A stretch of DNA of 64,000 bases from the NCBI GenBank assembly GCA_016125215.1, contig WGMF01000015.1:62001-126000 (forward strand), in the 5' to 3' direction. The notes below the pieces were generated by a model, which saw only the letters and a list, made by a program, of their open reading frames with translations, was not told the DNA's origin and did no database searches. Source of the DNA: Phycisphaera sp. Its GTDB lineage: Bacteria; Planctomycetota; Phycisphaerae; Phycisphaerales; Phycisphaeraceae. Below, piece after piece: positions 1-64,000 of this stretch. Every line of letters begins with the position of its first letter. Position 1 is the first letter of the stretch. The position numbers and the translations under genes are program-made.

Positions 1-2
1 CC

Positions 3-116
3 ACACTCGCCCACCTCGACACCGGTTACCTCGCCGACCAGGACGAGGCCCGCGCGTTCCTGCGATGGGCACGACAACGCGCCAAGTTTGATTTCCCGAT
101 ACAGTGGCCAACATGA
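3..116 (+). CDS. C-terminal fragment of an unidentified protein
   Basis: This frame is open from the left edge to a TGA at 114-116 and gives the last 37 residues of a protein. The tail is acidic then basic and ends in FPIQWPT. Third codon positions are almost all G or C in the first two thirds, as in the real genes of this window, and the other two frames on this strand look non-coding. The fragment is too short to assign a family. sdhA would be a natural neighbour of the downstream sdhB, but I see no residue pattern that supports it and a DUF559 cassette separates the two. Confidence 0.6.
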   Translation, partial: TLAHLDTGYLADQDEARAFLRWARQRAKFDFPIQWPT

Positions 117-129
117 GCCTAATTCCACT

Positions 130-168
130 CCCCTCCCTTTTCAGAGGGAGGGGCTGGGGGAGGGTGTT
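130..168. repeat. Left G/C-rich inverted repeat flanking the DUF559 gene
   Basis: A short palindrome (CCCCTCCCT ... AGGGAGGGG, 130-153) is followed by a G-rich run to about 163. The reverse complement of the tract at 605-645 resembles it closely, so the two tracts bracket the DUF559 gene as an inverted pair. Confidence 0.7.
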
Positions 169-177
169 CTGCTTAGA

Positions 178-648
178 ATGAAACAGACGCAATACAACAC
201 GGCCAGACGCTCCAAAGTGAGCGAGGGAACCCGCCAAGCCGCTAAAGCATTGCGTCGCGAAATGACGGTGCCCGAGCGTGTGCTCTGGAATCTATTACGC
301 AACGGCCAACTGAATCATCTCAAGTTTCGCAGGCAACACCCCATCGGCTCGTACATCGTGGACTTTTGCTGCCCGCAAGCCAAGTTGATTATCGAAGTCG
401 TTGGCTTATCCCACGCCGGTACAGGCGCTGCCGACCAGGCACGCACTTTAGTTTTGAAAAGACTGGGCGATAGAGTCTTCCGAGCGACAAATGACGAGGT
501 ATTGCATGATCCCGATGCGGTATTTCATGCGATTGCGAACGCGGCGGGGGTTGAGGATCGCATGGTGTTTAATCAACGACATCGCAAGTCCATGGCTCAA
601 GAGATCCCCTCCCCTGCCCCTGCCCTTGAAAGGGGAGGGGTGAAGTGA
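178..648 (+). CDS. DUF559 domain protein (Vsr/restriction-endonuclease-like fold)
   Basis: This encodes a 156-residue DUF559-family protein, related to very-short-patch-repair and PD-(D/E)xK nucleases; the cellular role of the family is not established. The core is recognisable: a MTVPERVLWNLLR helix, KFRRQHPIGSYIVDF, and a C-terminal NDEVLHDPDAV helix. I start at ATG 178; an upstream TTG at 88 would run through the left repeat and overlap the preceding gene. The usual ELDG motif after IVDF reads EVVG here, so an acidic residue normally conserved in the family is missing and the nuclease may be inactive. Codon use is less GC-biased than in the neighbours. The last residues (PAPALERGGVK) are encoded by the right flanking repeat. 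Confidence 0.8.
   Translation: MKQTQYNTARRSKVSEGTRQAAKALRREMTVPERVLWNLLRNGQLNHLKFRRQHPIGSYIVDFCCPQAKLIIEVVGLSHAGTGAADQARTLVLKRLGDRVFRATNDEVLHDPDAVFHAIANAAGVEDRMVFNQRHRKSMAQEIPSPAPALERGGVK
605..645. repeat. Right G/C-rich inverted repeat flanking the DUF559 gene
   Basis: C-rich tract followed by AAAGGGGAGGGG, in inverted orientation to the tract at 130-168. It overlaps the 3' end of the DUF559 reading frame and encodes its last dozen residues. Confidence 0.7.
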
Positions 649-698
649 GCCCACCCTTGGTGTAAACCTCCTTTGTATAGATATCTTTTTCTCCCTCT

Positions 699-730
699 TT
701 CTCTGCGAACTCTGTGCCCTCTGTGTTTAA
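699..730. repeat. 9-bp-period repeat tract (CTCTGTG family)
   Basis: This short array has the phrasing TCTGCGAAC TCTGTGCCC TCTGTG. It belongs to the same family, in reverse orientation, as the CAGAGGACA arrays at 2177-2262, 50440-50470 and 59800-59950. Only one arm is present in the 131-bp gap between the DUF559 gene and sdhB. Confidence 0.6.
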
Positions 731-779
731 CCGCCCACCCCGACATGACCCCCGCCCGATCATTGCCTAGGATTCACCC

Positions 780-1574
780 ATGATCGCCAAAAACCCCGAC
801 AGTCAAAACAGCGTGCACTTCAAGATCAAGCGCCAGGACGGGCCGGACAAGCCCGCGTATTGGCAGACCTTCGACGTGCCTTACAAACCCAACTTGAACG
901 TGATCTCCTGTCTTCAAGCCATCGCTGCCAACCCGACCACAAGTGAGGGGCAGGAGACGACCGTCGTCGTCTGGGACTGCAACTGTCTGGAAGAAGTCTG
1001 CGGCGCCTGCACGATGGTCATCAACGGCACAGCCCGACAGAGCTGCTCGGCCCTCATCGACCAGATGCGCGAGCAGGGCTTTGGCTCACGCGAGAACCCC
1101 ATCGTCCTCGAACCCATGACCAAGTTCCCCGTCGTGCGCGACCTGTGGGTCGACCGCTCACGCATGTTCAAGCAACTGCTGCGCCTCAAGGCCTGGGTCC
1201 CCATCGACGGCACACACAAACTCGGGGCCGGCCCGAAAGAGTCGCCCGAGATGCAGGACGAACGCTACCAGCTCTCACGCTGCATGACCTGCGGATGCTG
1301 CCTCGAAGCCTGCCCGCAATACCTCAAGGACAACCACTTCATCGGTGCCAACGCGATCGGCCAAACGCTTTACTTCAACGAGCACGAGACGGGCAAGAAC
1401 CTCCAGGGCGAACGCCTCGACGTCATGATGGAGCCCGGCGGGATCAGCGACTGCGGCAACGCACAGAACTGCGTCAAAGTCTGCCCCAAGGAAGTCCCCC
1501 TGACGCTGGCCATCGCCAAGGTCGGCAGGCAGGTCACCGTCCACGCCATCAAGAAGTTCTTCATGGGCAAGTGA
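780..1574 (+). CDS. sdhB: Succinate dehydrogenase / fumarate reductase iron-sulfur subunit
   Basis: This is the 264-residue electron-transfer subunit of respiratory complex II. It passes electrons from the FAD in SdhA through three iron-sulfur clusters to the membrane quinone site. The N-terminal plant-type ferredoxin domain carries the [2Fe-2S] ligands C69, C74, C77 and C89 in CNCLEEVCGAC...C. The C-terminal domain has CMTCGCCLEACP (C168-C178) and CGNAQNCVKVCP (C225-C235), which hold the [4Fe-4S] and [3Fe-4S] clusters. Length and the CMTCG wording match the B-type enzymes of Bacillus and epsilonproteobacteria. sdhA and sdhC are not visible in the window. A strong terminator follows 54 bp after the stop, so this is the last gene of its transcript. 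Confidence 0.95.
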   Translation: MIAKNPDSQNSVHFKIKRQDGPDKPAYWQTFDVPYKPNLNVISCLQAIAANPTTSEGQETTVVVWDCNCLEEVCGACTMVINGTARQSCSALIDQMREQGFGSRENPIVLEPMTKFPVVRDLWVDRSRMFKQLLRLKAWVPIDGTHKLGAGPKESPEMQDERYQLSRCMTCGCCLEACPQYLKDNHFIGANAIGQTLYFNEHETGKNLQGERLDVMMEPGGISDCGNAQNCVKVCPKEVPLTLAIAKVGRQVTVHAIKKFFMGK

Positions 1575-1628
1575 TCCCCGTAATAGGGTTTTTTGAAAAG
1601 CAGTGGGCTGCCCCGCGCGGTGTCTCAG

Positions 1629-1655
1629 CCCCGCATGAACATGCGGGGTTTTTTT
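1629..1655 (+). terminator. Rho-independent terminator after sdhB
   Basis: A perfect 8-bp stem CCCCGCAT / ATGCGGGG (1629-1636, 1641-1648) with a GAAC tetraloop is followed directly by seven T residues. It separates sdhB from the STAS gene. Confidence 0.93.
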
Positions 1656-1716
1656 CCGATATTGCCATTACCATCATCCGGTTCTATCTTGCTCACTGAC
1701 CAACACGGGAAACACC

Positions 1717-2070
1717 ATGGCCGCACACAGCTCACTCGTCGTCCGCAAGACCAACGATGTCCACGTCGTCGAGTTCGTCGACTCGGCTATGCTTGAACAG
1801 GCGCAGATCGAACGTGTCCACCAGGAGCTTAAACAGCTCATCGACAACGCCGGCCACCCGAGGTTCATCATCAGTTTTGACGGGCTCAACTTCGTCTCCT
1901 CCGCGATGATCGGCGTCGTCATCAGCCTCCACAAACAGATCGCCTCCCACAAGGGCGAGCTGCGCCTGACCAACATCCCCCCCAAGGTCATGGAGGTCTT
2001 CAAGATCACCCGCATCGACAAGCTCGTGAAAATCTACCCCAACACCGACAAGGCCCTGCACAAGTTCTAA
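1717..2070 (+). CDS. STAS-domain anti-sigma factor antagonist
   Basis: This 117-residue protein is a single STAS domain of the SpoIIAA/RsbV type. Such proteins bind a serine-kinase anti-sigma factor when unphosphorylated and are released when phosphorylated on a conserved serine. The diagnostic segment is ISFDGLNFVSSAMIGVVISL; the candidate phosphoserine is S61 or S62, where family members have DSSGL. The gene starts with ATG 1717 downstream of the sdhB terminator and needs its own promoter. The next gene encodes an FHA-linked PP2C phosphatase, the enzyme class that reactivates such antagonists. A partner-switching pair is therefore plausible, but no anti-sigma kinase or sigma factor lies nearby. 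Confidence 0.88.
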   Translation: MAAHSSLVVRKTNDVHVVEFVDSAMLEQAQIERVHQELKQLIDNAGHPRFIISFDGLNFVSSAMIGVVISLHKQIASHKGELRLTNIPPKVMEVFKITRIDKLVKIYPNTDKALHKF

Positions 2071-2084
2071 GCCGAATCGCCGAG

Positions 2085-2392
2085 GCAGGAACCACAGAGG
2101 CACAGAGTCACGCAGCTAGGCCCAGGAAGTTATCCGCAGATGACGCAGATTTCACAGAATCAAGACAGATTCATTTAACACAGAGGACACGGAGGACACA
2201 GAGAAATCAAGCCGCACCTCGGCTTCTTTGTTTCTCTCTGTGCTCTCTGTGTCCTCTGTGTTGAAAAGTCTTAACCCGGTTTGAGCCTGCGTCATCCGCG
2301 GATCATGTGTGCGGATGAAACCTGTCGATCCGTCCGATCCTGTTATCCTGTCTTGTCCCCTCCTTGCCTCCGTGTCTTTAGTGGTGAATTGC
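2085..2392. repeat. Nested inverted array of 9-bp-period repeats
   Basis: The 324-bp gap between the STAS and PP2C genes is almost entirely repeat. From the left there is a CACAGAGGCACAGAG tract, a GCAGATGACGCAGATTTCACAG tract, then an AACACAGAGGACACGGAGGA tract at 2177-2205. The last is mirrored by its reverse complement at 2232-2262, ending CCTCTGTGTT. Reverse-oriented TGCGTCATCCGCGG and TCCTGTTATCCTGTCTTG tracts follow at about 2288-2355. The outermost right arm (CTCCTTGCCTCCGTG) reaches almost to the start codon at 2395, leaving no room for a conventional leader. Confidence 0.75.
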
Positions 2393-2394
2393 CC

Positions 2395-4062
2395 ATGGCT
2401 GCGCCCGCGATGCAGGTTGAAGTGCAAGACCCCGAAGGCCACGTCAAGCGGGCGAGTCTCACCACGCCGCGCGCGGTGATCGGGCGGTCTTCCGAAGCGC
2501 AGGTCCTGCTTGAGAGCCAGAGCGTTTCCCGCAAGCACGCCGAGCTTTACAAAGACCCCTTCGACCGCTGGTGGGTGCGCGATCTGGGCTCTCGCAACGG
2601 CACGTACGTCAACGGCAGAAAAGTCAGCGAGCGTGTCGTCCACGGCGGGGACGTGATCCAGATCGAAGACTTTACGCTCACGCTTCGCACACCCTCGCTC
2701 ACGGTGGAGCAGTCCACCCACCGCACCACCGTCAACCTCACCCTCGCCGACGCCCGAGACCAGAACGTCCGCAGCCTCAGTGATTTTGAAAAGCCCCGGC
2801 TCGACGCGGCCCACCTCTCACGCCTCGCGGAACTCTCGGGCCAACTGCTGCTCACCGAGGACCGGACCGGGCGTTTGGGCCTGCTGTGCTCTTTGCTGGT
2901 GAGCCGGGATTTCCACGGTCGTCACGCGGTGGCGATGCGGCTTGGCCGATTGACCACAGAGAAGATCGACCCCGAACCCCTCTGCGAACCCCTTCGGGCG
3001 GAGGGTGAACCGGAGGAATCCAGTTATATCTCGCGCACGGTCCTGCGCAGTGTGCTCACGACAGGCAGCGCGGTTGTTGCCGGCAAGTCTTCACCGGGCG
3101 GGTCATCCACCGCCATGGTCGAGATGTCGCTCGACGGCGCCATGCCCGGCGCCGCGTCGAGCAGCGCCATCGCCTGTCCGCTGGCGAGCGATGACGAGTT
3201 CATGGACATCGTCTACGTCTCGTTGCCCCAGTCTTTCGGTACGGGCGAGTGGTTGAGCCTTGTGGCACTGGCGGCCGAGGCCTTTGCCCAGAGCGACGCC
3301 GCGTGGACCGCGCGTCAACAGGCGCAGGCCAGTGCCGTGATCGAGAAGGAGCTCGACCGCGCCCGCGCGATCCAGATGCGCCTCGTCCCGCGCGACGCTT
3401 CGATTGCAGGGGTGGACATGGAGATCGGTTTTGAGCCTTGCCGATGGGTCGGCGGCGACTACGCGGATGTCCTGGACCTCGGTGACGGGCGGGTGCTGCT
3501 GGCGGTGGCGGACGTCTGTGGCAAGGGTCTGCAGGCGGCGCTGATCGCAGCCAGCCTCCACTCGACCGTCCACACCAACGCGCCGGGATTGCCGCTGCTC
3601 GACCTTGTCACGAGGCTCAACAACTATCTCTGCGACTCCATTCCCGATGAATCGTTTGTCACGATGATCGTCCTGATGCTCGACCCGCGCACCGGGGCGT
3701 ACACGTGCATCAACGCCGGCCACCCACCGGCCCTCGTCGTCACGCAAGACAAACGGATCGAGACACTGCAATCCGCGCAGAACGCCCCGCTGGGGATCAT
3801 GCCCATCGACTTTATTGTGCAGTCCGGGACGCTCGACGCCGGCCGCGTCCTGGCGCTCTACACCGACGGTCTGAGCGAACTGGCCAACGCCGACGGGCGT
3901 ATGCTTGGTGTACCGGGTTTAAGCCTGATACTCGGTCAACTCGACCCCGGCAAGCCGTGTGCAGAACTTGCAGCCCGCCTCGGTCAATCGCTCGATGATT
4001 ACGCGGCCAACACCGTGGCGCAGGACGACCGTACGTTCCTCCTGCTGCGGCGCATGGCGTAG
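2395..4062 (+). CDS. FHA domain-containing PP2C (SpoIIE/RsbU-type) serine phosphatase
   Basis: This 555-residue cytoplasmic signalling phosphatase begins with an FHA phosphothreonine-binding domain (about residues 5-100) carrying the hallmarks IGRSSEA, SVSRKHAEL and LGSRNGTYVNG. A central region of about 200 residues resembles a degenerate GAF sensor. The C-terminal SpoIIE/PP2C domain (about residues 310-555) has RWVGGDYAD, VADVCGKGLQAAL, NAGHPPALV and YTDGLSE, which are the metal-ligand motifs. I chose ATG 2395 because the upstream in-frame TTG at 2281 would read through repeat DNA and FHA homology begins right after this ATG. The likely substrate is a STAS antagonist such as the product of the preceding gene, dephosphorylated when the FHA or GAF-like part receives a signal. 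Confidence 0.9.
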   Translation: MAAPAMQVEVQDPEGHVKRASLTTPRAVIGRSSEAQVLLESQSVSRKHAELYKDPFDRWWVRDLGSRNGTYVNGRKVSERVVHGGDVIQIEDFTLTLRTPSLTVEQSTHRTTVNLTLADARDQNVRSLSDFEKPRLDAAHLSRLAELSGQLLLTEDRTGRLGLLCSLLVSRDFHGRHAVAMRLGRLTTEKIDPEPLCEPLRAEGEPEESSYISRTVLRSVLTTGSAVVAGKSSPGGSSTAMVEMSLDGAMPGAASSSAIACPLASDDEFMDIVYVSLPQSFGTGEWLSLVALAAEAFAQSDAAWTARQQAQASAVIEKELDRARAIQMRLVPRDASIAGVDMEIGFEPCRWVGGDYADVLDLGDGRVLLAVADVCGKGLQAALIAASLHSTVHTNAPGLPLLDLVTRLNNYLCDSIPDESFVTMIVLMLDPRTGAYTCINAGHPPALVVTQDKRIETLQSAQNAPLGIMPIDFIVQSGTLDAGRVLALYTDGLSELANADGRMLGVPGLSLILGQLDPGKPCAELAARLGQSLDDYAANTVAQDDRTFLLLRRMA

Positions 4063-4132
4063 CGCTTGACTTGTGTGGGTATGCTTACATGTTGTCACTG
4101 GTCTTGAACGTGTCAGCCGATACCATTGCGAT

Positions 4133-5233
4133 ATGAGCCGTTCCAACACCATCCTGCCCGCCGGGGAATCCCACGCCACTACACGGGATGACAGGGCCCT
4201 GCTGGCCGAGGCGTCGCGGGCGTGCTCGGCTCTGCGTGAGGCGATGGCACCCCAGATTGTCGGCCAGCAGACCACGATCCGCGTGCTCACCGCGGCGCTG
4301 TTGGCTGAGGGTCATGCGCTGCTCATCGGTGTCCCGGGCCTGGCCAAGACGACGCTGGTCAAGGCGATGGCGCAGGCCCTGGACTGGTCGTTTGGTCGAG
4401 TTCAGTTCACCCCCGACACGATGCCCACGGACGTGGTGGGGATGGAGCTTCTTCAGGACGACCCGCAGACCGGCAAGCGGACGACGCGCTTCGTGCCCGG
4501 CCCGATCTTTGCCAACCTCGTGCTGGCTGACGAGGTCAACCGCACGCCGCCGCGCACCCAGTCGGCCCTGCTCGAAGCGATGCAGGAGCGACAGGCCACG
4601 AGCTTCGGCGTCAGCCACGCGCTGCCCAATCCTTTTGTCGTCTTTGCCACGCAGAACCCCATCGAGCAGGAGGGCACCTACCCGCTGCCCGAGGCGCAGC
4701 TCGACCGCTTCATGGTCAGCCTCCACCTGGACTACCCGGACATGGACGAGGAAAAAGAGATTGTCCGTCGGTCTAATCAATCGCTGCATACCGACGCCGA
4801 TCGGCCGGCCGAGCCGGTGGTGGATGCGGCGCGGTTTGTGCGCTTCACGGAGCTCGTCCGGGGGCTGCCGGTGTCGGAGCACGTGACCGATCACGTCGTG
4901 GCGCTGGTGCGTGCGACGCGACCGACCAAAAGCGTGGGGCAGGCCATTTCACAAGACGGCGGTGTGGCGGACAGGATGATCCGCTGGGGCGCGGGGCCAC
5001 GGGCCGCCCAGCACCTGGCAAGGGTCGCCCGGGCGCTGGCGGTGATCGATGGCCAGCCCACGCCCTCGATCGCCCACGTCCGTGAGGCCGCGCCGTGGGT
5101 GCTCCGCCACCGACTGGTCATGAACCACCACGCCGAAGCCGAGGGTTACACCGCTGACGATGCGCTGCGGGACGTGCTGGCCCAGGTTCATGAGCAAGAC
5201 TACACCCACCGACCCCACCCCACCGGCCGTTGA
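4133..5233 (+). CDS. moxR: MoxR-family AAA+ ATPase
   Basis: This 366-residue ATPase has Walker A GVPGLAKTT (residues 66-74), Walker B LADEVNRTPP (131-140), the sensor-1 segment VFATQNPIEQEGTYPLPEAQLDRF and a C-terminal lid domain. MoxR ATPases act as chaperones that mature partner proteins with von Willebrand A (VWA) domains. ATG 4133 is chosen over an upstream GTG at 4073 because conserved sequence starts after it. The gene leads an operon with DUF58, BatA-like and VWA-like genes spaced by 12 bp or less, apart from one 49-bp gap. A TTGACT hexamer lies at 4066, but I could not find a well-spaced -10 box. Confidence 0.93.
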   Translation: MSRSNTILPAGESHATTRDDRALLAEASRACSALREAMAPQIVGQQTTIRVLTAALLAEGHALLIGVPGLAKTTLVKAMAQALDWSFGRVQFTPDTMPTDVVGMELLQDDPQTGKRTTRFVPGPIFANLVLADEVNRTPPRTQSALLEAMQERQATSFGVSHALPNPFVVFATQNPIEQEGTYPLPEAQLDRFMVSLHLDYPDMDEEKEIVRRSNQSLHTDADRPAEPVVDAARFVRFTELVRGLPVSEHVTDHVVALVRATRPTKSVGQAISQDGGVADRMIRWGAGPRAAQHLARVARALAVIDGQPTPSIAHVREAAPWVLRHRLVMNHHAEAEGYTADDALRDVLAQVHEQDYTHRPHPTGR

Positions 5234-5245
5234 AAATCGTTGAAA

Positions 5246-6187
5246 ATGGCCCGCGAATCGTTCATCCAAACCGTACCCTTGCTCACCGCCGGCGACCTCA
5301 ACCGCCTCGACCGTCTGGCCTTCGGCGGGGCGCAGCGCGTGCCCAACCTCATGCCCGGCGAGCACCCCTCGCGCAGGGTCGGCCGCGGGCAGGTCTTTGC
5401 CGACCACAGGCCCTACGTCCCCGGCGACGACCTGCGCACGATCGATTGGAAAGCGCTCGGCCGTACGGATCGGCTCTTCGTCAAGCGACAGGAACAGACC
5501 TCCCAGCAGCGCGTCCACCTGCTCCTCGACGCCTCGGCCTCGATGGCCTACCGGGGCCAGGACGCGGCATTGAATCCCCGTTGGGCCACGGGTCCATCGA
5601 AGCATCGATACGCATGCTCACTCGCGGCGGCGGTGGCGCATGTCTGTGCGCGCCAGCGCGACCCGGTGGGCTTTTCGGTCCTGCACAACGCACGTGTCGA
5701 AAGCTGGCCGACGGCCAATGAGCCCGGCGTACATCACGCACGGTTGCAACACGCCGCGGCGCTTGAGCCAAGCGGGCGTGCCGGATTGGCCAAGGCCCTG
5801 CACACGATTGGGTTGGGCACAGCTCGGCACGCGGTAACACTCGTCATCAGCGACCTGCACGAGCAGATGCCCGATGTGCTCGACGCGTTGTCGGCTTTGG
5901 TCGGTCGGGGTGCGCAGTGGATGGTCGCACAGGTGCTGCACCCGGATGAGGTCGCGCTGCCTGTGGTCAAGGGCGCATTGAGATTCGTCGACAGCGAGAG
6001 CGGTGAAGCGGTCGTCGCATCGCCCGCACGGATCGCCGACGATTACCGCCAACGGATGGCGCAGCGCATCGAACGATGGCGGGCGGCGCTCGCTTCACTC
6101 GGGATCGAGCACCGCCTCATCACGACGGACAGGCCCGTGGTCGATGCGCTGGGCGATTGGGTGTTCAACCGCAGCCTGCGGACGTGA
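5246..6187 (+). CDS. DUF58 domain protein (MoxR partner)
   Basis: This 313-residue DUF58 protein starts 12 bp after moxR. Its DUF58 core contains the family signature GRGQVFADHRPYVPGDDLRTIDW (residues about 45-68, quoted in two parts: GRGQVFADHRPY and VPGDDLRTIDW), then a VWA-like region beginning LLLDASASMAY, a degenerate MIDAS motif of DxSxS type. Family members are taken to be cytoplasmic clients or adaptors of MoxR. ATG 5246 is used; a TTG two codons upstream is possible. It forms the standard second gene of the MoxR/Bat operon. Confidence 0.9.
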   Translation: MARESFIQTVPLLTAGDLNRLDRLAFGGAQRVPNLMPGEHPSRRVGRGQVFADHRPYVPGDDLRTIDWKALGRTDRLFVKRQEQTSQQRVHLLLDASASMAYRGQDAALNPRWATGPSKHRYACSLAAAVAHVCARQRDPVGFSVLHNARVESWPTANEPGVHHARLQHAAALEPSGRAGLAKALHTIGLGTARHAVTLVISDLHEQMPDVLDALSALVGRGAQWMVAQVLHPDEVALPVVKGALRFVDSESGEAVVASPARIADDYRQRMAQRIERWRAALASLGIEHRLITTDRPVVDALGDWVFNRSLRT

Positions 6188-6236
6188 GGACCGTCCGCGG
6201 CCAGACGACCGCGGGCGGGATGACCCGGTGTAAACC

Positions 6237-8312
6237 ATGTGGATTCTGACCACACCCGCGATGCTCTTTGGCCTGGCCATGCTGGCGCTGCCGATCGCGC
6301 TGCACCTGCGCGGGCGAAGTGTGCGGGGCGTTCTGGTCTTCCCAACCATTGAGCTGCTGCACCTGTGCATGGATCGGCACACGACAGGTCGGCGGGTCCG
6401 GAAGTGGTTGCTGCTGGTTGTGCGGTGTCTGGCGCTGGGGCTGTGGGTGTTGACGTTTGCCCGTCCCGTGCTTCGTGAAGCCGCCTCGCAGAGTGATCTG
6501 AACAACCACACGGTATGGGTGCTCGACCTGAGCGGCTCGACACGCGCGGTGGTGGACGGCGTGGTTGTGCATGACAGGTTGTCAGCCCTGCTTGATCGAG
6601 AGCTCGCGCAGTCGGGAGAAACCACGGGGCATCGGGCGGTGCTGGCGGGCGTGGCGCTGCGCGAGGTGACCGACGGCTGGGTCGATGCACGGACACTGCG
6701 GGTACTGGTGGGTGATGCACAGCCTGTCGATGCCCCCGTGGACCTGGACGCCGCGATGGTGATGGCCGAGCGTTTGCTTGGCCCACAGAGCACGGGCGCA
6801 GCCGGACGGATCGTGCTGGTCACCGACGGGCAGGCCCATGATTTCCCGAAGTTTTTCGGGCCCAAGACCGGCGTGTCGGTGAGGGTGATCGGCTTGAACG
6901 ACGACGCCTTGATCCCTGACACGGCGTTGCACAACCTGCAAATTTGGGCGGGGCAGGCCACCGTGGAACTGACGCACACCGGAGATCAATCACGGGTTGT
7001 TGAACTGGCGTGCGAGCTCGAGGGCAAGACGCTCGGCACTCAAAAAGTCACGCTCGCGCCGGGGCAAAGCCGGGGCGTGTCGTTTGCGTTGGGATCGTTG
7101 ATCGACGCGGCGAACGAAGCGGTCGTCAGCGTGCGACTGGTCAACAACACCGACGCACTGGCGACGGATGACGTGTGCAGCGCGGTGATCGAATCGGCAG
7201 AGCGTCCGCGAGTGATGATTGTCACAGCCGGCGACGCCATGATGTCGGACACGCCCGCGGGTGCCCTCGGTCGGGCACTGGCCCCGTTCGGGGATGCGCG
7301 GGACCCCGTGGAGGTCCGTGTTGCCCGGGCTGATGCGCCTGAATCCTGGCCGACCTGCGACGTGGCGATCGTGACAAAGACCGGCGGTCTCTCTTCGAGC
7401 GCTCTCTCTGTGATGCGTGAAAGAATGGCCGGCGGCGTCGGGCTGATATTTATTGAAGACGACAAGGCCGCGGCTGACGACCTTCAGGCGATCACGGGTT
7501 TGCAATCCGCACCAGGCGGGGAGGCTGCACGGTGGGATGAGTCGAATGCGTCATGGTCTGATGCGGTACTCGAAGCCTTCACGGGCTTGTCGCGTCGGAC
7601 GCTTCTCGACGCGGTCACGCAGCCGGGCTGGTCGCCGATGCGGGGTCAATCGGTCGAGGCGATCCTGGCCTGGCCCGACGGGACGCCCGCCGTGTGGCGG
7701 AAGATCGGTCGGGCTGGGAATGCGGGCGCATCGGGGGTGATGGGGATTTCTTTTGACCCGTTGTTCGACGCGGGGGCCGGGGCATTCGCAGACTCGCCCT
7801 CGTTTGTGGGGCTGATGCACGCGATGGTCGGCTCGCTCGTGACAAGGCATCGCGGTCGCAACGTGACCGTGGGTCAGCCGATGGTTTTTCGCATCGAGGG
7901 TCGGTCGGCCAGCGGGGTGGCTACGCTTCACGGGCCGGGTGTTCGGCTTATTACCACACGCGGCGTCACGGACGCTTCGGGGCTGACGGTCCAGAGCGAT
8001 GCCACGCCGATCTCGGGTGTCTACACACTGCGTCTTGAGGGTCGCACATCAGCGGTTGGTTGTGCGCAGCCCGACGTGGGAGAGTGCGACCTGACGAGGG
8101 TCCGTGATGAAGCGATCCGGGCGGTTGAGGGGAGTGGCCATCATGATGCAGGGACACGCGACACCGGCGGGGCGTCGGCGGACACCCATACCGGGGACGG
8201 GGCATATCACAATGTGTTAGAGGTCTGGCCCTGGTCGGCGGGGCTGGTTGGTGTGATATTGACAGCGGAGGTGTTGCTCGCCGGTGGTGGGCGAAGGGGG
8301 GGCGGGGCGTGA
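6237..8312 (+). CDS. BatA-like membrane protein with VWA-like region
   Basis: This 691-residue protein opens with the BatA N-terminal module: a hydrophobic segment (residues 5-25) and a second one near residues 57-77, separated by LRGRSVRGVLVFPTIELLH. A VWA-like region follows (VWVLDLSGSTRAVVD, about residues 86-100), then a large extracytoplasmic part with a CARDB-like beta domain and a possible glutamine-amidotransferase-like fold, and a final transmembrane helix near residues 660-680 followed by a glycine/arginine tail. Bat proteins are linked to envelope stress and aerotolerance; the actual function in planctomycetes is unknown. It begins 49 bp after the DUF58 gene and its stop overlaps the next start by 4 bp. 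Confidence 0.82.
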   Translation: MWILTTPAMLFGLAMLALPIALHLRGRSVRGVLVFPTIELLHLCMDRHTTGRRVRKWLLLVVRCLALGLWVLTFARPVLREAASQSDLNNHTVWVLDLSGSTRAVVDGVVVHDRLSALLDRELAQSGETTGHRAVLAGVALREVTDGWVDARTLRVLVGDAQPVDAPVDLDAAMVMAERLLGPQSTGAAGRIVLVTDGQAHDFPKFFGPKTGVSVRVIGLNDDALIPDTALHNLQIWAGQATVELTHTGDQSRVVELACELEGKTLGTQKVTLAPGQSRGVSFALGSLIDAANEAVVSVRLVNNTDALATDDVCSAVIESAERPRVMIVTAGDAMMSDTPAGALGRALAPFGDARDPVEVRVARADAPESWPTCDVAIVTKTGGLSSSALSVMRERMAGGVGLIFIEDDKAAADDLQAITGLQSAPGGEAARWDESNASWSDAVLEAFTGLSRRTLLDAVTQPGWSPMRGQSVEAILAWPDGTPAVWRKIGRAGNAGASGVMGISFDPLFDAGAGAFADSPSFVGLMHAMVGSLVTRHRGRNVTVGQPMVFRIEGRSASGVATLHGPGVRLITTRGVTDASGLTVQSDATPISGVYTLRLEGRTSAVGCAQPDVGECDLTRVRDEAIRAVEGSGHHDAGTRDTGGASADTHTGDGAYHNVLEVWPWSAGLVGVILTAEVLLAGGGRRGGGA

Positions 8313-10513
8313 CTCTCTGTATGTTTGGGCTTGGCTATGTTTCGTTTCATCCCGTCTGGCCGACGTGGGTGGTGTTTGTCTGGGCGCTCGTCTTGGGGTC
8401 CGTGTGTGTTGGTCGCTTTGTGGTCAGCGACCACGGGGCTAGTCGGTGGGCCATCATGATCCTGCGCACAATCGGTGCGATGGGGCTGGTGGTTTTGCTA
8501 CTCAACCCCGGCCGATGGGAACACGAACCCGTTGCGCGGGACCGGCAAGTCCGACTCGACATCCTCGTGGATACGTCCGAGTCGATGGCTGTTGATGACG
8601 CAGACCGGACAGGCCGTCAGAACGTGAGCGGGGAAGCTTTGCGTGCCTCCCGGCTCGATGCGGTGAACCGGGACTGGCTTGAGGGTGATGCGCGAGAGAC
8701 GTTTGCTCAACTGCCAGGTGTTCGGCTACGGACTTTTGCACGCAAGCTCTCCACGCCGACGGGTGTGGCCCCGGTCGCGTCGGATCAAACCCTCTCCGGG
8801 GGAACGGCTCTGTGGACCTCGGTGCAAAGCGCTGCGCATGACGTGGGCGGGGGAGGCAGGCTCTTGCTCCTGACCGATGGCCGGGACACCACGGGCCGGG
8901 GCGTGGGGGCACTGGCGTCGGCGTTGGGTGCCTCGGGTGTGCGTGTGGACGCGGTGTGTGTCGGTGGGGACGTGGTCCGTCGGCGGGCGACGGTTAGCGC
9001 TGAACTCATGGGCGACCGTCTGTTTGCGGGTGAAGCGGGCGAGCTCGACGCGGTGGTGCGCAGCGTGGGCCTGTCGGGTGCCTCGGGTTCGATCACCTGG
9101 CAATGCGGCGAGCAAACGCACACGCAAAACCTCCGGATCGAAAAAGACGGTGAACAGCGCGTGCGCCTCCCGATCACACACGACAAAGCGGGTTTGTACG
9201 TCTGGTCTGTGACGCTCGGGGGCCTGGGCGAAGGGGTGCCCACCGCGGCTTCGCGTCTTGAGGTGCGCGTGGAGGGGCGGTCGATCCGTGTGCTCATCGC
9301 CGACGGCAGGCCGTCGTGGGACACACGCTTCCTGGCACGCGCACTGCAGCGTGACCGACGGGTGTTGCTCACGTGGGCCAGCGCTTTGCAGGACGGGCGC
9401 GTGGTGTTGAACACGACCGATCAACGCGAAAATGGCAACGGTCAACCGACGGGCAAGGCGTCTCTTGAGCCGGCGGACTACGGCGTAGTGATCCTCGGCG
9501 ATGACCCTGACAGGGTGTTAGGGTCGGGCCTGACGGACCGGATCACGGCGTACCTCGACGGCGGCGGGCGTGTCGTGTTGATGAACGCCGAAGCGCTGGG
9601 GGACGCACCCTGGTCGCTGAGGGTGATGGAACCCAGCCTGCCCGGGTCCCGCCCGGTCACGCGATCAGCCGACAACCACCCGATATGGGAAGCGCTGCGA
9701 TCCCGCTGGCCGCGCGAGCGTGTGACGCAAGAGCTCCCCACGCCTTGGGGCATGGTCCGGGGGGTTCAGCCGGCGGACAACGCCAAGTCGCTTTGGAACA
9801 TCAAGGGTGTGCCCTTCTGGGGCGAGCGACCGTACGGGCGCGGCATCGTCATGGCGGTCAACGGCCGCGGCCTGTGGCGGTGGGCGACGCACAACGCGGA
9901 CCGCCCCGAAACCGCGGGCTTCTTCGACGCCTGGTGGTCGGCGGTCGTGCGCTACCTCGTCTCGGTCGATGGCTTCACACTGGACCACGGCTCGACGCTG
10001 GATTTTTCGCCCGCCTCACCCGTCACCGGCCAGGCGGTGGACATCCTCGTTCAATCACAGTCGGGCGAATCGAACGCACCATTCCCTTCGCTCAACGTGA
10101 TCGATGAAAAAAACAAAAGTGAAAGCATCCCGCTACAACCGAGCGTGTTGGGCGGGTTATACAAAACGTCGTGGACCCCGGTCGATGCGGGCGGGTATCG
10201 CTTTGTGCTCAAAGATCACACCGGCGTCGTGAGTGATGAACGCAGGCTCTGGGTACAGACCGATGAAAATGAAACACTCGACCTTTCATCCGATCCCGCT
10301 TCGCTGCAATCCCTCGTGCAAGCGACGGGCGGCAGGATGTGGAACCTCGATGAGGCACAGGCATTTGTGCAATCACTCTCGACTTCTGGCTCAGACGCCA
10401 CACCGCGAGGTCCCGGCCGCTTCACGCCGATGTGGGACAGGGGTTGGGTCTTGACGGTCATCGCGCTGGCCTGGTGCGCATCCTGGTGGCTATCATCGAA
10501 AGGGGAGGATTGA
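8309..10513 (+). CDS. Membrane-anchored VWA / class-I GATase-like protein
   Basis: This 734-residue protein starts with GTG 8309 inside the stop of the previous gene (GTGA overlap), which implies coupled translation; ATG 8321 is an alternative. Three hydrophobic helices lie near the N-terminus. A VWA-like domain follows (LDILVDTSESMAVDD, a DTSES MIDAS motif near residues 75-90, then LLLLTDGRDTTGRG), and then a domain typical of GATase1-like proteins with VLIADGRPSWDTRFLARAL and DYGVVILGDDPDRV. A final transmembrane helix (near residues 712-728) ends at WLSSKGED. The DxSxS motif is intact, unlike in the preceding gene, so this may be the metal-binding VWA client of MoxR. Confidence 0.83.
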   Translation: MTLCMFGLGYVSFHPVWPTWVVFVWALVLGSVCVGRFVVSDHGASRWAIMILRTIGAMGLVVLLLNPGRWEHEPVARDRQVRLDILVDTSESMAVDDADRTGRQNVSGEALRASRLDAVNRDWLEGDARETFAQLPGVRLRTFARKLSTPTGVAPVASDQTLSGGTALWTSVQSAAHDVGGGGRLLLLTDGRDTTGRGVGALASALGASGVRVDAVCVGGDVVRRRATVSAELMGDRLFAGEAGELDAVVRSVGLSGASGSITWQCGEQTHTQNLRIEKDGEQRVRLPITHDKAGLYVWSVTLGGLGEGVPTAASRLEVRVEGRSIRVLIADGRPSWDTRFLARALQRDRRVLLTWASALQDGRVVLNTTDQRENGNGQPTGKASLEPADYGVVILGDDPDRVLGSGLTDRITAYLDGGGRVVLMNAEALGDAPWSLRVMEPSLPGSRPVTRSADNHPIWEALRSRWPRERVTQELPTPWGMVRGVQPADNAKSLWNIKGVPFWGERPYGRGIVMAVNGRGLWRWATHNADRPETAGFFDAWWSAVVRYLVSVDGFTLDHGSTLDFSPASPVTGQAVDILVQSQSGESNAPFPSLNVIDEKNKSESIPLQPSVLGGLYKTSWTPVDAGGYRFVLKDHTGVVSDERRLWVQTDENETLDLSSDPASLQSLVQATGGRMWNLDEAQAFVQSLSTSGSDATPRGPGRFTPMWDRGWVLTVIALAWCASWWLSSKGED

Positions 10514-10516
10514 CCC

Positions 10517-11707
10517 ATGCCCCACCACGGTCCGACACCGCCGAACAGCCTCGATGCCTTGCTTCAATCCGCAAGTCGGCGGTTGACCCGACACGCGGCG
10601 CTGACCTCGTCACTGTGGGTGGGGTCGCTGGGGGTGTGTCTGCTCACGCTCGCGGTCTTTGCCGACGCCACGGGCGTGATCGAGGGCCGGCTCAGGTGGG
10701 TCTTGAGCGGGCTTCTTATCGCCTGGGTGCTCGCTGGGCCGGTGTGTGTTGCGTATGCCCTCCGCCGTGCAAAATGGGATCGGCGGAGGCTTGCACGGAA
10801 GATCGAAGTCCTGGCCGACGTGCGTGACAGTGCGCTCATCAACCCGGTCACACTCGAAGACGACCGCAGCCCGGCGCTGGCAAACGATATCCGGCTTGCA
10901 GCCGACCGTTGTGCAGCGGGGATCGATGTCGATCAGATCGCGCTCACACGCAAACCGCTTGGTGCGTGGTCGAGTGCCGGCGTCTGCACAACTGTCGCAC
11001 TCCTGACTGTGGCGTTTTGGCCCGGCATCTGGCGTGCGTCGATCCCCCGCATCCTCCAGCCGATGGCCGACCTGGCCCCTTACACCCCGCTGCATTTTGA
11101 AGTCACCGTCGAACACGACCCCGCCAACCCCAATGCCCCCGCGAGGGTCCGCGCAACGATCACCGGCGACGTGCTCCCCGACTCGGCGGACATCGTGTGG
11201 AACAACCCGGGTCAGGCGCAGCGGGTCGAGATGATGCGGCGCACAGACGGCGGGCGATTCGAGCTGGCGCTGGGCACCGCCTTACTCGGGCAACCCTTCC
11301 ACATCCAGACCCCCGGCGGTCGCAGCGCGACGCTGCGCGTGAACATGCCCAACAACAACGCCTCGGCCCGTTCAACGGGCACGTCCGACAGCCCGTCGCC
11401 ATCTTCCGACAACCCCGCGCGCTCGCAGGCCAGCGAGGGGTCGGGTACAGGATCGGGGAGCGGTGAGGGCGATGTTGATAACCCCCGTCTTGCCCGGGGC
11501 GCGGGTGAGCCTGAGTTTGCTTCAGCCGATCATGGCGAACCCCTGGCCACCGGCAGCACCCTTGACCCGTCGCGTGCCGCACCCGATGACAAAGCGCTTG
11601 TGGTGTGGGCGCAGGCGGCGCCGCTGCGCTACCGTGACCTGACGCTGGCCTATCGGCTGGCGATGCAGCGAGATCAGAACCCCAAGCCCACGGAGGCCCA
11701 ACCGTGA
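10517..11707 (+). CDS. DUF4175-like membrane protein
   Basis: This 396-residue protein has two N-terminal transmembrane helices (about residues 30-50 and 62-80), an arginine-rich cytoplasmic loop with ALRRAKWDRRRLARKIE, and a third helix around residue 155-175. An Ig-like beta domain follows (PLHFEVTVEHDPANPN...VRATITGDVLP), then a low-complexity Ser/Gly/Asp-rich stretch and a short C-terminal helix ending LAYRLAMQRDQ. The layout resembles a shortened DUF4175 protein, a family often found in planctomycete MoxR operons. It follows the VWA-like gene by 3 bp and overlaps the next gene by 4 bp. Function unknown. Confidence 0.65.
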   Translation: MPHHGPTPPNSLDALLQSASRRLTRHAALTSSLWVGSLGVCLLTLAVFADATGVIEGRLRWVLSGLLIAWVLAGPVCVAYALRRAKWDRRRLARKIEVLADVRDSALINPVTLEDDRSPALANDIRLAADRCAAGIDVDQIALTRKPLGAWSSAGVCTTVALLTVAFWPGIWRASIPRILQPMADLAPYTPLHFEVTVEHDPANPNAPARVRATITGDVLPDSADIVWNNPGQAQRVEMMRRTDGGRFELALGTALLGQPFHIQTPGGRSATLRVNMPNNNASARSTGTSDSPSPSSDNPARSQASEGSGTGSGSGEGDVDNPRLARGAGEPEFASADHGEPLATGSTLDPSRAAPDDKALVVWAQAAPLRYRDLTLAYRLAMQRDQNPKPTEAQP

Positions 11708-12405
11708 AAAGTTTTCTTGCCCCGGTGTTTGTCCTCTTGTCCTGCGCGATCCTGTTCAGCCCGGCGGGTTCTGGCCCGTTGCGGGGGGCCGACGACCCCA
11801 AAGGCGAAGAAGACCAAACCCAGGCCACGATCCACTGCGCCCAGCTTGTCTACGCCAACGGCAAGACCTCGCGTTGCTTCTCACCGCGCTTCCTCGAGGA
11901 CTTCGAGAACAAGACCGGGCGAAAAACCGTCCACGCGCTCGAACCGGTGCGACTGGATTCTAAGCAACTGTTAGACCACCCCTTTGTCGTGATGACCGGC
12001 GAGGGGGCGTTCGAGCTGAGCGACGACGAGCGCGACGCACTACGCAACTTCCTCAAGGCCGGCGGCTTCGTCGTGGCCACGGCGGGCTGCAGCGAAGAGG
12101 AGTGGGGCAAGAGCTTCCTGGCGGAGCTTGCGAAAATCCTCCCCAGCCAGACCCCCAGGGCGCTTGAACTCGATCACCCGCTCTTCCACACGGTCTACGA
12201 TATCGACGCCCTTCGACCGCGCAGGCTCAGCGCCAAGCCGGTGCTCGAAGGGGTTGAGGTCGATGGGAGACTTGTGCTCGTGTATTGCGCAATGGGCCTC
12301 AACGACGCGCCGACCGCCGGCGATTGCTGCTGCTGCGGGGGCAATGAAATCCTCAACGCCATGCGGGTCAACGTCAACCTGTTGGCCTACGCGCTGACAC
12401 ACTGA
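11704..12405 (+). CDS. DUF4159 domain protein, secreted or membrane-anchored
   Basis: This 233-residue protein starts with GTG 11704 overlapping the previous stop. An N-terminal signal peptide (MKSFLAPVFVLLSCAILFSP) is followed by a DUF4159 domain: IHCAQLVYANGKTSRCFSPRF, HPFVVMTGEGAFELSDDERDALRNFLKAGGF (given as HPFVVMTGEG and LSDDERDALRNFLKAGGF), then ELDHPLFHTVYD. A run of four cysteines (GDCCCCGGNE) near residues 206-215 is noteworthy and could bind a metal. DUF4159 proteins are thought to adopt a GATase-like fold and usually close MoxR/DUF58 operons, as here. No terminator is apparent after it. Confidence 0.85.
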   Translation: MKSFLAPVFVLLSCAILFSPAGSGPLRGADDPKGEEDQTQATIHCAQLVYANGKTSRCFSPRFLEDFENKTGRKTVHALEPVRLDSKQLLDHPFVVMTGEGAFELSDDERDALRNFLKAGGFVVATAGCSEEEWGKSFLAELAKILPSQTPRALELDHPLFHTVYDIDALRPRRLSAKPVLEGVEVDGRLVLVYCAMGLNDAPTAGDCCCCGGNEILNAMRVNVNLLAYALTH

Positions 12406-12425
12406 CAGATTGTTAGGGTTGTCGA

Positions 12426-14546
12426 TCAGGCGGCCGCGGTGTTGCGGGCACGGCGCTGGTCAAGGTATCTCCGCCACAACACCGTGAAGGCGTCCTCGAA
12501 CTGCCGTGCAAGCAGCGGGCCGTCGGCCAGGGGCGAGTTTTTCACTTCTTCCCGCAGTGTGCCGCGCAAACGGGAGAGTGCGACAAGGTCGCCCGCCAGC
12601 GATGCGGCGATCTCGAGATAGTCCTGTTCGTCCCGGGCGATCCACCCGCTCAACCCCGCCTGGTGCAGCACGCTGGTGCCCATCCGGCTGGCCAGCGTCC
12701 GCAGGGGCAGCGTCACCATCGGCACGCCCATCCACAAAGCCTCGCACACCGTCGTGTGGCCCGAGTAGGGGAACGTGTCGAGCGCGATGTCGATCTCGTG
12801 GTAGACGTGGATCGGGTGTCTGCCGGGGACGACGGACGACCGGATCACGATTCGCTGGTCGTCGATCCCGTGCGCGCGGAAGTTGGAGAGGAAGGCCTCG
12901 AGGAAGTCGCCCTTGATCGTCTCGCGAGCCACGAGCAGTCGGCTGTTGGGGACTTGCTTGAGAAGCCTGCACCACAACTCGATCACGCGATCGTTGATCT
13001 TGGCGGGGTTGCTCAACGAGCCGAAGGTGAGGGTCCTGTTTGAATCGACGGACAGAGCGGGCAGCGCGTTCACGTCGGGCACCGCGCGGTAGGGCGCGTA
13101 ACACGACAGGCCGTGCGGGAGTCGGATCGGTTCTTCGACGTGGTGCTGTTCGATGTCGGGGGGTGAGGCAATGGCGTCGGTGAAACGGTATTGGATGGCA
13201 GAGAGGCCGGTGGTGTTGGGGTAGCCGAGGTAGGTGGCCAGGATCGGCGCGGGTCGGTAGGCCAACGCGGTGAGGCGGTTTTGCCCCGTGTGGCCGGCGC
13301 AGTCGATGGCAATGTCGATGCGGTCCTCGCGCATCTTCTCGGCAAATTGTTCATCGCTTAGCCCGACCGTCGGTTGCCAGCGGCAGAGCGCCTTGAAGCG
13401 ATCGGAGATTTCGTCGGGCTTGTCGACCTGGGCATAGGCAAAAACCTCAACGCGGTTCGGGTCGTGGGCCTGGATCAACGGCATGAGGAAGTGGGCACAC
13501 ACGTGGACCTTGAAATCGCCCGAGACGTAAGCGACGCGCAGGCGGCGGTCGGGCGTGGGGTCGATGGACGCGAAGCGGGGTTCCGCGTTGTCAGCCCGGT
13601 TCTCGTAGGGCCTGGCCCATTCTTTGTGGTCGGCGAGCACCTGCACCGGGTCGGCGTCGAGCTGGTAGTTGAGTGTGAAGAGCAGGTTCCGCCGAACGTC
13701 GTCGTTGTTCGGGTCGATCTTGAGCACGCGCCGAAGCCCGTCGAGCGCCGCGTCGACGAGCGCGACGCGCCCCTGGTCGCGGAGGATGTTGATGATGCGC
13801 ACGTGGGCCTCGGCACAGTGGGCGTCGAGCGTCAGGGCCTTGCGATAAGCGGCGAGTGATTCGTCGGGCTTGTGCTGGAGGTAGAGCGCGTGCCCCAGAG
13901 CGCAGTGGACGAGCGGGTCGTTGGGCGTCTGGGTCAGAGCGTGCCGGTAACACGCCAGGGCCTCTTGGGTTTCGTTACGCACGGCAAAGGTGTTGCCGAG
14001 GTTGACCAGGGCACAGGTGTTGGCCGGGTCGCACTGGAGTGCCATGTCGAAGTGCGCCAGGGCCTTGTCGAGTTGGCCCGCTGACTTGTAAGCGGATGCG
14101 AGGTTGTTGTGCGCGGCGCTGAGGTTCGGTGCGGCCGCAACGGCACGCCGGCCCCAGTGGATCGCCTCGTCGTATCGGCCGAGTTCACGAAGGGCGTTGC
14201 AGAGATTGCTTGCCGCTTCGGGCAGTTGGGCGTCATGGGTACACAACCCCGCGGCCCGCAGGTAACACGTCACCGCGGCCTCTGTCTGGTTGAGCGCCTT
14301 GAGCGCCAGGCCCAGCGTCAGGTGGTAGTGCGGTTGCGAGGGATCGAGTTTGGCGGCGCGCTGCGCGTGTGTGATGGCGGTATCGGGTCGGCCGCTGACG
14401 AGTTCAATCGAGGCCAGCAGGTGCAGGCAATCGGTCTGATCGGGCAGTTGTGCAAGCACCTGTTGGCAGACCTGCTGGGCCACGTCGAGCCGCCCAGCTT
14501 GATAAGCCCGCAGCGCCAACCCATATGCCTGCTCGATGGTGTGCAT
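12426..14546 (-). CDS. TPR protein with O-GlcNAc transferase-like (GT41/SPINDLY) domain
   Basis: This 706-residue protein has about ten tetratricopeptide repeats in residues 1-300 (for example AHNNLASAYKSAGQLDKALAHF) and a GT41-type catalytic region after residue 320. Signature segments are RVAYVSGDFKVHVCAHFLMP, DIAIDCAGHTGQNR, ATYLGYPNTTG and DTFPYSGHTTVCEALWMGVP. By homology to OGT and SPINDLY it should transfer a sugar (GlcNAc or fucose) from a nucleotide donor to protein Ser/Thr. The catalytic-region histidine of SGDFxxH is present. ATG 14546 is used; an upstream TTG lies two codons before. The gene is convergent with the MoxR operon and divergent from the pst operon. Confidence 0.9.
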   Translation of the reverse strand: MHTIEQAYGLALRAYQAGRLDVAQQVCQQVLAQLPDQTDCLHLLASIELVSGRPDTAITHAQRAAKLDPSQPHYHLTLGLALKALNQTEAAVTCYLRAAGLCTHDAQLPEAASNLCNALRELGRYDEAIHWGRRAVAAAPNLSAAHNNLASAYKSAGQLDKALAHFDMALQCDPANTCALVNLGNTFAVRNETQEALACYRHALTQTPNDPLVHCALGHALYLQHKPDESLAAYRKALTLDAHCAEAHVRIINILRDQGRVALVDAALDGLRRVLKIDPNNDDVRRNLLFTLNYQLDADPVQVLADHKEWARPYENRADNAEPRFASIDPTPDRRLRVAYVSGDFKVHVCAHFLMPLIQAHDPNRVEVFAYAQVDKPDEISDRFKALCRWQPTVGLSDEQFAEKMREDRIDIAIDCAGHTGQNRLTALAYRPAPILATYLGYPNTTGLSAIQYRFTDAIASPPDIEQHHVEEPIRLPHGLSCYAPYRAVPDVNALPALSVDSNRTLTFGSLSNPAKINDRVIELWCRLLKQVPNSRLLVARETIKGDFLEAFLSNFRAHGIDDQRIVIRSSVVPGRHPIHVYHEIDIALDTFPYSGHTTVCEALWMGVPMVTLPLRTLASRMGTSVLHQAGLSGWIARDEQDYLEIAASLAGDLVALSRLRGTLREEVKNSPLADGPLLARQFEDAFTVLWRRYLDQRRARNTAAA

Positions 14547-14855
14547 TGTCAAACCGTCGGCTGTCTGGACCGGGAAACAACTCAGAGGTCATCGGCGTAA
14601 GATCGATGTGCGGGACAATAACAATATTCGGGTGAGTGTCCGGGAGGTCTCACCGACAGGCAAATATTCGATAAGCAATTTATTATCAGTATGATACAGC
14701 TCTATTTATCCTCGCTCGCCGCGAGCCAGCCTTGTTTGTTGCCGTGTTTCTAACACGTTCCTAACACAAAAGCCGTGCCCCTCCACGGTTCGGGATGGGG
14801 CCAGACAATAGGATAAGACCTTTCTATGTTTCGCTTGTCTCCAAAGGCCTCCACC
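14547..14855. other. Divergent intergenic region upstream of the pst genes
   Basis: This 309-bp region is markedly more AT-rich than its surroundings around 14625-14705. It separates the leftward OGT-like gene from the rightward phosphate operon. Apart from the direct repeat listed separately at 14750 I see no convincing promoter; TATGAT at about 14690 is a possible -10 without a good -35. Confidence 0.5.
14750..14767 (+). promoter_or_regulatory. Candidate Pho box (PhoB-type direct repeat)
   Basis: The sequence is CTAACAC-GTTC-CTAACAC: two identical 7-bp units separated by 4 bp, giving the 11-bp phasing of a PhoB box (consensus CTGTCAT-N4-CTGTCAT). Each unit matches about five of seven consensus bases. 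It lies 59 bp before the first ATG and 89 bp before the chosen start of the phosphate operon. The geometry is exact; the regulator is inferred. Confidence 0.6.
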
Positions 14856-15617
14856 ATGAAACGGAATCAATCGCTTGGGACTGTCAGGTCGTTTGTGAGT
14901 GCGTTGATGTCGATGGTGTTTTCACTCGCGCTGCTCTGCGGGTTTTGGATTTGCGGGTTTTCGATCTGCAACGGTGCGGACAACAGCGGTCCATCCACCG
15001 CGGCCGGGGGCGAGCAGGAGCAGGCTCAAATGGCGGACGTAGCCGGTGCGCCAGCAAGCTCGGGCATTGTCGAGGTCGACCCCGAGTTGCCGGACGATCA
15101 ACCCGTCGAGGGCGTCTCGGGCAGCATCAAGAGAGTCGGCTCGGACACGATGAACAACCTGATGACGCTCTGGGGCGAGGGCTTCCGCAAGTTCTACCCG
15201 AACGTGAAGATCGAGATCGAGGGCAAGGGCTCGTCCACCGCGCCGCCGGCGTTGATCGAGGGCACCGCGACATTCGGCCCGATGAGCCGGGAGATGAAGA
15301 ATAAAGAGGTCGACGCCTTCGAGGCCAAGTTCGGTTACAAGCCGACGGTGTTGCCCGTATCGATCGACATGCTGGCTGTGTATGTCCACAAGGACACCGT
15401 CAAGGAGCAGCCCGGCTCGTCATCCGTTGTGCAGGGTGTGGCCAAGGACCTCTACGGCATCGGCTACAGCACCGCGGACTTGGCGGCCGTGGCGCTGTCC
15501 TTTAAACCCTCACCCCCCCAAGCCCCCGATCCCGGCCCGCCTGGGATCAAATTTCCTATCAGTTCACCTCTCCTTAATTCAAGATTAACATTCGAGGTCT
15601 ACTCTCTCGTGTGTTAG
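14856..15617 (+). pseudogene. Truncated and internally deleted PstS-family phosphate-binding protein
   Basis: The reading frame has a signal peptide (MKRNQS...CGFWICGFSICNG) and then a clear PstS-type N-lobe: GSIKRVGSDTMNNLMTLW, EIEGKGSSTAPPALIEGTA, FGPMSREMKNKEVDAFE, VLPVSIDMLAVYVHKD. Immediately after VHKD comes TVKEQPGSSSVVQGVAKDLYGIGYS, which in family members lies about 60 residues further on, so a middle block is missing in frame. After TADLAAVALS homology stops and the frame reads through AT-rich DNA to a stop at 15617. A second complete pstS follows at once. ATG 14826 is an alternative start. It may be a real relic or an assembly collapse at short repeats. Confidence 0.75.
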
Positions 15618-15667
15618 AACGTACATCCACGTTTGAACTGGTTCTGTGTCTACACCCTTTTTCTTTC

Positions 15668-15673
15668 AGGAGA
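15668..15673 (+). promoter_or_regulatory. Ribosome binding site that fixes the pstS start
   Basis: AGGAGA lies 6 nt before GTG 15680, the strongest Shine-Dalgarno in this region. It decides for the GTG over the open frame that extends upstream to 15611. Confidence 0.75.
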
Positions 15674-15679
15674 CTTCGA

Positions 15680-16756
15680 GTGGCAACTATTTCGATCAGG
15701 CGTATCGCCACTGCCGCGACTCTGCTCACGGCCGCGGCGACGGTCACGGCGACAGCCGACACCCGGCTGCAAGGCGGCGGCGCGACTTTCCCTGCCCCGT
15801 TCTACAAGCGGCTGGTGGCGGAATACCAGAAGCTCAACCCCGAAGTGCAGATCGACTACCAGAGCATCGGCTCCGGCGGCGGCATCAAGGGCTTCACCGA
15901 CAAGACCTTTGACTTTGCCGGCTCCGACGCCCCGATGAACTCCAAGGAGATCGAGGGCGCCGGTGGCGCCGACAACATCGTGCAGGTCCCCTCCTGTGCC
16001 GGTGGCGTGGTCCCCGCGTACAACCTGCCCGGCATCGAGCAGCCCCTGAACTTCACCGGCGAAGTCCTTGCCGACATCTTCCTGGGCAAGATCACCAAGT
16101 GGAACGACGCGAAGATCGCCTCGCTCAACTCGGGCGTGGCGCTGCCCGACACCCCCATCACCCCCGCCTACCGGACCGACGGCTCGGGCACGACCTACGT
16201 CTGGACCAACTACCTGGCCACCCAGAGCGAAGACTTCAAAGGCACGATCGGCATGGGCAAGCAGGTCAAGTGGCCCGTGGGTCAGGGCGGCAAGGGCAAC
16301 GAGGGCGTGACCGCGGTGGTCAACGGCACCGTCGGTGGCCTGGGCTACATCGAGCAGGGCTACGCCGACGCCAACAAGATTCCTTACGGCGCGATCCAGA
16401 ACAAGAGCGGCAAGTTCGTCAAGGCCTCTCCCGAGTCGGTCTCGATGGCCGGCGCCGGCGCTTCCGAAGACATGAAGGGCCACCTCATCGCCGCCAACAT
16501 CTGGAACCAGCCCGGCGACGAGGCCTACGCCGCGGCCTCCTTCACCTACTTGATCGTCTACAAGGACCTGAACAACGTCAAGAGCAAGGAACAGGCCCAG
16601 GCGCTGGTGGACTTCCTCTGGTGGGCCACCCACGAGGGGCAGAAGTTCGCCGCGGAACTGGACTACGCCCCGCTGGCCCCGGCCGTGGAAGCGAAGGTCT
16701 CGGCCGCGCTCAAGAGCATCACCTACAAGGGTGAGATGCTCACGCCGAAGATGTGA
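15680..16756 (+). CDS. pstS: Phosphate ABC transporter substrate-binding protein PstS
   Basis: This 358-residue periplasmic phosphate-binding protein starts at GTG 15680. A signal peptide (ISIRRIATAATLLTAAATVTATA) is followed by the mature start LQGGGATFPAPFYKRLVAEY. Phosphate-contacting motifs are GGGATFPAP, YQSIGSGGGIKGF, FAGSDAPM and YRTDGSGTTYVWTNYL; GYIEQGYA lies in the second lobe. Length and motifs match full-length E. coli-type PstS, unlike the broken copy upstream. It captures inorganic phosphate for PstCAB. A 13-bp stem-loop after the gene (16802-16833) probably allows more pstS mRNA than pstCAB mRNA. Confidence 0.95.
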   Translation: MATISIRRIATAATLLTAAATVTATADTRLQGGGATFPAPFYKRLVAEYQKLNPEVQIDYQSIGSGGGIKGFTDKTFDFAGSDAPMNSKEIEGAGGADNIVQVPSCAGGVVPAYNLPGIEQPLNFTGEVLADIFLGKITKWNDAKIASLNSGVALPDTPITPAYRTDGSGTTYVWTNYLATQSEDFKGTIGMGKQVKWPVGQGGKGNEGVTAVVNGTVGGLGYIEQGYADANKIPYGAIQNKSGKFVKASPESVSMAGAGASEDMKGHLIAANIWNQPGDEAYAAASFTYLIVYKDLNNVKSKEQAQALVDFLWWATHEGQKFAAELDYAPLAPAVEAKVSAALKSITYKGEMLTPKM

Positions 16757-16801
16757 TTGAATCCGCCGCGGCGGAGAGAGCATTGACTCCCGGCAAGCAC
16801 C

Positions 16802-16833
16802 GCGGGCCTGACGCCAACCAGCGTTAGGCCCGC
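16802..16833 (+). terminator. Stem-loop between pstS and pstC (attenuator or RNA stabiliser)
   Basis: A 13-bp stem, GCGGGCCTGACGC / GCGTTAGGCCCGC with one G-T pair, encloses a 6-nt loop. No T-run follows, so it is not a classical terminator. It lies 46 bp after the pstS stop, where processing or partial termination would favour the binding protein over the permease. Confidence 0.65.
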
Positions 16834-16944
16834 CTGCTTCGCGGGGAGGTGCCGGGGGTTCGGCCGCGGGGCGTGGGGGAGGACTCGTTGGAGGATGCGC
16901 CCTCGCCGGGGCGAACGTTTCGGATCTATGCTTGGGATTGATCC

Positions 16945-18099
16945 ATGACTACCATGCCCTCATCCTCAGGCCCGCCGGACAGAGTCTCCAAGGCGGTGGC
17001 GGCGGTGACCCGCATGCGCAAGCAGCGGCCGCTGACCAAGCGCCGCGGGGCCCAGGGGGCGCTGGGGCCCGACTCGATCTTCGCGGGGCTGGTGCGGGCC
17101 AGTGCCGTGCTGATTCTCGCGATGCTCCTGGCCTTGCTGGTGATCCTCACCCTCTCGGCTATCCCGAGCATCAAGGAATATGGCCTGGGCTTTCTCGTGA
17201 GCAGTGACTGGCGCGCCAACGAATTGGAGCAGCCGATCCGCGACACCAACGGCAAGCTCCAGTTCGACGCCGACAACGAGATCATCACCAAGACCATCCC
17301 GCCGGCCTTCGGCGCTCTGCCGGTGATCTACGGCACGGCGGTCAGCTCGGTCATCGCGCTGGTGCTCGCGGTGCCGATCTCTATCGGCGCGGCTTTATTC
17401 CTGGTGCGCATCTCGCCCAAGCTCCTCACGCCGACCATCGCGTTTCTCATCGAGTTCCTCGCGGCGATCCCGTCGATCGCGTACGGCATCTGGGGCTTGT
17501 TCGTGCTCGCGCCGCTGCTGCAGAAGTACGTCGAGCCGGCCATCTTCGACGTGTTGGGTCGGGTGCCGGGCCTGGGCTGGCTTTTTTATGAAACGATCAC
17601 CTTGGGGGACCACGTGGGGGTCCGCCAACTGCCCCTGACCGGCCGCGACATGTTCTGCGGCGGCATCGTGCTGGCGATCATGATCCTGCCCATCATCACC
17701 GCCATCAGCCGCGACGTGCTCAACAGCGTGCCGCGGGCCCAGATCGAGGGCACCCTGGCGCTGGGCGCGACCTGGTGGCAAAGCTCGTGGGAGATGCTGC
17801 GGTACAGCCGCTCGGCCCTCTTCGGTGCGGTGATGCTCGGCCTGGCGCGGGCCGCCGGCGAGACCATGGCGGTGACGATGGTCATCGGCAACAACTCGCA
17901 GATCAAGGCCTCGATCTTCGCCCCGGCCCAGACCATGTCGAGCCTCCTGGCCAACGAATTCGCCGAGGCCAGCACCGGCCTGCACCGCGCCGCCCTGGCC
18001 GAGGTGGCGCTGATCCTGTTGCTCATGTCCCTGGCCTTCAACATCGTGGCCCGCTGGCTCGTGGTGGGCAAGGGCTCACGCACCAGCGCCGCCCACTAA
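16945..18099 (+). CDS. pstC: Phosphate ABC transporter permease PstC
   Basis: This 384-residue inner-membrane permease has a basic cytoplasmic N-terminus (TRMRKQRPLTKRRG) and a first helix at about residues 48-72. A periplasmic loop of about 75 residues precedes the binding-protein-dependent transport core. Recognisable segments are PVIYGTAVSSVIALVLAVPI, EFLAAIPSIAYGIWGLF and the EAA loop RAQIEGTLALGATWWQSSWEM, which docks PstB. GLARAAGETMAVTMVIGN is the conserved region after the EAA loop. It pairs with PstA encoded 17 bp downstream. ATG 16945 is the first good start. Confidence 0.95.
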   Translation: MTTMPSSSGPPDRVSKAVAAVTRMRKQRPLTKRRGAQGALGPDSIFAGLVRASAVLILAMLLALLVILTLSAIPSIKEYGLGFLVSSDWRANELEQPIRDTNGKLQFDADNEIITKTIPPAFGALPVIYGTAVSSVIALVLAVPISIGAALFLVRISPKLLTPTIAFLIEFLAAIPSIAYGIWGLFVLAPLLQKYVEPAIFDVLGRVPGLGWLFYETITLGDHVGVRQLPLTGRDMFCGGIVLAIMILPIITAISRDVLNSVPRAQIEGTLALGATWWQSSWEMLRYSRSALFGAVMLGLARAAGETMAVTMVIGNNSQIKASIFAPAQTMSSLLANEFAEASTGLHRAALAEVALILLLMSLAFNIVARWLVVGKGSRTSAAH

Positions 18100-18116
18100 A
18101 GGATTTTCCCCTGGAG

Positions 18117-19010
18117 ATGCCACCGCCCATCCTCAATGCCGCCCGCCGACGCGATCGCGGCATCCGCAAAGCCACCCGCATCACCAGCGGCTTCATGCAC
18201 AGCCTCTGCATCCTCTTCACTCTGTTGATCCTCCTGGCCCTCGTGTCGGTCACCGGCTATCTGCTCTACATCGGCTTTAGCTCTATCAACCTCGCCTTCT
18301 TCACCGAAAACCCGATCCCCTACGGCATGGAGGGCTACCCCGGGGGCATGAAAAACGCGATGGTCGGCACCATCATCCTGATCCTCATGGCCTGCGTGCT
18401 GGGCATCCCCTTGGGCATGCTCACGGGCGTCTACCTCTCCGAGTATTCTGCCAACTCCTGGCTCGGGGCGCCGGTGCGTTTTATCTCCGACGTGCTCACC
18501 GGCGTGCCCTCGATCGTCGTGGGCATCCTCGGCTACGAACTGGTGGTCGTGCCGATGGGCAACTACAACGGCTTCGCCGGCGCCGTGGCGCTGGCGTTCA
18601 TCATGATCCCCATCATCGCCCGCACCACCGAGGAAATGCTCCGCCTGGTCCCGCAGAGTTACCGCGAGGCCTCCATCGCGCTGGGCGCCTCGAAGGTCCG
18701 CACCATCTTCAAGGTCGTCATCCCCGCCGCGGTGGGCAGCATCATCACCGGCGTCATGCTCGCCATCGCCCGCGTCGCCGGCGAGACCGCGCCGCTGCTC
18801 TTCACCGCCCTGGGCAGCCGACTGCTCACCCTCGACCCCACCAAGCCCTTCCCCTCGCTGACCGTGCAGATTTTCACATACGCCTCCGGGCCCTACCGGG
18901 AAGAGCGGCAGATGGCCTGGGCGGGTATTCTGATCCTGATCGCGCTGATCTTCGTGCTCAACCTCATCATCCGTTTTGTCGTGCGTTCCAAGCATAAGAT
19001 GACCGCCTAA
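18117..19010 (+). CDS. pstA: Phosphate ABC transporter permease PstA
   Basis: This 297-residue second permease subunit starts at ATG 18117, 17 bp after pstC, with CTGGAG just ahead. A longer open frame runs upstream inside pstC but is only a shadow. Six transmembrane helices are apparent, with GVPSIVVGILGYELVVV, an EAA loop (VPQSYREASIALGASKVRTIF) and IARVAGETAPLLFTALG. Together with PstC it forms the phosphate channel. It ends 15 bp before pstB. Confidence 0.94.
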   Translation: MPPPILNAARRRDRGIRKATRITSGFMHSLCILFTLLILLALVSVTGYLLYIGFSSINLAFFTENPIPYGMEGYPGGMKNAMVGTIILILMACVLGIPLGMLTGVYLSEYSANSWLGAPVRFISDVLTGVPSIVVGILGYELVVVPMGNYNGFAGAVALAFIMIPIIARTTEEMLRLVPQSYREASIALGASKVRTIFKVVIPAAVGSIITGVMLAIARVAGETAPLLFTALGSRLLTLDPTKPFPSLTVQIFTYASGPYREERQMAWAGILILIALIFVLNLIIRFVVRSKHKMTA

Positions 19011-19025
19011 CCGACGATCACACTC

Positions 19026-19946
19026 ATGCCCATGGAGACCCCCATCATGACCCAGTCCACCAAGCCGGTCGGCCCCTCGGCGCCCTCGCCGACCCCGGCC
19101 GGCCCGGCCCCCAAGCCCTCGGCCCAGGTGCACGTGGAGGCCCATCAACCCACCGACAAAATGACCACCATCCACGACGCGGTCCACCAGGAGCAGCACG
19201 TCCTGAACATCAAGGACTTCAACCTTTTCTACGGTAAGAAGCAGGCCCTCTTCAACGTCAACATGGACTTCCCCAAGGGCAAGGTCACCGCGTTGATCGG
19301 CCCATCGGGCTGCGGCAAGTCCACCCTCCTCCGCTCCATCAACCGACTCAACGACCTGATCGACTCGGTCCGCATCACCGGCGAGGTCCGCTTCCGTGAC
19401 AAGAACGTCTTCGACCACGACGTGGATGTCATCGAACTCCGCAAGAGCCTGGGCATGGTCTTCCAGAAGTCCAACCCCTTCCCCATGAGCATCTTCGAGA
19501 ACGTGGTCTACTCGCTCCGCATCGACGGCATCCGCAACCGCTCGGTGCTCGAAGAGGTCTGCGAGAAGTCGCTCCGCGGCGCGGCCCTGTGGGACGAAGT
19601 CAAAGACCGCCTGCACGAGTCGGCACTGGGGATGTCCGGCGGACAGCAGCAGCGCCTCTGCATCGCCCGCGCCATCGCCGCCGAACCCGAGGTCCTGCTC
19701 ATGGACGAGCCCTGCTCCGCGCTCGACCCCATCGCCACCGGCAAGATCGAGGACCTCATCCACAAACTCAAGGGCGAATACACCGTCCTCATCGTCACCC
19801 ACAACATGCAGCAGGCCACCCGCACCAGCGACTACACCGCGTTCATGTACCTGGGCCGGCTCATCGAATACGGCCCGACCATCGACATCTTCACCAACCC
19901 CCGCGCCGTCGAGACCGAAGACTACGTCACCGGGCGTTTTGGGTAA
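19026..19946 (+). CDS. pstB: Phosphate ABC transporter ATP-binding protein PstB
   Basis: This 306-residue ATPase drives phosphate import. It has Walker [10 protein letters not shown], the Q-loop in [12 protein letters not shown], the signature MSGGQQQR, Walker [14 protein letters not shown] and the switch histidine in IVTHNMQQA. The core begins near residue 60. The preceding 55 residues are a Pro/Ala-rich extension that typical PstB proteins (about 250 residues) lack; initiation at the in-frame ATGs at 19032, 19047 or 19161 would shorten or remove it. It lies within the pst operon, 36 bp before phoU. Confidence 0.95.
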
Positions 19947-19982
19947 GCTATCCTGCGGGGTAGCCGGGGTTCGGAGGATCGC

Positions 19983-20657
19983 ATGTCACAACACCTTCAA
20001 AGACAGATCGACCGACTCAAGAAGATGATCCTCTCGCTCGGTGCGCTCGTCGAGGAGACTCTCGACGGCGCGATCAAGAGCGTCGAGTCCCGCGACCCCG
20101 CGCTGGCACACAAAGTGGTCGAGGGCGACACGCGTATCGACGCCATGGAGATCGAGGTCGAGGAGGAGTGCCTCCACACCCTCGCCCTGCACCAGCCCGT
20201 CGCGTTTGACCTGCGGTTTGTCATCGCGGTGCTCAAGATCAACAACGACCTCGAACGCATCGGCGACCTGGCGGTCAACATCGCCCAGCGCGTCGATTCG
20301 ATCGTGCTCATCCCCCGCGAGATGGCGCTGCGGTTCAACCTGCTCCACAACGCCCAGAAGGTCCGCACGATGCTCCAGCAGTGCCTCGACGCGCTGGTCA
20401 ACATCGACCCTGAACTGGCACAGAAAGTGCGCGAGACCGACGACGAGGTCGACGCCGACCACCGCCAGAGCTACCGCGTTCTGGCCGACGCCATCCGTGA
20501 AGACCCCGAGAGGGTCGAGAACACGATCCAGTTCCTGAGCATCTCGCGCAACCTCGAGCGCATCGCCGACCACACGGTGAACATTGCAGAGGACGTGATC
20601 TACATGGCCAAGGGCGACATCACCCGCCACAGCCGACCGCACCCGCTCAAGAAATAG
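19983..20657 (+). CDS. phoU: Phosphate signalling regulator PhoU
   Basis: This 224-residue protein consists of two three-helix PhoU repeats. The acidic metal-binding motif of the first repeat is visible as KINNDLERIGDLAVNIAQR (residues about 89-107) and of the second as SISRNLERIADHTVNIAEDV (about 182-201), matching ExxxD-type clusters of the family. PhoU links the Pst transporter to the sensor kinase PhoR and restrains the Pho response when phosphate is plentiful. It closes the operon. No phoR or phoB lies in the window. Confidence 0.95.
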   Translation: MSQHLQRQIDRLKKMILSLGALVEETLDGAIKSVESRDPALAHKVVEGDTRIDAMEIEVEEECLHTLALHQPVAFDLRFVIAVLKINNDLERIGDLAVNIAQRVDSIVLIPREMALRFNLLHNAQKVRTMLQQCLDALVNIDPELAQKVRETDDEVDADHRQSYRVLADAIREDPERVENTIQFLSISRNLERIADHTVNIAEDVIYMAKGDITRHSRPHPLKK

Positions 20658-20815
20658 CTCAACCCCATTGAAGAAGGCGGGTTATAGACTGTCGTTTGGT
20701 TGAGTTGAACCCTCTTTTTGCCGCTCACCCGCCGGGAACCAACCGGTCACGAATGCGTCTAACTCATCGTGAGCGTGGCAGGTCACGCAAGCGCACAACT
20801 TAACCCGAGGTTCAC

Positions 20816-21880
20816 ATGAGCAAGGCACAAATCGTTCAGTCGTGGGTGTTGTTTGTCCTGATCGGCATGACCACATCCGCACAGGCGAAGGAAGACGCTC
20901 CGCACCCGGTACAGGTCGTGGTGAACCTGGCCGATGGGTCGAGGCTGGTTGGGCAAATCTCACTGACCAGCCTACCCATTGATTCCGAGTCCCTGGGCAA
21001 GGTGACGGTCCCCCTGCACACCCTCGGCTCGGTGAAGCTCAGCCCCGACCACGAGTCCGCCACGATCCTGTTCCGCAACGGCGACAAGATTCAGGCTGCG
21101 CTGGCGGTCGACGCGGTCACCCTGAGCACGATTGTGGGCGAGTTGAAGATCTCGCTGGCGGACGTGACCGAGATCGCCGTGTTCGTCCTGCCGGGGGATG
21201 AAGAGTTGAAGCAAGGACTGGCGGCATACTATCCGCTCAACGGCGACGCATTGGACCGCAGCGGCAACCACAACGATGGCAAGGTCGCTGGCGCTGTATT
21301 CGAGGGCAACGCCCTGCGTTTCGCAGGCGACGCTTCGACCTACATGGTGGTCCCACGTACAGAGTCGCTCGAACCGACCGCCGGCCTGACTGTCTCCATG
21401 TGGGTCAAGGGTGTTCCGGGACAGGAGGCCGGTGGCGGCTGGGGGGTGCTCTTGAGGAAGTCCAACCATTTTCAGCCGGGCTACTTCATCCGCGGCGGCG
21501 GGGTGTCGAGCTTTATGGTGGATCAAACCCCCGGGTACGGTTCTTCGGTCGGTGCGCCGTTCGCTCGCTTCGACCCTAACCGCTGGCAACACATCGTGGG
21601 GACGTACTCGCCCTCGGAAGGGGTCATCAAAAACTATCAGGACGGCGTGCTCGTCAACCAGACGCCCTGCACGCTCAAGCTCCTGCACTCGGGCGATCTC
21701 TACATCGGCGGGGCCGTGGTCGCACCCGACGACGGCGGATTCCGCGGCTCGGTGCGTGAGGTACGGATCTATAACCGTGCCCTCTCGGAGCTTGAAGCCC
21801 ACGCCCTGTATCTACGTGACCGTGCGTCCGACAGGGACGCGGCGAACCCACAGCAGAAAATCACCCTCATCCCGCGATGA
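20816..21880 (+). CDS. Secreted LamG/concanavalin-like domain protein
   Basis: This 354-residue protein has a signal peptide (VLFVLIGMTTSAQA, cleavage near residue 24), a small beta-rich N-terminal region of about 100 residues and then a LamG/ConA-like jelly-roll domain. Typical phrases are LAAYYPLNGDALDRSGNHNDG, GLTVSMWVKG, RWQHIVGTYSP and VREVRIYNRALSELEA. LamG domains in planctomycetes usually bind glycans or sit on the cell surface; the partner here is unknown. The first region (ADGSRLVGQISLTSLPIDSE...FRNGDKIQAALAV) looks like a repeated two-strand unit. The gene stands alone and converges with the HD-GYP gene. Confidence 0.8.
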   Translation: MSKAQIVQSWVLFVLIGMTTSAQAKEDAPHPVQVVVNLADGSRLVGQISLTSLPIDSESLGKVTVPLHTLGSVKLSPDHESATILFRNGDKIQAALAVDAVTLSTIVGELKISLADVTEIAVFVLPGDEELKQGLAAYYPLNGDALDRSGNHNDGKVAGAVFEGNALRFAGDASTYMVVPRTESLEPTAGLTVSMWVKGVPGQEAGGGWGVLLRKSNHFQPGYFIRGGGVSSFMVDQTPGYGSSVGAPFARFDPNRWQHIVGTYSPSEGVIKNYQDGVLVNQTPCTLKLLHSGDLYIGGAVVAPDDGGFRGSVREVRIYNRALSELEAHALYLRDRASDRDAANPQQKITLIPR

Positions 21881-21937
21881 TGACCTCAGGTGTGTGTCAC
21901 ACCGCGTCCATCATGGCCTTGTCGTGCGTCATCCGTC

Positions 21938-23323
21938 TCACCCCACCGCGCTGGCCAGCGGCCGCACGATGGTGAGTTTCTTGCCTTTGTCCAACGACAG
22001 ATCGATCGGTTGCCCCATGGCCTGACCCTCGGCGTCAAGGGGTTGGATGATCGGTCGATCCAATGCGTCGGCGTTGGACGCCAGCACGTGCGCGATCCTG
22101 TCGTCCGAGAGTTTGACGTAGGACCCTACGGGGAAGACGCCCGTCGCCTGCACCAATGCGCGGACCGCGGGTTTCCACAGTGTCATCGACGCGGCCTCGC
22201 GGAGCGTCTCTTCAATGGCCATATACGGCGTTCGTGTCGAGCGGTAGCTGCGCGGCTCGGTGATCGCGGCATACGTGTCGGCCACGGCCAGCACACGCGC
22301 CAGGTCGCACAGCCGCGCCTCTCTCAACGAACGCGGATAGCCCGAACCGTTCTCGCGTTCGTGGTGCTGCGCAGCGGCGAGCTTGATGATCGGTTCCACC
22401 ACGCACACGCACTCGAGCAACGATAGCGTAAACACCGGGTGACGGTGGACGCGGGCGCGGTCGACGTCGGTCAGGTCCATGCCCCCGACACGGATGCGCT
22501 GCGGCACGAGCAGCATGCCCAGGTCGTAGAGAAGGCCGGCCTGGGCGATCCGGCGGACATCGCCCTTGGACCAGCGCAGGTTGGCACCGATGGACATGGC
22601 CAGGATCGTCGTCGTGTAGGCGTGGTCGGGGAGGTAGTCTTCCTGGCGGGGGCAGAGCAGCGCGAGCTGGGCGATGCGGGTGGGGAAATGGACGAGCCGA
22701 TCCATCAGCGCATCGACCACGCTGTCGATGCGCGTGATCGGCACGGTGACGCCGGCCTCGATCTGGGCGTACATGAGCCGGAGCTTGTTGACGTCGTCGG
22801 CGCGGAGCTTCTGGAGGTTGTCGGGGTCGGGCCAGTCGTTGAGGTTGGCGTGTTCAAACCAGTTGTTCGAGTCCTGGTGGATGCGCATCTCCAGAGAACC
22901 CGCCTGCTTGAGCAGGTTGTCGTAGATCGCGTCGCACATCAGGATGCGCTCTCGCCGCTGCTGGGCCACGTCGGACTTGGACATGAAGCCGCCGCCCGAT
23001 TCACGCAAGGCATCGAGGTGGTGCGCTTCGATCGCGTCGCCGGCCTCGACGATCACCTGCCCGTTGCGTGAGAGCAGGCCCCGCTGCGCTTTCTGGCCGA
23101 CCTTCAATCCCGACTGGTCGTAGCGGTCGAGGATGCCCGCTTCGACGAGTTCGTCCACCGTGTCAGCGGCAAAGACTTCCACGTCACCGCCACGCGATAT
23201 GGCAGAGATATGTCGCGCGGTGAGCGTCATCCCCGCGGCCAGCAGTTTCTGACCCGTGACGGAGAACAGGTTATTTTCAAACCTGTCGCCGGGCTTGAGA
23301 TTGGAAGTGCGTAGTTTCTCCAT
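21938..23323 (-). CDS. HD-GYP domain protein with degenerate active site
   Basis: This 461-residue protein resembles cyclic-di-GMP phosphodiesterases of the HD-GYP class. The C-terminal half keeps HHERENGSGYP (canonical HHERxDGxGYP), ARVLAVADTYAAIT and RSYR. Three key positions are changed: the metal-binding HDIGK motif reads LLYDLGM, losing H and K, and ADxYDA reads ADTYAA, losing D. Catalysis is therefore doubtful and a binding or scaffolding role is possible. The N-terminal 100 residues contain two similar blocks (LKPGDRFENNLFSVTGQKLLAAG and LKVGQKAQRGLLSRNGQVIVEAG; each shown here is a short motif), like the N-terminal domain of other HD-GYP proteins. ATG 23323 is chosen as start. Confidence 0.82.
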   Translation of the reverse strand: MEKLRTSNLKPGDRFENNLFSVTGQKLLAAGMTLTARHISAISRGGDVEVFAADTVDELVEAGILDRYDQSGLKVGQKAQRGLLSRNGQVIVEAGDAIEAHHLDALRESGGGFMSKSDVAQQRRERILMCDAIYDNLLKQAGSLEMRIHQDSNNWFEHANLNDWPDPDNLQKLRADDVNKLRLMYAQIEAGVTVPITRIDSVVDALMDRLVHFPTRIAQLALLCPRQEDYLPDHAYTTTILAMSIGANLRWSKGDVRRIAQAGLLYDLGMLLVPQRIRVGGMDLTDVDRARVHRHPVFTLSLLECVCVVEPIIKLAAAQHHERENGSGYPRSLREARLCDLARVLAVADTYAAITEPRSYRSTRTPYMAIEETLREAASMTLWKPAVRALVQATGVFPVGSYVKLSDDRIAHVLASNADALDRPIIQPLDAEGQAMGQPIDLSLDKGKKLTIVRPLASAVG

Positions 23324-23565
23324 GACGCCTGTTGCCGCGCGTGCAGGCGGGAGCGATCGCACGTGGCGGTTTCGCCCCTCCCGGCCCACTGCATATACTT
23401 CGGACCGTGCGGCCCGGCTCTTGACGGTTGACCGCAAGAACAGGGATAAGCTTTAACCGTAATTGTGTTATCACACCTTCAAGGCTTGCTTAAGCCTCCG
23501 CCGAATCAAGCCGACCTGCCGATACACCCGCTACAGGTCAGGGATTTTCGACAAAGGACACACCC

Positions 23566-24936
23566 ATGAACGATCCCAACGCCCCCCTGATGCTCAGTGT
23601 CAGCGGGCTTCGCGGGCTTGTCGGCGCTTCACTCACGCCGACCGTTGCGGCGCAGTATGGCTGTGCGATCGCCCGTTATTTTCTGTCGCAGCGCAAGTCG
23701 CCGAACCGGCCGGCCCACGTGGTGATCGGGCGTGACAGTCGGCCCTCGGGGTCGATGGTCGAGGGCGCGGTGGTCTCGGCGTTGCTCGCTTCGGGATGTC
23801 GGGTTACACGCCTGGGCATCGTGAGCACGCCGGGCGTCGCGGTGATGGTGGACGGGCTTCACGCCGACGGGGGTGTGGTCATCACCGCCAGCCACAACCC
23901 GATCATCTGGAACGGCATCAAGACACTCAACCACGAGGGGTCCGCCCCGCCGGGCGATCAGGCCCGCGCCATCATCGACGACTTCCACCACAACCGCGCG
24001 GACCTTGTGGGTGTTGAAAAATACTCGACCCTTGAAGACCACACACGGGCCAATGAAATCCACGCCCGCCGGGTTCTGGATCGGTTGGACACCGGGGCGA
24101 TCCGACGTGCCAAGCTCAGGGTCGTGGTGGACAGTGTCTGCGGCGCGGGGGGGCTTGGCGCCGCGGCGCTCTTGAACGAACTGGGCGTCGAACTGATCCA
24201 TATCCACAAAGAACCCACGGGGATTTTCCCCCACACCCCCGAGCCGACGCGGGAAAACCTTGTCGGCCTTTGCGACGCGGTGAAACAGCACAAGGCCCAC
24301 GTGGGCTTTGCTCAGGACCCCGACGCCGACCGTCTGGCGATCGTGGATGAGCGTGGAGAGTACATCGGCGAGGAATACACGCTCGTGCTCGCCGCGCTGC
24401 GACTGATGGAGCGTAAGCCCGGTCCGATGGCCGCCAACCTCTCGACCTCGCGGATGCTCGACGACGTGGCAGGGCTATTCAACAGTAAGGTCCGCCGCAC
24501 GCCGGTCGGCGAGGCACACGTCGCCGCGGCCATGCGTAAGACCGGCTCAACGATCGGCGGCGAGGGCAACGGCGGGGGGATCTGGCCCGAGGTCGTCTAC
24601 GTCCGCGACAGCCTCTCGGGCATGGGCCTGGTGCTCGAACTGATGGCCACGTCGGGCAAGAGCCTCTCGCAGCTTGTCAGCCGTGTCCCCGCTTATGCCA
24701 TCGTCAAGGACAAGCTGCCCATCAAACCCGGCATGGCCGACCGCGTCTGCGAGGCGATCAAGAAAAAATACGCGGGTCAATCGCTCGACACGCAGGACGG
24801 CCTGCGCATCGACTGGCCCGACCGATGGGTCCACGTCCGCCCCAGCAACACCGAGCCGATCATGCGCATCATCGCCGAGGCCCCGACCGAGGCGGTCGCC
24901 AAAGCACTGGTCGCCGAGGTCCGCGCGGTGGTGTGA
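23566..24936 (+). CDS. glmM: Phosphoglucosamine mutase-like alpha-D-phosphohexomutase
   Basis: This 456-residue enzyme interconverts hexose 6- and 1-phosphates. The catalytic phosphoserine lies in TASHNP (S109), the metal-binding loop is DPDADR, the sugar-specificity loop GEGNGGGIWP and the phosphate-binding loop RPSNTEPIMRI. The order and length match the superfamily. GEGNGG resembles GlmM and archaeal-type phosphoglucosamine/phosphomannomutases, so the symbol is tentative. The product glucosamine-1-phosphate would feed UDP-GlcNAc and cell envelope synthesis. The gene is divergent from the HD-GYP gene across a 242-bp gap. Confidence 0.85.
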   Translation: MNDPNAPLMLSVSGLRGLVGASLTPTVAAQYGCAIARYFLSQRKSPNRPAHVVIGRDSRPSGSMVEGAVVSALLASGCRVTRLGIVSTPGVAVMVDGLHADGGVVITASHNPIIWNGIKTLNHEGSAPPGDQARAIIDDFHHNRADLVGVEKYSTLEDHTRANEIHARRVLDRLDTGAIRRAKLRVVVDSVCGAGGLGAAALLNELGVELIHIHKEPTGIFPHTPEPTRENLVGLCDAVKQHKAHVGFAQDPDADRLAIVDERGEYIGEEYTLVLAALRLMERKPGPMAANLSTSRMLDDVAGLFNSKVRRTPVGEAHVAAAMRKTGSTIGGEGNGGGIWPEVVYVRDSLSGMGLVLELMATSGKSLSQLVSRVPAYAIVKDKLPIKPGMADRVCEAIKKKYAGQSLDTQDGLRIDWPDRWVHVRPSNTEPIMRIIAEAPTEAVAKALVAEVRAVV

Positions 24937-24968
24937 GGGCCGCACCATTGAGCGGTAGAATGTAGAGC

Positions 24969-25295
24969 ATGGCTTTAACCACACGAGCGAACCCAACGCT
25001 TGAAGAAATACGCGGCGTCATCGCCGACGTTGGACCGACTTATCGACTGTGTCGCGTAAGGCTGTTCGGCTCATACGCACACAACAGAGCCAACAACGAA
25101 AGCGATATCGACCTCGTGGTGGAGTTCGATCCCGGCGCGAGAGTCGGTTTGCTGGAGATGGCGGACCTCAAACAGACACTCGAGAAACGCCTTGGGCGAT
25201 CCGTCGACCTCGTGAGCGGCCGGGCCCTGGAGCGCAGCACAAATCCTTACCGTCGCCGGGCTATCCTCAACTCGGCCGTGACCCTTTATGGTTGA
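24969..25295 (+). CDS. MNT-domain nucleotidyltransferase antitoxin (MntA-like)
   Basis: This 108-residue minimal nucleotidyltransferase has the fold signature LFGSYAHNRANNESDIDL (G34-S35 and D46/D48 metal ligands). It overlaps the following HEPN gene by 8 bp, the usual MNT-HEPN arrangement. In characterised pairs the MNT protein neutralises the HEPN RNase, in some cases by transferring AMP to its active-site tyrosine. ATG 24969 lies 32 bp after the phosphohexomutase stop. The pair is compact and could have moved in by transfer, but base composition does not stand out strongly. Confidence 0.88.
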   Translation: MALTTRANPTLEEIRGVIADVGPTYRLCRVRLFGSYAHNRANNESDIDLVVEFDPGARVGLLEMADLKQTLEKRLGRSVDLVSGRALERSTNPYRRRAILNSAVTLYG

Positions 25296-25632
25296 TGACG
25301 TACAAGCCAGTCTGCTCCGGGATATCCTCGATTCCGCACGCGCGATCCGTGAGTATCTTGCGGGTGTGAGCTATGAGAGCTTCGCGGGTAACACTGAAAA
25401 ACAAGACGCGGTGGTCAGACGCTTCGAGATCATCGGCGAAGCCTCGGGCAAGCTCAGCCCACAAGCGAGGGCTCTGTTCCCCAATCTGCCGTTTCAAAGG
25501 ATGAGAGGGATGCGGAACATCCTCATCCACGATTACGGCGAAGTGGACATCGGGCAGGTCTGGCAAACAGCCACGCACGACCTCGAACCGCTGATCGATG
25601 AGATTTCGGGTTTTCTCGACCGAGTCCCCTGA
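25288..25632 (+). CDS. HEPN-domain ribonuclease toxin (HepT-like, DUF86)
   Basis: This 114-residue all-helical protein carries the HEPN catalytic motif RX4HXY as RNILIHDY (R76, H81, Y83). The motif is intact, so the RNase should be active and Y83 is available for AMP modification. Other family landmarks are the EIIGEASGKL helix and the RGMRN helix start. It starts with ATG 25288 inside the antitoxin gene, so the two are translationally coupled. It ends 57 bp before purL. Confidence 0.88.
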   Translation: MVDDVQASLLRDILDSARAIREYLAGVSYESFAGNTEKQDAVVRRFEIIGEASGKLSPQARALFPNLPFQRMRGMRNILIHDYGEVDIGQVWQTATHDLEPLIDEISGFLDRVP

Positions 25633-25689
25633 TTGAGGCACATCCCACACGGGCGTGAGTGCGGCGTAGGGTTTCGTACAATACGCCGC

Positions 25690-28600
25690 ATGACGAACAG
25701 CACGCTTGATACCGTGGCCCGAAGAGTCCATCGCATCGAGGTCCGACCCGTGGCCGGGGAGGGCGACCCGGTGGCGGCGGCGGTGCTCGATGAGGCCCGG
25801 CAAACGTTTGGCTTTGCCGTGGGCGTCCGCAGCGCGCGGGTGTTTCTGATCGAAGCGCCGCTCGACGATGAACAGGTGCGGCGCATCGCCGACGAATTGC
25901 TTGCCGACCCGGTGAGTCAGACCGCCAGTGTCACACAGCCTCGCATGACCGAGGGTGATGATCGGCCGGCCCCGGCCCTTTGTGCCGAAGTGCATTACCA
26001 GCCCGGCGTGATGGACCCGGTCGCACAATCGACGCGCGAGGCGATTGTCGAGATGTTCCCCGGGCTTGATGTGGACGAGGTCCAGGTCCGCACGGGGGTG
26101 CGTTACGACCTGCTCAACACCGACGCCCCCCCGGAGGCGGTGTCGAAGTTTGCCCAGCGTGCCCTGGCCAACACGGTGATCCACGAGGTCCACCTCAAGC
26201 CCTTTTTCCCCGACCGCTTCCCCGAGGCCCACGAGTCCGCGTTTAACGTGACGCACGTCTCGATCCGTGAACTGGACGACGAGGCGCTGACGAAAATGTC
26301 GCGCGATGCGCACCTGTTCCTGTCGCTCGACGAGATGCGCGCCATCCGGGATTACTTCCGGCAGACCCGACGCGAGCCGACGGACATCGAACTGGAAACC
26401 CTTGCTCAGACGTGGAGCGAGCACTGCGTCCACAAGACGCTCAAGTCGACCGTGCATTACACGCAACAACTCGGCCCGGACACGACGCCGATCGACTTCA
26501 AAAACCGCCCCGGCCACGAGGTCCACCCCGACGGGTCGGTCACCATCCACAACCTGCTCAAGAGCACCGTCGCCGCCGCGACGAACAAGTTGATGGAATC
26601 AGACCCCTTCCGGGAGTGGTGCGTGAGTGTCTTCAAAGACAACTCCGGCATCGTCAAGTTCGACGACGAAGACGGCGTGTGCATCAAGGTCGAAACGCAC
26701 AACCACCCCAGCGCGATCGAGCCCTACGGCGGTGCCGCAACGGGCATCGGCGGGTGCATCCGTGACGTGATGGGCACCGGGTTGGCTGCCAAACCCATTG
26801 CGAACACCGACACCTTCTGCGTGGCGCACCCGGAAGTCAAAGACCTTCCCAAAGGTGTGATCCCACCGAAGCGCATCCTTAAACAGGTCGTGGCCGGCGT
26901 GCGGGACTACGGCAACCGCATGGGCATCCCGACCGTCAACGGCTCGGTTTATTTCCACAACGACTACCTCGGCAACCCGCTTGTCTTTGCCGGTTGCGTC
27001 GGGTTGATCCCGCTCGACAAGTGCTTCGGCAGAGCGCTGCCGGGGGACCGCATCATCGCGCTGGGCGGGCGCACCGGGCGCGACGGCATCCACGGTGCCA
27101 CGTTCTCCAGTGCCGAACTCACCGACACCCACGCCGACGAGTTTGCCCACGCCGTGCAGATCGGCAACGCCATCACACAAAAGAAAACCCTCGACGTGAT
27201 CCTCCAGGCCCGCGACCCCCGCCCCCGGATGGACGAAGAGGGAAAACTTGCCGAGTCGAAGCCTCTCTTCAACGCCATCACCGACTGCGGCGCGGGCGGC
27301 TTCTCCAGCGCGGTGGGTGAGATGGGTTCCGAGGTCGGGGCCAATGTCGTGCTCGACCACGCGCCGCTCAAATACGCCGGCCTGTCTTACACCGAGGTCT
27401 GGATCAGCGAAGCACAGGAACGCATGGTCCTCGCGGTGCCCCCGCAGAACATTGATGCGCTGCGTGCGTTGTGCGAAGCCGAGGGCGTGGAGATGTGCGA
27501 CCTGGGCCAATTCGGCTGGCACGAAGCGGGCAGGCCCGATGAACCGGTGCTCGCGCTCAACTTCCGGGGCCAGGAAGTCGGTCGGTTGTCGATGCACATG
27601 CTCCACGAGGGCATCCCGACGCCGACACGCAAGGCCCACTGGTCCGCCGGGGCATCGCCAACCCCGACACCTGTCAACATGTCGGCCGGCAAGCTGGACC
27701 TCGGCGCTGCGCTCAGCGCCTTGCTTGCCCACCCGAACATCGCTTCCAAGCACTGGATCATCCGTCAGTATGACCACGAGGTCCAGGGCGGCAGCGTGGT
27801 CAAGCCTCTCACCGGTCCGATGCAACTCGGCCCGAGTGACGCTTCGGTGCTTCGTCCCAAACACACCAGCAAAAAAGGCATCGCACTGGGCTGCGGCCTG
27901 CAAACGGGCATGGGTGAAAAATACTCCGCCGGGGCTACTTCCGGGGTAAATACCGGGGGCGGGGGTGGGGATTCTTATGAGATGGTGCTTGCCGCGATTG
28001 ATGAAGCGGTGCGTAACGTCGTCTGTGTCGGGGCGGACGTGGAGCGTATTGCGATCCTCGACAACTTCTGTTGGCCGCGCTGTGATGATCCCAAACAGTT
28101 CGGCTCGCTCGTTCGTGCCGCCGAGGCGTGTTACGACGGGGCGCTGGCCTACCGGACGCCCTTCGTCTCCGGCAAGGACTCGCTCTCCAACCAGTTCACC
28201 ACCGAAGACGGCAAGCTCATCACGATCCCGCCGACGATGCTCATCACCGCGCTGGGGATCGTGCCGGACATTACGCGGTGCGTGACGATGGACGCTAAGC
28301 AAGCGGGCAACCTGCTTTTTGTGATCGGCAACACCACGGCTGCGATGGGCGGTTCGCACCATCACATGCGCTTAGGCCCACACGGCGACCCGCGCATCCC
28401 GAGGGTCGACCTCAGGCAAGGCCCGCTCAACGCGCGTGCGGTGGCGTCGCTCATCTCGCGCGGTCTGGTGCGGTCAGCGCATGACTGCTCGGACGGCGGG
28501 CTGCTCGTCGCGGCGGCGGAGATGGCGTTCGCCGGCGGGGTGGGGCTGGACATGGACCTCGCCGCGCTGCCCGGCAGTGAGTCACTCGACCCCGTCACCG

Positions 28601-28821
28601 CGTGTTTTGCCGAGACGCCCAGCCGATACCTTCTAGAGATCGCACCGGCATCACTCGACGCAACGCTGCGGATTTTACGGGATCAACGCATCCCGTTCGG
28701 GCAAGTCGGCACGTTTGCGAGACACGACCGCCTGACACTCCGCCCCCCCGACGGTGGTCAACTGTTGGACGCCAAGCTAACCGCGCTGCGGGAGACGTGG
28801 CGCAAGCCGCTGGATTGGTGA
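25690..28821 (+). CDS. purL: Phosphoribosylformylglycinamidine synthase with fused PurS-like region, lacking the glutaminase
   Basis: This 1043-residue enzyme makes FGAM from FGAR, ATP and ammonia in purine synthesis. Residues about 15-175 contain two consecutive PurS-like halves (IEVRPVAGEGDP... and EVHYQPGVMDPV...VIHEVHLKPFF), the fused dimer seen in large PurL. Then come the linker and the ATP-grasp-unrelated PurM-like repeats with TWSEHCVHKTLKS, KVETHNHPSAIEPYGGAATG, NGSVYFHNDYLGNP, DCGAGGFSSAVGEMG and SGKDSLSNQF. No class-I glutaminase domain follows, so PurQ must be separate. ATG 25690 is used. A Gly-rich insertion (SGVNTGGGGGDSY) near residue 755 looks unusual. Cofactor details are from the family. 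Confidence 0.9.
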   Translation: MTNSTLDTVARRVHRIEVRPVAGEGDPVAAAVLDEARQTFGFAVGVRSARVFLIEAPLDDEQVRRIADELLADPVSQTASVTQPRMTEGDDRPAPALCAEVHYQPGVMDPVAQSTREAIVEMFPGLDVDEVQVRTGVRYDLLNTDAPPEAVSKFAQRALANTVIHEVHLKPFFPDRFPEAHESAFNVTHVSIRELDDEALTKMSRDAHLFLSLDEMRAIRDYFRQTRREPTDIELETLAQTWSEHCVHKTLKSTVHYTQQLGPDTTPIDFKNRPGHEVHPDGSVTIHNLLKSTVAAATNKLMESDPFREWCVSVFKDNSGIVKFDDEDGVCIKVETHNHPSAIEPYGGAATGIGGCIRDVMGTGLAAKPIANTDTFCVAHPEVKDLPKGVIPPKRILKQVVAGVRDYGNRMGIPTVNGSVYFHNDYLGNPLVFAGCVGLIPLDKCFGRALPGDRIIALGGRTGRDGIHGATFSSAELTDTHADEFAHAVQIGNAITQKKTLDVILQARDPRPRMDEEGKLAESKPLFNAITDCGAGGFSSAVGEMGSEVGANVVLDHAPLKYAGLSYTEVWISEAQERMVLAVPPQNIDALRALCEAEGVEMCDLGQFGWHEAGRPDEPVLALNFRGQEVGRLSMHMLHEGIPTPTRKAHWSAGASPTPTPVNMSAGKLDLGAALSALLAHPNIASKHWIIRQYDHEVQGGSVVKPLTGPMQLGPSDASVLRPKHTSKKGIALGCGLQTGMGEKYSAGATSGVNTGGGGGDSYEMVLAAIDEAVRNVVCVGADVERIAILDNFCWPRCDDPKQFGSLVRAAEACYDGALAYRTPFVSGKDSLSNQFTTEDGKLITIPPTMLITALGIVPDITRCVTMDAKQAGNLLFVIGNTTAAMGGSHHHMRLGPHGDPRIPRVDLRQGPLNARAVASLISRGLVRSAHDCSDGGLLVAAAEMAFAGGVGLDMDLAALPGSESLDPVTACFAETPSRYLLEIAPASLDATLRILRDQRIPFGQVGTFARHDRLTLRPPDGGQLLDAKLTALRETWRKPLDW

Positions 28822-28864
28822 GGTGAAGTTATCGCGGTGAAGACCGGCGATGCCACCGCTGGCT

Positions 28865-30439
28865 TTATGTGACCGACACGATTGCCTCGACGAGGCCGTC
28901 GATGTTGGACCTGGTCGCCTCGACGGTGATCTCCACACCGAGGTCGCGCATCGTCTGCGAGGTGATCGGCCCGATCGAGGCGGCCCTGGCGTGTTTGAGC
29001 AGGTCTTTTTCTTTACCGAGCAGTTCGACAAGGTTCGACGCTGTGGAGGAACTGGTGAACGTCACCCAGTCGACGCTCTTCTCACGCAAAGCCGACAGCA
29101 CGCGCTCGGGCAGGTTGTCTGCGATCTTCGTCTGGTAGATGGGCAGGTCGGTCACAATAGCGCCGGCATCCATGAGCAGCGCGGGCAACGCGGGACGTGC
29201 GATATCCGCCCGCAGCAGCAGCATTATTTTGCCGTCCACGCCGTGCTTGGCAATGAGATCGGCCGCGAGGGATTCGGCCACGAAGCGCGTCGGGATGAGG
29301 TCGGCTGTGATGTTGAGTTTGTCACGCAGGGCCTCCTCGGTCGCTTCGCCGATCGCGGCGATCTTGACGTTCGCAAGGTGTCGGCTGTCGAGGTTGAGCA
29401 GTCTCATGCGCAGCGCCAGCGCCTCGACGCCGTTGGAAGAGGTGAGGACCACCCAGTCGTAATCGCGCAGCTTCCAGATGGCTTCGTCGATCTGCGTCCA
29501 GTCGTCGGGCTCGACGAGTTGGATGGTCGGCGCTTCGAGCACCTCGGCCCCGAGGGCGGCCAGTTTCACGGACAGGTCGCTGGCCTGCTGGCGTGTGCGT
29601 GTGACGAGGACGCGCTTGCCAAAGAGCGGGCGCAGCTGCGGGTTGGTGTAGAAATCCAGCCCCGGTTCATCGACGCCGGCCACGGGGCCGACGACGATGA
29701 TCGCCGGCGATGAGATGCCCGATTTTTCAACGTCTTCCACGACGCTGGCCAGCTTCGTGCGTGTCGAGCGCTGCCGGGGTGACGCGCCCCACTGCACGAG
29801 GGCCACGGGCGTGTCGGGGGTGGCCTCGTGCTTGAGGAACTCGTCACGGATCGACGCAAGCCGTCCGACGCCCATGTAAAAACAGACGGTACCCCCCGCG
29901 GCAACGAGGCCCGCAAGCGAGCGGTAATCGACGGAGGACTCTTCCTTGCCCGGCTCTTCGTGGCCTGTGACGAGCGTGACCGTGCTGGCAATTTTGCGGT
30001 GCGTGACAGGGACGCCCGCGAACATCGGCGCGGCTATGCCGGACGTGATGCCGGGGATCACTTCGCATGTCACGCCGTGCCGTGCAAGGTAGGCGGCTTC
30101 CTCGGCACCGCGACCGAAGAGGTAGGGGTCGCCGCCCTTGAGACGCACGACGTAGAAACCCTCATTGGCTTTGTCGACGAGCGTCTGATTGATGTCGTCC
30201 TGCGACATCTTGTGATCACGGGCACGCTTGCCCACGTCGATGAACTGCGCATCGGGCGGCGCGAGGTCCAATAACGCCGGGTTGGCCAGGGCGTCGAAGA
30301 CCACGACCTGCGCGTGTCGAAGAGCTTCGCAGCCCCGCACGGTAATCAGGTCCCAGTCCCCCGGACCCGCCCCCACGAGGCTGACCTGTACGGGTAATCC
30401 GGGACGCGACTTGATGTTTTTTTCACTTTCAAGGTTCAC
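28865..30439 (-). CDS. cobA-hemD: CobA-HemD fusion: uroporphyrinogen-III methyltransferase / synthase
   Basis: This 524-residue bifunctional enzyme works at the branch to sirohaem and cobalamin. Residues 1-255 are the SAM-dependent methyltransferase with VSLVGAGPGDWDLITVRG, VVFDALANP, RLKGGDPYLFGRGAEE, VIPGITSGIAAP and GVPVTHR. Residues about 265-524 are uroporphyrinogen-III synthase (KRVLVTRTRQQASDLSVKL, DWVVLTSSNGVEAL, VTFTSSSTASNLVELL, ASIGPITSQTMRDLGV). GTG 30439 is the most likely start: it is preceded by a GGAAGGG tract, and homology starts soon after. The fusion order is common in planctomycetes and Gram-positives. cbiX at 37682 would act next in the same pathway. Confidence 0.92.
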   Translation of the reverse strand: MNLESEKNIKSRPGLPVQVSLVGAGPGDWDLITVRGCEALRHAQVVVFDALANPALLDLAPPDAQFIDVGKRARDHKMSQDDINQTLVDKANEGFYVVRLKGGDPYLFGRGAEEAAYLARHGVTCEVIPGITSGIAAPMFAGVPVTHRKIASTVTLVTGHEEPGKEESSVDYRSLAGLVAAGGTVCFYMGVGRLASIRDEFLKHEATPDTPVALVQWGASPRQRSTRTKLASVVEDVEKSGISSPAIIVVGPVAGVDEPGLDFYTNPQLRPLFGKRVLVTRTRQQASDLSVKLAALGAEVLEAPTIQLVEPDDWTQIDEAIWKLRDYDWVVLTSSNGVEALALRMRLLNLDSRHLANVKIAAIGEATEEALRDKLNITADLIPTRFVAESLAADLIAKHGVDGKIMLLLRADIARPALPALLMDAGAIVTDLPIYQTKIADNLPERVLSALREKSVDWVTFTSSSTASNLVELLGKEKDLLKHARAASIGPITSQTMRDLGVEITVEATRSNIDGLVEAIVSVT

Positions 30440-30519
30440 GGGAAATAAACCCTTCCGTCTGTAGGACCGATGACGATTGATGATACCCCCCCCCAACGGT
30501 CCACGCACGGAGACACGTC

Positions 30520-30876
30520 ATGCCCGAGACTAACCTTCGACTGGTCAAAGAAGAACCCACAGACGCCATCCCCCTCGAACGAAGGATCGACTACCGCCAC
30601 ACGATCTCCGGCCGGGTCACCGCGCTGCAGACCACCGCCGGCAGCGAAGAGCACCACAACCGCATCTGTTCCTTGCAACTGCTCAACATATCCGACTCCG
30701 GCCTCGGAGCGGTCACGCAGGAACCCGTCGAACTCAACACACGCATCGTCGTCTTCTTCCCGCCCCACGGGCCCGAACGGGGCTTCGATAAATACGGCCA
30801 GGTCGTGCGCTGCGTCCACCGCGACGGCGGACACGAACTGGGCATCCGCTTCGAGAGCCAACTCCAGGCAGCCTGA
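30520..30876 (+). CDS. PilZ domain protein
   Basis: This 118-residue protein is a single PilZ domain. The cyclic-di-GMP binding motifs are visible as RRIDYR (RxxxR-like, residues about 21-26) and NISDSGLGA (D/NxSxxG, about 57-65), followed by HELGIRF in the last strand. It should bind cyclic di-GMP and report it to an unknown partner. It is divergent from cobA-hemD, with the two coding starts 80 bp apart. The HD-GYP protein in this window is probably inactive, so the c-di-GMP enzymes are elsewhere. Confidence 0.85.
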   Translation: MPETNLRLVKEEPTDAIPLERRIDYRHTISGRVTALQTTAGSEEHHNRICSLQLLNISDSGLGAVTQEPVELNTRIVVFFPPHGPERGFDKYGQVVRCVHRDGGHELGIRFESQLQAA

Positions 30877-30879
30877 CCC

Positions 30880-30935
30880 CCCGAACCCCCGGCCCCCCGG
30901 ACCCCCGGACCCCCGGACCCCCGGAAGTTACCCCG
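30880..30935. repeat. Tandem CCCCCGGA-type repeat after the PilZ gene
   Basis: An 8-bp unit close to CCCCCGGA is repeated about five times right after the PilZ stop, ending with an exact CCCCCGGAAGT (30918-30928) and a TTACCCCGG tail. It belongs to the CCCCCGGAAG family described in the findings. It fills part of the 175-bp gap before der. Confidence 0.75.
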
Positions 30936-31051
30936 GACCTAATTCCGTAAAGCCGGCGATGGCATCGCCTGTCCCCGGTATCTCTGCAAACCCCCATAAC
31001 CCGACATTCGCTAGAATGGCCCGTTTCCCCCAACTGGCCCGGCGTTGTCCC

Positions 31052-32416
31052 ATGCCCCCAATCGTTGCCATCATCGGTCGCCCCAACGTCGGCAAGTCCA
31101 GCCTGCTCAACGCGCTGGCCAAGCGGATGGTCAGCATCGTCGACCCGACCGCAGGTGTCACACGCGACCGTGTCTCGACGACCATCGAACTGGCTGAGGC
31201 ACGCAAGAACAAACCCGCCCGGCACATCGAACTCATCGACACCGGGGGCTACGGCATCGAAGATTCCCAGAACCTCACCGAGCACGTCGAGAGACAGATC
31301 GACCACGCCATCACGCAGGCGCAGGTCATCCTCTTCGTCCTCGATGCGCAGACCGGCATCGTCCCGCTCGACCAGGAAGTGGCCCGGCTGCTGCGTAAAC
31401 AGGGCGGCGAGAAGCGCGTCATCCTCGTGGCCAACAAGGTCGACAGCACCAAGCAGGAAGCGCTCGTGCCCGAACTCATGCGCATGGGCTTTGGCGATCC
31501 GGTGGCCATCTCCGCGCTGACGGGCCACAACGTCGGCGACCTGCGTGAACGGCTGCTTGAGTCGATCGACTTTGACTTGATACCCGACGACCAGCCCGCC
31601 GACACCGGGATGCTCCTGGCCATCGTCGGCAAACGCAACGCCGGCAAGAGCACCCTCGTCAACGCCCTGGCCGGTCAGGACCGCGTCATCGTCAGCGAGG
31701 TCGAGGGCACCACACGCGACTCGGTCGACGTGCGGTTCCAGATCGACGACCACGTCTTCACCGCCATCGATACGGCCGGCGTCCGCAAACGCAAGAGCAT
31801 CAAGGAGGACATCGAGTATTACTCGACCCACCGCGCGTTGCGATCGGTCCGCCGGGCGGACGTGGTGGTCCACCTCATCGACGCCACCGTGCCCGTGAGC
31901 CAGGTCGACCAACAATTAGCACAGGAAGTCCTCAAGCACTTCAAGCCCTGCATCGTCGCGGTCAACAAGTGGGACCTCGTCAAAGACCCGTCCAAGAAGG
32001 AAGAATTTGTCGAGTACCTCGACAAGGAGCTGCGCGGGCTGAACTTCGCGCCGATCGCGTACCTGTGTGCCAACAAGGGCGAGGGCGTGCGCGACCTTGC
32101 GGCCATGGCGCTCAACCTCCACGCCCAGGCCTCACACCGTGTGCCCACGAGCGAACTCAACAGCGTCATGGAGCAGGTGCTCAAGGAAAAGCCCCCGACC
32201 TCCAAGAGCGGACGGTTCCCCAAGGTGTATTACGTCACGCAACTGGCCACCAACCCGCCGACCGTCGCGCTCTTCGTCAATACGCCGCAGTTCTTCGACA
32301 ACTCGTACCAGCGTTACCTGCTCAACCGCATGCGCGACCTGCTGCCGTTCTCCGAGGTGCCGATCAAACTGGTCATCCGGGCAAGGCGGACGAACCGGGG
32401 CGAGTCCGAGGCATAA
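31052..32416 (+). CDS. der: Ribosome-associated GTPase Der (EngA)
   Basis: This 454-residue protein has two tandem GTPase domains, the hallmark of Der, which assists 50S ribosomal subunit assembly. Domain 1 has GRPNVGKSS (residues 9-17), DTGGYGIED and NKVD; domain 2 has GKRNAGKST (about 190-198), DTAGVRKRKSI and NKWD. A KH-like C-terminal domain ends VIRARRTNRGESEA. ATG 31052 starts the typical MPPIVAIIGRPNVGKS; the long upstream open frame is a shadow across PilZ. The 3' end overlaps the convergent glycosyltransferase gene by 44 bp, so the two messages can form antisense pairing. Confidence 0.95.
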   Translation: MPPIVAIIGRPNVGKSSLLNALAKRMVSIVDPTAGVTRDRVSTTIELAEARKNKPARHIELIDTGGYGIEDSQNLTEHVERQIDHAITQAQVILFVLDAQTGIVPLDQEVARLLRKQGGEKRVILVANKVDSTKQEALVPELMRMGFGDPVAISALTGHNVGDLRERLLESIDFDLIPDDQPADTGMLLAIVGKRNAGKSTLVNALAGQDRVIVSEVEGTTRDSVDVRFQIDDHVFTAIDTAGVRKRKSIKEDIEYYSTHRALRSVRRADVVVHLIDATVPVSQVDQQLAQEVLKHFKPCIVAVNKWDLVKDPSKKEEFVEYLDKELRGLNFAPIAYLCANKGEGVRDLAAMALNLHAQASHRVPTSELNSVMEQVLKEKPPTSKSGRFPKVYYVTQLATNPPTVALFVNTPQFFDNSYQRYLLNRMRDLLPFSEVPIKLVIRARRTNRGESEA

Positions 32417-33605
32417 TCAGGCGCTCAAACGCATCCGCCTTGGCCTCCCACGATTCATCAGCCAGACGTTTTCGAGCCTCGCGCTGCGCCCCAGGCAGGC
32501 CCGAGTGGGCACGTTCTTTGACGACACGGACAAGCTCGTCCGCCGTCGCCACCACGTCCGCCGCGTCGGACCACTCGCGCGTCGCGGGCAGCGCACGCAC
32601 CACCGTGGGCTTGCCGGTTGCCAGATACTCCTTGAACTTGAGCGGCTGCATCGCCCTTGTCACCGGCAGGTCGGCGTAGGGCATTACCAGCACGTCGGCG
32701 TGCTGCGCGAGCAGGGGTAACACACTGTAAGGTATCGCCCCCGGAAGACGGATCACGGGGTTTTTGGTCAGCGCGGGCGGTGCGCCGTCCTTCGGGCCCA
32801 CCAGCACAAGCTGGCCACACCTGCGCACCAGCGACCGGCACCACTCGACATCCATCCGCGGATCGATCACACCCCAGAAAAGCAAAATCGGCCCCTTCAC
32901 CCGGTCGGGCCACCACCCCGGCAGCGGCTCATTGGAAACCCGCGACCAATGCCCCGTATCGATCCCGTGCGTGAGCATCGCCGCCTCAACGCCCATCGTC
33001 TTGAGACGGTCCACAATCGTCTGCGACACCGCGACGACCCTATCCACGCGCTGCACCAGCGTGCGTTCCATCTCGTCCATCGTCTTGCCGTCCAAACCGG
33101 GCCAGACGGAAAAATCATCCACGCAGTAATAGACCCGGTGGTCCACGTCGAGCATCGGGAAAATGTCCGCAACGATGGGGATCGTCGTGACGGCGATGCG
33201 TGTGACGCCATCGCGGCGCGGGCCGAGCGTTGTGTTCACCGCCTCGCTCACCCACCGGGCATTCAGCCTGCGTTGCCAGCCGGTGCGGAAGCCGGGGTAC
33301 ATCCTCGGGCTGATGACCCTCAGGTTGGCAGGCATAGAGACTTCACTCTCACCTGATCTGGGTCTCACCCACGCCCGCAGCTTCCCGGCGATCTTGCCCA
33401 GGTCGCGCCACGACAGCCCCGGCGAGCGCGTGCCGATCGTGTTGACCCACAACGCACTGTGACGACCGAGCAATCTTTTGACCAGGTGCTGGCAGCTCGA
33501 TGGGTGCCTGCCCCAGTCGTCGGAAAAGACGACCAGCTCCACACTGTCGGGGCCTGCGCCCGCCGCGTTCGTGGTTGCACCCTCTGTCGCCGCGTTCATC
33601 ACCAT
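32373..33605 (-). CDS. GT4-like glycosyltransferase
   Basis: This 410-residue protein looks like a GT-B glycosyltransferase. The N-terminal lobe has VVFSDDWGRHPSSCQHL and LWVNTIGTR, and the middle has DHRVYYCVDDFSVWPG. The C-terminal lobe has ILLFWGVIDPRMD, DVLVMPYADLPVTRAMQPLK and FKEYLATGKPTVV, where PLKFKEYLATGKP is the donor-binding segment. A very similar layout occurs in exopolysaccharide gene clusters of the exosortase type, and an XrtA-style deacetylase lies 1.5 kb downstream. Donor and acceptor cannot be told from sequence. ATG 33599 is an equally good start two codons later. Confidence 0.8.
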   Translation of the reverse strand: MVMNAATEGATTNAAGAGPDSVELVVFSDDWGRHPSSCQHLVKRLLGRHSALWVNTIGTRSPGLSWRDLGKIAGKLRAWVRPRSGESEVSMPANLRVISPRMYPGFRTGWQRRLNARWVSEAVNTTLGPRRDGVTRIAVTTIPIVADIFPMLDVDHRVYYCVDDFSVWPGLDGKTMDEMERTLVQRVDRVVAVSQTIVDRLKTMGVEAAMLTHGIDTGHWSRVSNEPLPGWWPDRVKGPILLFWGVIDPRMDVEWCRSLVRRCGQLVLVGPKDGAPPALTKNPVIRLPGAIPYSVLPLLAQHADVLVMPYADLPVTRAMQPLKFKEYLATGKPTVVRALPATREWSDAADVVATADELVRVVKERAHSGLPGAQREARKRLADESWEAKADAFERLIMPRTRPGSSALPG

Positions 33606-33695
33606 AGATTAACCATCGGCCAAACACGCCGGGGCGGTTCGGCATAGGATATGGGGCTGACCGGACAACCCTTAACCCCAAGCTGGAGACTCGCC

Positions 33696-34211
33696 ATGAC
33701 CGAACGCACAGGCGTCATCACATTCAAAGGCAACCCCATGACCCTCGTCGGCCCCGAGGTCAAAGTCGGCTCACCCATGCCCGACTTCACCGCCACCGGC
33801 AACGACATGAAGCCCCGCAAGCTCTCGGAGTTCAAGGGCAAGACCGTCGTTGTCAGCGTCGTGCCCTCGCTCGACACGCCCGTGTGCGACATGCAGACGC
33901 GCAAGTTCAACGAAGAAGCCGGCAAGCTCGGCGACGGCGCAGTGGTGCTCACGCTCAGCGTCGACCTGCCCATGGCGCAGAAGCGCTGGTGCGGTGCAGC
34001 CGGCGCGACACACGTCACCACACTCTCGGACTACAAGGACCACTCGGCCGGCGTGGCGCTGGGCGTACGCATCAAGGAACTGGGCCTGCTCACCCGCGCG
34101 GTCTTTGTCGTGGACAAGGCCGGCGTCGTCAAGAGCGCCGAATACGTGAGCGAAGTCACGAAGGAACCCGACTACGCCAAGGCCCTGGCCGCGGTCAAGG
34201 CCGCGAGTTAA
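33696..34211 (+). CDS. tpx: Thiol peroxidase Tpx
   Basis: This 171-residue atypical 2-Cys peroxiredoxin reduces peroxides using thioredoxin. The peroxidatic cysteine is C64 in PSLDTPVCDMQTRKFN and the resolving cysteine is C99 in KRWCGAAG, matching C61 and C95 of the E. coli enzyme. Conserved TxxFKGNPxTLxG starts the protein. ATG 33696 is chosen by this N-terminal homology. It is followed by a strong terminator and is monocistronic. Confidence 0.96.
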   Translation: MTERTGVITFKGNPMTLVGPEVKVGSPMPDFTATGNDMKPRKLSEFKGKTVVVSVVPSLDTPVCDMQTRKFNEEAGKLGDGAVVLTLSVDLPMAQKRWCGAAGATHVTTLSDYKDHSAGVALGVRIKELGLLTRAVFVVDKAGVVKSAEYVSEVTKEPDYAKALAAVKAAS

Positions 34212-34244
34212 AGCCCCGTATCGAATCACACATTCAATAACAAA

Positions 34245-34273
34245 GCGGAGGGACAGGCGTCCCTCCGCCTTTT
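34245..34273 (+). terminator. Rho-independent terminator after tpx
   Basis: Perfect 10-bp stem GCGGAGGGAC / GTCCCTCCGC with loop AGGC, then CTTTT. It lies between tpx and the convergent lipoprotein gene. Confidence 0.88.
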
Positions 34274-34302
34274 ATTTAGCGGCTCGCGCGGTGATGCTCG
34301 GC

Positions 34303-34950
34303 TTACTTCATCATCCCGCCGAAGTCTTTCATCGCATCGTTGGCGGTGTCTTTGGCACCCTCTGTCGCCTGTTCGGCGGCGGCGGCGGTCGCGGCGTTCT
34401 GGACCTGCGTCTGTGCGCCGCTGAGCGCTTCCTTGAGCTTCTGGATCAGGCCGCCCAAGGCGTTGACATCACCCTCGGTGGCCGACCCGTCCGCGCCGGT
34501 GAGTGAAGCGAGCTTGTCTTTGGCGGTGTTGTATTGATCGGTCACGCTGGCGATGGCTTTGTCGATCATGGCCTTGGGGTCGCCGGTGATCTTCGAGGCC
34601 GCGTCCTTGAGCGTCGAGAGCTGGCTGCCGACCGATGCGAGCTGGTCCTTGTATTCGCTGAGTTTCGCGGCGTATTGGCTCACGGTTTCCTTGGTGGCAT
34701 CGACTTTCTCTTTCACCGCGTCGACCGCTTCGGTGGTCTTTTCCTGGACGGCGGTGGCCGCTTCCTTCACCGCATCACCGGCGTCGTTTGCGATCTCGCC
34801 GGCTTTGTCGGTCATCTCCTGCAGCGACGTGGACTCGGTGTGCGATGTCGCAGGCGTGCTCGACGTGGGCTGAGCCGGCGGCTGCTTCTTCTCACAACCC
34901 AGCACCATCACGACCGGTAAAACACAAAGGATTGACAAAGTCTTCTTCAT
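34303..34950 (-). CDS. Small coiled-coil lipoprotein of unknown function
   Basis: This 215-residue protein starts MKKTLSILCVLPVVMVLGC, a lipoprotein signal with lipobox VLGC, so it should be lipid-anchored. The mature part is rich in Ala, Lys, Glu and Asp with heptad-like helical stretches (AGEIANDAGDAVKEAATAVQ, EKTTEAVDAVKEKVDATKET) and resembles stress-related LEA/apolipophorin-like helical proteins. I do not recognise a defined family. ATG 34950 is chosen because the signal starts there. Confidence 0.72.
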   Translation of the reverse strand: MKKTLSILCVLPVVMVLGCEKKQPPAQPTSSTPATSHTESTSLQEMTDKAGEIANDAGDAVKEAATAVQEKTTEAVDAVKEKVDATKETVSQYAAKLSEYKDQLASVGSQLSTLKDAASKITGDPKAMIDKAIASVTDQYNTAKDKLASLTGADGSATEGDVNALGGLIQKLKEALSGAQTQVQNAATAAAAEQATEGAKDTANDAMKDFGGMMK

Positions 34951-35061
34951 GGCATGGCTCCCTGTTTGAGGTGATCGAACTTCAAACATTATCAAACCCC
35001 AGCCCCCGTGATGCAAATGTTGCGGGTGGGGTTTTCACCATGCCTTCAGAATGGGAACGGG

Positions 35062-35988
35062 TCAAACGTGCTCAAGCGTGTAGACCGCTTGCGACGCGGC
35101 CAGCTTGCGCAGCTCGTCGAGCGCTTCGGCGATGGGGGTCCAGCGGGCAGGGCGTTGCATGATCGAGTCGAGCTTGCGGGCGGCGGTCTTGAGGCCGGTG
35201 TAGGTCCGCAGGCGTCCGGTGAGTGACAGCGGCATGCGCGGCTGCTCGGGGTCGAACTCCCACGGGTGAAAATAGAGGATCGACGGTCGGCCCTCGCGCT
35301 GGGCTTGATTCAACCCACGCTTCATCAATCCCAGCGGAAGCAATCGGAAATACCCGCCACCGGCGACGGCGAGGTTTTTCGATTCACTGATCCGCCACGT
35401 GAGTGGGGGGACTTCGAGGATCGTTGGGCCGTCGGGCTTGCCGCGCACGAAGAACGGCTGAACCGGCGCATCGGGCACGCCATACAACGGGTGACGCACG
35501 GGGAAGATCGACGCGTCGTATTCCAACCCCAGTTCGAGCATGACGTCGATGGCCCAGGAGGTCTGCGGGGTGACGCTGAAGGTCGGGGCACGGTATCCGA
35601 GTATTTTTCTGCCGGTCTGGTCGGATAAAAGTTTGAGGCTGTCGCCGAGGTCTTGTTTGAAGGAGTCGGGGTTGAGTCGGTGGAGGCGGTCGTGCATGAA
35701 CCCGTGCGAGGCGATCTCGTGGCCGGCGTCGGCGATGCGCGGGGCAAGGTGCGGGTGCTCACGGGCGACGTGACCGAGGATGAAGAACGTGCCCCGTTGC
35801 CCACGGTCGTTAAAGAGTTTCAGCAGCAGATCGACGTTGCGTTCGACCCGCGAGGGCCACTCGTGCCAACGGCTTGGGCCCACGGTCTGGTAAGCCGACT
35901 CGATGTGGAAATAATCTTCAACGTCGATGCTCACGCAGTGGACGTTGCCCTCGCTTTCCGGGGTCGGGTTGGAAGGGCGTTGGATCAT
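35062..35988 (-). CDS. XrtA-system polysaccharide deacetylase (NodB homology)
   Basis: This 308-residue deacetylase has CVSIDVEDYFHIE (metal and catalytic aspartate), GTFFILGHVAREHPHL, AGHEIASHGFMHDRLH (metal histidines) and RAPTFSVTP. The combination with C-terminal YFHPWEFDPEQPR and LRTYTGL fits the PEP-CTERM/exosortase-linked subfamily. It would remove acetyl groups from an exported polysaccharide. There is no exosortase gene in the window. It is divergent from pyk, with starts 97 bp apart. Confidence 0.88.
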   Translation of the reverse strand: MIQRPSNPTPESEGNVHCVSIDVEDYFHIESAYQTVGPSRWHEWPSRVERNVDLLLKLFNDRGQRGTFFILGHVAREHPHLAPRIADAGHEIASHGFMHDRLHRLNPDSFKQDLGDSLKLLSDQTGRKILGYRAPTFSVTPQTSWAIDVMLELGLEYDASIFPVRHPLYGVPDAPVQPFFVRGKPDGPTILEVPPLTWRISESKNLAVAGGGYFRLLPLGLMKRGLNQAQREGRPSILYFHPWEFDPEQPRMPLSLTGRLRTYTGLKTAARKLDSIMQRPARWTPIAEALDELRKLAASQAVYTLEHV

Positions 35989-36085
35989 CTTGCCGGTGCG
36001 TTGGGTGTCTGTCCGCGACCATTATCGGCCAAACCGTTGTCCACAATCAATCACAAACCGCTTGCGGCAGGTATGATCGATAGGC

Positions 36086-37621
36086 GTGAGTCACGGCAAG
36101 GTTCTGACCAAGATTCTGGCAACCGTCGGCCCGTCGTGTGACAGGCCCGAGAGTATCACGCACCTGATCGAGGAGGGCGCGAGGGTCTTCCGCATCAATT
36201 TTTCGCACGGGACGCACGACGACCACCTGCGGATGCGCGACGCGGTGCGCACGGCCGGCAAATGGACGGGTGAGCCGGTGGGCATCCTCGGCGACCTGTG
36301 CGGACCCAAGATCAGGATCGGCGAGGTGGTCGAGGGTGGCGTCGAACTCCGGTTGGAGCAGCGCGTGCGTTTTGTGTCGGAGCGGGTCGTCACGGGCCGG
36401 GACCGCGTCGACGGGGACCCAACCATATCGCTCAACACGCCCGGCGTGCTCGACGACATCGAACCCGGGCAGAGCCTGCTCATCGACGACGGCAACGTGG
36501 CACTGAACGTGATCGAAAAAATCACCACCGGCTCGGCGACACAGGTCATCGCCGTGGTCACGCTGCCGGGGAAGGTCAGTTCGAGCAAGGGCCTGAACCT
36601 GCCCGACACGAACCTCAAGCTCCCCTCGCTCACGGACTACGACATCGGGTGCATCGACTGGGCGTTCAGTCACGACCTGGATTTTCTGGCGTTAAGTTTT
36701 GTGCGCAGCGCCGCGGACGTTCGACACCTCCGCGCGGAGCTGAACAAACGGATCAAGGCCTCCGGCAGGCCGATGCCGATCATCTCGAAAATTGAAAAGC
36801 CGCAGGCAATCAACGAACTCGAAGCGATCACCGAACTCTCGGACGGGATCATGGTGGCTCGCGGCGACCTGGGCGTGGAGATGGACCTGGCACAGGTGCC
36901 GGCCATCCAGAAAAAAATCATCGCTCTGGCGCACGACTACGGCAAGCCCGTGATTGTGGCCACGCAGATGTTGCAATCGATGATCGAATCCCCGGTGCCG
37001 ACGCGCGCCGAGGCCAGCGACGTGGCCAACGCGATCTACGACGGTGCCGACGCGGTGATGCTCAGCGGCGAGACGGCGGTGGGCAAGTACCCCGTCGAAG
37101 CGGTCACGATGATGGCACGGATCGCCCGGGCGACGCAGCGAGCGATGGTTGCCGCCAACCACATGGGGCGTCCGCCGCGCAAGCCGCAGGAGAGCCGGTA
37201 CCGAACGGCGGCGCTGGCGCACGGTGTGGCGACGATTGTGCGTGACATGGGCGCGGCGCTGGTGGTGACGTGGTCCGAGCGTGGGGGCGGGGCGAGGTAT
37301 CTCTCGCAGAACCGCCTGCCGGTGCCGATCGTCGCGGCCAGTTCGAGTGAGGAGGCGCTTCGGCGGATGAGCCTGCTCTTTGGCGTGGTGCCCGTCGGGA
37401 TGCAGCGTCCGCGCAACACGAGCGAGTTTTTCGAGGAGATCGATTTCCTGATTCTGGAAAAACAACTCGCAAGCGTCGGCGACCCGGTGGTGCTCGTCAC
37501 GGGCGAGCCGATCGGCCTGGCCGGGGTCACCAACACGGTCAGCCTCCACTACACCGGCGACGCCTGCAAGGTCCCGTGGTACAAGACCGCCCAGGACCAG
37601 CAGAAGCAACAGCAGCAGTAA
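36086..37621 (+). CDS. pyk: Pyruvate kinase
   Basis: This 511-residue glycolytic enzyme converts phosphoenolpyruvate and ADP to pyruvate and ATP. Motifs include TKILATVGPSC, FRINFSHGTHDDH, GDLCGPKIRIG, the catalytic lysine in PIISKIEKPQAI, the metal-binding MVARGDLGVEM and ATQMLQSMIESPVPTRAE. A B domain and a full regulatory C domain (residues about 360-490) are present. The start is GTG 36086. The protein ends in a short polyglutamine tail (QDQQKQQQQ). Confidence 0.95.
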   Translation: MSHGKVLTKILATVGPSCDRPESITHLIEEGARVFRINFSHGTHDDHLRMRDAVRTAGKWTGEPVGILGDLCGPKIRIGEVVEGGVELRLEQRVRFVSERVVTGRDRVDGDPTISLNTPGVLDDIEPGQSLLIDDGNVALNVIEKITTGSATQVIAVVTLPGKVSSSKGLNLPDTNLKLPSLTDYDIGCIDWAFSHDLDFLALSFVRSAADVRHLRAELNKRIKASGRPMPIISKIEKPQAINELEAITELSDGIMVARGDLGVEMDLAQVPAIQKKIIALAHDYGKPVIVATQMLQSMIESPVPTRAEASDVANAIYDGADAVMLSGETAVGKYPVEAVTMMARIARATQRAMVAANHMGRPPRKPQESRYRTAALAHGVATIVRDMGAALVVTWSERGGGARYLSQNRLPVPIVAASSSEEALRRMSLLFGVVPVGMQRPRNTSEFFEEIDFLILEKQLASVGDPVVLVTGEPIGLAGVTNTVSLHYTGDACKVPWYKTAQDQQKQQQQ

Positions 37622-37681
37622 CACCCCGTCACCGCGATCTTGACCGTGCCGGGCCGGTGTCCCCCGGGCTATCATGTCCCC

Positions 37682-38158
37682 ATGCCAATCAAGGACCAGA
37701 TCACGAAAGACCAGACCACCGCTGTCATCATCGTCGATCACGGCTCTCGCCGGGAGGAATCTAACAAGATGTTAGAAGACTTCGTCGGCATGTTCCGAGC
37801 GGCGTCGCACTTTGCGATTGTCGAAGCCGCCCACATGGAACTGGCCGAGCCTTCGATAGCCACTGCCTTTGACCGCTGCGTCGAGCGCGGGGCCAGACGT
37901 GTGGTGGTCAGCCCGTATTTTCTTTCTCCCGGCAAGCACTGGAACCAGGACATCCCGCGCCTCACCGCCGAGGCTGCGAAAAAACACCCCGGGGTCGAGT
38001 TCGTCGTCGGCGCCCCGATCGGCCTGCACCCGATGATGGTCGATGTCGTCCAGTCCCGCATCGACCACTGCCTCCAACACGCCGTCGGTCACGCCCCCGA
38101 GTGCAACGTCTGCGCCGGCACGGGACGATGCGTGATGAAAACGTCCGCATCGAGGTGA
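37682..38158 (+). CDS. cbiX: CbiX/SirB-type sirohydrochlorin chelatase
   Basis: This 158-residue protein belongs to the small single-domain CbiX family. It has VIIVDHGSRREESNKML with the catalytic histidine, VEAAHMELAEPSI with the second histidine, RRVVVSPYFLSPGKH and a final GAPIGLHPMMVDV. It would insert Co2+ or Fe2+ into sirohydrochlorin, downstream of the CobA-HemD fusion at 28.9-30.4 kb. An unusual C-terminal cysteine cluster, CNVCAGTGRC, is present and could hold a metal or iron-sulfur cluster. ATG 37682 is used. Confidence 0.85.
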   Translation: MPIKDQITKDQTTAVIIVDHGSRREESNKMLEDFVGMFRAASHFAIVEAAHMELAEPSIATAFDRCVERGARRVVVSPYFLSPGKHWNQDIPRLTAEAAKKHPGVEFVVGAPIGLHPMMVDVVQSRIDHCLQHAVGHAPECNVCAGTGRCVMKTSASR

Positions 38159-38238
38159 CTCGGATCAACGTGGACCACGGGGTTGAGTTGGGTGCCACAT
38201 GGCGTGGCCGCGCAGGCCGCCATGTGATGACGGACGTT

Positions 38239-40125
38239 TCACGCGTTCGCCCCCGCCTCGGTCTGGCTGTGGTATTCCAGGAACGACGCCAACCCCTCTT
38301 TGCCCAGGTAGTGTTGCAGCACACGGCGGTTGGTCTTGAGCATGTCGACGAGGATCAGCCCGTCGAGCACCTGCCCGAAGTCGGGGTCGACGTTGAAGCC
38401 CAGGAGCATCCCGTCGAGGCGGAGGTATTGTTTGACGAGGATGGGCACGCCCTTGTGGTCGGCTTCGATCTCGGCGACGAGGTCGGAGACGTGTTCGATG
38501 TCGCTGGCGACCCGGCTCGAATCGCGGAGGACGGGGTCGCCGATCGGTCGGAAGCGCGGTGGGTTCTTGGGTTGGATGAGCCGGGATAGCGCGGGGATCG
38601 TGCGGTTGGCTTGAAGAAACTTGACGATGAGCTGGCGTGAGATCGAGCGGTAGTCGTTGTTGATGCTCACCGGGCCGAACAGGTAACGGTATCGCGGGTT
38701 GTCGACGACGAACCTGCCGATGCCCTTCCACAGGAGCATGAGCGGCGAGTAAGAGCGTTGGTATTCGATACGGACGAATGAGCGTCCCATCTCCAGAGCG
38801 GGGTTGAGCTGGTCGAGGAGCCTGCCCTTGTAGCGGAAGAGCGTGCTGGTGTAGAGGCCCGCCTTGCCCGCGCGGGGGAGGATCGTGTCGGTCTGCCCGA
38901 GCCGGTAGGCGGCGACGATTTCCTTGCGTTCCTTGTTCCAGACGAACAGGTGCAGGTAATAGGGGTCGAACTCGTCGAGGTCGATGGGCTTGCCGGTGCC
39001 CTCGCCCGCGCCGCGGAAGGTGATCTCGCGCAGGCGGCCGATCTCGTGCAGCACGCCCGGGATTTTCTGGGCGGGGGCGATGTAGACGCCCAGTTCGCCC
39101 GATGAGGCCAGCAGGGCTTTATCGCCGAGCGATCCGACTTCGCCGGCAAGAAGCTGTGGGTAGACGGCGTCGACGATGGGTTCGGGCTTGCTGACCTTGG
39201 CCTTGCGGAAGCGTTCGGCGCGGTTGGAGCGGTCAGCGTGTCGGTCGCCTTGCAACATGTAAGTCCGCAGGCGCAGGTAGTTGGTGAGGGTCGCGGTGTC
39301 GCCGAGCGAGGTGATTTTGTCTTTGGGGATGGACCTGCCGATGCGTGCGTGCAGGGTCGAGTTGCGTCGCTTGAGCAGTTCGCGCGGGAGCATGGCGGTG
39401 CGCAGTCGCGGGTGGACGAGGCCCGCAAACTGGAAGAGCATGCTGTTGCGTCCGTCGAAGAAAACCGGCACGACCGATGCGCCGCTGCGCTCGACGAGCC
39501 GGGAGACCGAAGCCTGCCACGGCGGGTCGACCACGGCTTTGGAGCCCCACTTGAGGTGCGAGACCTCACCAGCGGGGAAGACCGCCAGCAGCCCGCCTTT
39601 TTTCAGGTGGGCCAGTGTCTGTCTAACACCCTGTAAGTTGGCACGGACCGATTCGGGCCTCTCGAAGGGGTCGACGAAGATGAGGATGTCGCGCATCTCG
39701 GGGATGCGTGAGAGCAGGAAGTTGGCCATCACGCGCGTGTCGGGGCGGACCTTGCGCAACATGCTGGCCAGGGCGATGCCCTCGATCCCGCCGAAGGGGT
39801 GGTTGGCGACTACGACGACCGGCCCCTCTTTGGGGATGCGGTCGAGCTCGCGCGACTTGTAATCGATGCGTACGCCCAGCCTGCGCAGCACGCCATCGAC
39901 AAAATGCTCGCCCGGTTGTTTGTTCGGGTCGCTCCAGATGTCGAGGTAGATCTGATTGAGCGTGTGGAACCGCAAGGCCCATTCGGCCGGCTTACCCGCG
40001 AGGCGTTTGAGCAGGCCCTGGTCCGGGCCGGTGAGCTTGAAGGGCAGCTCGGGCACGTCGCCAGCCGACCTTTCGCCGGCTGCGCTGCGTCGGGGTTTGG
40101 GCGTGGGGGGATCGGTGACAGGCAT
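38239..40125 (-). CDS. olsF: Two-domain acyltransferase (OlsF-like aminolipid synthase)
   Basis: This 628-residue protein fuses a PlsC/LPLAT domain to a GNAT-like N-acyltransferase domain. The N-terminal half has VVVVANHPFGGIEGIALASM (residues about 103-121, the HX4D-type motif as H109-PFGGIE), then LILAVFPAGEVS-type and PVFFDGRNS-type segments. The C-terminal half (about 320-600) contains EIGRLREITFR, DPYYLHLFVWNKER and MGRSFVRIEYQRSY, as in OlsB. OlsF enzymes make both acylations of ornithine or related lipids, which replace phospholipids when phosphate is scarce. The symbol is tentative; the substrate amino acid is not known. The pst operon lies 18 kb away and is not linked. Confidence 0.78.
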   Translation of the reverse strand: MPVTDPPTPKPRRSAAGERSAGDVPELPFKLTGPDQGLLKRLAGKPAEWALRFHTLNQIYLDIWSDPNKQPGEHFVDGVLRRLGVRIDYKSRELDRIPKEGPVVVVANHPFGGIEGIALASMLRKVRPDTRVMANFLLSRIPEMRDILIFVDPFERPESVRANLQGVRQTLAHLKKGGLLAVFPAGEVSHLKWGSKAVVDPPWQASVSRLVERSGASVVPVFFDGRNSMLFQFAGLVHPRLRTAMLPRELLKRRNSTLHARIGRSIPKDKITSLGDTATLTNYLRLRTYMLQGDRHADRSNRAERFRKAKVSKPEPIVDAVYPQLLAGEVGSLGDKALLASSGELGVYIAPAQKIPGVLHEIGRLREITFRGAGEGTGKPIDLDEFDPYYLHLFVWNKERKEIVAAYRLGQTDTILPRAGKAGLYTSTLFRYKGRLLDQLNPALEMGRSFVRIEYQRSYSPLMLLWKGIGRFVVDNPRYRYLFGPVSINNDYRSISRQLIVKFLQANRTIPALSRLIQPKNPPRFRPIGDPVLRDSSRVASDIEHVSDLVAEIEADHKGVPILVKQYLRLDGMLLGFNVDPDFGQVLDGLILVDMLKTNRRVLQHYLGKEGLASFLEYHSQTEAGANA

Positions 40126-40200
40126 GGGTGGACCCGGTGCCGCGGAGGGGCGACGGGATGATTTTACCCGATCTCCTGCCGAGGCATACCGGTTTGATAC

Positions 40201-40234
40201 GAATAAAGCCGAGGGACGGCGATCCCTCGGCTTT
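40201..40234 (-). terminator. Terminator for the thioredoxin-like gene
   Basis: A 12-bp stem AAAGCCGAGGGA / TCCCTCGGCTTT (40205-40216, 40223-40234) with a 6-nt loop. Read on the minus strand it ends in CTTTATT. It lies 34 bp after the thioredoxin-like gene. Confidence 0.75.
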
Positions 40235-40267
40235 GGGTGCAGTTGCGCTGCGGGATATTCGGTTCGG

Positions 40268-41086
40268 TTATCCGCCGAGTTTCTCAGCCAGGTCGCTCAT
40301 GACTTTCCTCGGGCCGACGTACGGGCCATCGACGAAGCTGTCGGAGACGACCTTCCCATCCGGGCCGATCATCACGAGGCAGGGGATGCCGCGGCCGGCG
40401 TACTTCCGCGCGATGCCGGAGGCTTTTCGGTGGTCGTAGGGCACCGCGACCCACGGCATCTTGTCGGTCTGCATGTAGTGGAACATCTTGCCCTCATCGC
40501 GGTCGCTGCTGTAGAAAACGACCTCGAAGTCGCCGTCCTTGTGGTTGGCGTTGTAGAAGTCGACGAGCTTGGGCGTGAACGCGCGGCAGGGCCCGCACCA
40601 CTCGGCGGAGAAGTAGACCAGGACATACTTCTGATTTGCCAGGTAATCGGGGTTGACTTTCGAGCCGTCGGCTTTGACCAGTTCGCTGCCGATCGCCGCG
40701 ATCAGGTCGCCGTGCGGACCGGTCGGCACGGGCGGTTGATCGGCTGGGGCCTGGGCTTGGGCGGCGGGCGTGGTGGTTGCGGCCGTTTCAGAGTCACCAA
40801 GCGTTTGCTTCATCTCGGCGCGGAGCGAATCAGCGGTGGCGGTGTCGCTGTTGTCTTCGTAGCTTTTAATGAGCGTGGTATAGGTTTCCCTGAGATTTTC
40901 GTCGGCTTGCTTGAGGGCCTGCTGGTAGGCTTCCTTGGCTTGCTCGATCTGTTCGGTGCGGGTCTGTTTGGCCACCTCCAAACGCTTGGCGTCAAGCTCA
41001 CTGAGCGAAGCATCCGCGTGGGCATAACCGACCGTGCAAAGCATCAGGCCGAGCACGGCGAGGGTGCGTGTGGAACCGGGTCTCAT
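40268..41086 (-). CDS. Secreted thioredoxin/nucleoredoxin-like protein
   Basis: This 272-residue exported protein begins with a signal peptide (MRPGSTRTLAVLGLMLCTVG, then HA-DA cleavage). A coiled region of about 70 residues (KRLEVAKQTRTEQIEQAKEA) and an Ala/Thr/Pro-rich linker follow. The C-terminal thioredoxin-like domain has the redox motif WCGPC in YFSAEWCGPCRAFTPKL and a cis-proline loop RGIPCLV. The FTPKLVDFYN wording resembles nucleoredoxin. It should act in disulfide exchange outside the cytoplasm. ATG 41086 is chosen for the signal peptide. Confidence 0.85.
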   Translation of the reverse strand: MRPGSTRTLAVLGLMLCTVGYAHADASLSELDAKRLEVAKQTRTEQIEQAKEAYQQALKQADENLRETYTTLIKSYEDNSDTATADSLRAEMKQTLGDSETAATTTPAAQAQAPADQPPVPTGPHGDLIAAIGSELVKADGSKVNPDYLANQKYVLVYFSAEWCGPCRAFTPKLVDFYNANHKDGDFEVVFYSSDRDEGKMFHYMQTDKMPWVAVPYDHRKASGIARKYAGRGIPCLVMIGPDGKVVSDSFVDGPYVGPRKVMSDLAEKLGG

Positions 41087-41596
41087 AACAAACTCCTTAT
41101 CGTGGGGTGGGGTAACGGGTCTGGACATAACAACGCACAACACGGCAATCCTATTCATTCATCGGGCAGGAATTCCCCCAATCGGCCCGGTTCATGAAAT
41201 CGATTCAAACTTCCACTCCGACAGGGTTTGCGTTGCTTGGGCATTGTAACAGGGCAATAACTGCGTTAACATCACGTTGGTCGATGGGGTGGCAAGACCC
41301 CATCCGCCGGCACCGGGGTCGGGCAGGTCAGGCCTAGGCGCGATTGGGTCAACACGTGATCGGCCCCGCCTCGGTCTGCCCAGACATCCGCAACCGCGTC
41401 AGGGAATCGAGTGCCCAAGACGCATAATGGTCCGTCGCTGTCGATCCGACATAAGGATATGGGTCGGCTGGGAATGATCGCCCGAGCACAGCCCACTGTC
41501 GGTGTAAACGACCGGGTCACGTGCCTCCCCGGAAGGCTATCGGACTTGAACAAGACGACACAGGTCAACCCCCAGGCCGCAGATCGGTAAGTCACC
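41087..41596. other. 510-bp intergenic region, no gene seen
   Basis: Between the divergent thioredoxin-like and kinase genes I find no reading frame with coding-like composition. A perfect 8-bp hairpin GATGGGGT / ACCCCATC lies at 41283-41304 without a T-run, and a near-match to the CCCCGGAAG motif at 41527. Both promoters of the flanking genes must lie here, but none stands out. Confidence 0.6.
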
Positions 41597-42463
41597 ATGA
41601 GTATTTTTCCGGGACCGCAAACCATGACACCAGGCCACGAGATCGCGGACTTTCAGGTGCTCAGCACGCTCGGCTACGGGGCGCGCAGCACCATCTTTTC
41701 CGTCAGCGACGAGTCGGGCCAGATTTACGCGCTCAAGCGCGTCGTCAAACGCTCCGCCGACGACCAGCGATTCATCGACCAGGCCATCCAGGAACACGAG
41801 ATCGCCAGCCAGATCGAACACCCCAACCTACGCAAATCCATCAAGCTCATCCGTCAGCGCAAGCTCATCCGCGTCACCGAGGTGCTCGTGCTCATGGAGC
41901 TGATCGACGGCGTGACACTCGAACAGAAAAAGCCCAAGTCGCTCATCGACCTCTGCCGACTCATGCAGCAGGTGACGGCCGGCATCGGCGCGATGCACGA
42001 CGCGGGCTACGTCCACGCCGACCTCAAGCCCAGCAACATCATGGTCAACCGCGACAAGAAGGTGAAGATCATCGACTTCGGCCAGAGCTGCAAGATCGGC
42101 ACCGCCAAGGAACGCATCCAGGGCACACCCGACTACATCGCCCCCGAGCAGGTCAAACGCAAGCCCATCACCCAGCGCACCGATTCGTTCAACCTCGGAG
42201 CCACGATGTTCTGGCTCCTCACCGGCAAACACGTCCCCACGATGATCCCCAAGGGCAAGGCCGGCGTCACCATGCGCGACAACGACAAGGCCGTCGCCCC
42301 TCGCGAGATCAACCCCGAAATCCCCCCCGCGCTGTCAAGCCTCGTGATGAGCTGCATCCAGACCGACCCGACCGAACGCCCCGAATCGATGGCCGTCATC
42401 CACAACCGCCTCGAACTGTCCATCAGCCAACTCACCCGCGCCGCCGACTCCCTCGCGGGGTGA
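41597..42463 (+). CDS. Serine/threonine protein kinase, soluble, short
   Basis: This 288-residue Hanks-type kinase is only a kinase domain with no transmembrane or sensor extension. Subdomains visible are LGYGARSTIFSV (glycine loop, atypical), YALKRVVK (ATP lysine), EHEIASQIEHPN (helix C glutamate), HADLKPSN (catalytic loop, with A where most have R), IIDFGQ (DFG) and GTPDYIAPEQ. The RD arginine is absent, so activation-loop phosphorylation may not be needed. The short length suggests a cytoplasmic regulator. Substrate unknown. Confidence 0.9.
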   Translation: MSIFPGPQTMTPGHEIADFQVLSTLGYGARSTIFSVSDESGQIYALKRVVKRSADDQRFIDQAIQEHEIASQIEHPNLRKSIKLIRQRKLIRVTEVLVLMELIDGVTLEQKKPKSLIDLCRLMQQVTAGIGAMHDAGYVHADLKPSNIMVNRDKKVKIIDFGQSCKIGTAKERIQGTPDYIAPEQVKRKPITQRTDSFNLGATMFWLLTGKHVPTMIPKGKAGVTMRDNDKAVAPREINPEIPPALSSLVMSCIQTDPTERPESMAVIHNRLELSISQLTRAADSLAG

Positions 42464-42595
42464 ACAGGCCAACCAACTCATACCACTTAGTCCCGCACAG
42501 GCGGTCCAGCCGGCCCGTCCGCGCGTGAGTTTGAATGCTTTTCGAGTAACGAAACGCCCCGTGTTCACGATGATATGACGTGACGGAGATTTGAA

Positions 42596-42678
42596 TGGGA
42601 GCGGCTGGATTCGAACCAGCGTAGGCATAAGCCAGCAGATTTACAGTCTGCCCCGTTTGGCCGCTTCGGTACACTCCC
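42596..42678 (-). tRNA. tRNA-Tyr (anticodon GTA)
   Basis: On the minus strand this 83-nt sequence folds as a class-II tRNA. The acceptor arms are GGGAGTG and CGCTCCC with discriminator A. The anticodon stem-loop is GCAGA-CTGTAAA-TCTGC with anticodon GTA. The extra arm is long (TGGCTTATGCCTACG area), as for bacterial tRNA-Tyr. The TpsiC arm has GGTTCGAATCC. CCA is not encoded. Confidence 0.96.
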
Positions 42679-42824
42679 GAGACCCGTAAACTTATCCTAG
42701 CTCCCGTCGGGAATCAACCGGCGACGACCCCGGGGGTCCTGAGTTTTTACGATCCGCCCACCCGACCCTAACCATTCTGACCGACCCCGGATCGCACTTT
42801 CTCACACCAAACCCACAAAAGCCG

Positions 42825-42853
42825 TTGATTTTGAACGCTGCGCCCGGTAGCAT
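42825..42853 (+). promoter_or_regulatory. Candidate sigma70-type promoter for the HNH gene
   Basis: TTGATT (42825-42830) and TAGCAT (42848-42853) are separated by 17 bp, 67 bp before the HNH start. The -35 is good and the -10 moderate. Confidence 0.4.
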
Positions 42854-42919
42854 CCAATCACAAACCCGGACCGCAACGGGTCTTCGAGCGACCGCCAGGG
42901 CCCTCACACGAGAAGTCTC

Positions 42920-43558
42920 ATGGTCAGCCAAGCCACCAGTTTGAACGCACAGGTCCTTGTGCTCAACAAGCTCTGGATGGCGGTGCGCGTGGTCGACGCC
43001 CGTCGGGCTTTCTCGTTGCTCGTGCGGGACCTGGCGGAGGTCATCCACGTCGACGACGGGGCCTACACTTCGCACAACTTCGACGACTGGACCGGGGTCT
43101 CCCAGGCCCGCGAGCACTTCGACCGCCTGCAGCAGAACCACTACGAGTTCGTCAACACCGTGCGATTCAGCGTGGCGGTGCCCAAGGTGATCCGACTGCT
43201 CGGGTACGACCGCCTTCCCCGTCAGGAAGTGAAACTCAATCGGCGAAACATCTTCGCGCGGGACCGCAACCAGTGCCAGTACTGCGGCAAACACTTCCCG
43301 ACGATGGAGCTGACACTCGACCACGTTCGGCCGCGCAGCCAGGGCGGGGGCAGCTCGTGGGACAACCTCGTCTGCTGCTGCGTGCCGTGCAACGCCAAAA
43401 AGGGCGGCCGCACACCCGACCAGGCCCACATGAAGATGGTGCGCAAGCCCGTCAAGCCCCACCGCAACCCGGTGATCTCGATCCGCCTCGGGTCGGACAA
43501 GTACGCAAGCTGGCGCGCGTTCCTCGAAGACGCGTACTGGTCCGTCGAACTCAAGTAA
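42920..43558 (+). CDS. HNH endonuclease domain protein
   Basis: This 212-residue protein has an N-terminal domain of about 110 residues (VLVLNKLWMAVRVVDARRAF, VPKVIRLLGYDRLP) and then a zinc-stabilised HNH module. The module reads CQYCGKHFP...LTLDHVRPRSQGG...NLVCCCVPCNAKKGGR, with two CxxC pairs and the H-N-H residues in place. Such stand-alone HNH proteins are widespread and chromosomal; their cellular role is uncertain. No methylase or integrase lies near. The C-terminus (SIRLGSDKYASWRAFLEDAYW) is typical of the family. Confidence 0.88.
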   Translation: MVSQATSLNAQVLVLNKLWMAVRVVDARRAFSLLVRDLAEVIHVDDGAYTSHNFDDWTGVSQAREHFDRLQQNHYEFVNTVRFSVAVPKVIRLLGYDRLPRQEVKLNRRNIFARDRNQCQYCGKHFPTMELTLDHVRPRSQGGGSSWDNLVCCCVPCNAKKGGRTPDQAHMKMVRKPVKPHRNPVISIRLGSDKYASWRAFLEDAYWSVELK

Positions 43559-43606
43559 CCCCCGGAAGTAACCCCCGAAAGTATCCCCGGGATGTATCCC
43601 CGGAGC
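43559..43606. repeat. Tandem degenerate CCCCCGGAAGT units after the HNH gene
   Basis: The exact unit CCCCCGGAAGT (43559-43569) is followed by CCCCCGAAAGT, CCCCGGGATGT and CCCCGGAGCGT at 11-14 bp spacing. The tract begins immediately at the HNH stop codon and fills the gap to the convergent oxidoreductase gene. Confidence 0.75.
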
Positions 43607-43619
43607 GTCACAATGCGGA

Positions 43620-44645
43620 TCAGTATTTCAGACCCGCGAGGCGGCGCATCTCGTCGAGCACGTGCGCGTTGGCCAGCGAGTCTTCGCGTGTGACTGCGGG
43701 CCTGGCCCCGTCGAGCACCGCCGCGGCGAAGTCGTCGGCTTCATACGCATACAACGGCCGATCCGCTTCGACGGTGAAGGTCTCCACGCCCCCTTGCCAC
43801 GTCGCCTTGCCCGCGTCCATCTTCGGCGGGGTCATCCGGCCGACGTGGTACACCGCGCCGATCTGCGGCTTCCACGGCACGGGCACCTCGATGTAACCCT
43901 CGTCGCCGCACACGATGGCTGTGTTGTTGGTGTGGACGAGCATGCCGCACGCAAAGCTCGACACGACACCGTTGGTCATCGTGAAATTGCCCGTGGCCAG
44001 GTCGTCGACGCCCGACTCGTGCAGGTGCGCGGTGAGTTGGACACCGGTGTTCGGGTTCACTTCGCCGCCGCTCATCAGTCGGGAAAAATCGACGCAGTAG
44101 CAGCCCACGTCCATGATGCCCCCGCCACAGAGATCGGGCTTGAAGCGGATGTTGGTCCCCGGGTTTTTCGTGCAGAAGCAAAAGCTCGCGCGGATGAGTT
44201 TGACCCGGCCGACCTCGCCGTTGCGGATGTGTTGGAGAATAGCTTTCGTCTGGGGGTGGCTGCGGTACATGAACGCCTCGACGAGCAGACGGTTGTTGCG
44301 CTGGGCCGCGTCGAACATCTCACGGGTCTGTTGCGCAGAACACGCCAGCGGTTTTTCACACAGCACGTGCTTGCCCGCGTTGAGGCACCTGATCGCCCAC
44401 TCGTGGTGCAACGTGTTGGGCAACGAGATGTAGACGGCTTGGACTTCCGTCAATCCCAACAGGGCTTCGTAAGGGGCCAAGGCGTGCGGGACCTTGTGTT
44501 TGTCCGCAAACGCCCGGGCGGATCCTTCTAGACGTGAAGCCACCGCGACGAGCTGCGCGCGGCCGGCTTTACGGATGCCCTGCGCAAACTGCCCCGCGAT
44601 GTTGCCCGTGCCCAGGATGCCCCAGCGTAAAACCTCTCCACTCAT
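43620..44645 (-). CDS. Gfo/Idh/MocA family NAD(P)-dependent oxidoreductase
   Basis: This 341-residue enzyme has an N-terminal Rossmann fold with GILGTGNIAGQFA (residues 9-21) and the family signature CEKPLACSAQQTREMFDAA, where K of EKP is the conserved catalytic lysine. The middle part AFMYRSHPQTKAI and GGGIMDVGCYCVDFSR fit the C-terminal domain. These enzymes oxidise sugars or inositols; the substrate is unknown. It follows the sulfatase gene by 4 bp and is the last gene of a minus-strand group. In planctomycetes this pairing with sulfatases is typical of sulfated-polysaccharide use. Confidence 0.92.
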   Translation of the reverse strand: MSGEVLRWGILGTGNIAGQFAQGIRKAGRAQLVAVASRLEGSARAFADKHKVPHALAPYEALLGLTEVQAVYISLPNTLHHEWAIRCLNAGKHVLCEKPLACSAQQTREMFDAAQRNNRLLVEAFMYRSHPQTKAILQHIRNGEVGRVKLIRASFCFCTKNPGTNIRFKPDLCGGGIMDVGCYCVDFSRLMSGGEVNPNTGVQLTAHLHESGVDDLATGNFTMTNGVVSSFACGMLVHTNNTAIVCGDEGYIEVPVPWKPQIGAVYHVGRMTPPKMDAGKATWQGGVETFTVEADRPLYAYEADDFAAAVLDGARPAVTREDSLANAHVLDEMRRLAGLKY

Positions 44646-44649
44646 CTGT

Positions 44650-46167
44650 TCACAGCTCCAAGCCCAATCGTTCAAATTGCTCCCGCGGCGCGTCGCAGGC
44701 TTTCATCAGCCGTACAAGGTGCCGGACCATATTCTTCTCGACCGCCTCATCGATGATCGGCGAGGTCTGTCCCGGGTCTCTTACAAGGTCAAACAGCAGT
44801 GTCTTGGCTACTTCGGGGTGGCTCTTGATGTTGACCGCCGACGCAAACTTCATCGGTCGCGTGCCCTTGGTGAAAGAGAACGGCTCCGCGAGGCCTTCGA
44901 GGCGGTGCATGTGATTCAGGGGGAAGATTCCGCCGTGACCCGTGGGCATGAAGGTGTATTCGTAGAGCGGCTGGTTGTCTTCGTTGGCCCGCCCGCGCAT
45001 GTAGACGTAGCGCCCATCCGTCACGTTCACCTGTCCGCCGAAGATGCCGAACATCGCCGCCTCACGCACGGGTTTGTCGTCCGCGATCGCTTCGCGCAAC
45101 GGGCAGCCCAACATGTCCGGCGTGCGCTCGACACCGAAGTATTCCAACAGCGTCGGCCCCAGATCGATTGACGGTTGCACGAGCGATTGCCGGCGCATCC
45201 CCGCGATCTCGATGCCCGACTTCCGGGGGCGGGGGTCCCACACGAAGAACGGTGTGTGCGAAACCTCCTCGTAAAACGGCATCCAGCACTTGGCCCAGCA
45301 CCCGTGTTCGCTCAGCAGAAAACCGTGGTCCGTCCACACGATCAGCATCGTGTCGTCCCATAGGTTCAGCTCGTCAAAAATATCCAGCACCCGGCCCATG
45401 TAAACATCGCACATGCTCATCAAGGCCGCGTACTCGCAACGCAGGTGTTCCACCACCTCCGGCGACTCATTGACCGCGGCATAGTTCGGCCAATCGATGA
45501 ACTTCCCGCCCATCCTGCGGTAGCGGTCGTAGTGTTCCGCGTAGAGGTCCTTGTATTTCTGCTGCGAGAAGAACGGCTCGTGCGGGTCGAAAGTCTCGAT
45601 CTGCAGGAACCAGTTGTCCTGTCCGTGGTTTCGACGGATGAAGTCGAGGCCCGCGCCGAACGTCTGGGGCTGCGGCTGGCGGTCCTCTGTGCGCATGATG
45701 GACCGGTTCTTCCAGTCCTGCTTGATCCACTTGTTGTCTGCGCCCTGTCTGCCCACGCACTGGGGTCTTGCGGGATCGCCAACCATCCCGTGCCACGCGT
45801 CGCCCTCTTGGCCACGGAAAAACTCCCACGTCGAGTAGCGGCCGTGATAGGTCATCGCGCCGTCTTCAAAATAGTGGTAGTGGTCGGTGGCCAGGTGCGT
45901 GTAGACGCCGGCTTTCTTGAGCATCTCGGGCACACTGTCGTCGAAGGGTTCGATCGGCCCCCACGAGCGGTGCAAAAAGTTCGGCCGACCGGTGTGCAGG
46001 TCCCGCCGCGCGGGCATGCAGGGCATGGAACAAACATAGCTCCTCTCGAACGTGGCGGTCCGCTGCGCGAGGCGCGCGAAGTTGGGCGCGTGGACGAATG
46101 TCTGCGCGTTGTAGGGCGGGAGCATGTGACGGTTGAGCGAGTCGAACATCACCATCACGGCTTTCAC
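44650..46167 (-). CDS. Type I sulfatase (formylglycine-dependent)
   Basis: This 505-residue enzyme hydrolyses sulfate esters. The formylglycine motif is C50-M-P-A-R54, followed by DLHTGR, as needed for the C-to-formylglycine conversion. Metal ligands include D9 in MFDSLNRHMLPPY and the later TDHGFLLSEHG motif. WFLQIETFDPHEPF and VEHLRCEYAALMSMCD are other landmarks. I see no signal peptide, so it is likely cytoplasmic, unlike many marine sulfatases. It is transcribed after accC (21-bp gap) and before the Gfo/Idh gene. Confidence 0.93.
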   Translation of the reverse strand: MKAVMVMFDSLNRHMLPPYNAQTFVHAPNFARLAQRTATFERSYVCSMPCMPARRDLHTGRPNFLHRSWGPIEPFDDSVPEMLKKAGVYTHLATDHYHYFEDGAMTYHGRYSTWEFFRGQEGDAWHGMVGDPARPQCVGRQGADNKWIKQDWKNRSIMRTEDRQPQPQTFGAGLDFIRRNHGQDNWFLQIETFDPHEPFFSQQKYKDLYAEHYDRYRRMGGKFIDWPNYAAVNESPEVVEHLRCEYAALMSMCDVYMGRVLDIFDELNLWDDTMLIVWTDHGFLLSEHGCWAKCWMPFYEEVSHTPFFVWDPRPRKSGIEIAGMRRQSLVQPSIDLGPTLLEYFGVERTPDMLGCPLREAIADDKPVREAAMFGIFGGQVNVTDGRYVYMRGRANEDNQPLYEYTFMPTGHGGIFPLNHMHRLEGLAEPFSFTKGTRPMKFASAVNIKSHPEVAKTLLFDLVRDPGQTSPIIDEAVEKNMVRHLVRLMKACDAPREQFERLGLEL

Positions 46168-46188
46168 GGCGGGCCTCCCGACATTTTG

Positions 46189-47532
46189 TTATTTGGCCAG
46201 CAGCCGTTCGACGAAGTGGATGTCGATGTCGCTCTTGAGGAAGTTGCCGTTGCGCATCAGGTCGGTGTGCAGGCCGATCGTCGTCTTGATCGGCCCGACA
46301 CGGAACTCGCCTAGCGCCCTGTGCAATGTGCCGATCGCCTCCTCGCGCGTGTCGCGGTGGGCGATGAGCTTGGCAATCATCGAGTCGTAGTTCGGCGGCA
46401 CACGGTAGCCGGTGTAGCAGTGGGTATCCATGCGCACGCCCGGTCCGCCCGGCGGGTCGAAGCGGTCGATCACCCCCGGCGAAGGGATGAAGTTTTTGGT
46501 CGGGTCCTCCGCGTTGATGCGGACCTCGATGGCGTGGCCGGTGCGCTTGATCTGCTTCTGCGTGAAGGGCAGCGCTTCGCCGGCGGCCACGCGGATCTGG
46601 GTCTTGACGATGTCGATGCCGGTGATCAGTTCCGTCACCGGGTGCTCGACCTGCACACGGGTGTTGACCTCCATCAGGTAGAAGTTTTTCTTCTCATCCA
46701 TCAGGAACTCGACGGTGCCTGCCGAGTAATAGCCCGCGGCCTTGCACAGGCGGACCGCCGACTTGCACAGCTCGTCGCGCTTGGCGTCGTCGATCACGGG
46801 GCAGGGGGCCTCTTCGATGAGCTTCTGGTGTCGGCGCTGCATGGTGCAGTCGCGCTCGAACAGGTGTACGACGTTGCCCTTGGTGTCGCCTAGGATCTGC
46901 ACTTCGACGTGTCGGGCGCGCTCGATGAACTTTTCGATGTAAACGGTGGCATCGCCGAAGGCGCCCTCGGCCTCGGCCATCGCGCTCTTGAGGCCCGAGC
47001 GCAGCGACATGTCGTTGTGCGCCACGCGCATCCCGCGCCCGCCGCCGCCCGCCGACGCCTTGACGATCACCGGGTAGCCGATGTCCTTGGCAATCTTGAT
47101 CGCGTCCTCTTCGGATTCGATCTTGCCCTTGCTGCCGGGGCTGGTGGGGACCTTGTGCTTGATGGCCAGTTGCTTGCAGGAGACCTTGCCGCCCAGGGCC
47201 TGCATCGACTCGACCGACGGTCCGATGAACTCGATGTTGCACGATCGACAGACCTCGGCGAAGTGCGCGTTCTCCGCCAGGAAGCCATAACCGGGGTGGA
47301 TCGCGTCGACGTTGGCAACCTCGGCGGCAGAGATGATCCGCGGGATGTTGAGGTAGCTCTCGCTCGACGGCGGCGGGCCGATGCAGATCGCCCAGTCCGC
47401 CATGTGGACGTGTTTGGAATCTTTATCGGCTGTGGAGTAGACCGCGACGGTCTCGATGCCCATCTCGCGGCAGGCGCGGATGATCCGGACAGCGATCTCA
47501 CCTCGGTTGGCAATGAGTATGCGTGAAAACAT
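46189..47532 (-). CDS. accC: Acetyl-CoA carboxylase biotin carboxylase subunit
   Basis: This 447-residue enzyme carboxylates biotin on AccB with ATP and bicarbonate, the first step of fatty acid synthesis. Motifs: [49 protein letters not shown] (glycine-rich ATP loop), [19 protein letters not shown] and [19 protein letters not shown]. Length equals E. coli AccC. accB lies upstream, separated by a 216-bp gap filled by an inverted repeat rather than by the usual few bases. Confidence 0.97.
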
Positions 47533-47577
47533 GGTGGGGGATTAGCCGGTGGTGATGAGAGGGCAAGAAACCGAATC

Positions 47578-47710
47578 AACCACCGAGACACCGAGGACAC
47601 CGAGAAGAAATTGATATAGATGGATTCTCTCGGTGATCTCGGTGTCTCGGTGGTTCATCTCTTTGATCAGTTATTGGGTCGAATCTGCGTCATCTGCGTA
47701 ATCTGCGGTT
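47578..47710. repeat. Inverted array of CACCGAGGA-type 9-bp repeats between accB and accC
   Basis: Left arm 47578-47605 (AACCACCGAGACACCGAGGA...) and right arm 47626-47655 are nearly perfect reverse complements around a 20-bp spacer. A reverse-oriented TCTGCGTCATCTGCGTAATC tract follows at about 47685-47710. The element splits the accB-accC pair. Confidence 0.8.
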
Positions 47711-47748
47711 CCTGTATCGTCGCGTCCGTTGTGGTGTGGCGGAATGAA

Positions 47749-48228
47749 TCAAGCGGGTTTGATCATATACAGGACCTGGCCGAATTCGACGGCCTGGCCG
47801 TTCTCGACCATGACTTTCTGGATCACGCCCGAGTCCTCGGCTCGGATCTCGTTGAAGACCTTCATGGCTTCGATGATGCAGACGACGGTGTCCGGGCCGA
47901 CGCTGTCGCCGACGGAGACAAAGGGCTTGGCGTCGGGGGAGGCGGCGGTGTAGAAGGTGCCGACCATCGGGCTGGTGATGGCGACGAGGCCCGCATCGGC
48001 GTTGGAAGCGGCCGGGGCGGGGGCGCTGCTACCCGCGTTCGGTGCCGCGGCGGGAACAGCCGTTGGGGCGGGTGCCGCCGGCTGGGGCGCGTAGTGGGTC
48101 ACCACGTTCTGGGGCGATCCGCCGCGTTTGAGTGTGATGCGTTCGTCCTTGTCCTGAAGGTCCAACTCGGTCAGGTCGTTGCTGGCCATCAGCTTGACGA
48201 GGTCTTTGAGCGTTTTGAGGTCGATCAT
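47749..48228 (-). CDS. accB: Biotin carboxyl carrier protein
   Basis: This 159-residue protein carries biotin for acetyl-CoA carboxylase. An N-terminal helical region ([25 protein letters not shown]) is followed by an Ala/Pro linker and the biotinyl domain with [14 protein letters not shown] and the attachment site EAMKVFNEI. The usual residue after AMK is M or L; V is present, with F next where most have M, a modest change. Lysine is intact. It lies 51 bp after the M24 peptidase gene. Confidence 0.96.
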
Positions 48229-48279
48229 GTGTTCGTTCCGCAGACGCCGGGGTTCGACGGGTCCGTTCGAGATTGAATC

Positions 48280-49383
48280 CTAGATGATCGCCCATTCCAG
48301 CGACTTGGGCAAATCGCTGAGCACCCGCTTGCCCTTGGCGGTCACGAGCACGTCGTCTTCGAGTCTCACGCCCCCGACCCCCGGGAGGTAGATGCCCGGC
48401 TCGACAGTCACGACGTGGCCGGGCTCGAGTTCGCCCTTGCTGCGCTGGCCGAACGAGGGTTGTTCGTGGATATCCAGCCCCAGCCCGTGGCCCAGTCCGT
48501 GGCCGAAGCGGTCGCCGTAGCCGGCTTTCTTGATGATGTCACGCGCCGCGGCGTCCACGTCCCTGAGCCTGACCCCCGGGGCGATCTTCTCGATGGCAGC
48601 CACCTGCGCTTCGAGCACGATCTTGTAGATTTCCTTGATCTTGACGGGCATCTTGCCAAAAGCGATCACGCGCGTCATGTCGGAACAATACCCCTTGTAT
48701 TTCGAGCCCCAGTCGACCAGGAGGATGCCGTTCTTCTTGAGCTTCCGGGGGCCGGGGATCGCGTGGGGGATCGAGGCGTTGGCGTCGGCGGCGACAATGG
48801 CGGGGAAGCTCACGCCGTCGGCCCCGAGCACGCGCATGGTGTATTCGAGGTAGGCCGCGACCTCCGACTCGGTCTGGCCCGGCTTGACCCACTTAAGAAG
48901 TTTACGGAAGGCCTCCTGCTGGATCTTCAGGGAGTGCTCGATGTTGCGAACCTCGTCGGGCGTCTTCACCGCGCGCTGGAGGATGATCTTGTCGTCGATG
49001 GGTTTGACGCGGTGCTTGCCGAGTAGCCTGGTCATCGCCCTGTGCAGCGTCATCGACAGGCGCTCCTGCACCGCGAGCTTCTTGATCGAGCTGCGCTTGA
49101 GTTCCGCGTGCAGCGCTTCGATCTGCCCCTTCTTTCGGATGACGGCCCGCACGTGGGGGGCTTCGTGCTCGATCTGCTCCTCGAATCGGCTGTCGCTGAT
49201 GACAGTGACGTTCGACCCGCGCGCGGGCACGAGCATCCAACTGTCGTCGCCGACGAACCCGGTGAGGTAACGGATGTCGCGCGGGTTGATGATGAGCAGC
49301 GCGTCGGCGTGGGCCTTGTGGATGCGCTTACGGAGGTCTTTGAGGCGCTCCGCGAGCACCGGCGGGGTTTTGGATTTAGTCAT
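48280..49383 (-). CDS. M24 family Xaa-Pro peptidase
   Basis: This 367-residue protein has an N-terminal creatinase-like domain (ALLIINPRDIRYLTGFVGDD) and a C-terminal pita-bread metallopeptidase domain. Metal ligands are visible in VDWGSKYKGYCSDMTR (two Asp), GHGLGHGLGLDIHEQ (His), VTVEPGIYLPG (Glu) and GVRLEDDVLV (Glu). It would remove N-terminal residues preceding proline, or act as a general dipeptidase. Placed just ahead of accB, as in many Gram-positive-like orders. ATG 49383 is chosen by homology. Confidence 0.92.
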   Translation of the reverse strand: MTKSKTPPVLAERLKDLRKRIHKAHADALLIINPRDIRYLTGFVGDDSWMLVPARGSNVTVISDSRFEEQIEHEAPHVRAVIRKKGQIEALHAELKRSSIKKLAVQERLSMTLHRAMTRLLGKHRVKPIDDKIILQRAVKTPDEVRNIEHSLKIQQEAFRKLLKWVKPGQTESEVAAYLEYTMRVLGADGVSFPAIVAADANASIPHAIPGPRKLKKNGILLVDWGSKYKGYCSDMTRVIAFGKMPVKIKEIYKIVLEAQVAAIEKIAPGVRLRDVDAAARDIIKKAGYGDRFGHGLGHGLGLDIHEQPSFGQRSKGELEPGHVVTVEPGIYLPGVGGVRLEDDVLVTAKGKRVLSDLPKSLEWAII

Positions 49384-49410
49384 GGCGAAAGTATATCGGG
49401 GGAGATGGGT

Positions 49411-49580
49411 GAACCGCCAAGACGCCAAGGACGCCAAGAACAGAAGTAGACAGGATAACCGGATTGGCTGGATGAACAGGATCAGAGCCTAAACACAGAG
49501 ATATGTTTTCATCCTGTGGGTCCGGACAATCCTGTTATCCGGTCAAGCTCTGCGTCCGCCTTGGCGTCTTGGCGGTTGAT
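49411..49580. repeat. Nested inverted repeat element (GACGCCAAG and GGATAACC families)
   Basis: Order on the plus strand: CCGCCAAGACGCCAAGGACG tract (49411-49440), GGATAACCGG/GGATGAACAGG tract (about 49451-49487), centre with ACACAGAG, reverse-oriented ATCCTGTTATCCGG tract (about 49508-49545), then reverse GCCTTGGCGTCTTGGCGG tract (49551-49576). Thus the two families mirror each other. The right arm stops 2 bp before the SDR stop codon. Confidence 0.8.
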
Positions 49581-49582
49581 CC

Positions 49583-50356
49583 TCAGAGCCTGCGCAGGTG
49601 GAAGCCGCCGTCGACGTTGAGGACCTCGCCGGTCGAGAAGGGTAATAGCCGCTGCGCAATGGCGAGCACGGCACTGGCGATGTCTTCGGGTCGGCCCCAT
49701 CTCTTGATCGGGGTCAGGCCCTGCTCGATCATCGTGTCGTATTTTTCTTTCACACCGCTGGTCATGTCGGTGGCAATCACGCCGGGGCGGACCTCATAGA
49801 CACAAATGCCATGCTCGGCGAGTCGCGCCGCGAAGAGGCTGGTCATCATCGACAACCCCGCCTTGGCGATGCAGTATTCCGCGCGGTTAACGCTGGCGGT
49901 GTAGGCGCTGATGGAGGAGATGTTGACGACCTGCCCCTCGGTGCCCAGTTCGATCATGTGTCTGGCCACGCGCTGGGTTAAAAAGAAAGGCCCGCGCACG
50001 TTGGTGTGCAGGACGTGGTCGTAACTCTCGGTGCCCAGTTCGAGGATATCCGCGCGGACCTTGGGCGCTACGCCGGCGTTGTTCACAAGCAACTCCACCG
50101 CGCCAAACGCCGAGACCGCCGTGTCGAGCAAACGCCCGTGGTCGTCAAGATTGCCCACGTCGGCCTGCACGGTAGTAGCCCGCCCGCCGGCCTGCTCCAC
50201 GAGAGCCGCGCACTCGTTTGCCGCCTGTGCGTTCGAGTTGTAGATGATCGTCACGCTCACGCCCTGCGCACCGAGCGCCACGGCGATCGCCCGACCGATC
50301 CCACGCGAAGCGCCGGTGACCATCGCGTGACGGGGTAGAACGGATGATTCGGGCAT
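49583..50356 (-). CDS. Short-chain dehydrogenase/reductase (FabG-like)
   Basis: This 257-residue Rossmann enzyme has TGASRGIG (residues 14-21), [26 protein letters not shown] with the catalytic Ser, Tyr and Lys, and a C-terminal [13 protein letters not shown]. The closest functional group is 3-oxoacyl-ACP reductase, but substrate assignment from sequence alone is not secure. It stands alone between two repeat elements. Confidence 0.88.
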
Positions 50357-50369
50357 GGACGCACTCCTG

Positions 50370-50846
50370 ACGCATGAATGAGTTGGACAGGATAACAGGA
50401 TGGGCGGGATTAACCCGATCTGAACCGGGGATTTTCAACACAGAGGACACAGAGGGCACAGAGATGGATACAAGATCCATCAAATATTGAACATGGGTTT
50501 GGATTGTGGGTATTGACTTGGACACCTATCAATATGACTTGAATTGAGAACGCAGGATTCACGGGGCCGGGGAAGAAACCACAGATTGCGCAGATTTCAC
50601 AGATCGATACAGATTTATGAACCAGACTATCGGCCTGGTATCTGCGTCATCTGGGTCATCTGCGGTTTCTGTCTCGAATCCCACGCATTTCTTTGCGCAA
50701 ATATTCTCTCCGGTTACGGTCTTACTGTCAGGTGTTCTGATGATTCGATTCATAAAATCCATCCATGACAATGCGCAGCGCTTGACCTCTCTGCGTTCTC
50801 TGTGACCTCTGTGTTGAATCCGATCCTGTTGATCCCCACAATCCAG
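50370..50846. repeat. Compound repeat region between SDR and hydrolase genes
   Basis: This 490-bp gap contains no gene. From the left: GGACAGGATAACAGGATGGG (about 50378), CAACACAGAGGACACAGAGG (about 50439), ACCACAGATTGCGCAGATTT (about 50578) mirrored by TCTGCGTCATCTGGGTCATC (about 50640-50669), then CTCTGCGTTCTCTGTGACCTC (about 50790) and GATCCTGTTGATCCCCACAA with CCAGTTATCCCGTC at the right end. Outer and inner families thus mirror one another. The right end overlaps the end of the hydrolase gene. Confidence 0.78.
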
Positions 50847-51743
50847 TTATCCCGTCAAAAACATCCGATCCAACTCGCCCATAAACACGGTGATGGCCCC
50901 ATCGAGCACGGGCTGGCGTCGGCGGTAGATCGTCAGGTGCGTGGCACCCGGGACGTTGACGAAGCGGATGTTTTCGCGGCGGGTCTGGGCCACGAGCTGG
51001 TGGGTGTGTTCGGTGGCAGGGAGGTGGCGATCTTTATCACCGGCGGCAATGAGCACGGGCACGTCGATGCGCCTGAACGCGTCGAGTGTGGAGGTGTCGT
51101 CGATGTCGAAGCCCTCCTGCCGGGCCGCTTCCTTGATGCCGCGCATCAGCCAGGCGTGGTCCATCCACGGGGCAAAGAGTTTGCGGAACGACCGCACCGC
51201 GCGGCGCATATCAAAAAATGGCGCCAGCGCGATCACCGCTTGAACACGCTTATCGTCCGGTGCGTGCTGGAGCACGGTCGAGGCCCCGAGCGAGTAGCCG
51301 AAGGTCACGACACGATCACCGATGAGGTTTCTTTTCTGCGCTTCGTCGATCACCGCGGCCAGGTCGTGTTTCTCCCTGTGGCCGAAGGTCACGGCACTGT
51401 GGGAAGACAGGCCGTGGTTCCGCAGGTCCATGAGCAGCACGTCGTGGCCCATGCGCAGCATCATCGCGGCGTGGCGGAGGTGGAACTCCTTGGTCTCGAA
51501 GTAGCCGTGGACGAGCACGACGGCGGGCTTGCGGGTTTGGGCGTTGTCGGTTGAGCGCTGCGCGGGGACGTGGAGGCAGCCGATGTGGGCGTTGTCGAGG
51601 GTCGGCGCGGTGAAGCTCTGTCCGCCCTGCGTCTGTGCCCACAAGCGGACCGGGCCGCGTGCGAGGTTGCCGATCGAGTAGCGCGGCCAGCGGAGCGCCG
51701 CCCTTGCGGTGGCGACGGCCAGGGGGTGGGGTTGGGGCGACAT
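50847..51743 (-). CDS. Alpha/beta hydrolase
   Basis: This 298-residue serine hydrolase has VVLVHGYFETKEFHL (oxyanion region), nucleophile elbow GYSLGAS, an acid in AAGDKDRHLP and the histidine in GATHLTIY. Substrate unknown. Its stop codon TAA (50847-50849) lies inside a GGATAAC-type repeat, and the last residues LTG are coded by the repeat. The N-terminus lacks a clear signal. Confidence 0.88.
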   Translation of the reverse strand: MSPQPHPLAVATARAALRWPRYSIGNLARGPVRLWAQTQGGQSFTAPTLDNAHIGCLHVPAQRSTDNAQTRKPAVVLVHGYFETKEFHLRHAAMMLRMGHDVLLMDLRNHGLSSHSAVTFGHREKHDLAAVIDEAQKRNLIGDRVVTFGYSLGASTVLQHAPDDKRVQAVIALAPFFDMRRAVRSFRKLFAPWMDHAWLMRGIKEAARQEGFDIDDTSTLDAFRRIDVPVLIAAGDKDRHLPATEHTHQLVAQTRRENIRFVNVPGATHLTIYRRRQPVLDGAITVFMGELDRMFLTG

Positions 51744-51891
51744 GCTTTTATTTTATGAAATCGAGTCGTGGTGTCAGGCTTGCTCCGCCGCCCGCAAAGC
51801 GTCATCATATAGCCGCTGCAATGGTGGGCAGCCCCTCGGCTCCGGCTGGGGGATGAGCGTTCACGACATCTTCCGAATCACGAGGTGACCC

Positions 51892-52947
51892 ATGACCATG
51901 AATTTACCCGCGCCGGTGCTGGCGCTCAGTGGCCCCGCGCAGTTTGCCGTGTGGGGACTCATCATCATCGGCATCATCGCGCTGCTGATACTGGCGTCGT
52001 TTGTCTTCCGCGAGCTCAACCTCTGGATCCAGGCCGCCACGTCCGGCGCCCACGTGGGCTTCGGCTCGCTCATCGGCATGCGATTCCGGAAGGTCAATTC
52101 GAGCATCATCGTCCTCTCTCGCATCCAGGCGGTGAAGTCCGGCCTGCACATCACCACCGACCAGCTCGAAACGCACTACCTCGCGCGCGGCCGTGTGCCC
52201 AACGTCATCAACGCCCTGATCGCCGCCAACCGTGCCAAGATCGAACTCGACTGGCAGACGGGCTGTGCCATCGACCTGGCCGGCCGCGATATCCTCGACG
52301 CGGTCCACACCTCCGTGAACCCCAAGGTCATCGATTGCCCCAACCCGGCTTCGGGCAAGACGACCATCGACGCCGTGGCACAAGACGGTATCCAGCTCAA
52401 GGCCCGTGCCCGGGTGACCGTGCGTGCCAACCTGGCACGGCTGATCGGTGGTGCAACCGAAGAGACGATCATCGCGCGTGTCGGCGAGGGCATCGTCACC
52501 ACCATCGGATCGTCCACCTCTCACAAAGCGGTGCTCGAAAACCCCGACCGCATCTCGAAGACGGTGCTGCAGAAGGGCCTCGACGCGGGCACAGCGTTTG
52601 AGATTCTTTCGATTGATATTGCGGACATCGACGTCGGCGAAAACATCGGCGCGAAGCTGCAAGCCGACCAGGCCGAGGCGGACAAGAGGCGATTCCAGGC
52701 CGAGGCTGAAAAGCGCCGCGCGATGGCCGTCGCTCAAGAACAGGAGTTCCAGGCCGAGGTCCAGAAGAACCGCGCGTTGGTCGTGCTGGCCGAAGCGGAA
52801 GTGCCCAAGGCGATGGCCGAGGCGTTCCGCAACGGCAACCTGGGCATCATGGACTACTACCGCATGAAGAACATCCAGAGCGACACGTCGATGCGTACAA
52901 GCATCGCCGGCGGCGGGTCCTCGACGGGTGACAAGACGTCGGGCTGA
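51892..52947 (+). CDS. floA: Flotillin-like protein FloA
   Basis: This 351-residue membrane scaffold protein has one N-terminal membrane segment (about residues 17-40), the family core [62 protein letters not shown] and a long helical C-terminal part rich in Ala, Glu and Lys. FloA (the YqfA/UPF0365 group) forms membrane microdomains with NfeD-type partners; no nfeD lies adjacent here. The start ATG 51892 keeps the standard N-terminus. Confidence 0.93.
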
Positions 52948-53366
52948 GTTGTCGAGAGGGGTTTCTAGCGAAGCCCGCGAAGACGCGAAGGGTTTCACGC
53001 GGGGGTCGCGGAGAGCGCGGGGCAAGGCAGGGGAGAGGAGTTTCTCGCCAAGCTCGCCAAGCTCGCCAAGGCGCAAAGATAAGACAAGAAGGGGCTAGGG
53101 TCCAGAGCCTACGGTCTATAATTTACACGTTGAATTAATGAATTTATGGTCTGAGACGACGGTATCCACGACTCTGAGATCATCAATCATCAATCATCAA
53201 TGGTTTTTACTCTGACATCATCCATCATCCATGCTTCTTGGCGTGAACCCCCGGAAGTTTCCCCTGCGTTCCCAACGGCCCCCGCGTGAACCCCCGGAAG
53301 TTCCCCCGGAAGCTCCCCAGTAGCGAACCAAACTGACCCCCGGTATCGACCGATATCTCAAGAGGC
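52948..53366. repeat. 419-bp gap with several short-period repeats and CCCCCGGAAG copies
   Basis: No gene is seen. Contents in order: a CGCGAAGAC-type 9-bp tract (about 52970-53015), three CTCGCCAAG units (about 53044-53075), three ATCATCA heptamers (53179-53199), TCATCCA heptamers (about 53217-53231), then three exact CCCCCGGAAG copies at 53248, 53291 and 53303. The two GTGAACCCCCGGAAGTT copies near 53243 and 53286 form a direct repeat. Confidence 0.75.
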
Positions 53367-54710
53367 ATGACCATGACCGTGAGTGTCACGCCCGGCGCAC
53401 GAATAAGTGAAAGCCTGTCCATCAACCGGTGGCGGCTCGGGGGCGATCGACCACCTGCACAGGATGAGGTCCACCCTGCCATCCGCAGATGCTTCGACGG
53501 CGACGTGGAGTTCGAGGCCTTCGGCAGGCCGCACCAGAACGACGTGGGCCAACCCATTGATTATCTGTTTGCCAACGCAAACGGCGAGACCTCGCCCGGC
53601 AAAGTCTTCGACCGCCTGCGATGGGGCGGGCAGTTTGTTTATGTCACGCCCGATCTGCGACAGGCGGACCACGTCTGTCGTGAGTTCCACGCGCGCGGCG
53701 GCTTTGTCGTCGAGCAGGGCCCGACGCCGGTGCGCACCGGGTGGATGGGTCTGCCGATCCCATGGGTGGGCAAACGGCTCTATTACTTTGTGGCTCGCAA
53801 GACCAGCCTCGTCCAGCCCGGCACGATGACCGAACGCTTCACCTTCGACGTGCAACTGAGCAAGCTGCGCCACAGCGACGAAGCCAATGGCGGGTATGCC
53901 GTGCTCAAGCAGGTGCCCACGTGGAAGAGCGTCCACGAACGCCTGACGCAGCGCTTCCCCGACCAGGATTTCCAGTCGATCGCCGACCGGGCACACAAGC
54001 TCGTCGACCACGTCTTCCCCGTCTTCCTCACGCGCGAGGCGGCATTTTTGCAACTGCTCCAGCGCGACCTGCCCGAGGCCTACCGGCACCGCGTGCCGAC
54101 CCTGATCGGCATGGAAAAAGACGAGCGGGGCTTCGTCCGCAAGCTCACCATGAACTGGCTGCGCCTCGGCGGGCCCAAGCTTCCCCAACTCGAGTTTGCC
54201 AGGCAGGCTTCCGACCTGTTGCGCGTCCTGCACGACCAGGTCAAGATCGTCCACCTCGACCTGCGCCTCGACAACGTCGTCATCACGCCCGGCGGGGTCG
54301 GGTTCGTCGACTTCGGCTCGGCGGTCCGCATCGGCGAAGACCTCTCCAAAAGCCCGATGCTCCAGACGCTCTTCGACGGCATGATGAGCACCTCGCAGAT
54401 CCAGCGCCTGCTCGGGCGCATGAAACGATCGGGCCAGATCACCGCACGCTTCATCACCGACAGCCACGGCAAGGTCGACAAGGCCATCGACCTGTTCTAC
54501 CTCGCCATGCAGATGAGCCACCCGCACGGCAACCCCGACCTCGTCTCCCTTATCGACTACACCGCCGACAGCGACACCGCACGCAGGCTCTCGCTCCTGA
54601 CCGACGCGGTCCTGCGACCCAAAGACCCCGACCGCCCCATCTACCACAGCGCCCAGGACATCCTCAGCGGAATCATCCGCATCCAGGACAAGCTGCTCCA
54701 GGCCGCGTAG
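53367..54710 (+). CDS. Protein kinase-like protein with an unassigned N-terminal domain
   Basis: This 447-residue protein has kinase-fold landmarks in its C-terminal two thirds: VHLDLRLDNVVI (catalytic loop, with HLDLRLDN for HRDLKPxN) and VGFVDFGSAVRIG (DFG). AYR..LIGMEKDERGFVRKLTMNW is ahead of them. The first 150 residues (PGKVFDRLRWGGQFVYVTPD) resemble a shortened methyltransferase-like fold, but I cannot assign it. A glycine-rich loop is not clear, so activity is open; lipopolysaccharide kinase-like or Fructosamine-kinase-like families are alternatives. It lies 71 bp before mutS and may be co-transcribed with it. Confidence 0.65.
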   Translation: MTMTVSVTPGARISESLSINRWRLGGDRPPAQDEVHPAIRRCFDGDVEFEAFGRPHQNDVGQPIDYLFANANGETSPGKVFDRLRWGGQFVYVTPDLRQADHVCREFHARGGFVVEQGPTPVRTGWMGLPIPWVGKRLYYFVARKTSLVQPGTMTERFTFDVQLSKLRHSDEANGGYAVLKQVPTWKSVHERLTQRFPDQDFQSIADRAHKLVDHVFPVFLTREAAFLQLLQRDLPEAYRHRVPTLIGMEKDERGFVRKLTMNWLRLGGPKLPQLEFARQASDLLRVLHDQVKIVHLDLRLDNVVITPGGVGFVDFGSAVRIGEDLSKSPMLQTLFDGMMSTSQIQRLLGRMKRSGQITARFITDSHGKVDKAIDLFYLAMQMSHPHGNPDLVSLIDYTADSDTARRLSLLTDAVLRPKDPDRPIYHSAQDILSGIIRIQDKLLQAA

Positions 54711-54781
54711 GGGTCGCCCCATCTCACCCCGGCCCGCACCGCGCTTGGCGTCACGCACAGCCGGGCGGTTAAACTTGGCCT

Positions 54782-57460
54782 ATGCCCGCCAAGCTAAGCG
54801 AAGACACCCCCGCGATGAGGCAGTACCGTCTCTTCAAGGAGCGCCACCCCGAGTGCGTGCTCTTCTTCCGCATGGGCGACTTCTACGAGATGTTCCACGA
54901 CGACGCCAAACTGGCGCACCGCGTGCTAGGCGTCACGCTCACGCAGCGCACCGAGGGCGTCCCGATGGCCGGCGTGCCTTACCACTCGGTCGAGGGCTAC
55001 CTCCGCCGAATGATCGAGGCCGGCTACCGCGTCGCGGTGTGCGACCAGGTCGAAGACGCCGCCAAGGCCACGGGCGCGGTGGTCAGACGTGATGTCACAA
55101 GGGTCATCACCCCCGGGACGCTGACCGATGAGTCGCTGCTCGACGAGGGGCGGGAGAACCCGCTGGCGGCGGTGGTGGTCGAGGGCGATCAATGTCACCT
55201 CGCCTGGGCGGAGCTGAGCACGGGTGCGTTTTGCGTGACCTCGGTTGAGTCTAATCAATTGTCAGATACGCTGGCACGCATCGCCCCCGGCGAGTTGCTC
55301 GTGCGTGACGACCAGCACGAGGCGATTTCCGCAAAGCTCGCCGCCTCCTCCGTCCCGCTCACCAGGCGGCCGGCCTGGCAGTTCCGCCCCCCGGAAGCGT
55401 CGCAACAACTCAAAAAGCAATTCCACGTTGCCACGCTCGAGGGCTTTGGCCTGACCGATGACGACCCGCTGGTTTCACCCGCCGGGGCGGTCGTCGCGTA
55501 CCTGCTCGAAACCCAGTGCGCCCCGGAAGAGGGCCCTCAAAAGGACCGCGTGTTACCCCACCTCCGCCCGCCGGTGCGTGTGCGCCACGACGATTACCTG
55601 CTCATCGACGAGACCTCCCTGCGCAGCCTCGAGATCGAACGCACCACCCGCTCGGGCCAGACGGATCACACCTTGTTAGGCGTCTTCCTCAAGAGCGTCG
55701 TGCACGGCGAGGGGGGCTGCCGGACCGCCCTTGGCAAACGCACGCTCAGACACTTTCTCTGTTTCCCCCTGCGCGACCCCCGGAAGATTGAAGAGAGGCA
55801 AAATGTCGTGGCGTCCCTGGTGGACGACGCCCGCTTCCGGGGGGAGTTGAGCGGGGCGCTCGACAGCGTGCAGGACGTGCAGCGCATCGCCGCCCGCGTC
55901 GGCGTCAACCGCGCCACGCCGCGCGACCTTGTCGCATTGGGCAGGAGCGTGGCCCAGGCCCGGAAACTGGCGGACCTTCTCGACCAGCGACCGACCGTCA
56001 GGTCTTATTACGAATCACTCACCGCGCTCGTGGGCGAACTCGACCCGTTCGCAAAATCGATCACCGACGCCTGTGTCGATTCGCCCCCGGCACACCTGCG
56101 TGACGGCGGGCTCTTCAAGGACGGTCACGACGCCCAGCTCGACGAGTCGCGCCTGCTCCAGCGCGACAGCCACGCCTGGCTGGCCCGGTATCAGAAACAG
56201 CTCGTCGACGCCTCGGGTATCCCCTCGCTCAAGGTCGGGTATAACAAAGTGTTTGGGTACTACATCGAGGTCACCGCCGCCCACCGCGACAAGGTGGATG
56301 CGGCCCTTGAAAACGCGGGGGAAAACCTCCGGGGGTGGCACCGCAAGCAAACCCTCAAGAACACCGAGCGCTTTATCACCGACGAACTCAAGACCTTCGA
56401 GGGCAAGGTGCTCGGCGCCCAGTCGCAGGCGATCGCGCGCGAGCAGGAGCTTTTTACTCAGTTGTGCGAACAGGCGAGCGGAAAGCTCGACGCCCTGCAC
56501 CGTTTTGCGGTGGCGGTGGGTGAACTCGATGCCCTGTCGTGCTTTGCCCACCGGGCTGCGCGCAAGCGTTACGTCCGCCCGACCCTTGTGGCACAGCCGG
56601 TCCTCGACATCCGGGCCGGCCGCCACCCCGTGCTGGACGAACTGCTGGGCGACCGCTTCGTCGCAAACGATGTCCAACTCGGTGATGCCGATGCAGCCAC
56701 TTTGGCCCTCATCACCGGCCCGAACATGGCCGGCAAGAGCACGTTCATCCGTCAAGCGGCCCTGCTCACGCTGCTGGCCCACACCGGCTCCTTCGTCCCC
56801 GCACAGTCCGCGACCGTCGGCCTGTGCGACCGCATCTTCACACGCATCGGCGCGTCGGACGAGCTCCACGCCGGCCAGTCCACCTTTATGGTTGAGATGA
56901 CCGAGACCGCCCACATCTGCCACCACGCCACCCCCGGAAGTCTGGTCATCCTGGATGAGATCGGCCGCGGGACTTCGACGCTCGACGGGCTTTCGCTCGC
57001 ATGGGCCATCACGGAGCACCTCGCCGCGCGGGGGTGCCGCACGCTGTTTGCCACGCACTACCACGAGATCACCGCGCTGGCGGATGAGCTTCCGGGGGTG
57101 ATGAACCTCAACGTGACCGTGCGCGAGTGGCAGGACCAGGTGGTGTTCCTCCACCGCATCGCCCCCGGAAGGGCGGACAAGAGTTACGGCATCCACGTCG
57201 CACGGATCGCCGGCCTACCCCCGGAAGTCGTCAAGCGGGCTGACCAACTGCTTGCGCAGCTCGAGGTCAATCACCGTGAGGCCCAGTCGCACGTGACCGC
57301 GGCGGTGAAAAAGGCGCGTGACGCAGCCCAGATGTCGCTCTTTACCGAGTACGTCGAGCACCCGGCGATGGAGGCGCTGCGCAAGCTCGACCTCAACTCG
57401 GTATCGCCGATGCAGGCGTTTGAATGGCTGCGGCGGTTACGCGAGCAACTGGAGAGATGA
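54782..57460 (+). CDS. mutS: DNA mismatch repair protein MutS
   Basis: This 892-residue mismatch-recognition ATPase has the N-terminal mismatch wedge GDFYEMFHDDAKLAHRVLG (the F-x-E motif near residue 39), a connector and core domain, and the ATPase domain. Walker A is GPNMAGKST, Walker B is SLVILDEIGRGTSTLDG, and FATHYHEIT follows. SYGIHVARIAGLP and a helix-turn-helix at the end complete it. Length agrees with E. coli MutS (853). The gene contains six exact copies of CCCCCGGAAG or its complement. The 3' end overlaps the convergent zinc-ribbon gene by 68 bp. Confidence 0.97.
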   Translation: MPAKLSEDTPAMRQYRLFKERHPECVLFFRMGDFYEMFHDDAKLAHRVLGVTLTQRTEGVPMAGVPYHSVEGYLRRMIEAGYRVAVCDQVEDAAKATGAVVRRDVTRVITPGTLTDESLLDEGRENPLAAVVVEGDQCHLAWAELSTGAFCVTSVESNQLSDTLARIAPGELLVRDDQHEAISAKLAASSVPLTRRPAWQFRPPEASQQLKKQFHVATLEGFGLTDDDPLVSPAGAVVAYLLETQCAPEEGPQKDRVLPHLRPPVRVRHDDYLLIDETSLRSLEIERTTRSGQTDHTLLGVFLKSVVHGEGGCRTALGKRTLRHFLCFPLRDPRKIEERQNVVASLVDDARFRGELSGALDSVQDVQRIAARVGVNRATPRDLVALGRSVAQARKLADLLDQRPTVRSYYESLTALVGELDPFAKSITDACVDSPPAHLRDGGLFKDGHDAQLDESRLLQRDSHAWLARYQKQLVDASGIPSLKVGYNKVFGYYIEVTAAHRDKVDAALENAGENLRGWHRKQTLKNTERFITDELKTFEGKVLGAQSQAIAREQELFTQLCEQASGKLDALHRFAVAVGELDALSCFAHRAARKRYVRPTLVAQPVLDIRAGRHPVLDELLGDRFVANDVQLGDADAATLALITGPNMAGKSTFIRQAALLTLLAHTGSFVPAQSATVGLCDRIFTRIGASDELHAGQSTFMVEMTETAHICHHATPGSLVILDEIGRGTSTLDGLSLAWAITEHLAARGCRTLFATHYHEITALADELPGVMNLNVTVREWQDQVVFLHRIAPGRADKSYGIHVARIAGLPPEVVKRADQLLAQLEVNHREAQSHVTAAVKKARDAAQMSLFTEYVEHPAMEALRKLDLNSVSPMQAFEWLRRLREQLER

Positions 57461-58349
57461 CGAGTTTGCGTAGTGCGTGGAGCAGTCGGGAGAGGTGGAC
57501 GATGGCGATGATGCACAAGACCGCCAGCGCGAGGTAGCCGATGCCGATGACCCAGAGGCAGCCCATGGCGATCATCTCGCTAAACCGCTGGTCGAGCGAG
57601 CCCATGATCCACGCGGTGATGTACGCGCTGACCATGCCGACGATGACCGATGCGATGGCGTAACCGGTGCGTCGGATGTGCCGCATGAGGTCCGGCCGAC
57701 CGATGTCGCAGCACAGGGTCGAGAGCCAGCGCTGCATGAAGAAAACCGCGGGGCAGCGTGTGGCAAAGACCAGGCCTGTGAAGACGAAGATGCCCACGAC
57801 CATGTAGTCGCTTTCGCGCAGGATCACGGTCACGGTAACCATCATGAGAAAGACCCCCATGCACAGGAAGTTGAGGCCCGTGGCAACGAGCAGGGGCGGG
57901 GACCTGAGTTTGGCGTAGCGGCCGTGTTCGGCCAGGCGTGCGAGGAAGACCGCGCCGAGAAGCCAGAGCACGTGTTCAGTCCCGACCCAGAGGACAAAGA
58001 GCACCAGCGCCAGTTCCTCGATGGCCGCACCCGCAAAGAGTGTGAGCACCGAGGTCAGCGTCAGGCTGACACTAATCAATAGAAAGAGCGTCGCCCACCA
58101 CGCGATATTTTTAGACCTCTGCCCGCCGAGCATCACGCGACCGGGGAAGAAGGCGCTCCGCACCATCTCACCACATTCCGAGCAGTTCCCGTCCCGGTGC
58201 TGCCCGCGCAGGTTGTACCCGCACCCCATGCAGTAAAGGTCGCGGTCGAGGGTTTCGGATGGGTTCAGTGTTTCGATCATCTCTTCGTCACGCAAGCTGT
58301 CGGGGTCGAACCATTGTACCCGTGCCCCCCAGTTTCCATCTGCGTTCAT
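57393..58349 (-). CDS. Membrane protein with N-terminal zinc ribbon
   Basis: This 318-residue protein has a zinc ribbon CMGCGYNLRG...CSECG (residues about 40-60) followed by five or six transmembrane helices. The wording CxxCGYNLRG is common in many Phycisphaerae membrane proteins of unknown function. The start at 58349 overlaps the tmk stop by 4 bp (ATGA), so coupled translation is likely. The first residues MNADG are coded by a GATGAACG-type repeat; M24 (58280) is an alternative start. The 3' end lies inside the mutS coding end. Confidence 0.75.
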   Translation of the reverse strand: MNADGNWGARVQWFDPDSLRDEEMIETLNPSETLDRDLYCMGCGYNLRGQHRDGNCSECGEMVRSAFFPGRVMLGGQRSKNIAWWATLFLLISVSLTLTSVLTLFAGAAIEELALVLFVLWVGTEHVLWLLGAVFLARLAEHGRYAKLRSPPLLVATGLNFLCMGVFLMMVTVTVILRESDYMVVGIFVFTGLVFATRCPAVFFMQRWLSTLCCDIGRPDLMRHIRRTGYAIASVIVGMVSAYITAWIMGSLDQRFSEMIAMGCLWVIGIGYLALAVLCIIAIVHLSRLLHALRKLVISPVARVTAAAIQTPASAIPS

Positions 58350-59020
58350 CGGCGTACATCGGCGGCTAGTCGGCTCTTCGCCAGCCCGTCGAGCAGCCTT
58401 ACATACACCGTGTCCGCGTCGGCGGTGGCGTCGATCACGAGGTAACGCGCCGGGTCGCTCGCGGCCTGATCGAGGTAGCCTTGGCGCACCATTTTGTGGT
58501 AATCGTTACCGCGCTGTTCGATGCGGTCGAGCAGGGGGTTGAGGCGTTTGGCCGCCGTCTCGCCATCGACATCGAACACGACCACGAGGTCGGGCCAGGT
58601 CTGTTGCAACGCGACCTGCCCGACGCGCAAGATATCGGCGATCGGCAGCCCGCCGGCGGCGCCTTGATAGGCCAGGGTCGAACTGATGAAACGGTCAGCC
58701 AGGACGAGTTGGCCCTTTTGCAGCGCGGGGTTGATGCGCTGGGCGATGAGTTGTGCCCGGCTGGCCATGTAGAGCAGCATCTCGCAGCGCATGTCCATGT
58801 CGTCGTTGGCCGGGTCGAGCAGGACCTGTCGGATGTGCTCGCCGATGGACGTGCCGCCGGGCTCGCGGACCTCGCAGACCTCGACGCCGTGCTCTTGCAT
58901 GAACTTCATGAAGCGTCGGAACTGCGTGGACTTGCCCGAGCCATCGGGGCCATCGAAGACGATGAATCGCCCCCGGAAGAGTTGGGGCCAACGTGGTTGA
59001 GAATCGCGGACGGCGGTCAT
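58346..59020 (-). CDS. tmk: Thymidylate kinase
   Basis: This 224-residue enzyme phosphorylates dTMP to dTDP. It has the P-loop GPDGSGKST (residues 24-32), REPGGTSIGEHIR, DRFISSTLAYQGAAGG (DRY/H-like motif) and a LID segment. The motif DRF with F instead of DR[YH] is acceptable in the family. The stop codon lies in the GCCGATGTACGCCGATGAAC repeat, which also provides the start of the next gene. It is divergent to the methyltransferase gene. Confidence 0.93.
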   Translation of the reverse strand: MTAVRDSQPRWPQLFRGRFIVFDGPDGSGKSTQFRRFMKFMQEHGVEVCEVREPGGTSIGEHIRQVLLDPANDDMDMRCEMLLYMASRAQLIAQRINPALQKGQLVLADRFISSTLAYQGAAGGLPIADILRVGQVALQQTWPDLVVVFDVDGETAAKRLNPLLDRIEQRGNDYHKMVRQGYLDQAASDPARYLVIDATADADTVYVRLLDGLAKSRLAADVRR

Positions 59021-59084
59021 GCGGCAGAGGATATCGCGGCGGCGTAAAATGAGCCATCACGCCCGAGTTCCCGGTCGGCACGCC

Positions 59085-59717
59085 ATGACACAACACCCGA
59101 TCCACGACAACCCGCTCGATCCCTACCGCGCCGCGGTGGAAAAGCACGGTCCGTCGTTCGATGTCACGCTCTGGGCCAGCCGAAAGAGCCAGCGGCTGCG
59201 TTTCAAGGTCATCGCGCAGAGCGTGTATCTGTCGGGCAAGCGCATCCTCGACGCCGGCTGCTCGCGAGGGGATTTGGCGGCCTTTCTCATCAAGCACCGG
59301 GTCGCGTTTGAAAAATACATCGGGGTCGATGGCTTGCCGGGCGTGATCGACTTTGCACGGGGGCGCGGGCTGGAGCGTTGCGCGTTCCACACCGGCGATT
59401 TACTTGAAGACGCTGCGCTATGGAAGATCGGCGACCCGCAGGTCGTCGTGATCTCCGGCACGCTCAACACGATGAACGACGGACAGGTCGAGCGCGTGCT
59501 CAACCATGCGTGGGAGGCGGCAAGCCAGACGCTGGTGTTCAATTTTCTCTCCGACCGCCACGGCCCCAAGGCCCCCGAACAGCACTGGCCCGCACGCAGG
59601 CTCTCGACCATGAAACTCGTCGACTGGGCGCTGTCGAAGACCTACGACGTGACCTTGAAACAGGACTACTTCCGCCAGGGCCACGACGCGACGATCGTGA
59701 TGAAGAAGGCGGAGTAA
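59085..59717 (+). CDS. Class I SAM-dependent methyltransferase
   Basis: This 210-residue methyltransferase has motif I ILDAGCSRGDLAAFL, motif II region KYIGVDGLPGVID and the later VVVISGTLNTM. The substrate is unknown. ATG 59085 gives a start just ahead of the conserved part; ATG 59049 is possible and would add 12 residues. It ends with TAA 59715-59717, which is also the first part of the repeat unit TAACCGCCAAGACGCC that opens the next element. Confidence 0.8.
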   Translation: MTQHPIHDNPLDPYRAAVEKHGPSFDVTLWASRKSQRLRFKVIAQSVYLSGKRILDAGCSRGDLAAFLIKHRVAFEKYIGVDGLPGVIDFARGRGLERCAFHTGDLLEDAALWKIGDPQVVVISGTLNTMNDGQVERVLNHAWEAASQTLVFNFLSDRHGPKAPEQHWPARRLSTMKLVDWALSKTYDVTLKQDYFRQGHDATIVMKKAE

Positions 59718-60108
59718 CCGCCAAGACGCCGGGGACGCCAGGAGCAAAGGCATCAGACGGGATCACAGGATGTTGAGGATGGACAGGATCAGGAATTCAC
59801 CACAGAGGCACAGAGAGAAGCCCAGACGAGTTTAAGGACGTCGAACCTTAGAGCTTTACCGCAGAGAACGCAGAGGCCGCTGAGAAGATATTTCAGATAA
59901 CTTCAGCACGTATTCACAGCTTCTTCTCAGCGGCCTCTGCGTTCTCTGCGGCAAATTGTGAGATGATTATCCCCGGCACGCTCATCACACTGTTTTTCTC
60001 CGTGTTGTCTGCGATGAATTCCTGATCCTGTCCATCCTCAACATCCTGTTATCCTGTGTACTCCGGTCTTGGCGAACTTGGCGTCTTGGCGGTTAACCGG
60101 ATCGAACC
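59718..60108. repeat. Large nested inverted-repeat element with perfect arms
   Basis: The gap has no gene. Left half: CCGCCAAGACGCC tract (59718-59752), GGATG/GGATC tract, CACAGAGG tract, then CCGCAGAGAACGCAGAGG tract. The right half holds the same families in reverse order and orientation. Two pairs are perfect: 59766-59798 with 60016-60048 (33 bp) and 59859-59887 with 59923-59951 (29 bp), the latter around a 35-bp centre. The right end GGCGTCTTGGCGGTTAACC abuts the hydrolase gene, 16 bp before its ATG. Confidence 0.9.
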
Positions 60109-60963
60109 ATGTGGCGGAAGATACAAAGGATGCTGGCGGTCGTGGCGGTGACGGCGGGGGTGGGGTATTCGCTGTTTGCGATGGCGGGGTGCGTGTTGCA
60201 GGACGCGGTGCTGTTCCCGCGCAACATGGTCGGCCCTGTGTTGGGTGTCCCGAAGCTGCAGCCCGGGGTTGAGGTCTGGCACCGCGAGCTTGGCGGCGGC
60301 AAGGGTGAGGTGGAGGCGTGGTTTGCCCCGTGCAGCGCGGCGCTGCAGAGCAAACGACCGATGGTGGTTTTCGCCCACGGCAATGCGGAGTTGATCGACC
60401 ACCAGCAAGACCTCATCGAGCGCTACCACGCGCTGGGTGTGAGTGTGCTGCTCGTCGAGTTCCGCGGTTACGGGCGCAGCGGGGGGACGCCGTCGGAGAA
60501 GAATATCGTCGATGACTTTGTTTATTTCTATGACAAGGCTGTAACGCTCCCGGGGGTGGACGCGGACCACGTGGTGATCCACGGACGGTCGCTGGGCGGG
60601 GGCGTGGCGGCGCAGCTTGCGGCGCGTCGGCCGTGCTGTGCGTTGATCCTGCAGTCGACATTCCGCTCGGTGCCGTCGATGGGGGCGCGGATGTTCATGC
60701 CGTGGTTTATCTTCAGGCACACGTTCTATACCAACAAAGTGTTACCCAGCCTGAAGGTGCCCGTGTTGCTTGTGCACGGGCGGAGCGACGAGGTGATCCC
60801 CGTGGCGGAGTCCCGGTACTTGCACGCGCTATCGCCTACGTCGGAGCTTGTGGAGTTCGATTGTGGCCACAACGATTTCCCCGGCGGGCAGGGGGCGATG
60901 TTTTGGGAAGCGCTCGAGCGGACACTGGCCAAGGCGGGGGTCGAGGCCGAGGCAGGGGAATAG
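60109..60963 (+). CDS. Membrane-anchored alpha/beta hydrolase (BEM46/ABHD13-like)
   Basis: This 284-residue hydrolase has an N-terminal membrane segment (VVAVTAGVGYSLFAMAGCVL, possibly a lipobox AMAGC). The catalytic features are VFAHGNAELIDH, the elbow HGRSLGGGVA, the acid in HGRSDEVIPV and the final CGHNDFPGG histidine. The family hydrolyses esters or peptides at membranes; substrate unknown. The start codon follows directly on the right arm of the repeat element. A TAG stop is followed at once by another repeat. Confidence 0.87.
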   Translation: MWRKIQRMLAVVAVTAGVGYSLFAMAGCVLQDAVLFPRNMVGPVLGVPKLQPGVEVWHRELGGGKGEVEAWFAPCSAALQSKRPMVVFAHGNAELIDHQQDLIERYHALGVSVLLVEFRGYGRSGGTPSEKNIVDDFVYFYDKAVTLPGVDADHVVIHGRSLGGGVAAQLAARRPCCALILQSTFRSVPSMGARMFMPWFIFRHTFYTNKVLPSLKVPVLLVHGRSDEVIPVAESRYLHALSPTSELVEFDCGHNDFPGGQGAMFWEALERTLAKAGVEAEAGE

Positions 60964-61078
60964 CCGCCGATGAACGCCGATGAACGCAGATGGGGAAACT
61001 GAGGGGGACCCACCCGTCACCAGTCACCCGTCACCTGTCATCAGTTACCAGTCACCAATCACCAGTCACCAGTCACTA
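60964..61078. repeat. GATGAACGCC decamer tract and CCAGTCA heptamer array
   Basis: First part (60964-60993): GCCGATGAACGCCGATGAAC with 10-bp period, the inverse of the tract at 58342-58372. Second part (about 61013-61075): nine to ten successive 7-bp units close to CCAGTCA, such as CCCGTCA, CCAGTCA, CCTGTCA and CCAATCA. The heptamer array overlaps the 3' end of the ketosynthase gene. Confidence 0.88.
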
Positions 61079-62273
61079 CCCTCCTCACCACCGTGCCCGC
61101 GACGTGGCCACCGAACCCGGCGGCAAAGACGGCGTGGGTGGCGTTGGGCAGGAGGGTGATAGCCTCGCGTGATATTTGAAGTGGGGTGTCGATGGGGTCG
61201 TCGAGCCAGGGCATGGGGGGGAGTTTTTTGGCTCGGGCACAGAGGCAGGCGATGACGAGCGAGACGAGACCGGAGGCCCCGAGCGTGTGGCCGAGGGCAC
61301 CCTTGTGGGCGTAGAGGTGGGGCAGGGGGGCTCCGGGGTGGAGTCGGGTGTAGACCGATGCGTAACAGGCCACTTCCGGGGGGTCGTGCTCGACGGTGCC
61401 CGTGGCGTGGGGGTGGATGCATTGAATAGCCTGATTGGCCATGACCTCGTCGGCCACACGTTGCAGCGCGGGCATCCCGGGGTCGGGTCGGATCAGGTCG
61501 AACCCGTCGCAGGCGATAGCGGTGTTGAGCAGTTCGATTCTGTCTGACTTGTCGTGCGGATGGTCTAAGCGTTCGAGCATGACCGCCGCGCCGACCTCGG
61601 CCAGCATGAAGCCCGACCGGTGTCGGTGCAGCGGCCTGCCCCGGTAGCCCGTGTCGGAGACTTGGGTAAGAACGCCCAGCCGACGGTAGGAGTGGATGAA
61701 CATCGGCAGCAGCGCCGCCTCCGAGGTGGCCACGAGCACGCGCCGCGGCGCATGGGGACTCGGTTGCGACATCATGAGCCGAGCATAATGAACCGCGGTC
61801 AGGCTCGACGCACAGGCCGCCACAAAGCTGCGAACAACGGTCACATTCAGGCGTTCTTCGAGCTTGCTTGCCAAGAACCCAACCGGCCCTCTTGCCACAA
61901 CCTCCGGGATGCGACCCGTGTTCACCGCTTCTGCCAACGCGTGGACCGCTCCCTTGGAGACGCCCAGCACACACGGAACCCTGTTCGCGTCTCTGCTGAG
62001 TGTCGGTAATGCCTCCATCGCCGCGCGCTCGGCTAATGTCACCGACGGATCGACCCCGGTGTGCTGAGCGATGCTCACCGACCCCAACCCCCGGACGCGC
62101 GACACCCCATCGACTCCCACGGGCATGCGGTCGTTTCGATCAACTATGGTCCGACCGGCCAGTAACGACCGATAAGTCTCCCAGGAGGAATGCCCCAACG
62201 GCGTGACAAGGCCCACGCCCGTGACGGCGATCCGGGGACGGTCGGCTGACGTATTGAGACCTGAGGGTGGCAA
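61059..62273 (-). CDS. Beta-ketoacyl synthase (KAS/FabF-like)
   Basis: This 404-residue condensing enzyme has a thiolase fold with catalytic C154 in VAACASSLTA and two histidines, H289 in HPHATGT and H329 in KGALGHTLGASG. These are the Cys-His-His triad of KAS I/II. It would condense malonyl-ACP with an acyl chain. Wording is divergent from FabF (IAVTGVGLVTPLG is retained, NAHGTST is HPHATGT), and no ACP or acyltransferase lies near, so a specialised lipid or polyketide role is possible. The C-terminal residues VTGDW and the stop are coded by the heptamer array. Confidence 0.85.
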   Translation of the reverse strand: MPPSGLNTSADRPRIAVTGVGLVTPLGHSSWETYRSLLAGRTIVDRNDRMPVGVDGVSRVRGLGSVSIAQHTGVDPSVTLAERAAMEALPTLSRDANRVPCVLGVSKGAVHALAEAVNTGRIPEVVARGPVGFLASKLEERLNVTVVRSFVAACASSLTAVHYARLMMSQPSPHAPRRVLVATSEAALLPMFIHSYRRLGVLTQVSDTGYRGRPLHRHRSGFMLAEVGAAVMLERLDHPHDKSDRIELLNTAIACDGFDLIRPDPGMPALQRVADEVMANQAIQCIHPHATGTVEHDPPEVACYASVYTRLHPGAPLPHLYAHKGALGHTLGASGLVSLVIACLCARAKKLPPMPWLDDPIDTPLQISREAITLLPNATHAVFAAGFGGHVAGTVVRRVVTGDW

Positions 62274-62591
62274 GGCTTATGCGATCAAAAAACCACAAGT
62301 TCGCGTCGGGGAACGAGAGTTTACCCATCCCCGAACCATCCGTCAGGTCGACTATCCCCCGTAGACCCCGGAAACGCCCGGCCGGGACCGACCAGCCGGG
62401 GTTCAGAAACACTTTGGAAACATAAGGCCTCAAGCCGTATAATCACACCTTATTCAGGGCACAGCGGATACGGGTTGACGGAGCAACTTCCACGCGAGCC
62501 GGGATGGCCAAACAGGGGTCTGATCGAGCCCGGCTCGGAACCACCACTGAACCGTTCGAGAACATCGCTACCCCGGTTGGCTGAGTGATTC
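62274..62591. other. Divergent promoter region before the IorA-like gene
   Basis: This 318-bp gap between the divergent ketosynthase and IorA-like genes carries no gene that I can see. It is less GC-rich near 62405-62450, where the promoter below lies; the leader of about 140 bp after it is long. Confidence 0.5.
62414..62443 (+). promoter_or_regulatory. Sigma70-type promoter for the IorA-like gene
   Basis: TTGGAA (62414-62419) and a perfect TATAAT (62438-62443) with 18-bp spacing. It is the best housekeeping promoter seen in the window and lies about 150 bp before the coding start. Confidence 0.7.
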
Positions 62592-64000
62592 ATGAAGGTT
62601 GACCCACGCTTTCTCAAGGACCAAGGCCACGAGGTCTTCACCGGCAACGAGTTGCTGGTGAAGGGCTGTCTCGAAGCCCAAGGTGGCGTCCACCTCTTCA
62701 CCGGCTACCCCGGCTCACCCGTCGCGGGGTTCTTCGACTGCCTCGAATACATCGCACCCCTGCTCGATACGCACGGCATGGTCGCACGGTTGGCCAACAA
62801 CGAGGCCATCAGCGTCGCCATGGTCAACGGCGCCCAGATGGCGGGCTGCCGGGCGATCACCGCCTTCAAATCCGTCGGCCTCCACGTGGCCAGTGACGCC
62901 CTGGCGCTGGGTGTCATGGCGGGCACACGCGACGACCACGTCGGCTCATCGGGTGGCATCATCGTCTGTGGCGACGACCCGTGGTCCGAGTCCACCCAGG
63001 TCCCAGCCGACTCGCGCTTTCTTGCTGAGCACGTCCGTCTGCCCATGCTCGAACCCTCCAGCCCGCAGGAGGTCAAGGACTGGATCGACATCGCCTTCAA
63101 GCTCGGACGTGCGGGGAAAATTTACATCGGGTACATGATGACCGTCGCCCTGGCGGACGGCGGCGGCAGTGTCGAGTGCCACCCCAACCACTACCCGACT
63201 GTTCACGAACGCCAGAAGGTCGCCCTGAGCTACCAGCGTGACATCGAACCCACGCTCGAAGCCACCGTCCTGCTCCCGCCGCGCACCGGTCGGCGGGAGG
63301 TCGGCATCGACGCCCGCTTTGCTGCGCTCAAAGCCGAGGCTCGTAAGCTCAACGTAAACCGCGTCCTCCACGCCCCGCAAAAAGGCGAGACCGCGCCCCT
63401 GGGCTTCATCGCAGCGGGCAACGCCTTTGCGTATCTTGCCCACGCCCTGACCGAGATGGGCTTGTGGTCCAAGGTCCCCGTGCTCAAGCTCGGCCTGACC
63501 TACCCCGTGGACGAGCAGATCATCACCGACTACGCAAAGCGCTGTGAAAAGCTGGTCGTCATCGAGGAACGTAGGCCCTTCGTCGAACGGCAGGTGCTTG
63601 AGATCATCGACGGGCTTCGCCAGACGCAGGGCCTCAGGACGGAGGTCTATGGCAAGAAGTTCCCCGGTCAGCTTCCGGGGATTCCCTCGACGCGTGGCCT
63701 GAATCCTTCACTGCTCATCGAACGCCTCGCCCCGCTCCTTCGGCAGTTCAGCGCGCTGCCCTCCGAGTCGCTCAACGGGCGCATCACCGCTGAACTCGAC
63801 CGTCTCAAGGCCACCACGCAGGTCCGCGTCAACATCCCCGACCGCACGCCGACCTTCTGCCCCGGCTGCCCGCACCGCGATTCGTCGAGCGTGCTGCTCG
63901 AACTGCGTAAAGATCTGCTCGACCCGAGCTACATGACCAGCGTCCACAAACGCGAGGTAGTCGACCTCGTGGCGCACGGCGATACGGGATGCTACACGAT
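62592..64000 (+). CDS. iorA: Indolepyruvate ferredoxin oxidoreductase alpha subunit-like protein, partial
   Basis: The first 469 residues of a TPP-dependent 2-oxoacid oxidoreductase are present; the gene runs off the right edge. The N-terminal pyrimidine-binding domain has GNELLVKGCLEAQGGVHLFT and GYPGSPVAGF, and then KSVGLHVASDALALGVMAG and GGIIVCGDDPWSES. The linker with GFIAAGNAFAYLAHAL is followed by the TPP pyrophosphate domain beginning FCPGCPHRDSS, with VVDLVAHGDTGCYT at the edge. IorA oxidises aryl pyruvates to aryl-acetyl-CoA and passes electrons to ferredoxin, typically in anaerobes. ATG 62592 is the start. The C-terminal ferredoxin part and iorB cannot be seen. Confidence 0.85.
   Translation, partial: MKVDPRFLKDQGHEVFTGNELLVKGCLEAQGGVHLFTGYPGSPVAGFFDCLEYIAPLLDTHGMVARLANNEAISVAMVNGAQMAGCRAITAFKSVGLHVASDALALGVMAGTRDDHVGSSGGIIVCGDDPWSESTQVPADSRFLAEHVRLPMLEPSSPQEVKDWIDIAFKLGRAGKIYIGYMMTVALADGGGSVECHPNHYPTVHERQKVALSYQRDIEPTLEATVLLPPRTGRREVGIDARFAALKAEARKLNVNRVLHAPQKGETAPLGFIAAGNAFAYLAHALTEMGLWSKVPVLKLGLTYPVDEQIITDYAKRCEKLVVIEERRPFVERQVLEIIDGLRQTQGLRTEVYGKKFPGQLPGIPSTRGLNPSLLIERLAPLLRQFSALPSESLNGRITAELDRLKATTQVRVNIPDRTPTFCPGCPHRDSSSVLLELRKDLLDPSYMTSVHKREVVDLVAHGDTGCYT

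Follow-up and report, generated by a model that had tools for sequence, protein, structure and literature searches.

A nested palindrome in a planctomycete genome is one of many short hairpins of a family associated with GxxExxY genes

Two described systems come closest to the locus presented here. REPIN/RAYT (TnpA-REP) elements are non-autonomous inverted hairpins in intergenic space, with many copies per genome and a dedicated nuclease gene that is flanked by the same repeats (PMC3116915). Intervening sequences in the rRNA of Coxiella and others form stem-loops that carry the ORF of the intervening-sequence protein IVP (S23p) in their loop, and the mechanism of their mobility is unexplained (PMC4990558). 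Hairpin mobile elements and loop-encoded ORFs are each already known.

The locus lies in a stretch of 64,000 nucleotides from Phycisphaera sp., in the following called the window. Between a methyltransferase-like and a hydrolase ORF, several families of short repeats are nested as A[B[C[D D']C']B']A' (Table 1), the order A-B-C-D / D'-C'-B'-A' having been read correctly in the original prediction. The span of the element had been given as 59718-60108; its true extent is 59715-60095, and 60096-60108 is a mere gap ahead of the hydrolase start, outside the element. Checked letter for letter, both arm pairs claimed to be perfect are exact: 59766-59798 is the reverse complement of 60016-60048 (33 bp), and 59859-59887 that of 59923-59951 (29 bp). 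Extended pairs match at 92% over 50 bp (59757-59806 / 60008-60057) and at 97% over 34 bp (59855-59888 / 59922-59955), the outer pair at 83% over 29 bp (59715-59743 / 60067-60095). The likeness of the arms also held beyond chance on re-alignment, as blastn of the element against itself recovered the whole of 59715-60095 as a single palindrome (E = 4e-44). The degenerate 9-bp period ascribed to the tracts applies to B and D, but not to A (spacing 8+9) and C (8+8). As anticipated, a very long hairpin would form upon transcription, the single-strand fold reaching -238.6 kcal/mol compared to -122 +/- 5.8 kcal/mol in 100 dinucleotide shuffles (z = -20). An ORF was sought in the loop of this copy and none was present, i.e. 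the copy is coding-free, and a search of it against Rfam gave only sub-threshold, miRNA-like hairpin matches. The name of the upstream ORF was taken over from the original prediction; the ORF had no NCBIfam match. In the surroundings, inverted arms with an F-type unit (CCGATGAACGCCGATGAACGCAGATG) were observed at 58322-58371 and 60958-61009, 2.6 kb apart, which enclose a thymidylate kinase gene, the methyltransferase-like ORF, the palindrome and the hydrolase gene.

Table 1. Features of the palindrome, its neighbours and further elements in the window.
Feature	Position	Strand	Remarks
Upstream methyltransferase-like ORF	59019..59717	+	stop inside A arm
A left arm	59715..59743	+	TAACCGCCAAGACGCC..., outer end; TAA, its first three bases, is the stop of the methyltransferase-like ORF
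B left arm	59756..59798	+	unit CRGGATNNA; perfect across 59766-59798
C left arm	59799..59819	+	ACCACAGAGGCACAGAGAGAA
D left arm	59855..59888	+	CCGCAGAGAACGCAGAGGCCGCTGAGAAG
D right arm	59922..59955	-	33-nt loop 59889-59921, no ORF
C right arm	59993..60014	-	degenerate, TTTTTCTCCGTGTTGTCTGCGA
B right arm	60016..60057	-	perfect across 60016-60048
A right arm	60067..60095	-	TCTTGGCGAACTTGGCGTCTTGGCGGTTA
C[D D']C' composite core	59799..60015	.	homologous to free-standing copies on contigs C45 and C9
Downstream alpha/beta hydrolase ORF	60109..60963	+	
Nested element, partly decayed, C/E/B arms	2088..2370	.	
84-bp palindrome	47575..47658	.	74% self-complementary, CTCGGTGGTT end; E-type arm alongside at 47692
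Second family member, A[B B']A'	49407..49582	.	
Nested element B[C[E E']D'/C']B'	50378..50864	.	
Mixed tract	52965..53260	.	CGCGAAG, CGCCAAG and 7-bp ATCAATC units

The element is far from alone in its genome. Against the genome (4.04 Mb, 58 contigs), blastn gave 125 matches at about 40 loci, and in the about 40 palindromic loci that were read the copies are single, paired or nested. Hairpin doublets in inverted orientation recur throughout the intergenic space. A three-unit CRCNRAG pattern matched 322 times (165 forward, 157 reverse; overlapping matches within longer arrays scored separately), compared to 12 times (8 and 4) for the reversed pattern. According to this census, drawn from sequence and pattern searches, this planctomycete genome contains hundreds of short mobile hairpins, among them the palindrome of the window. 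The arms fall into a handful of families with the following units: ACCGCCAAG-A-CGCCAAG-NN-CGCCAAG in A, CRGGATNNA in B, CACAGAG in C, CGCAGAG in D, CGCAGAT in E and F, CGCGAAG in H, and ATCAATC with a 7-bp period in G. In the following, a GxxExxY-linked palindromic element is a class defined in this analysis by its arms, namely at least two inverted CRCNRAK units per arm with an 8-10-bp period, converging on a loop. Both D arms and the left C arm of the window element have this build. The original prediction had pointed to similar tracts in other genomes, and searches of further genomes confirmed that they are widespread.

The original prediction had proposed that the arms are copied from each other or have spread as a unit. 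Spread as a unit is borne out. Free of A and B, the C[D D']C' core recurs at C45:105608-105819 (L063) and C9:45260-45461 (L036), with homology extending to the inter-arm stretches, most clearly in the case of C45. In the window, this core sits in the middle of the B palindrome, the centre of which would read GGATCAGGAATTCCTGATCC without it. The free-standing copies and the position inside B thus indicate that the composite has spread and lies within another element; on the simplest reading, the core would have been inserted after the B palindrome had formed. Copying of one arm from the other, in contrast, was rejected as a general rule, since likeness within a copy is no higher than between copies for A (22 elements, left-right likeness 0.854 within compared to 0.862 between copies, permutation P 0.86) and B (0.747 and 0.743), D and E showing a small excess. 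Identical arms were found in the window copy alone among 20 D-type elements, which suggests recent homogenisation or recent origin of this copy.

The sequence of the arms gives more insight on how copies may change. A set of 51 A arms was retrieved via the first two units, so that the third unit played no part in retrieval. This third unit was 96-98% conserved, and the 2-nt spacer preceding it was near random (64% and 39%). The overall profile of the A arm was T84 T60 A82 A100 C100 C98 G100 C100 C100. The loops of different copies are usually unrelated. Conserved cores, near-random spacers, independent arms and unrelated loops would not result from the decay of whole copies, and a simple model of copying and decay leaves the pattern in A and B unexplained. 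This leaves strong constraint on the cores of each copy, or else rebuilding or exchange of arms one unit at a time; the combination of conserved cores, near-random spacers and mutually independent arms could point to the latter rather than to copying of whole arms.

The key to the identity of the window element, missed in the original prediction, is the association of such arms with GxxExxY and IVP genes. Between the arms of one A element there is an ORF, and the product is a GxxExxY protein (TIGR04256 / PF13366, PD-(D/E)XK). All five PF13366 genes of the Phycisphaera genome sit between inverted arms that are only a few dozen bases away, the arm family differing from gene to gene and the left arm mostly ending at the start codon. 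GxxExxY loci were sampled more widely, 80 of them across at least 16 phyla and 34 in the same genome and its relatives, with inverted arms called at a score of at least 28. Such arms were present at 78 of the 110 testable loci, compared to 13 of 1503 in a shifted null and 0 of 29 PIN control loci. Separated by set, these are 48 of 78 in the sample across phyla (null 9/1231) and 30 of 32 in the own genome and relatives (null 4/272). Converging CRCNRAK units on both sides were found at 81/108 GxxExxY, 1/61 IVP and 0/29 PIN loci (pooled null 22/2250), and the best period of the GxxExxY arms was 8-10 in 68 of 78 cases. The type of arm unit tracks the protein tree, requiring 47 changes as opposed to a mean of 63 after shuffling (none of 300 shuffles as low). 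Across 61 genomes the number of arrays followed the PF13366 copy number (Spearman 0.74, P 8e-12, kinship between genomes ignored), at least five arrays being present in 32 of the 37 genomes with a PF13366 gene and in 8 of the 24 without.

The placement of these elements is equally regular. In 61 of 76 GxxExxY elements the left arm begins at the stop codon of an ORF on the same strand, compared to 54 of 540 (10%) in the null. Around A elements, 16 of 18 3' ends of adjacent genes are no more than 16 bp away from the arm, seven of them abutting it or sharing a base with it, in a table that rests on simple ORF calling and in which some 5'-end entries are unreliable. Recognisable GxxExxY genes were found in only 6 of 72,556 plasmid records; one relative was found among viral contigs, which indicates that carriage by phages is rare. 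Altogether, the GxxExxY-armed hairpins are one family across many phyla, usually located just behind the stop codons of other genes. Individual loci add some detail. The GxxExxY gene at L068:1501-1851 contains an in-frame TAG and is still surrounded by matching CGCGAAG arms. In Tangfeifania (G066, L262-L276) there are 17 GxxExxY-family matches, several with whole hairpins on both flanks. Arm family B has no GxxExxY partner in the Phycisphaera genome; a protein subgroup of Tangfeifania with B-like arms (GTCTGAAC..GGATT) is a possible partner for this orphan family.

Regarding the protein itself, GxxExxY sequences are 120-150 aa long. Among 34 of them D68, E78-x-K80 and Q92 are invariant, and Q92-x-x-x-Y96 is nearly so; together, these residues correspond to the motif set of RecB/Cas4 nucleases. 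A search of PDB sequences found no solved relative. The AlphaFold2 model (pLDDT 96.4) has as its closest solved fold the Cas4 protein SSO0001 (Z 9.6 over 100 residues, 4.3 A; Foldseek E 1e-3), followed at Z about 7 by many PD-(D/E)XK enzymes including Holliday-junction resolvases. A D...ExK active site is placed on an alpha/beta nuclease core in the model. Thus, GxxExxY is a predicted PD-(D/E)XK nuclease of the RecB/Cas4 type, and catalytic activity is predicted from motif and fold. In the open-access literature the family is named and mentioned in passing, and no described role was found.

A second protein shows the same arrangement with another period. In the Phycisphaera genome one of three 23S-rRNA-IVP (PF05635) genes lies between arms of 7-bp period. 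Related 7-bp elements, L071 among them, carry IVP in the loop. Among chromosomal loci of relatives and diverse genomes, 47 of 61 IVP genes are bracketed by inverted arms, with a best period of 7 in 38 of these 47. With a period of 8-10 and CRCNRAK units at GxxExxY genes and a period of 7 at IVP genes, period and motif go with the protein family.

Among the genomes searched, the nearest relative of the window hydrolase is only 48% identical. Gain and loss were consequently followed in Bacteroides instead of close kin, at the GxxExxY element that lies behind radA in B. fragilis, comparing 30 species. Some species have arms and ORF at this site, others have one arm or decayed arms without the ORF (L242, L236, L240, L256), and in at least ten species the site is empty, with only 3-32 bp. 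Filled sites hold three protein lineages that are 54-60% identical to one another, in hosts whose neighbouring gene is 89-91% identical. Lineage 1 always has CACAGAT/CGCAGAT arms, lineages 2 and 3 have CACAGAG arms. Since arm type follows the protein lineage and not the host, arms and ORF are one mobile unit, which has arrived or been replaced at the radA site several times. Filled and empty sites are diverged, and the 30 species offered no near-identical pair in which a target-site duplication could be read. In L233 against L232, one arm unit has gone from GATTA to GAGGA, with hardly any change in the opposite arm or in the ORF; the difference reads as a unit-level exchange between arm types.

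We consider it probable that a RecB/Cas4-like nuclease, in place of a Y1 transposase, serves these elements, which would be non-autonomous in the manner of REPINs. The unit is an inverted pair of arms made of short-period repeats with CRCNRAK cores every 8-10 bp, which would land preferentially right behind a stop codon. Coding members carry the GxxExxY protein in the loop or, in the sister class of 7-bp period, the four-helix-bundle protein 23S-rRNA-IVP. Most likely, GxxExxY would bind or cut its own type of arm, as hairpin or duplex, and in this way enable copying of the hairpin unit or its insertion at other sites. Coding-free copies could also be mobilised in trans, as RAYTs serve REPINs, and the window palindrome, a coding-free composite, would be a non-autonomous member of this widespread family. 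Newer elements inserting at the centre of older palindromes would give the nested order A[B[C[D D']C']B']A'. The strongest argument against the ORF product as mover of the arms comes from the IVP class, which shares the anatomy but has a protein not known to be a nuclease; the at least five arrays in 8 of 24 relatives without GxxExxY also speak against a nuclease-based explanation, as do the orphan state of family B in this genome and the A and B arms that differ as much within a copy as between copies, with conserved cores and near-random spacers. A broader and more tentative proposal, which we hold to be possible, is a new class of bacterial mobile element, i.e. hairpins with arms built as short-period arrays, the period being specific to the protein and the arms being rebuilt or constantly exchanged one unit at a time. 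Here a period of about 9 bp would go with a stand-alone Cas4-like nuclease, and one of 7 bp with a four-helix-bundle ring protein.

Alternatively, the palindromes could be kept by selection at the host or RNA level, as terminators or in protection of mRNA 3' ends, with GxxExxY and IVP as passengers homing into the loops. We regard this as unlikely. It would agree with the location directly behind stop codons, with an anatomy common to two unrelated proteins, and with conserved cores next to random spacers, which suggest constraint on each copy; however, each protein family has an arm motif and period of its own, at the radA site a change of protein lineage goes with a change of arm type, empty sites are common, and many copies lie between codirectional genes. 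Movement of REP/REPIN elements by a RAYT, a Y1 HUH transposase, is highly improbable despite the REPIN-like lifestyle and the seven Y1_Tnp genes of the genome. None of the five RAYT loci read, which stand apart from two further weak PF01797 matches, has CRCNRAG arrays, which led us to reject RAYT as the mover; one of them has inverted GTAGGGTGGGCC repeats of its own, and the arms studied here end in T-T-M-A-C-C, not in GTAG/CGTC. The statement in the original prediction that no known REP layout explains the palindrome therefore stands, the hairpin foot being free of a GTAG/CGTC tag. As a separate observation on L376 (G000:C51:2917-3255) and the other PF01797 loci, the inverted GTAGGGTGGGCC repeats that flank one of these genes are a classical GTAG-type REP family of their own, which was also seen near C17:11453 (L045). 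Equally remote is an origin as MITEs of conventional IS, although the elements are short, have inverted ends and many copies: among the transposase families searched no parent with the same ends was found, gene-carrying copies hold GxxExxY or IVP and not a DDE transposase of these families, loops are not conserved, and the arms are periodic arrays rather than fixed terminal repeats. Finally, assemblies can create palindromes, but with nothing specific pointing to this here, hundreds of copies with differing loops and flanks, the same anatomy in single-contig and cultured genomes including the complete Bacteroides fragilis chromosome, and a fold at z = -20, artefact or chance can be dismissed.

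The open-access literature, which excludes preprints and closed-access papers, yielded no account of palindromic elements that are linked to GxxExxY or specific in their period, nor of such elements under nuclease-linked palindromes, PDDEXK_3 or IVP-linked mobility; the family is apparently undescribed. If REPIN-like movement by a Cas4-like nuclease is true, GxxExxY, a nuclease family of many phyla without a described role, would obtain a function and a natural target. The intervening sequences of 23S rRNA, known for decades, would be joined to a general class of loop-encoded hairpin elements, and the CACAGAG/CGCCAAG-type tracts at gene borders of many planctomycete, Bacteroidota and Verrucomicrobiota genomes would be explained.

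Compared to known systems, the 23S rRNA intervening sequences share the long stem and the loop ORF, IVP genes here likewise lying between inverted arms (PMC4990558). They differ in that they reside in helices of the rRNA, from which RNase III excises them, whereas the present arms lie between protein genes, and in that the branch of the window is tied to GxxExxY and to another period. The window copy itself was rejected as such a sequence, being located between two protein ORFs with no S23p/IVP ORF in its loop. In the case of GxxExxY (TIGR04256, PF13366), the genes between the arms are members of the named family. With REPIN/RAYT the elements have in common intergenic inverted hairpins, many copies and a nuclease gene between the same repeats (PMC3116915). 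In contrast to REPIN/RAYT, the nuclease is a predicted PD-(D/E)XK (Cas4/RecB-like) and not a Y1 HUH enzyme, the arms consist of short-period arrays and lack a GTAG/CGTC foot, the gene is inside the loop, and different arm families are nested. The combination of a Cas4-like nuclease, a protein-specific period, nesting and placement at stop codons fits none of the named families tested.
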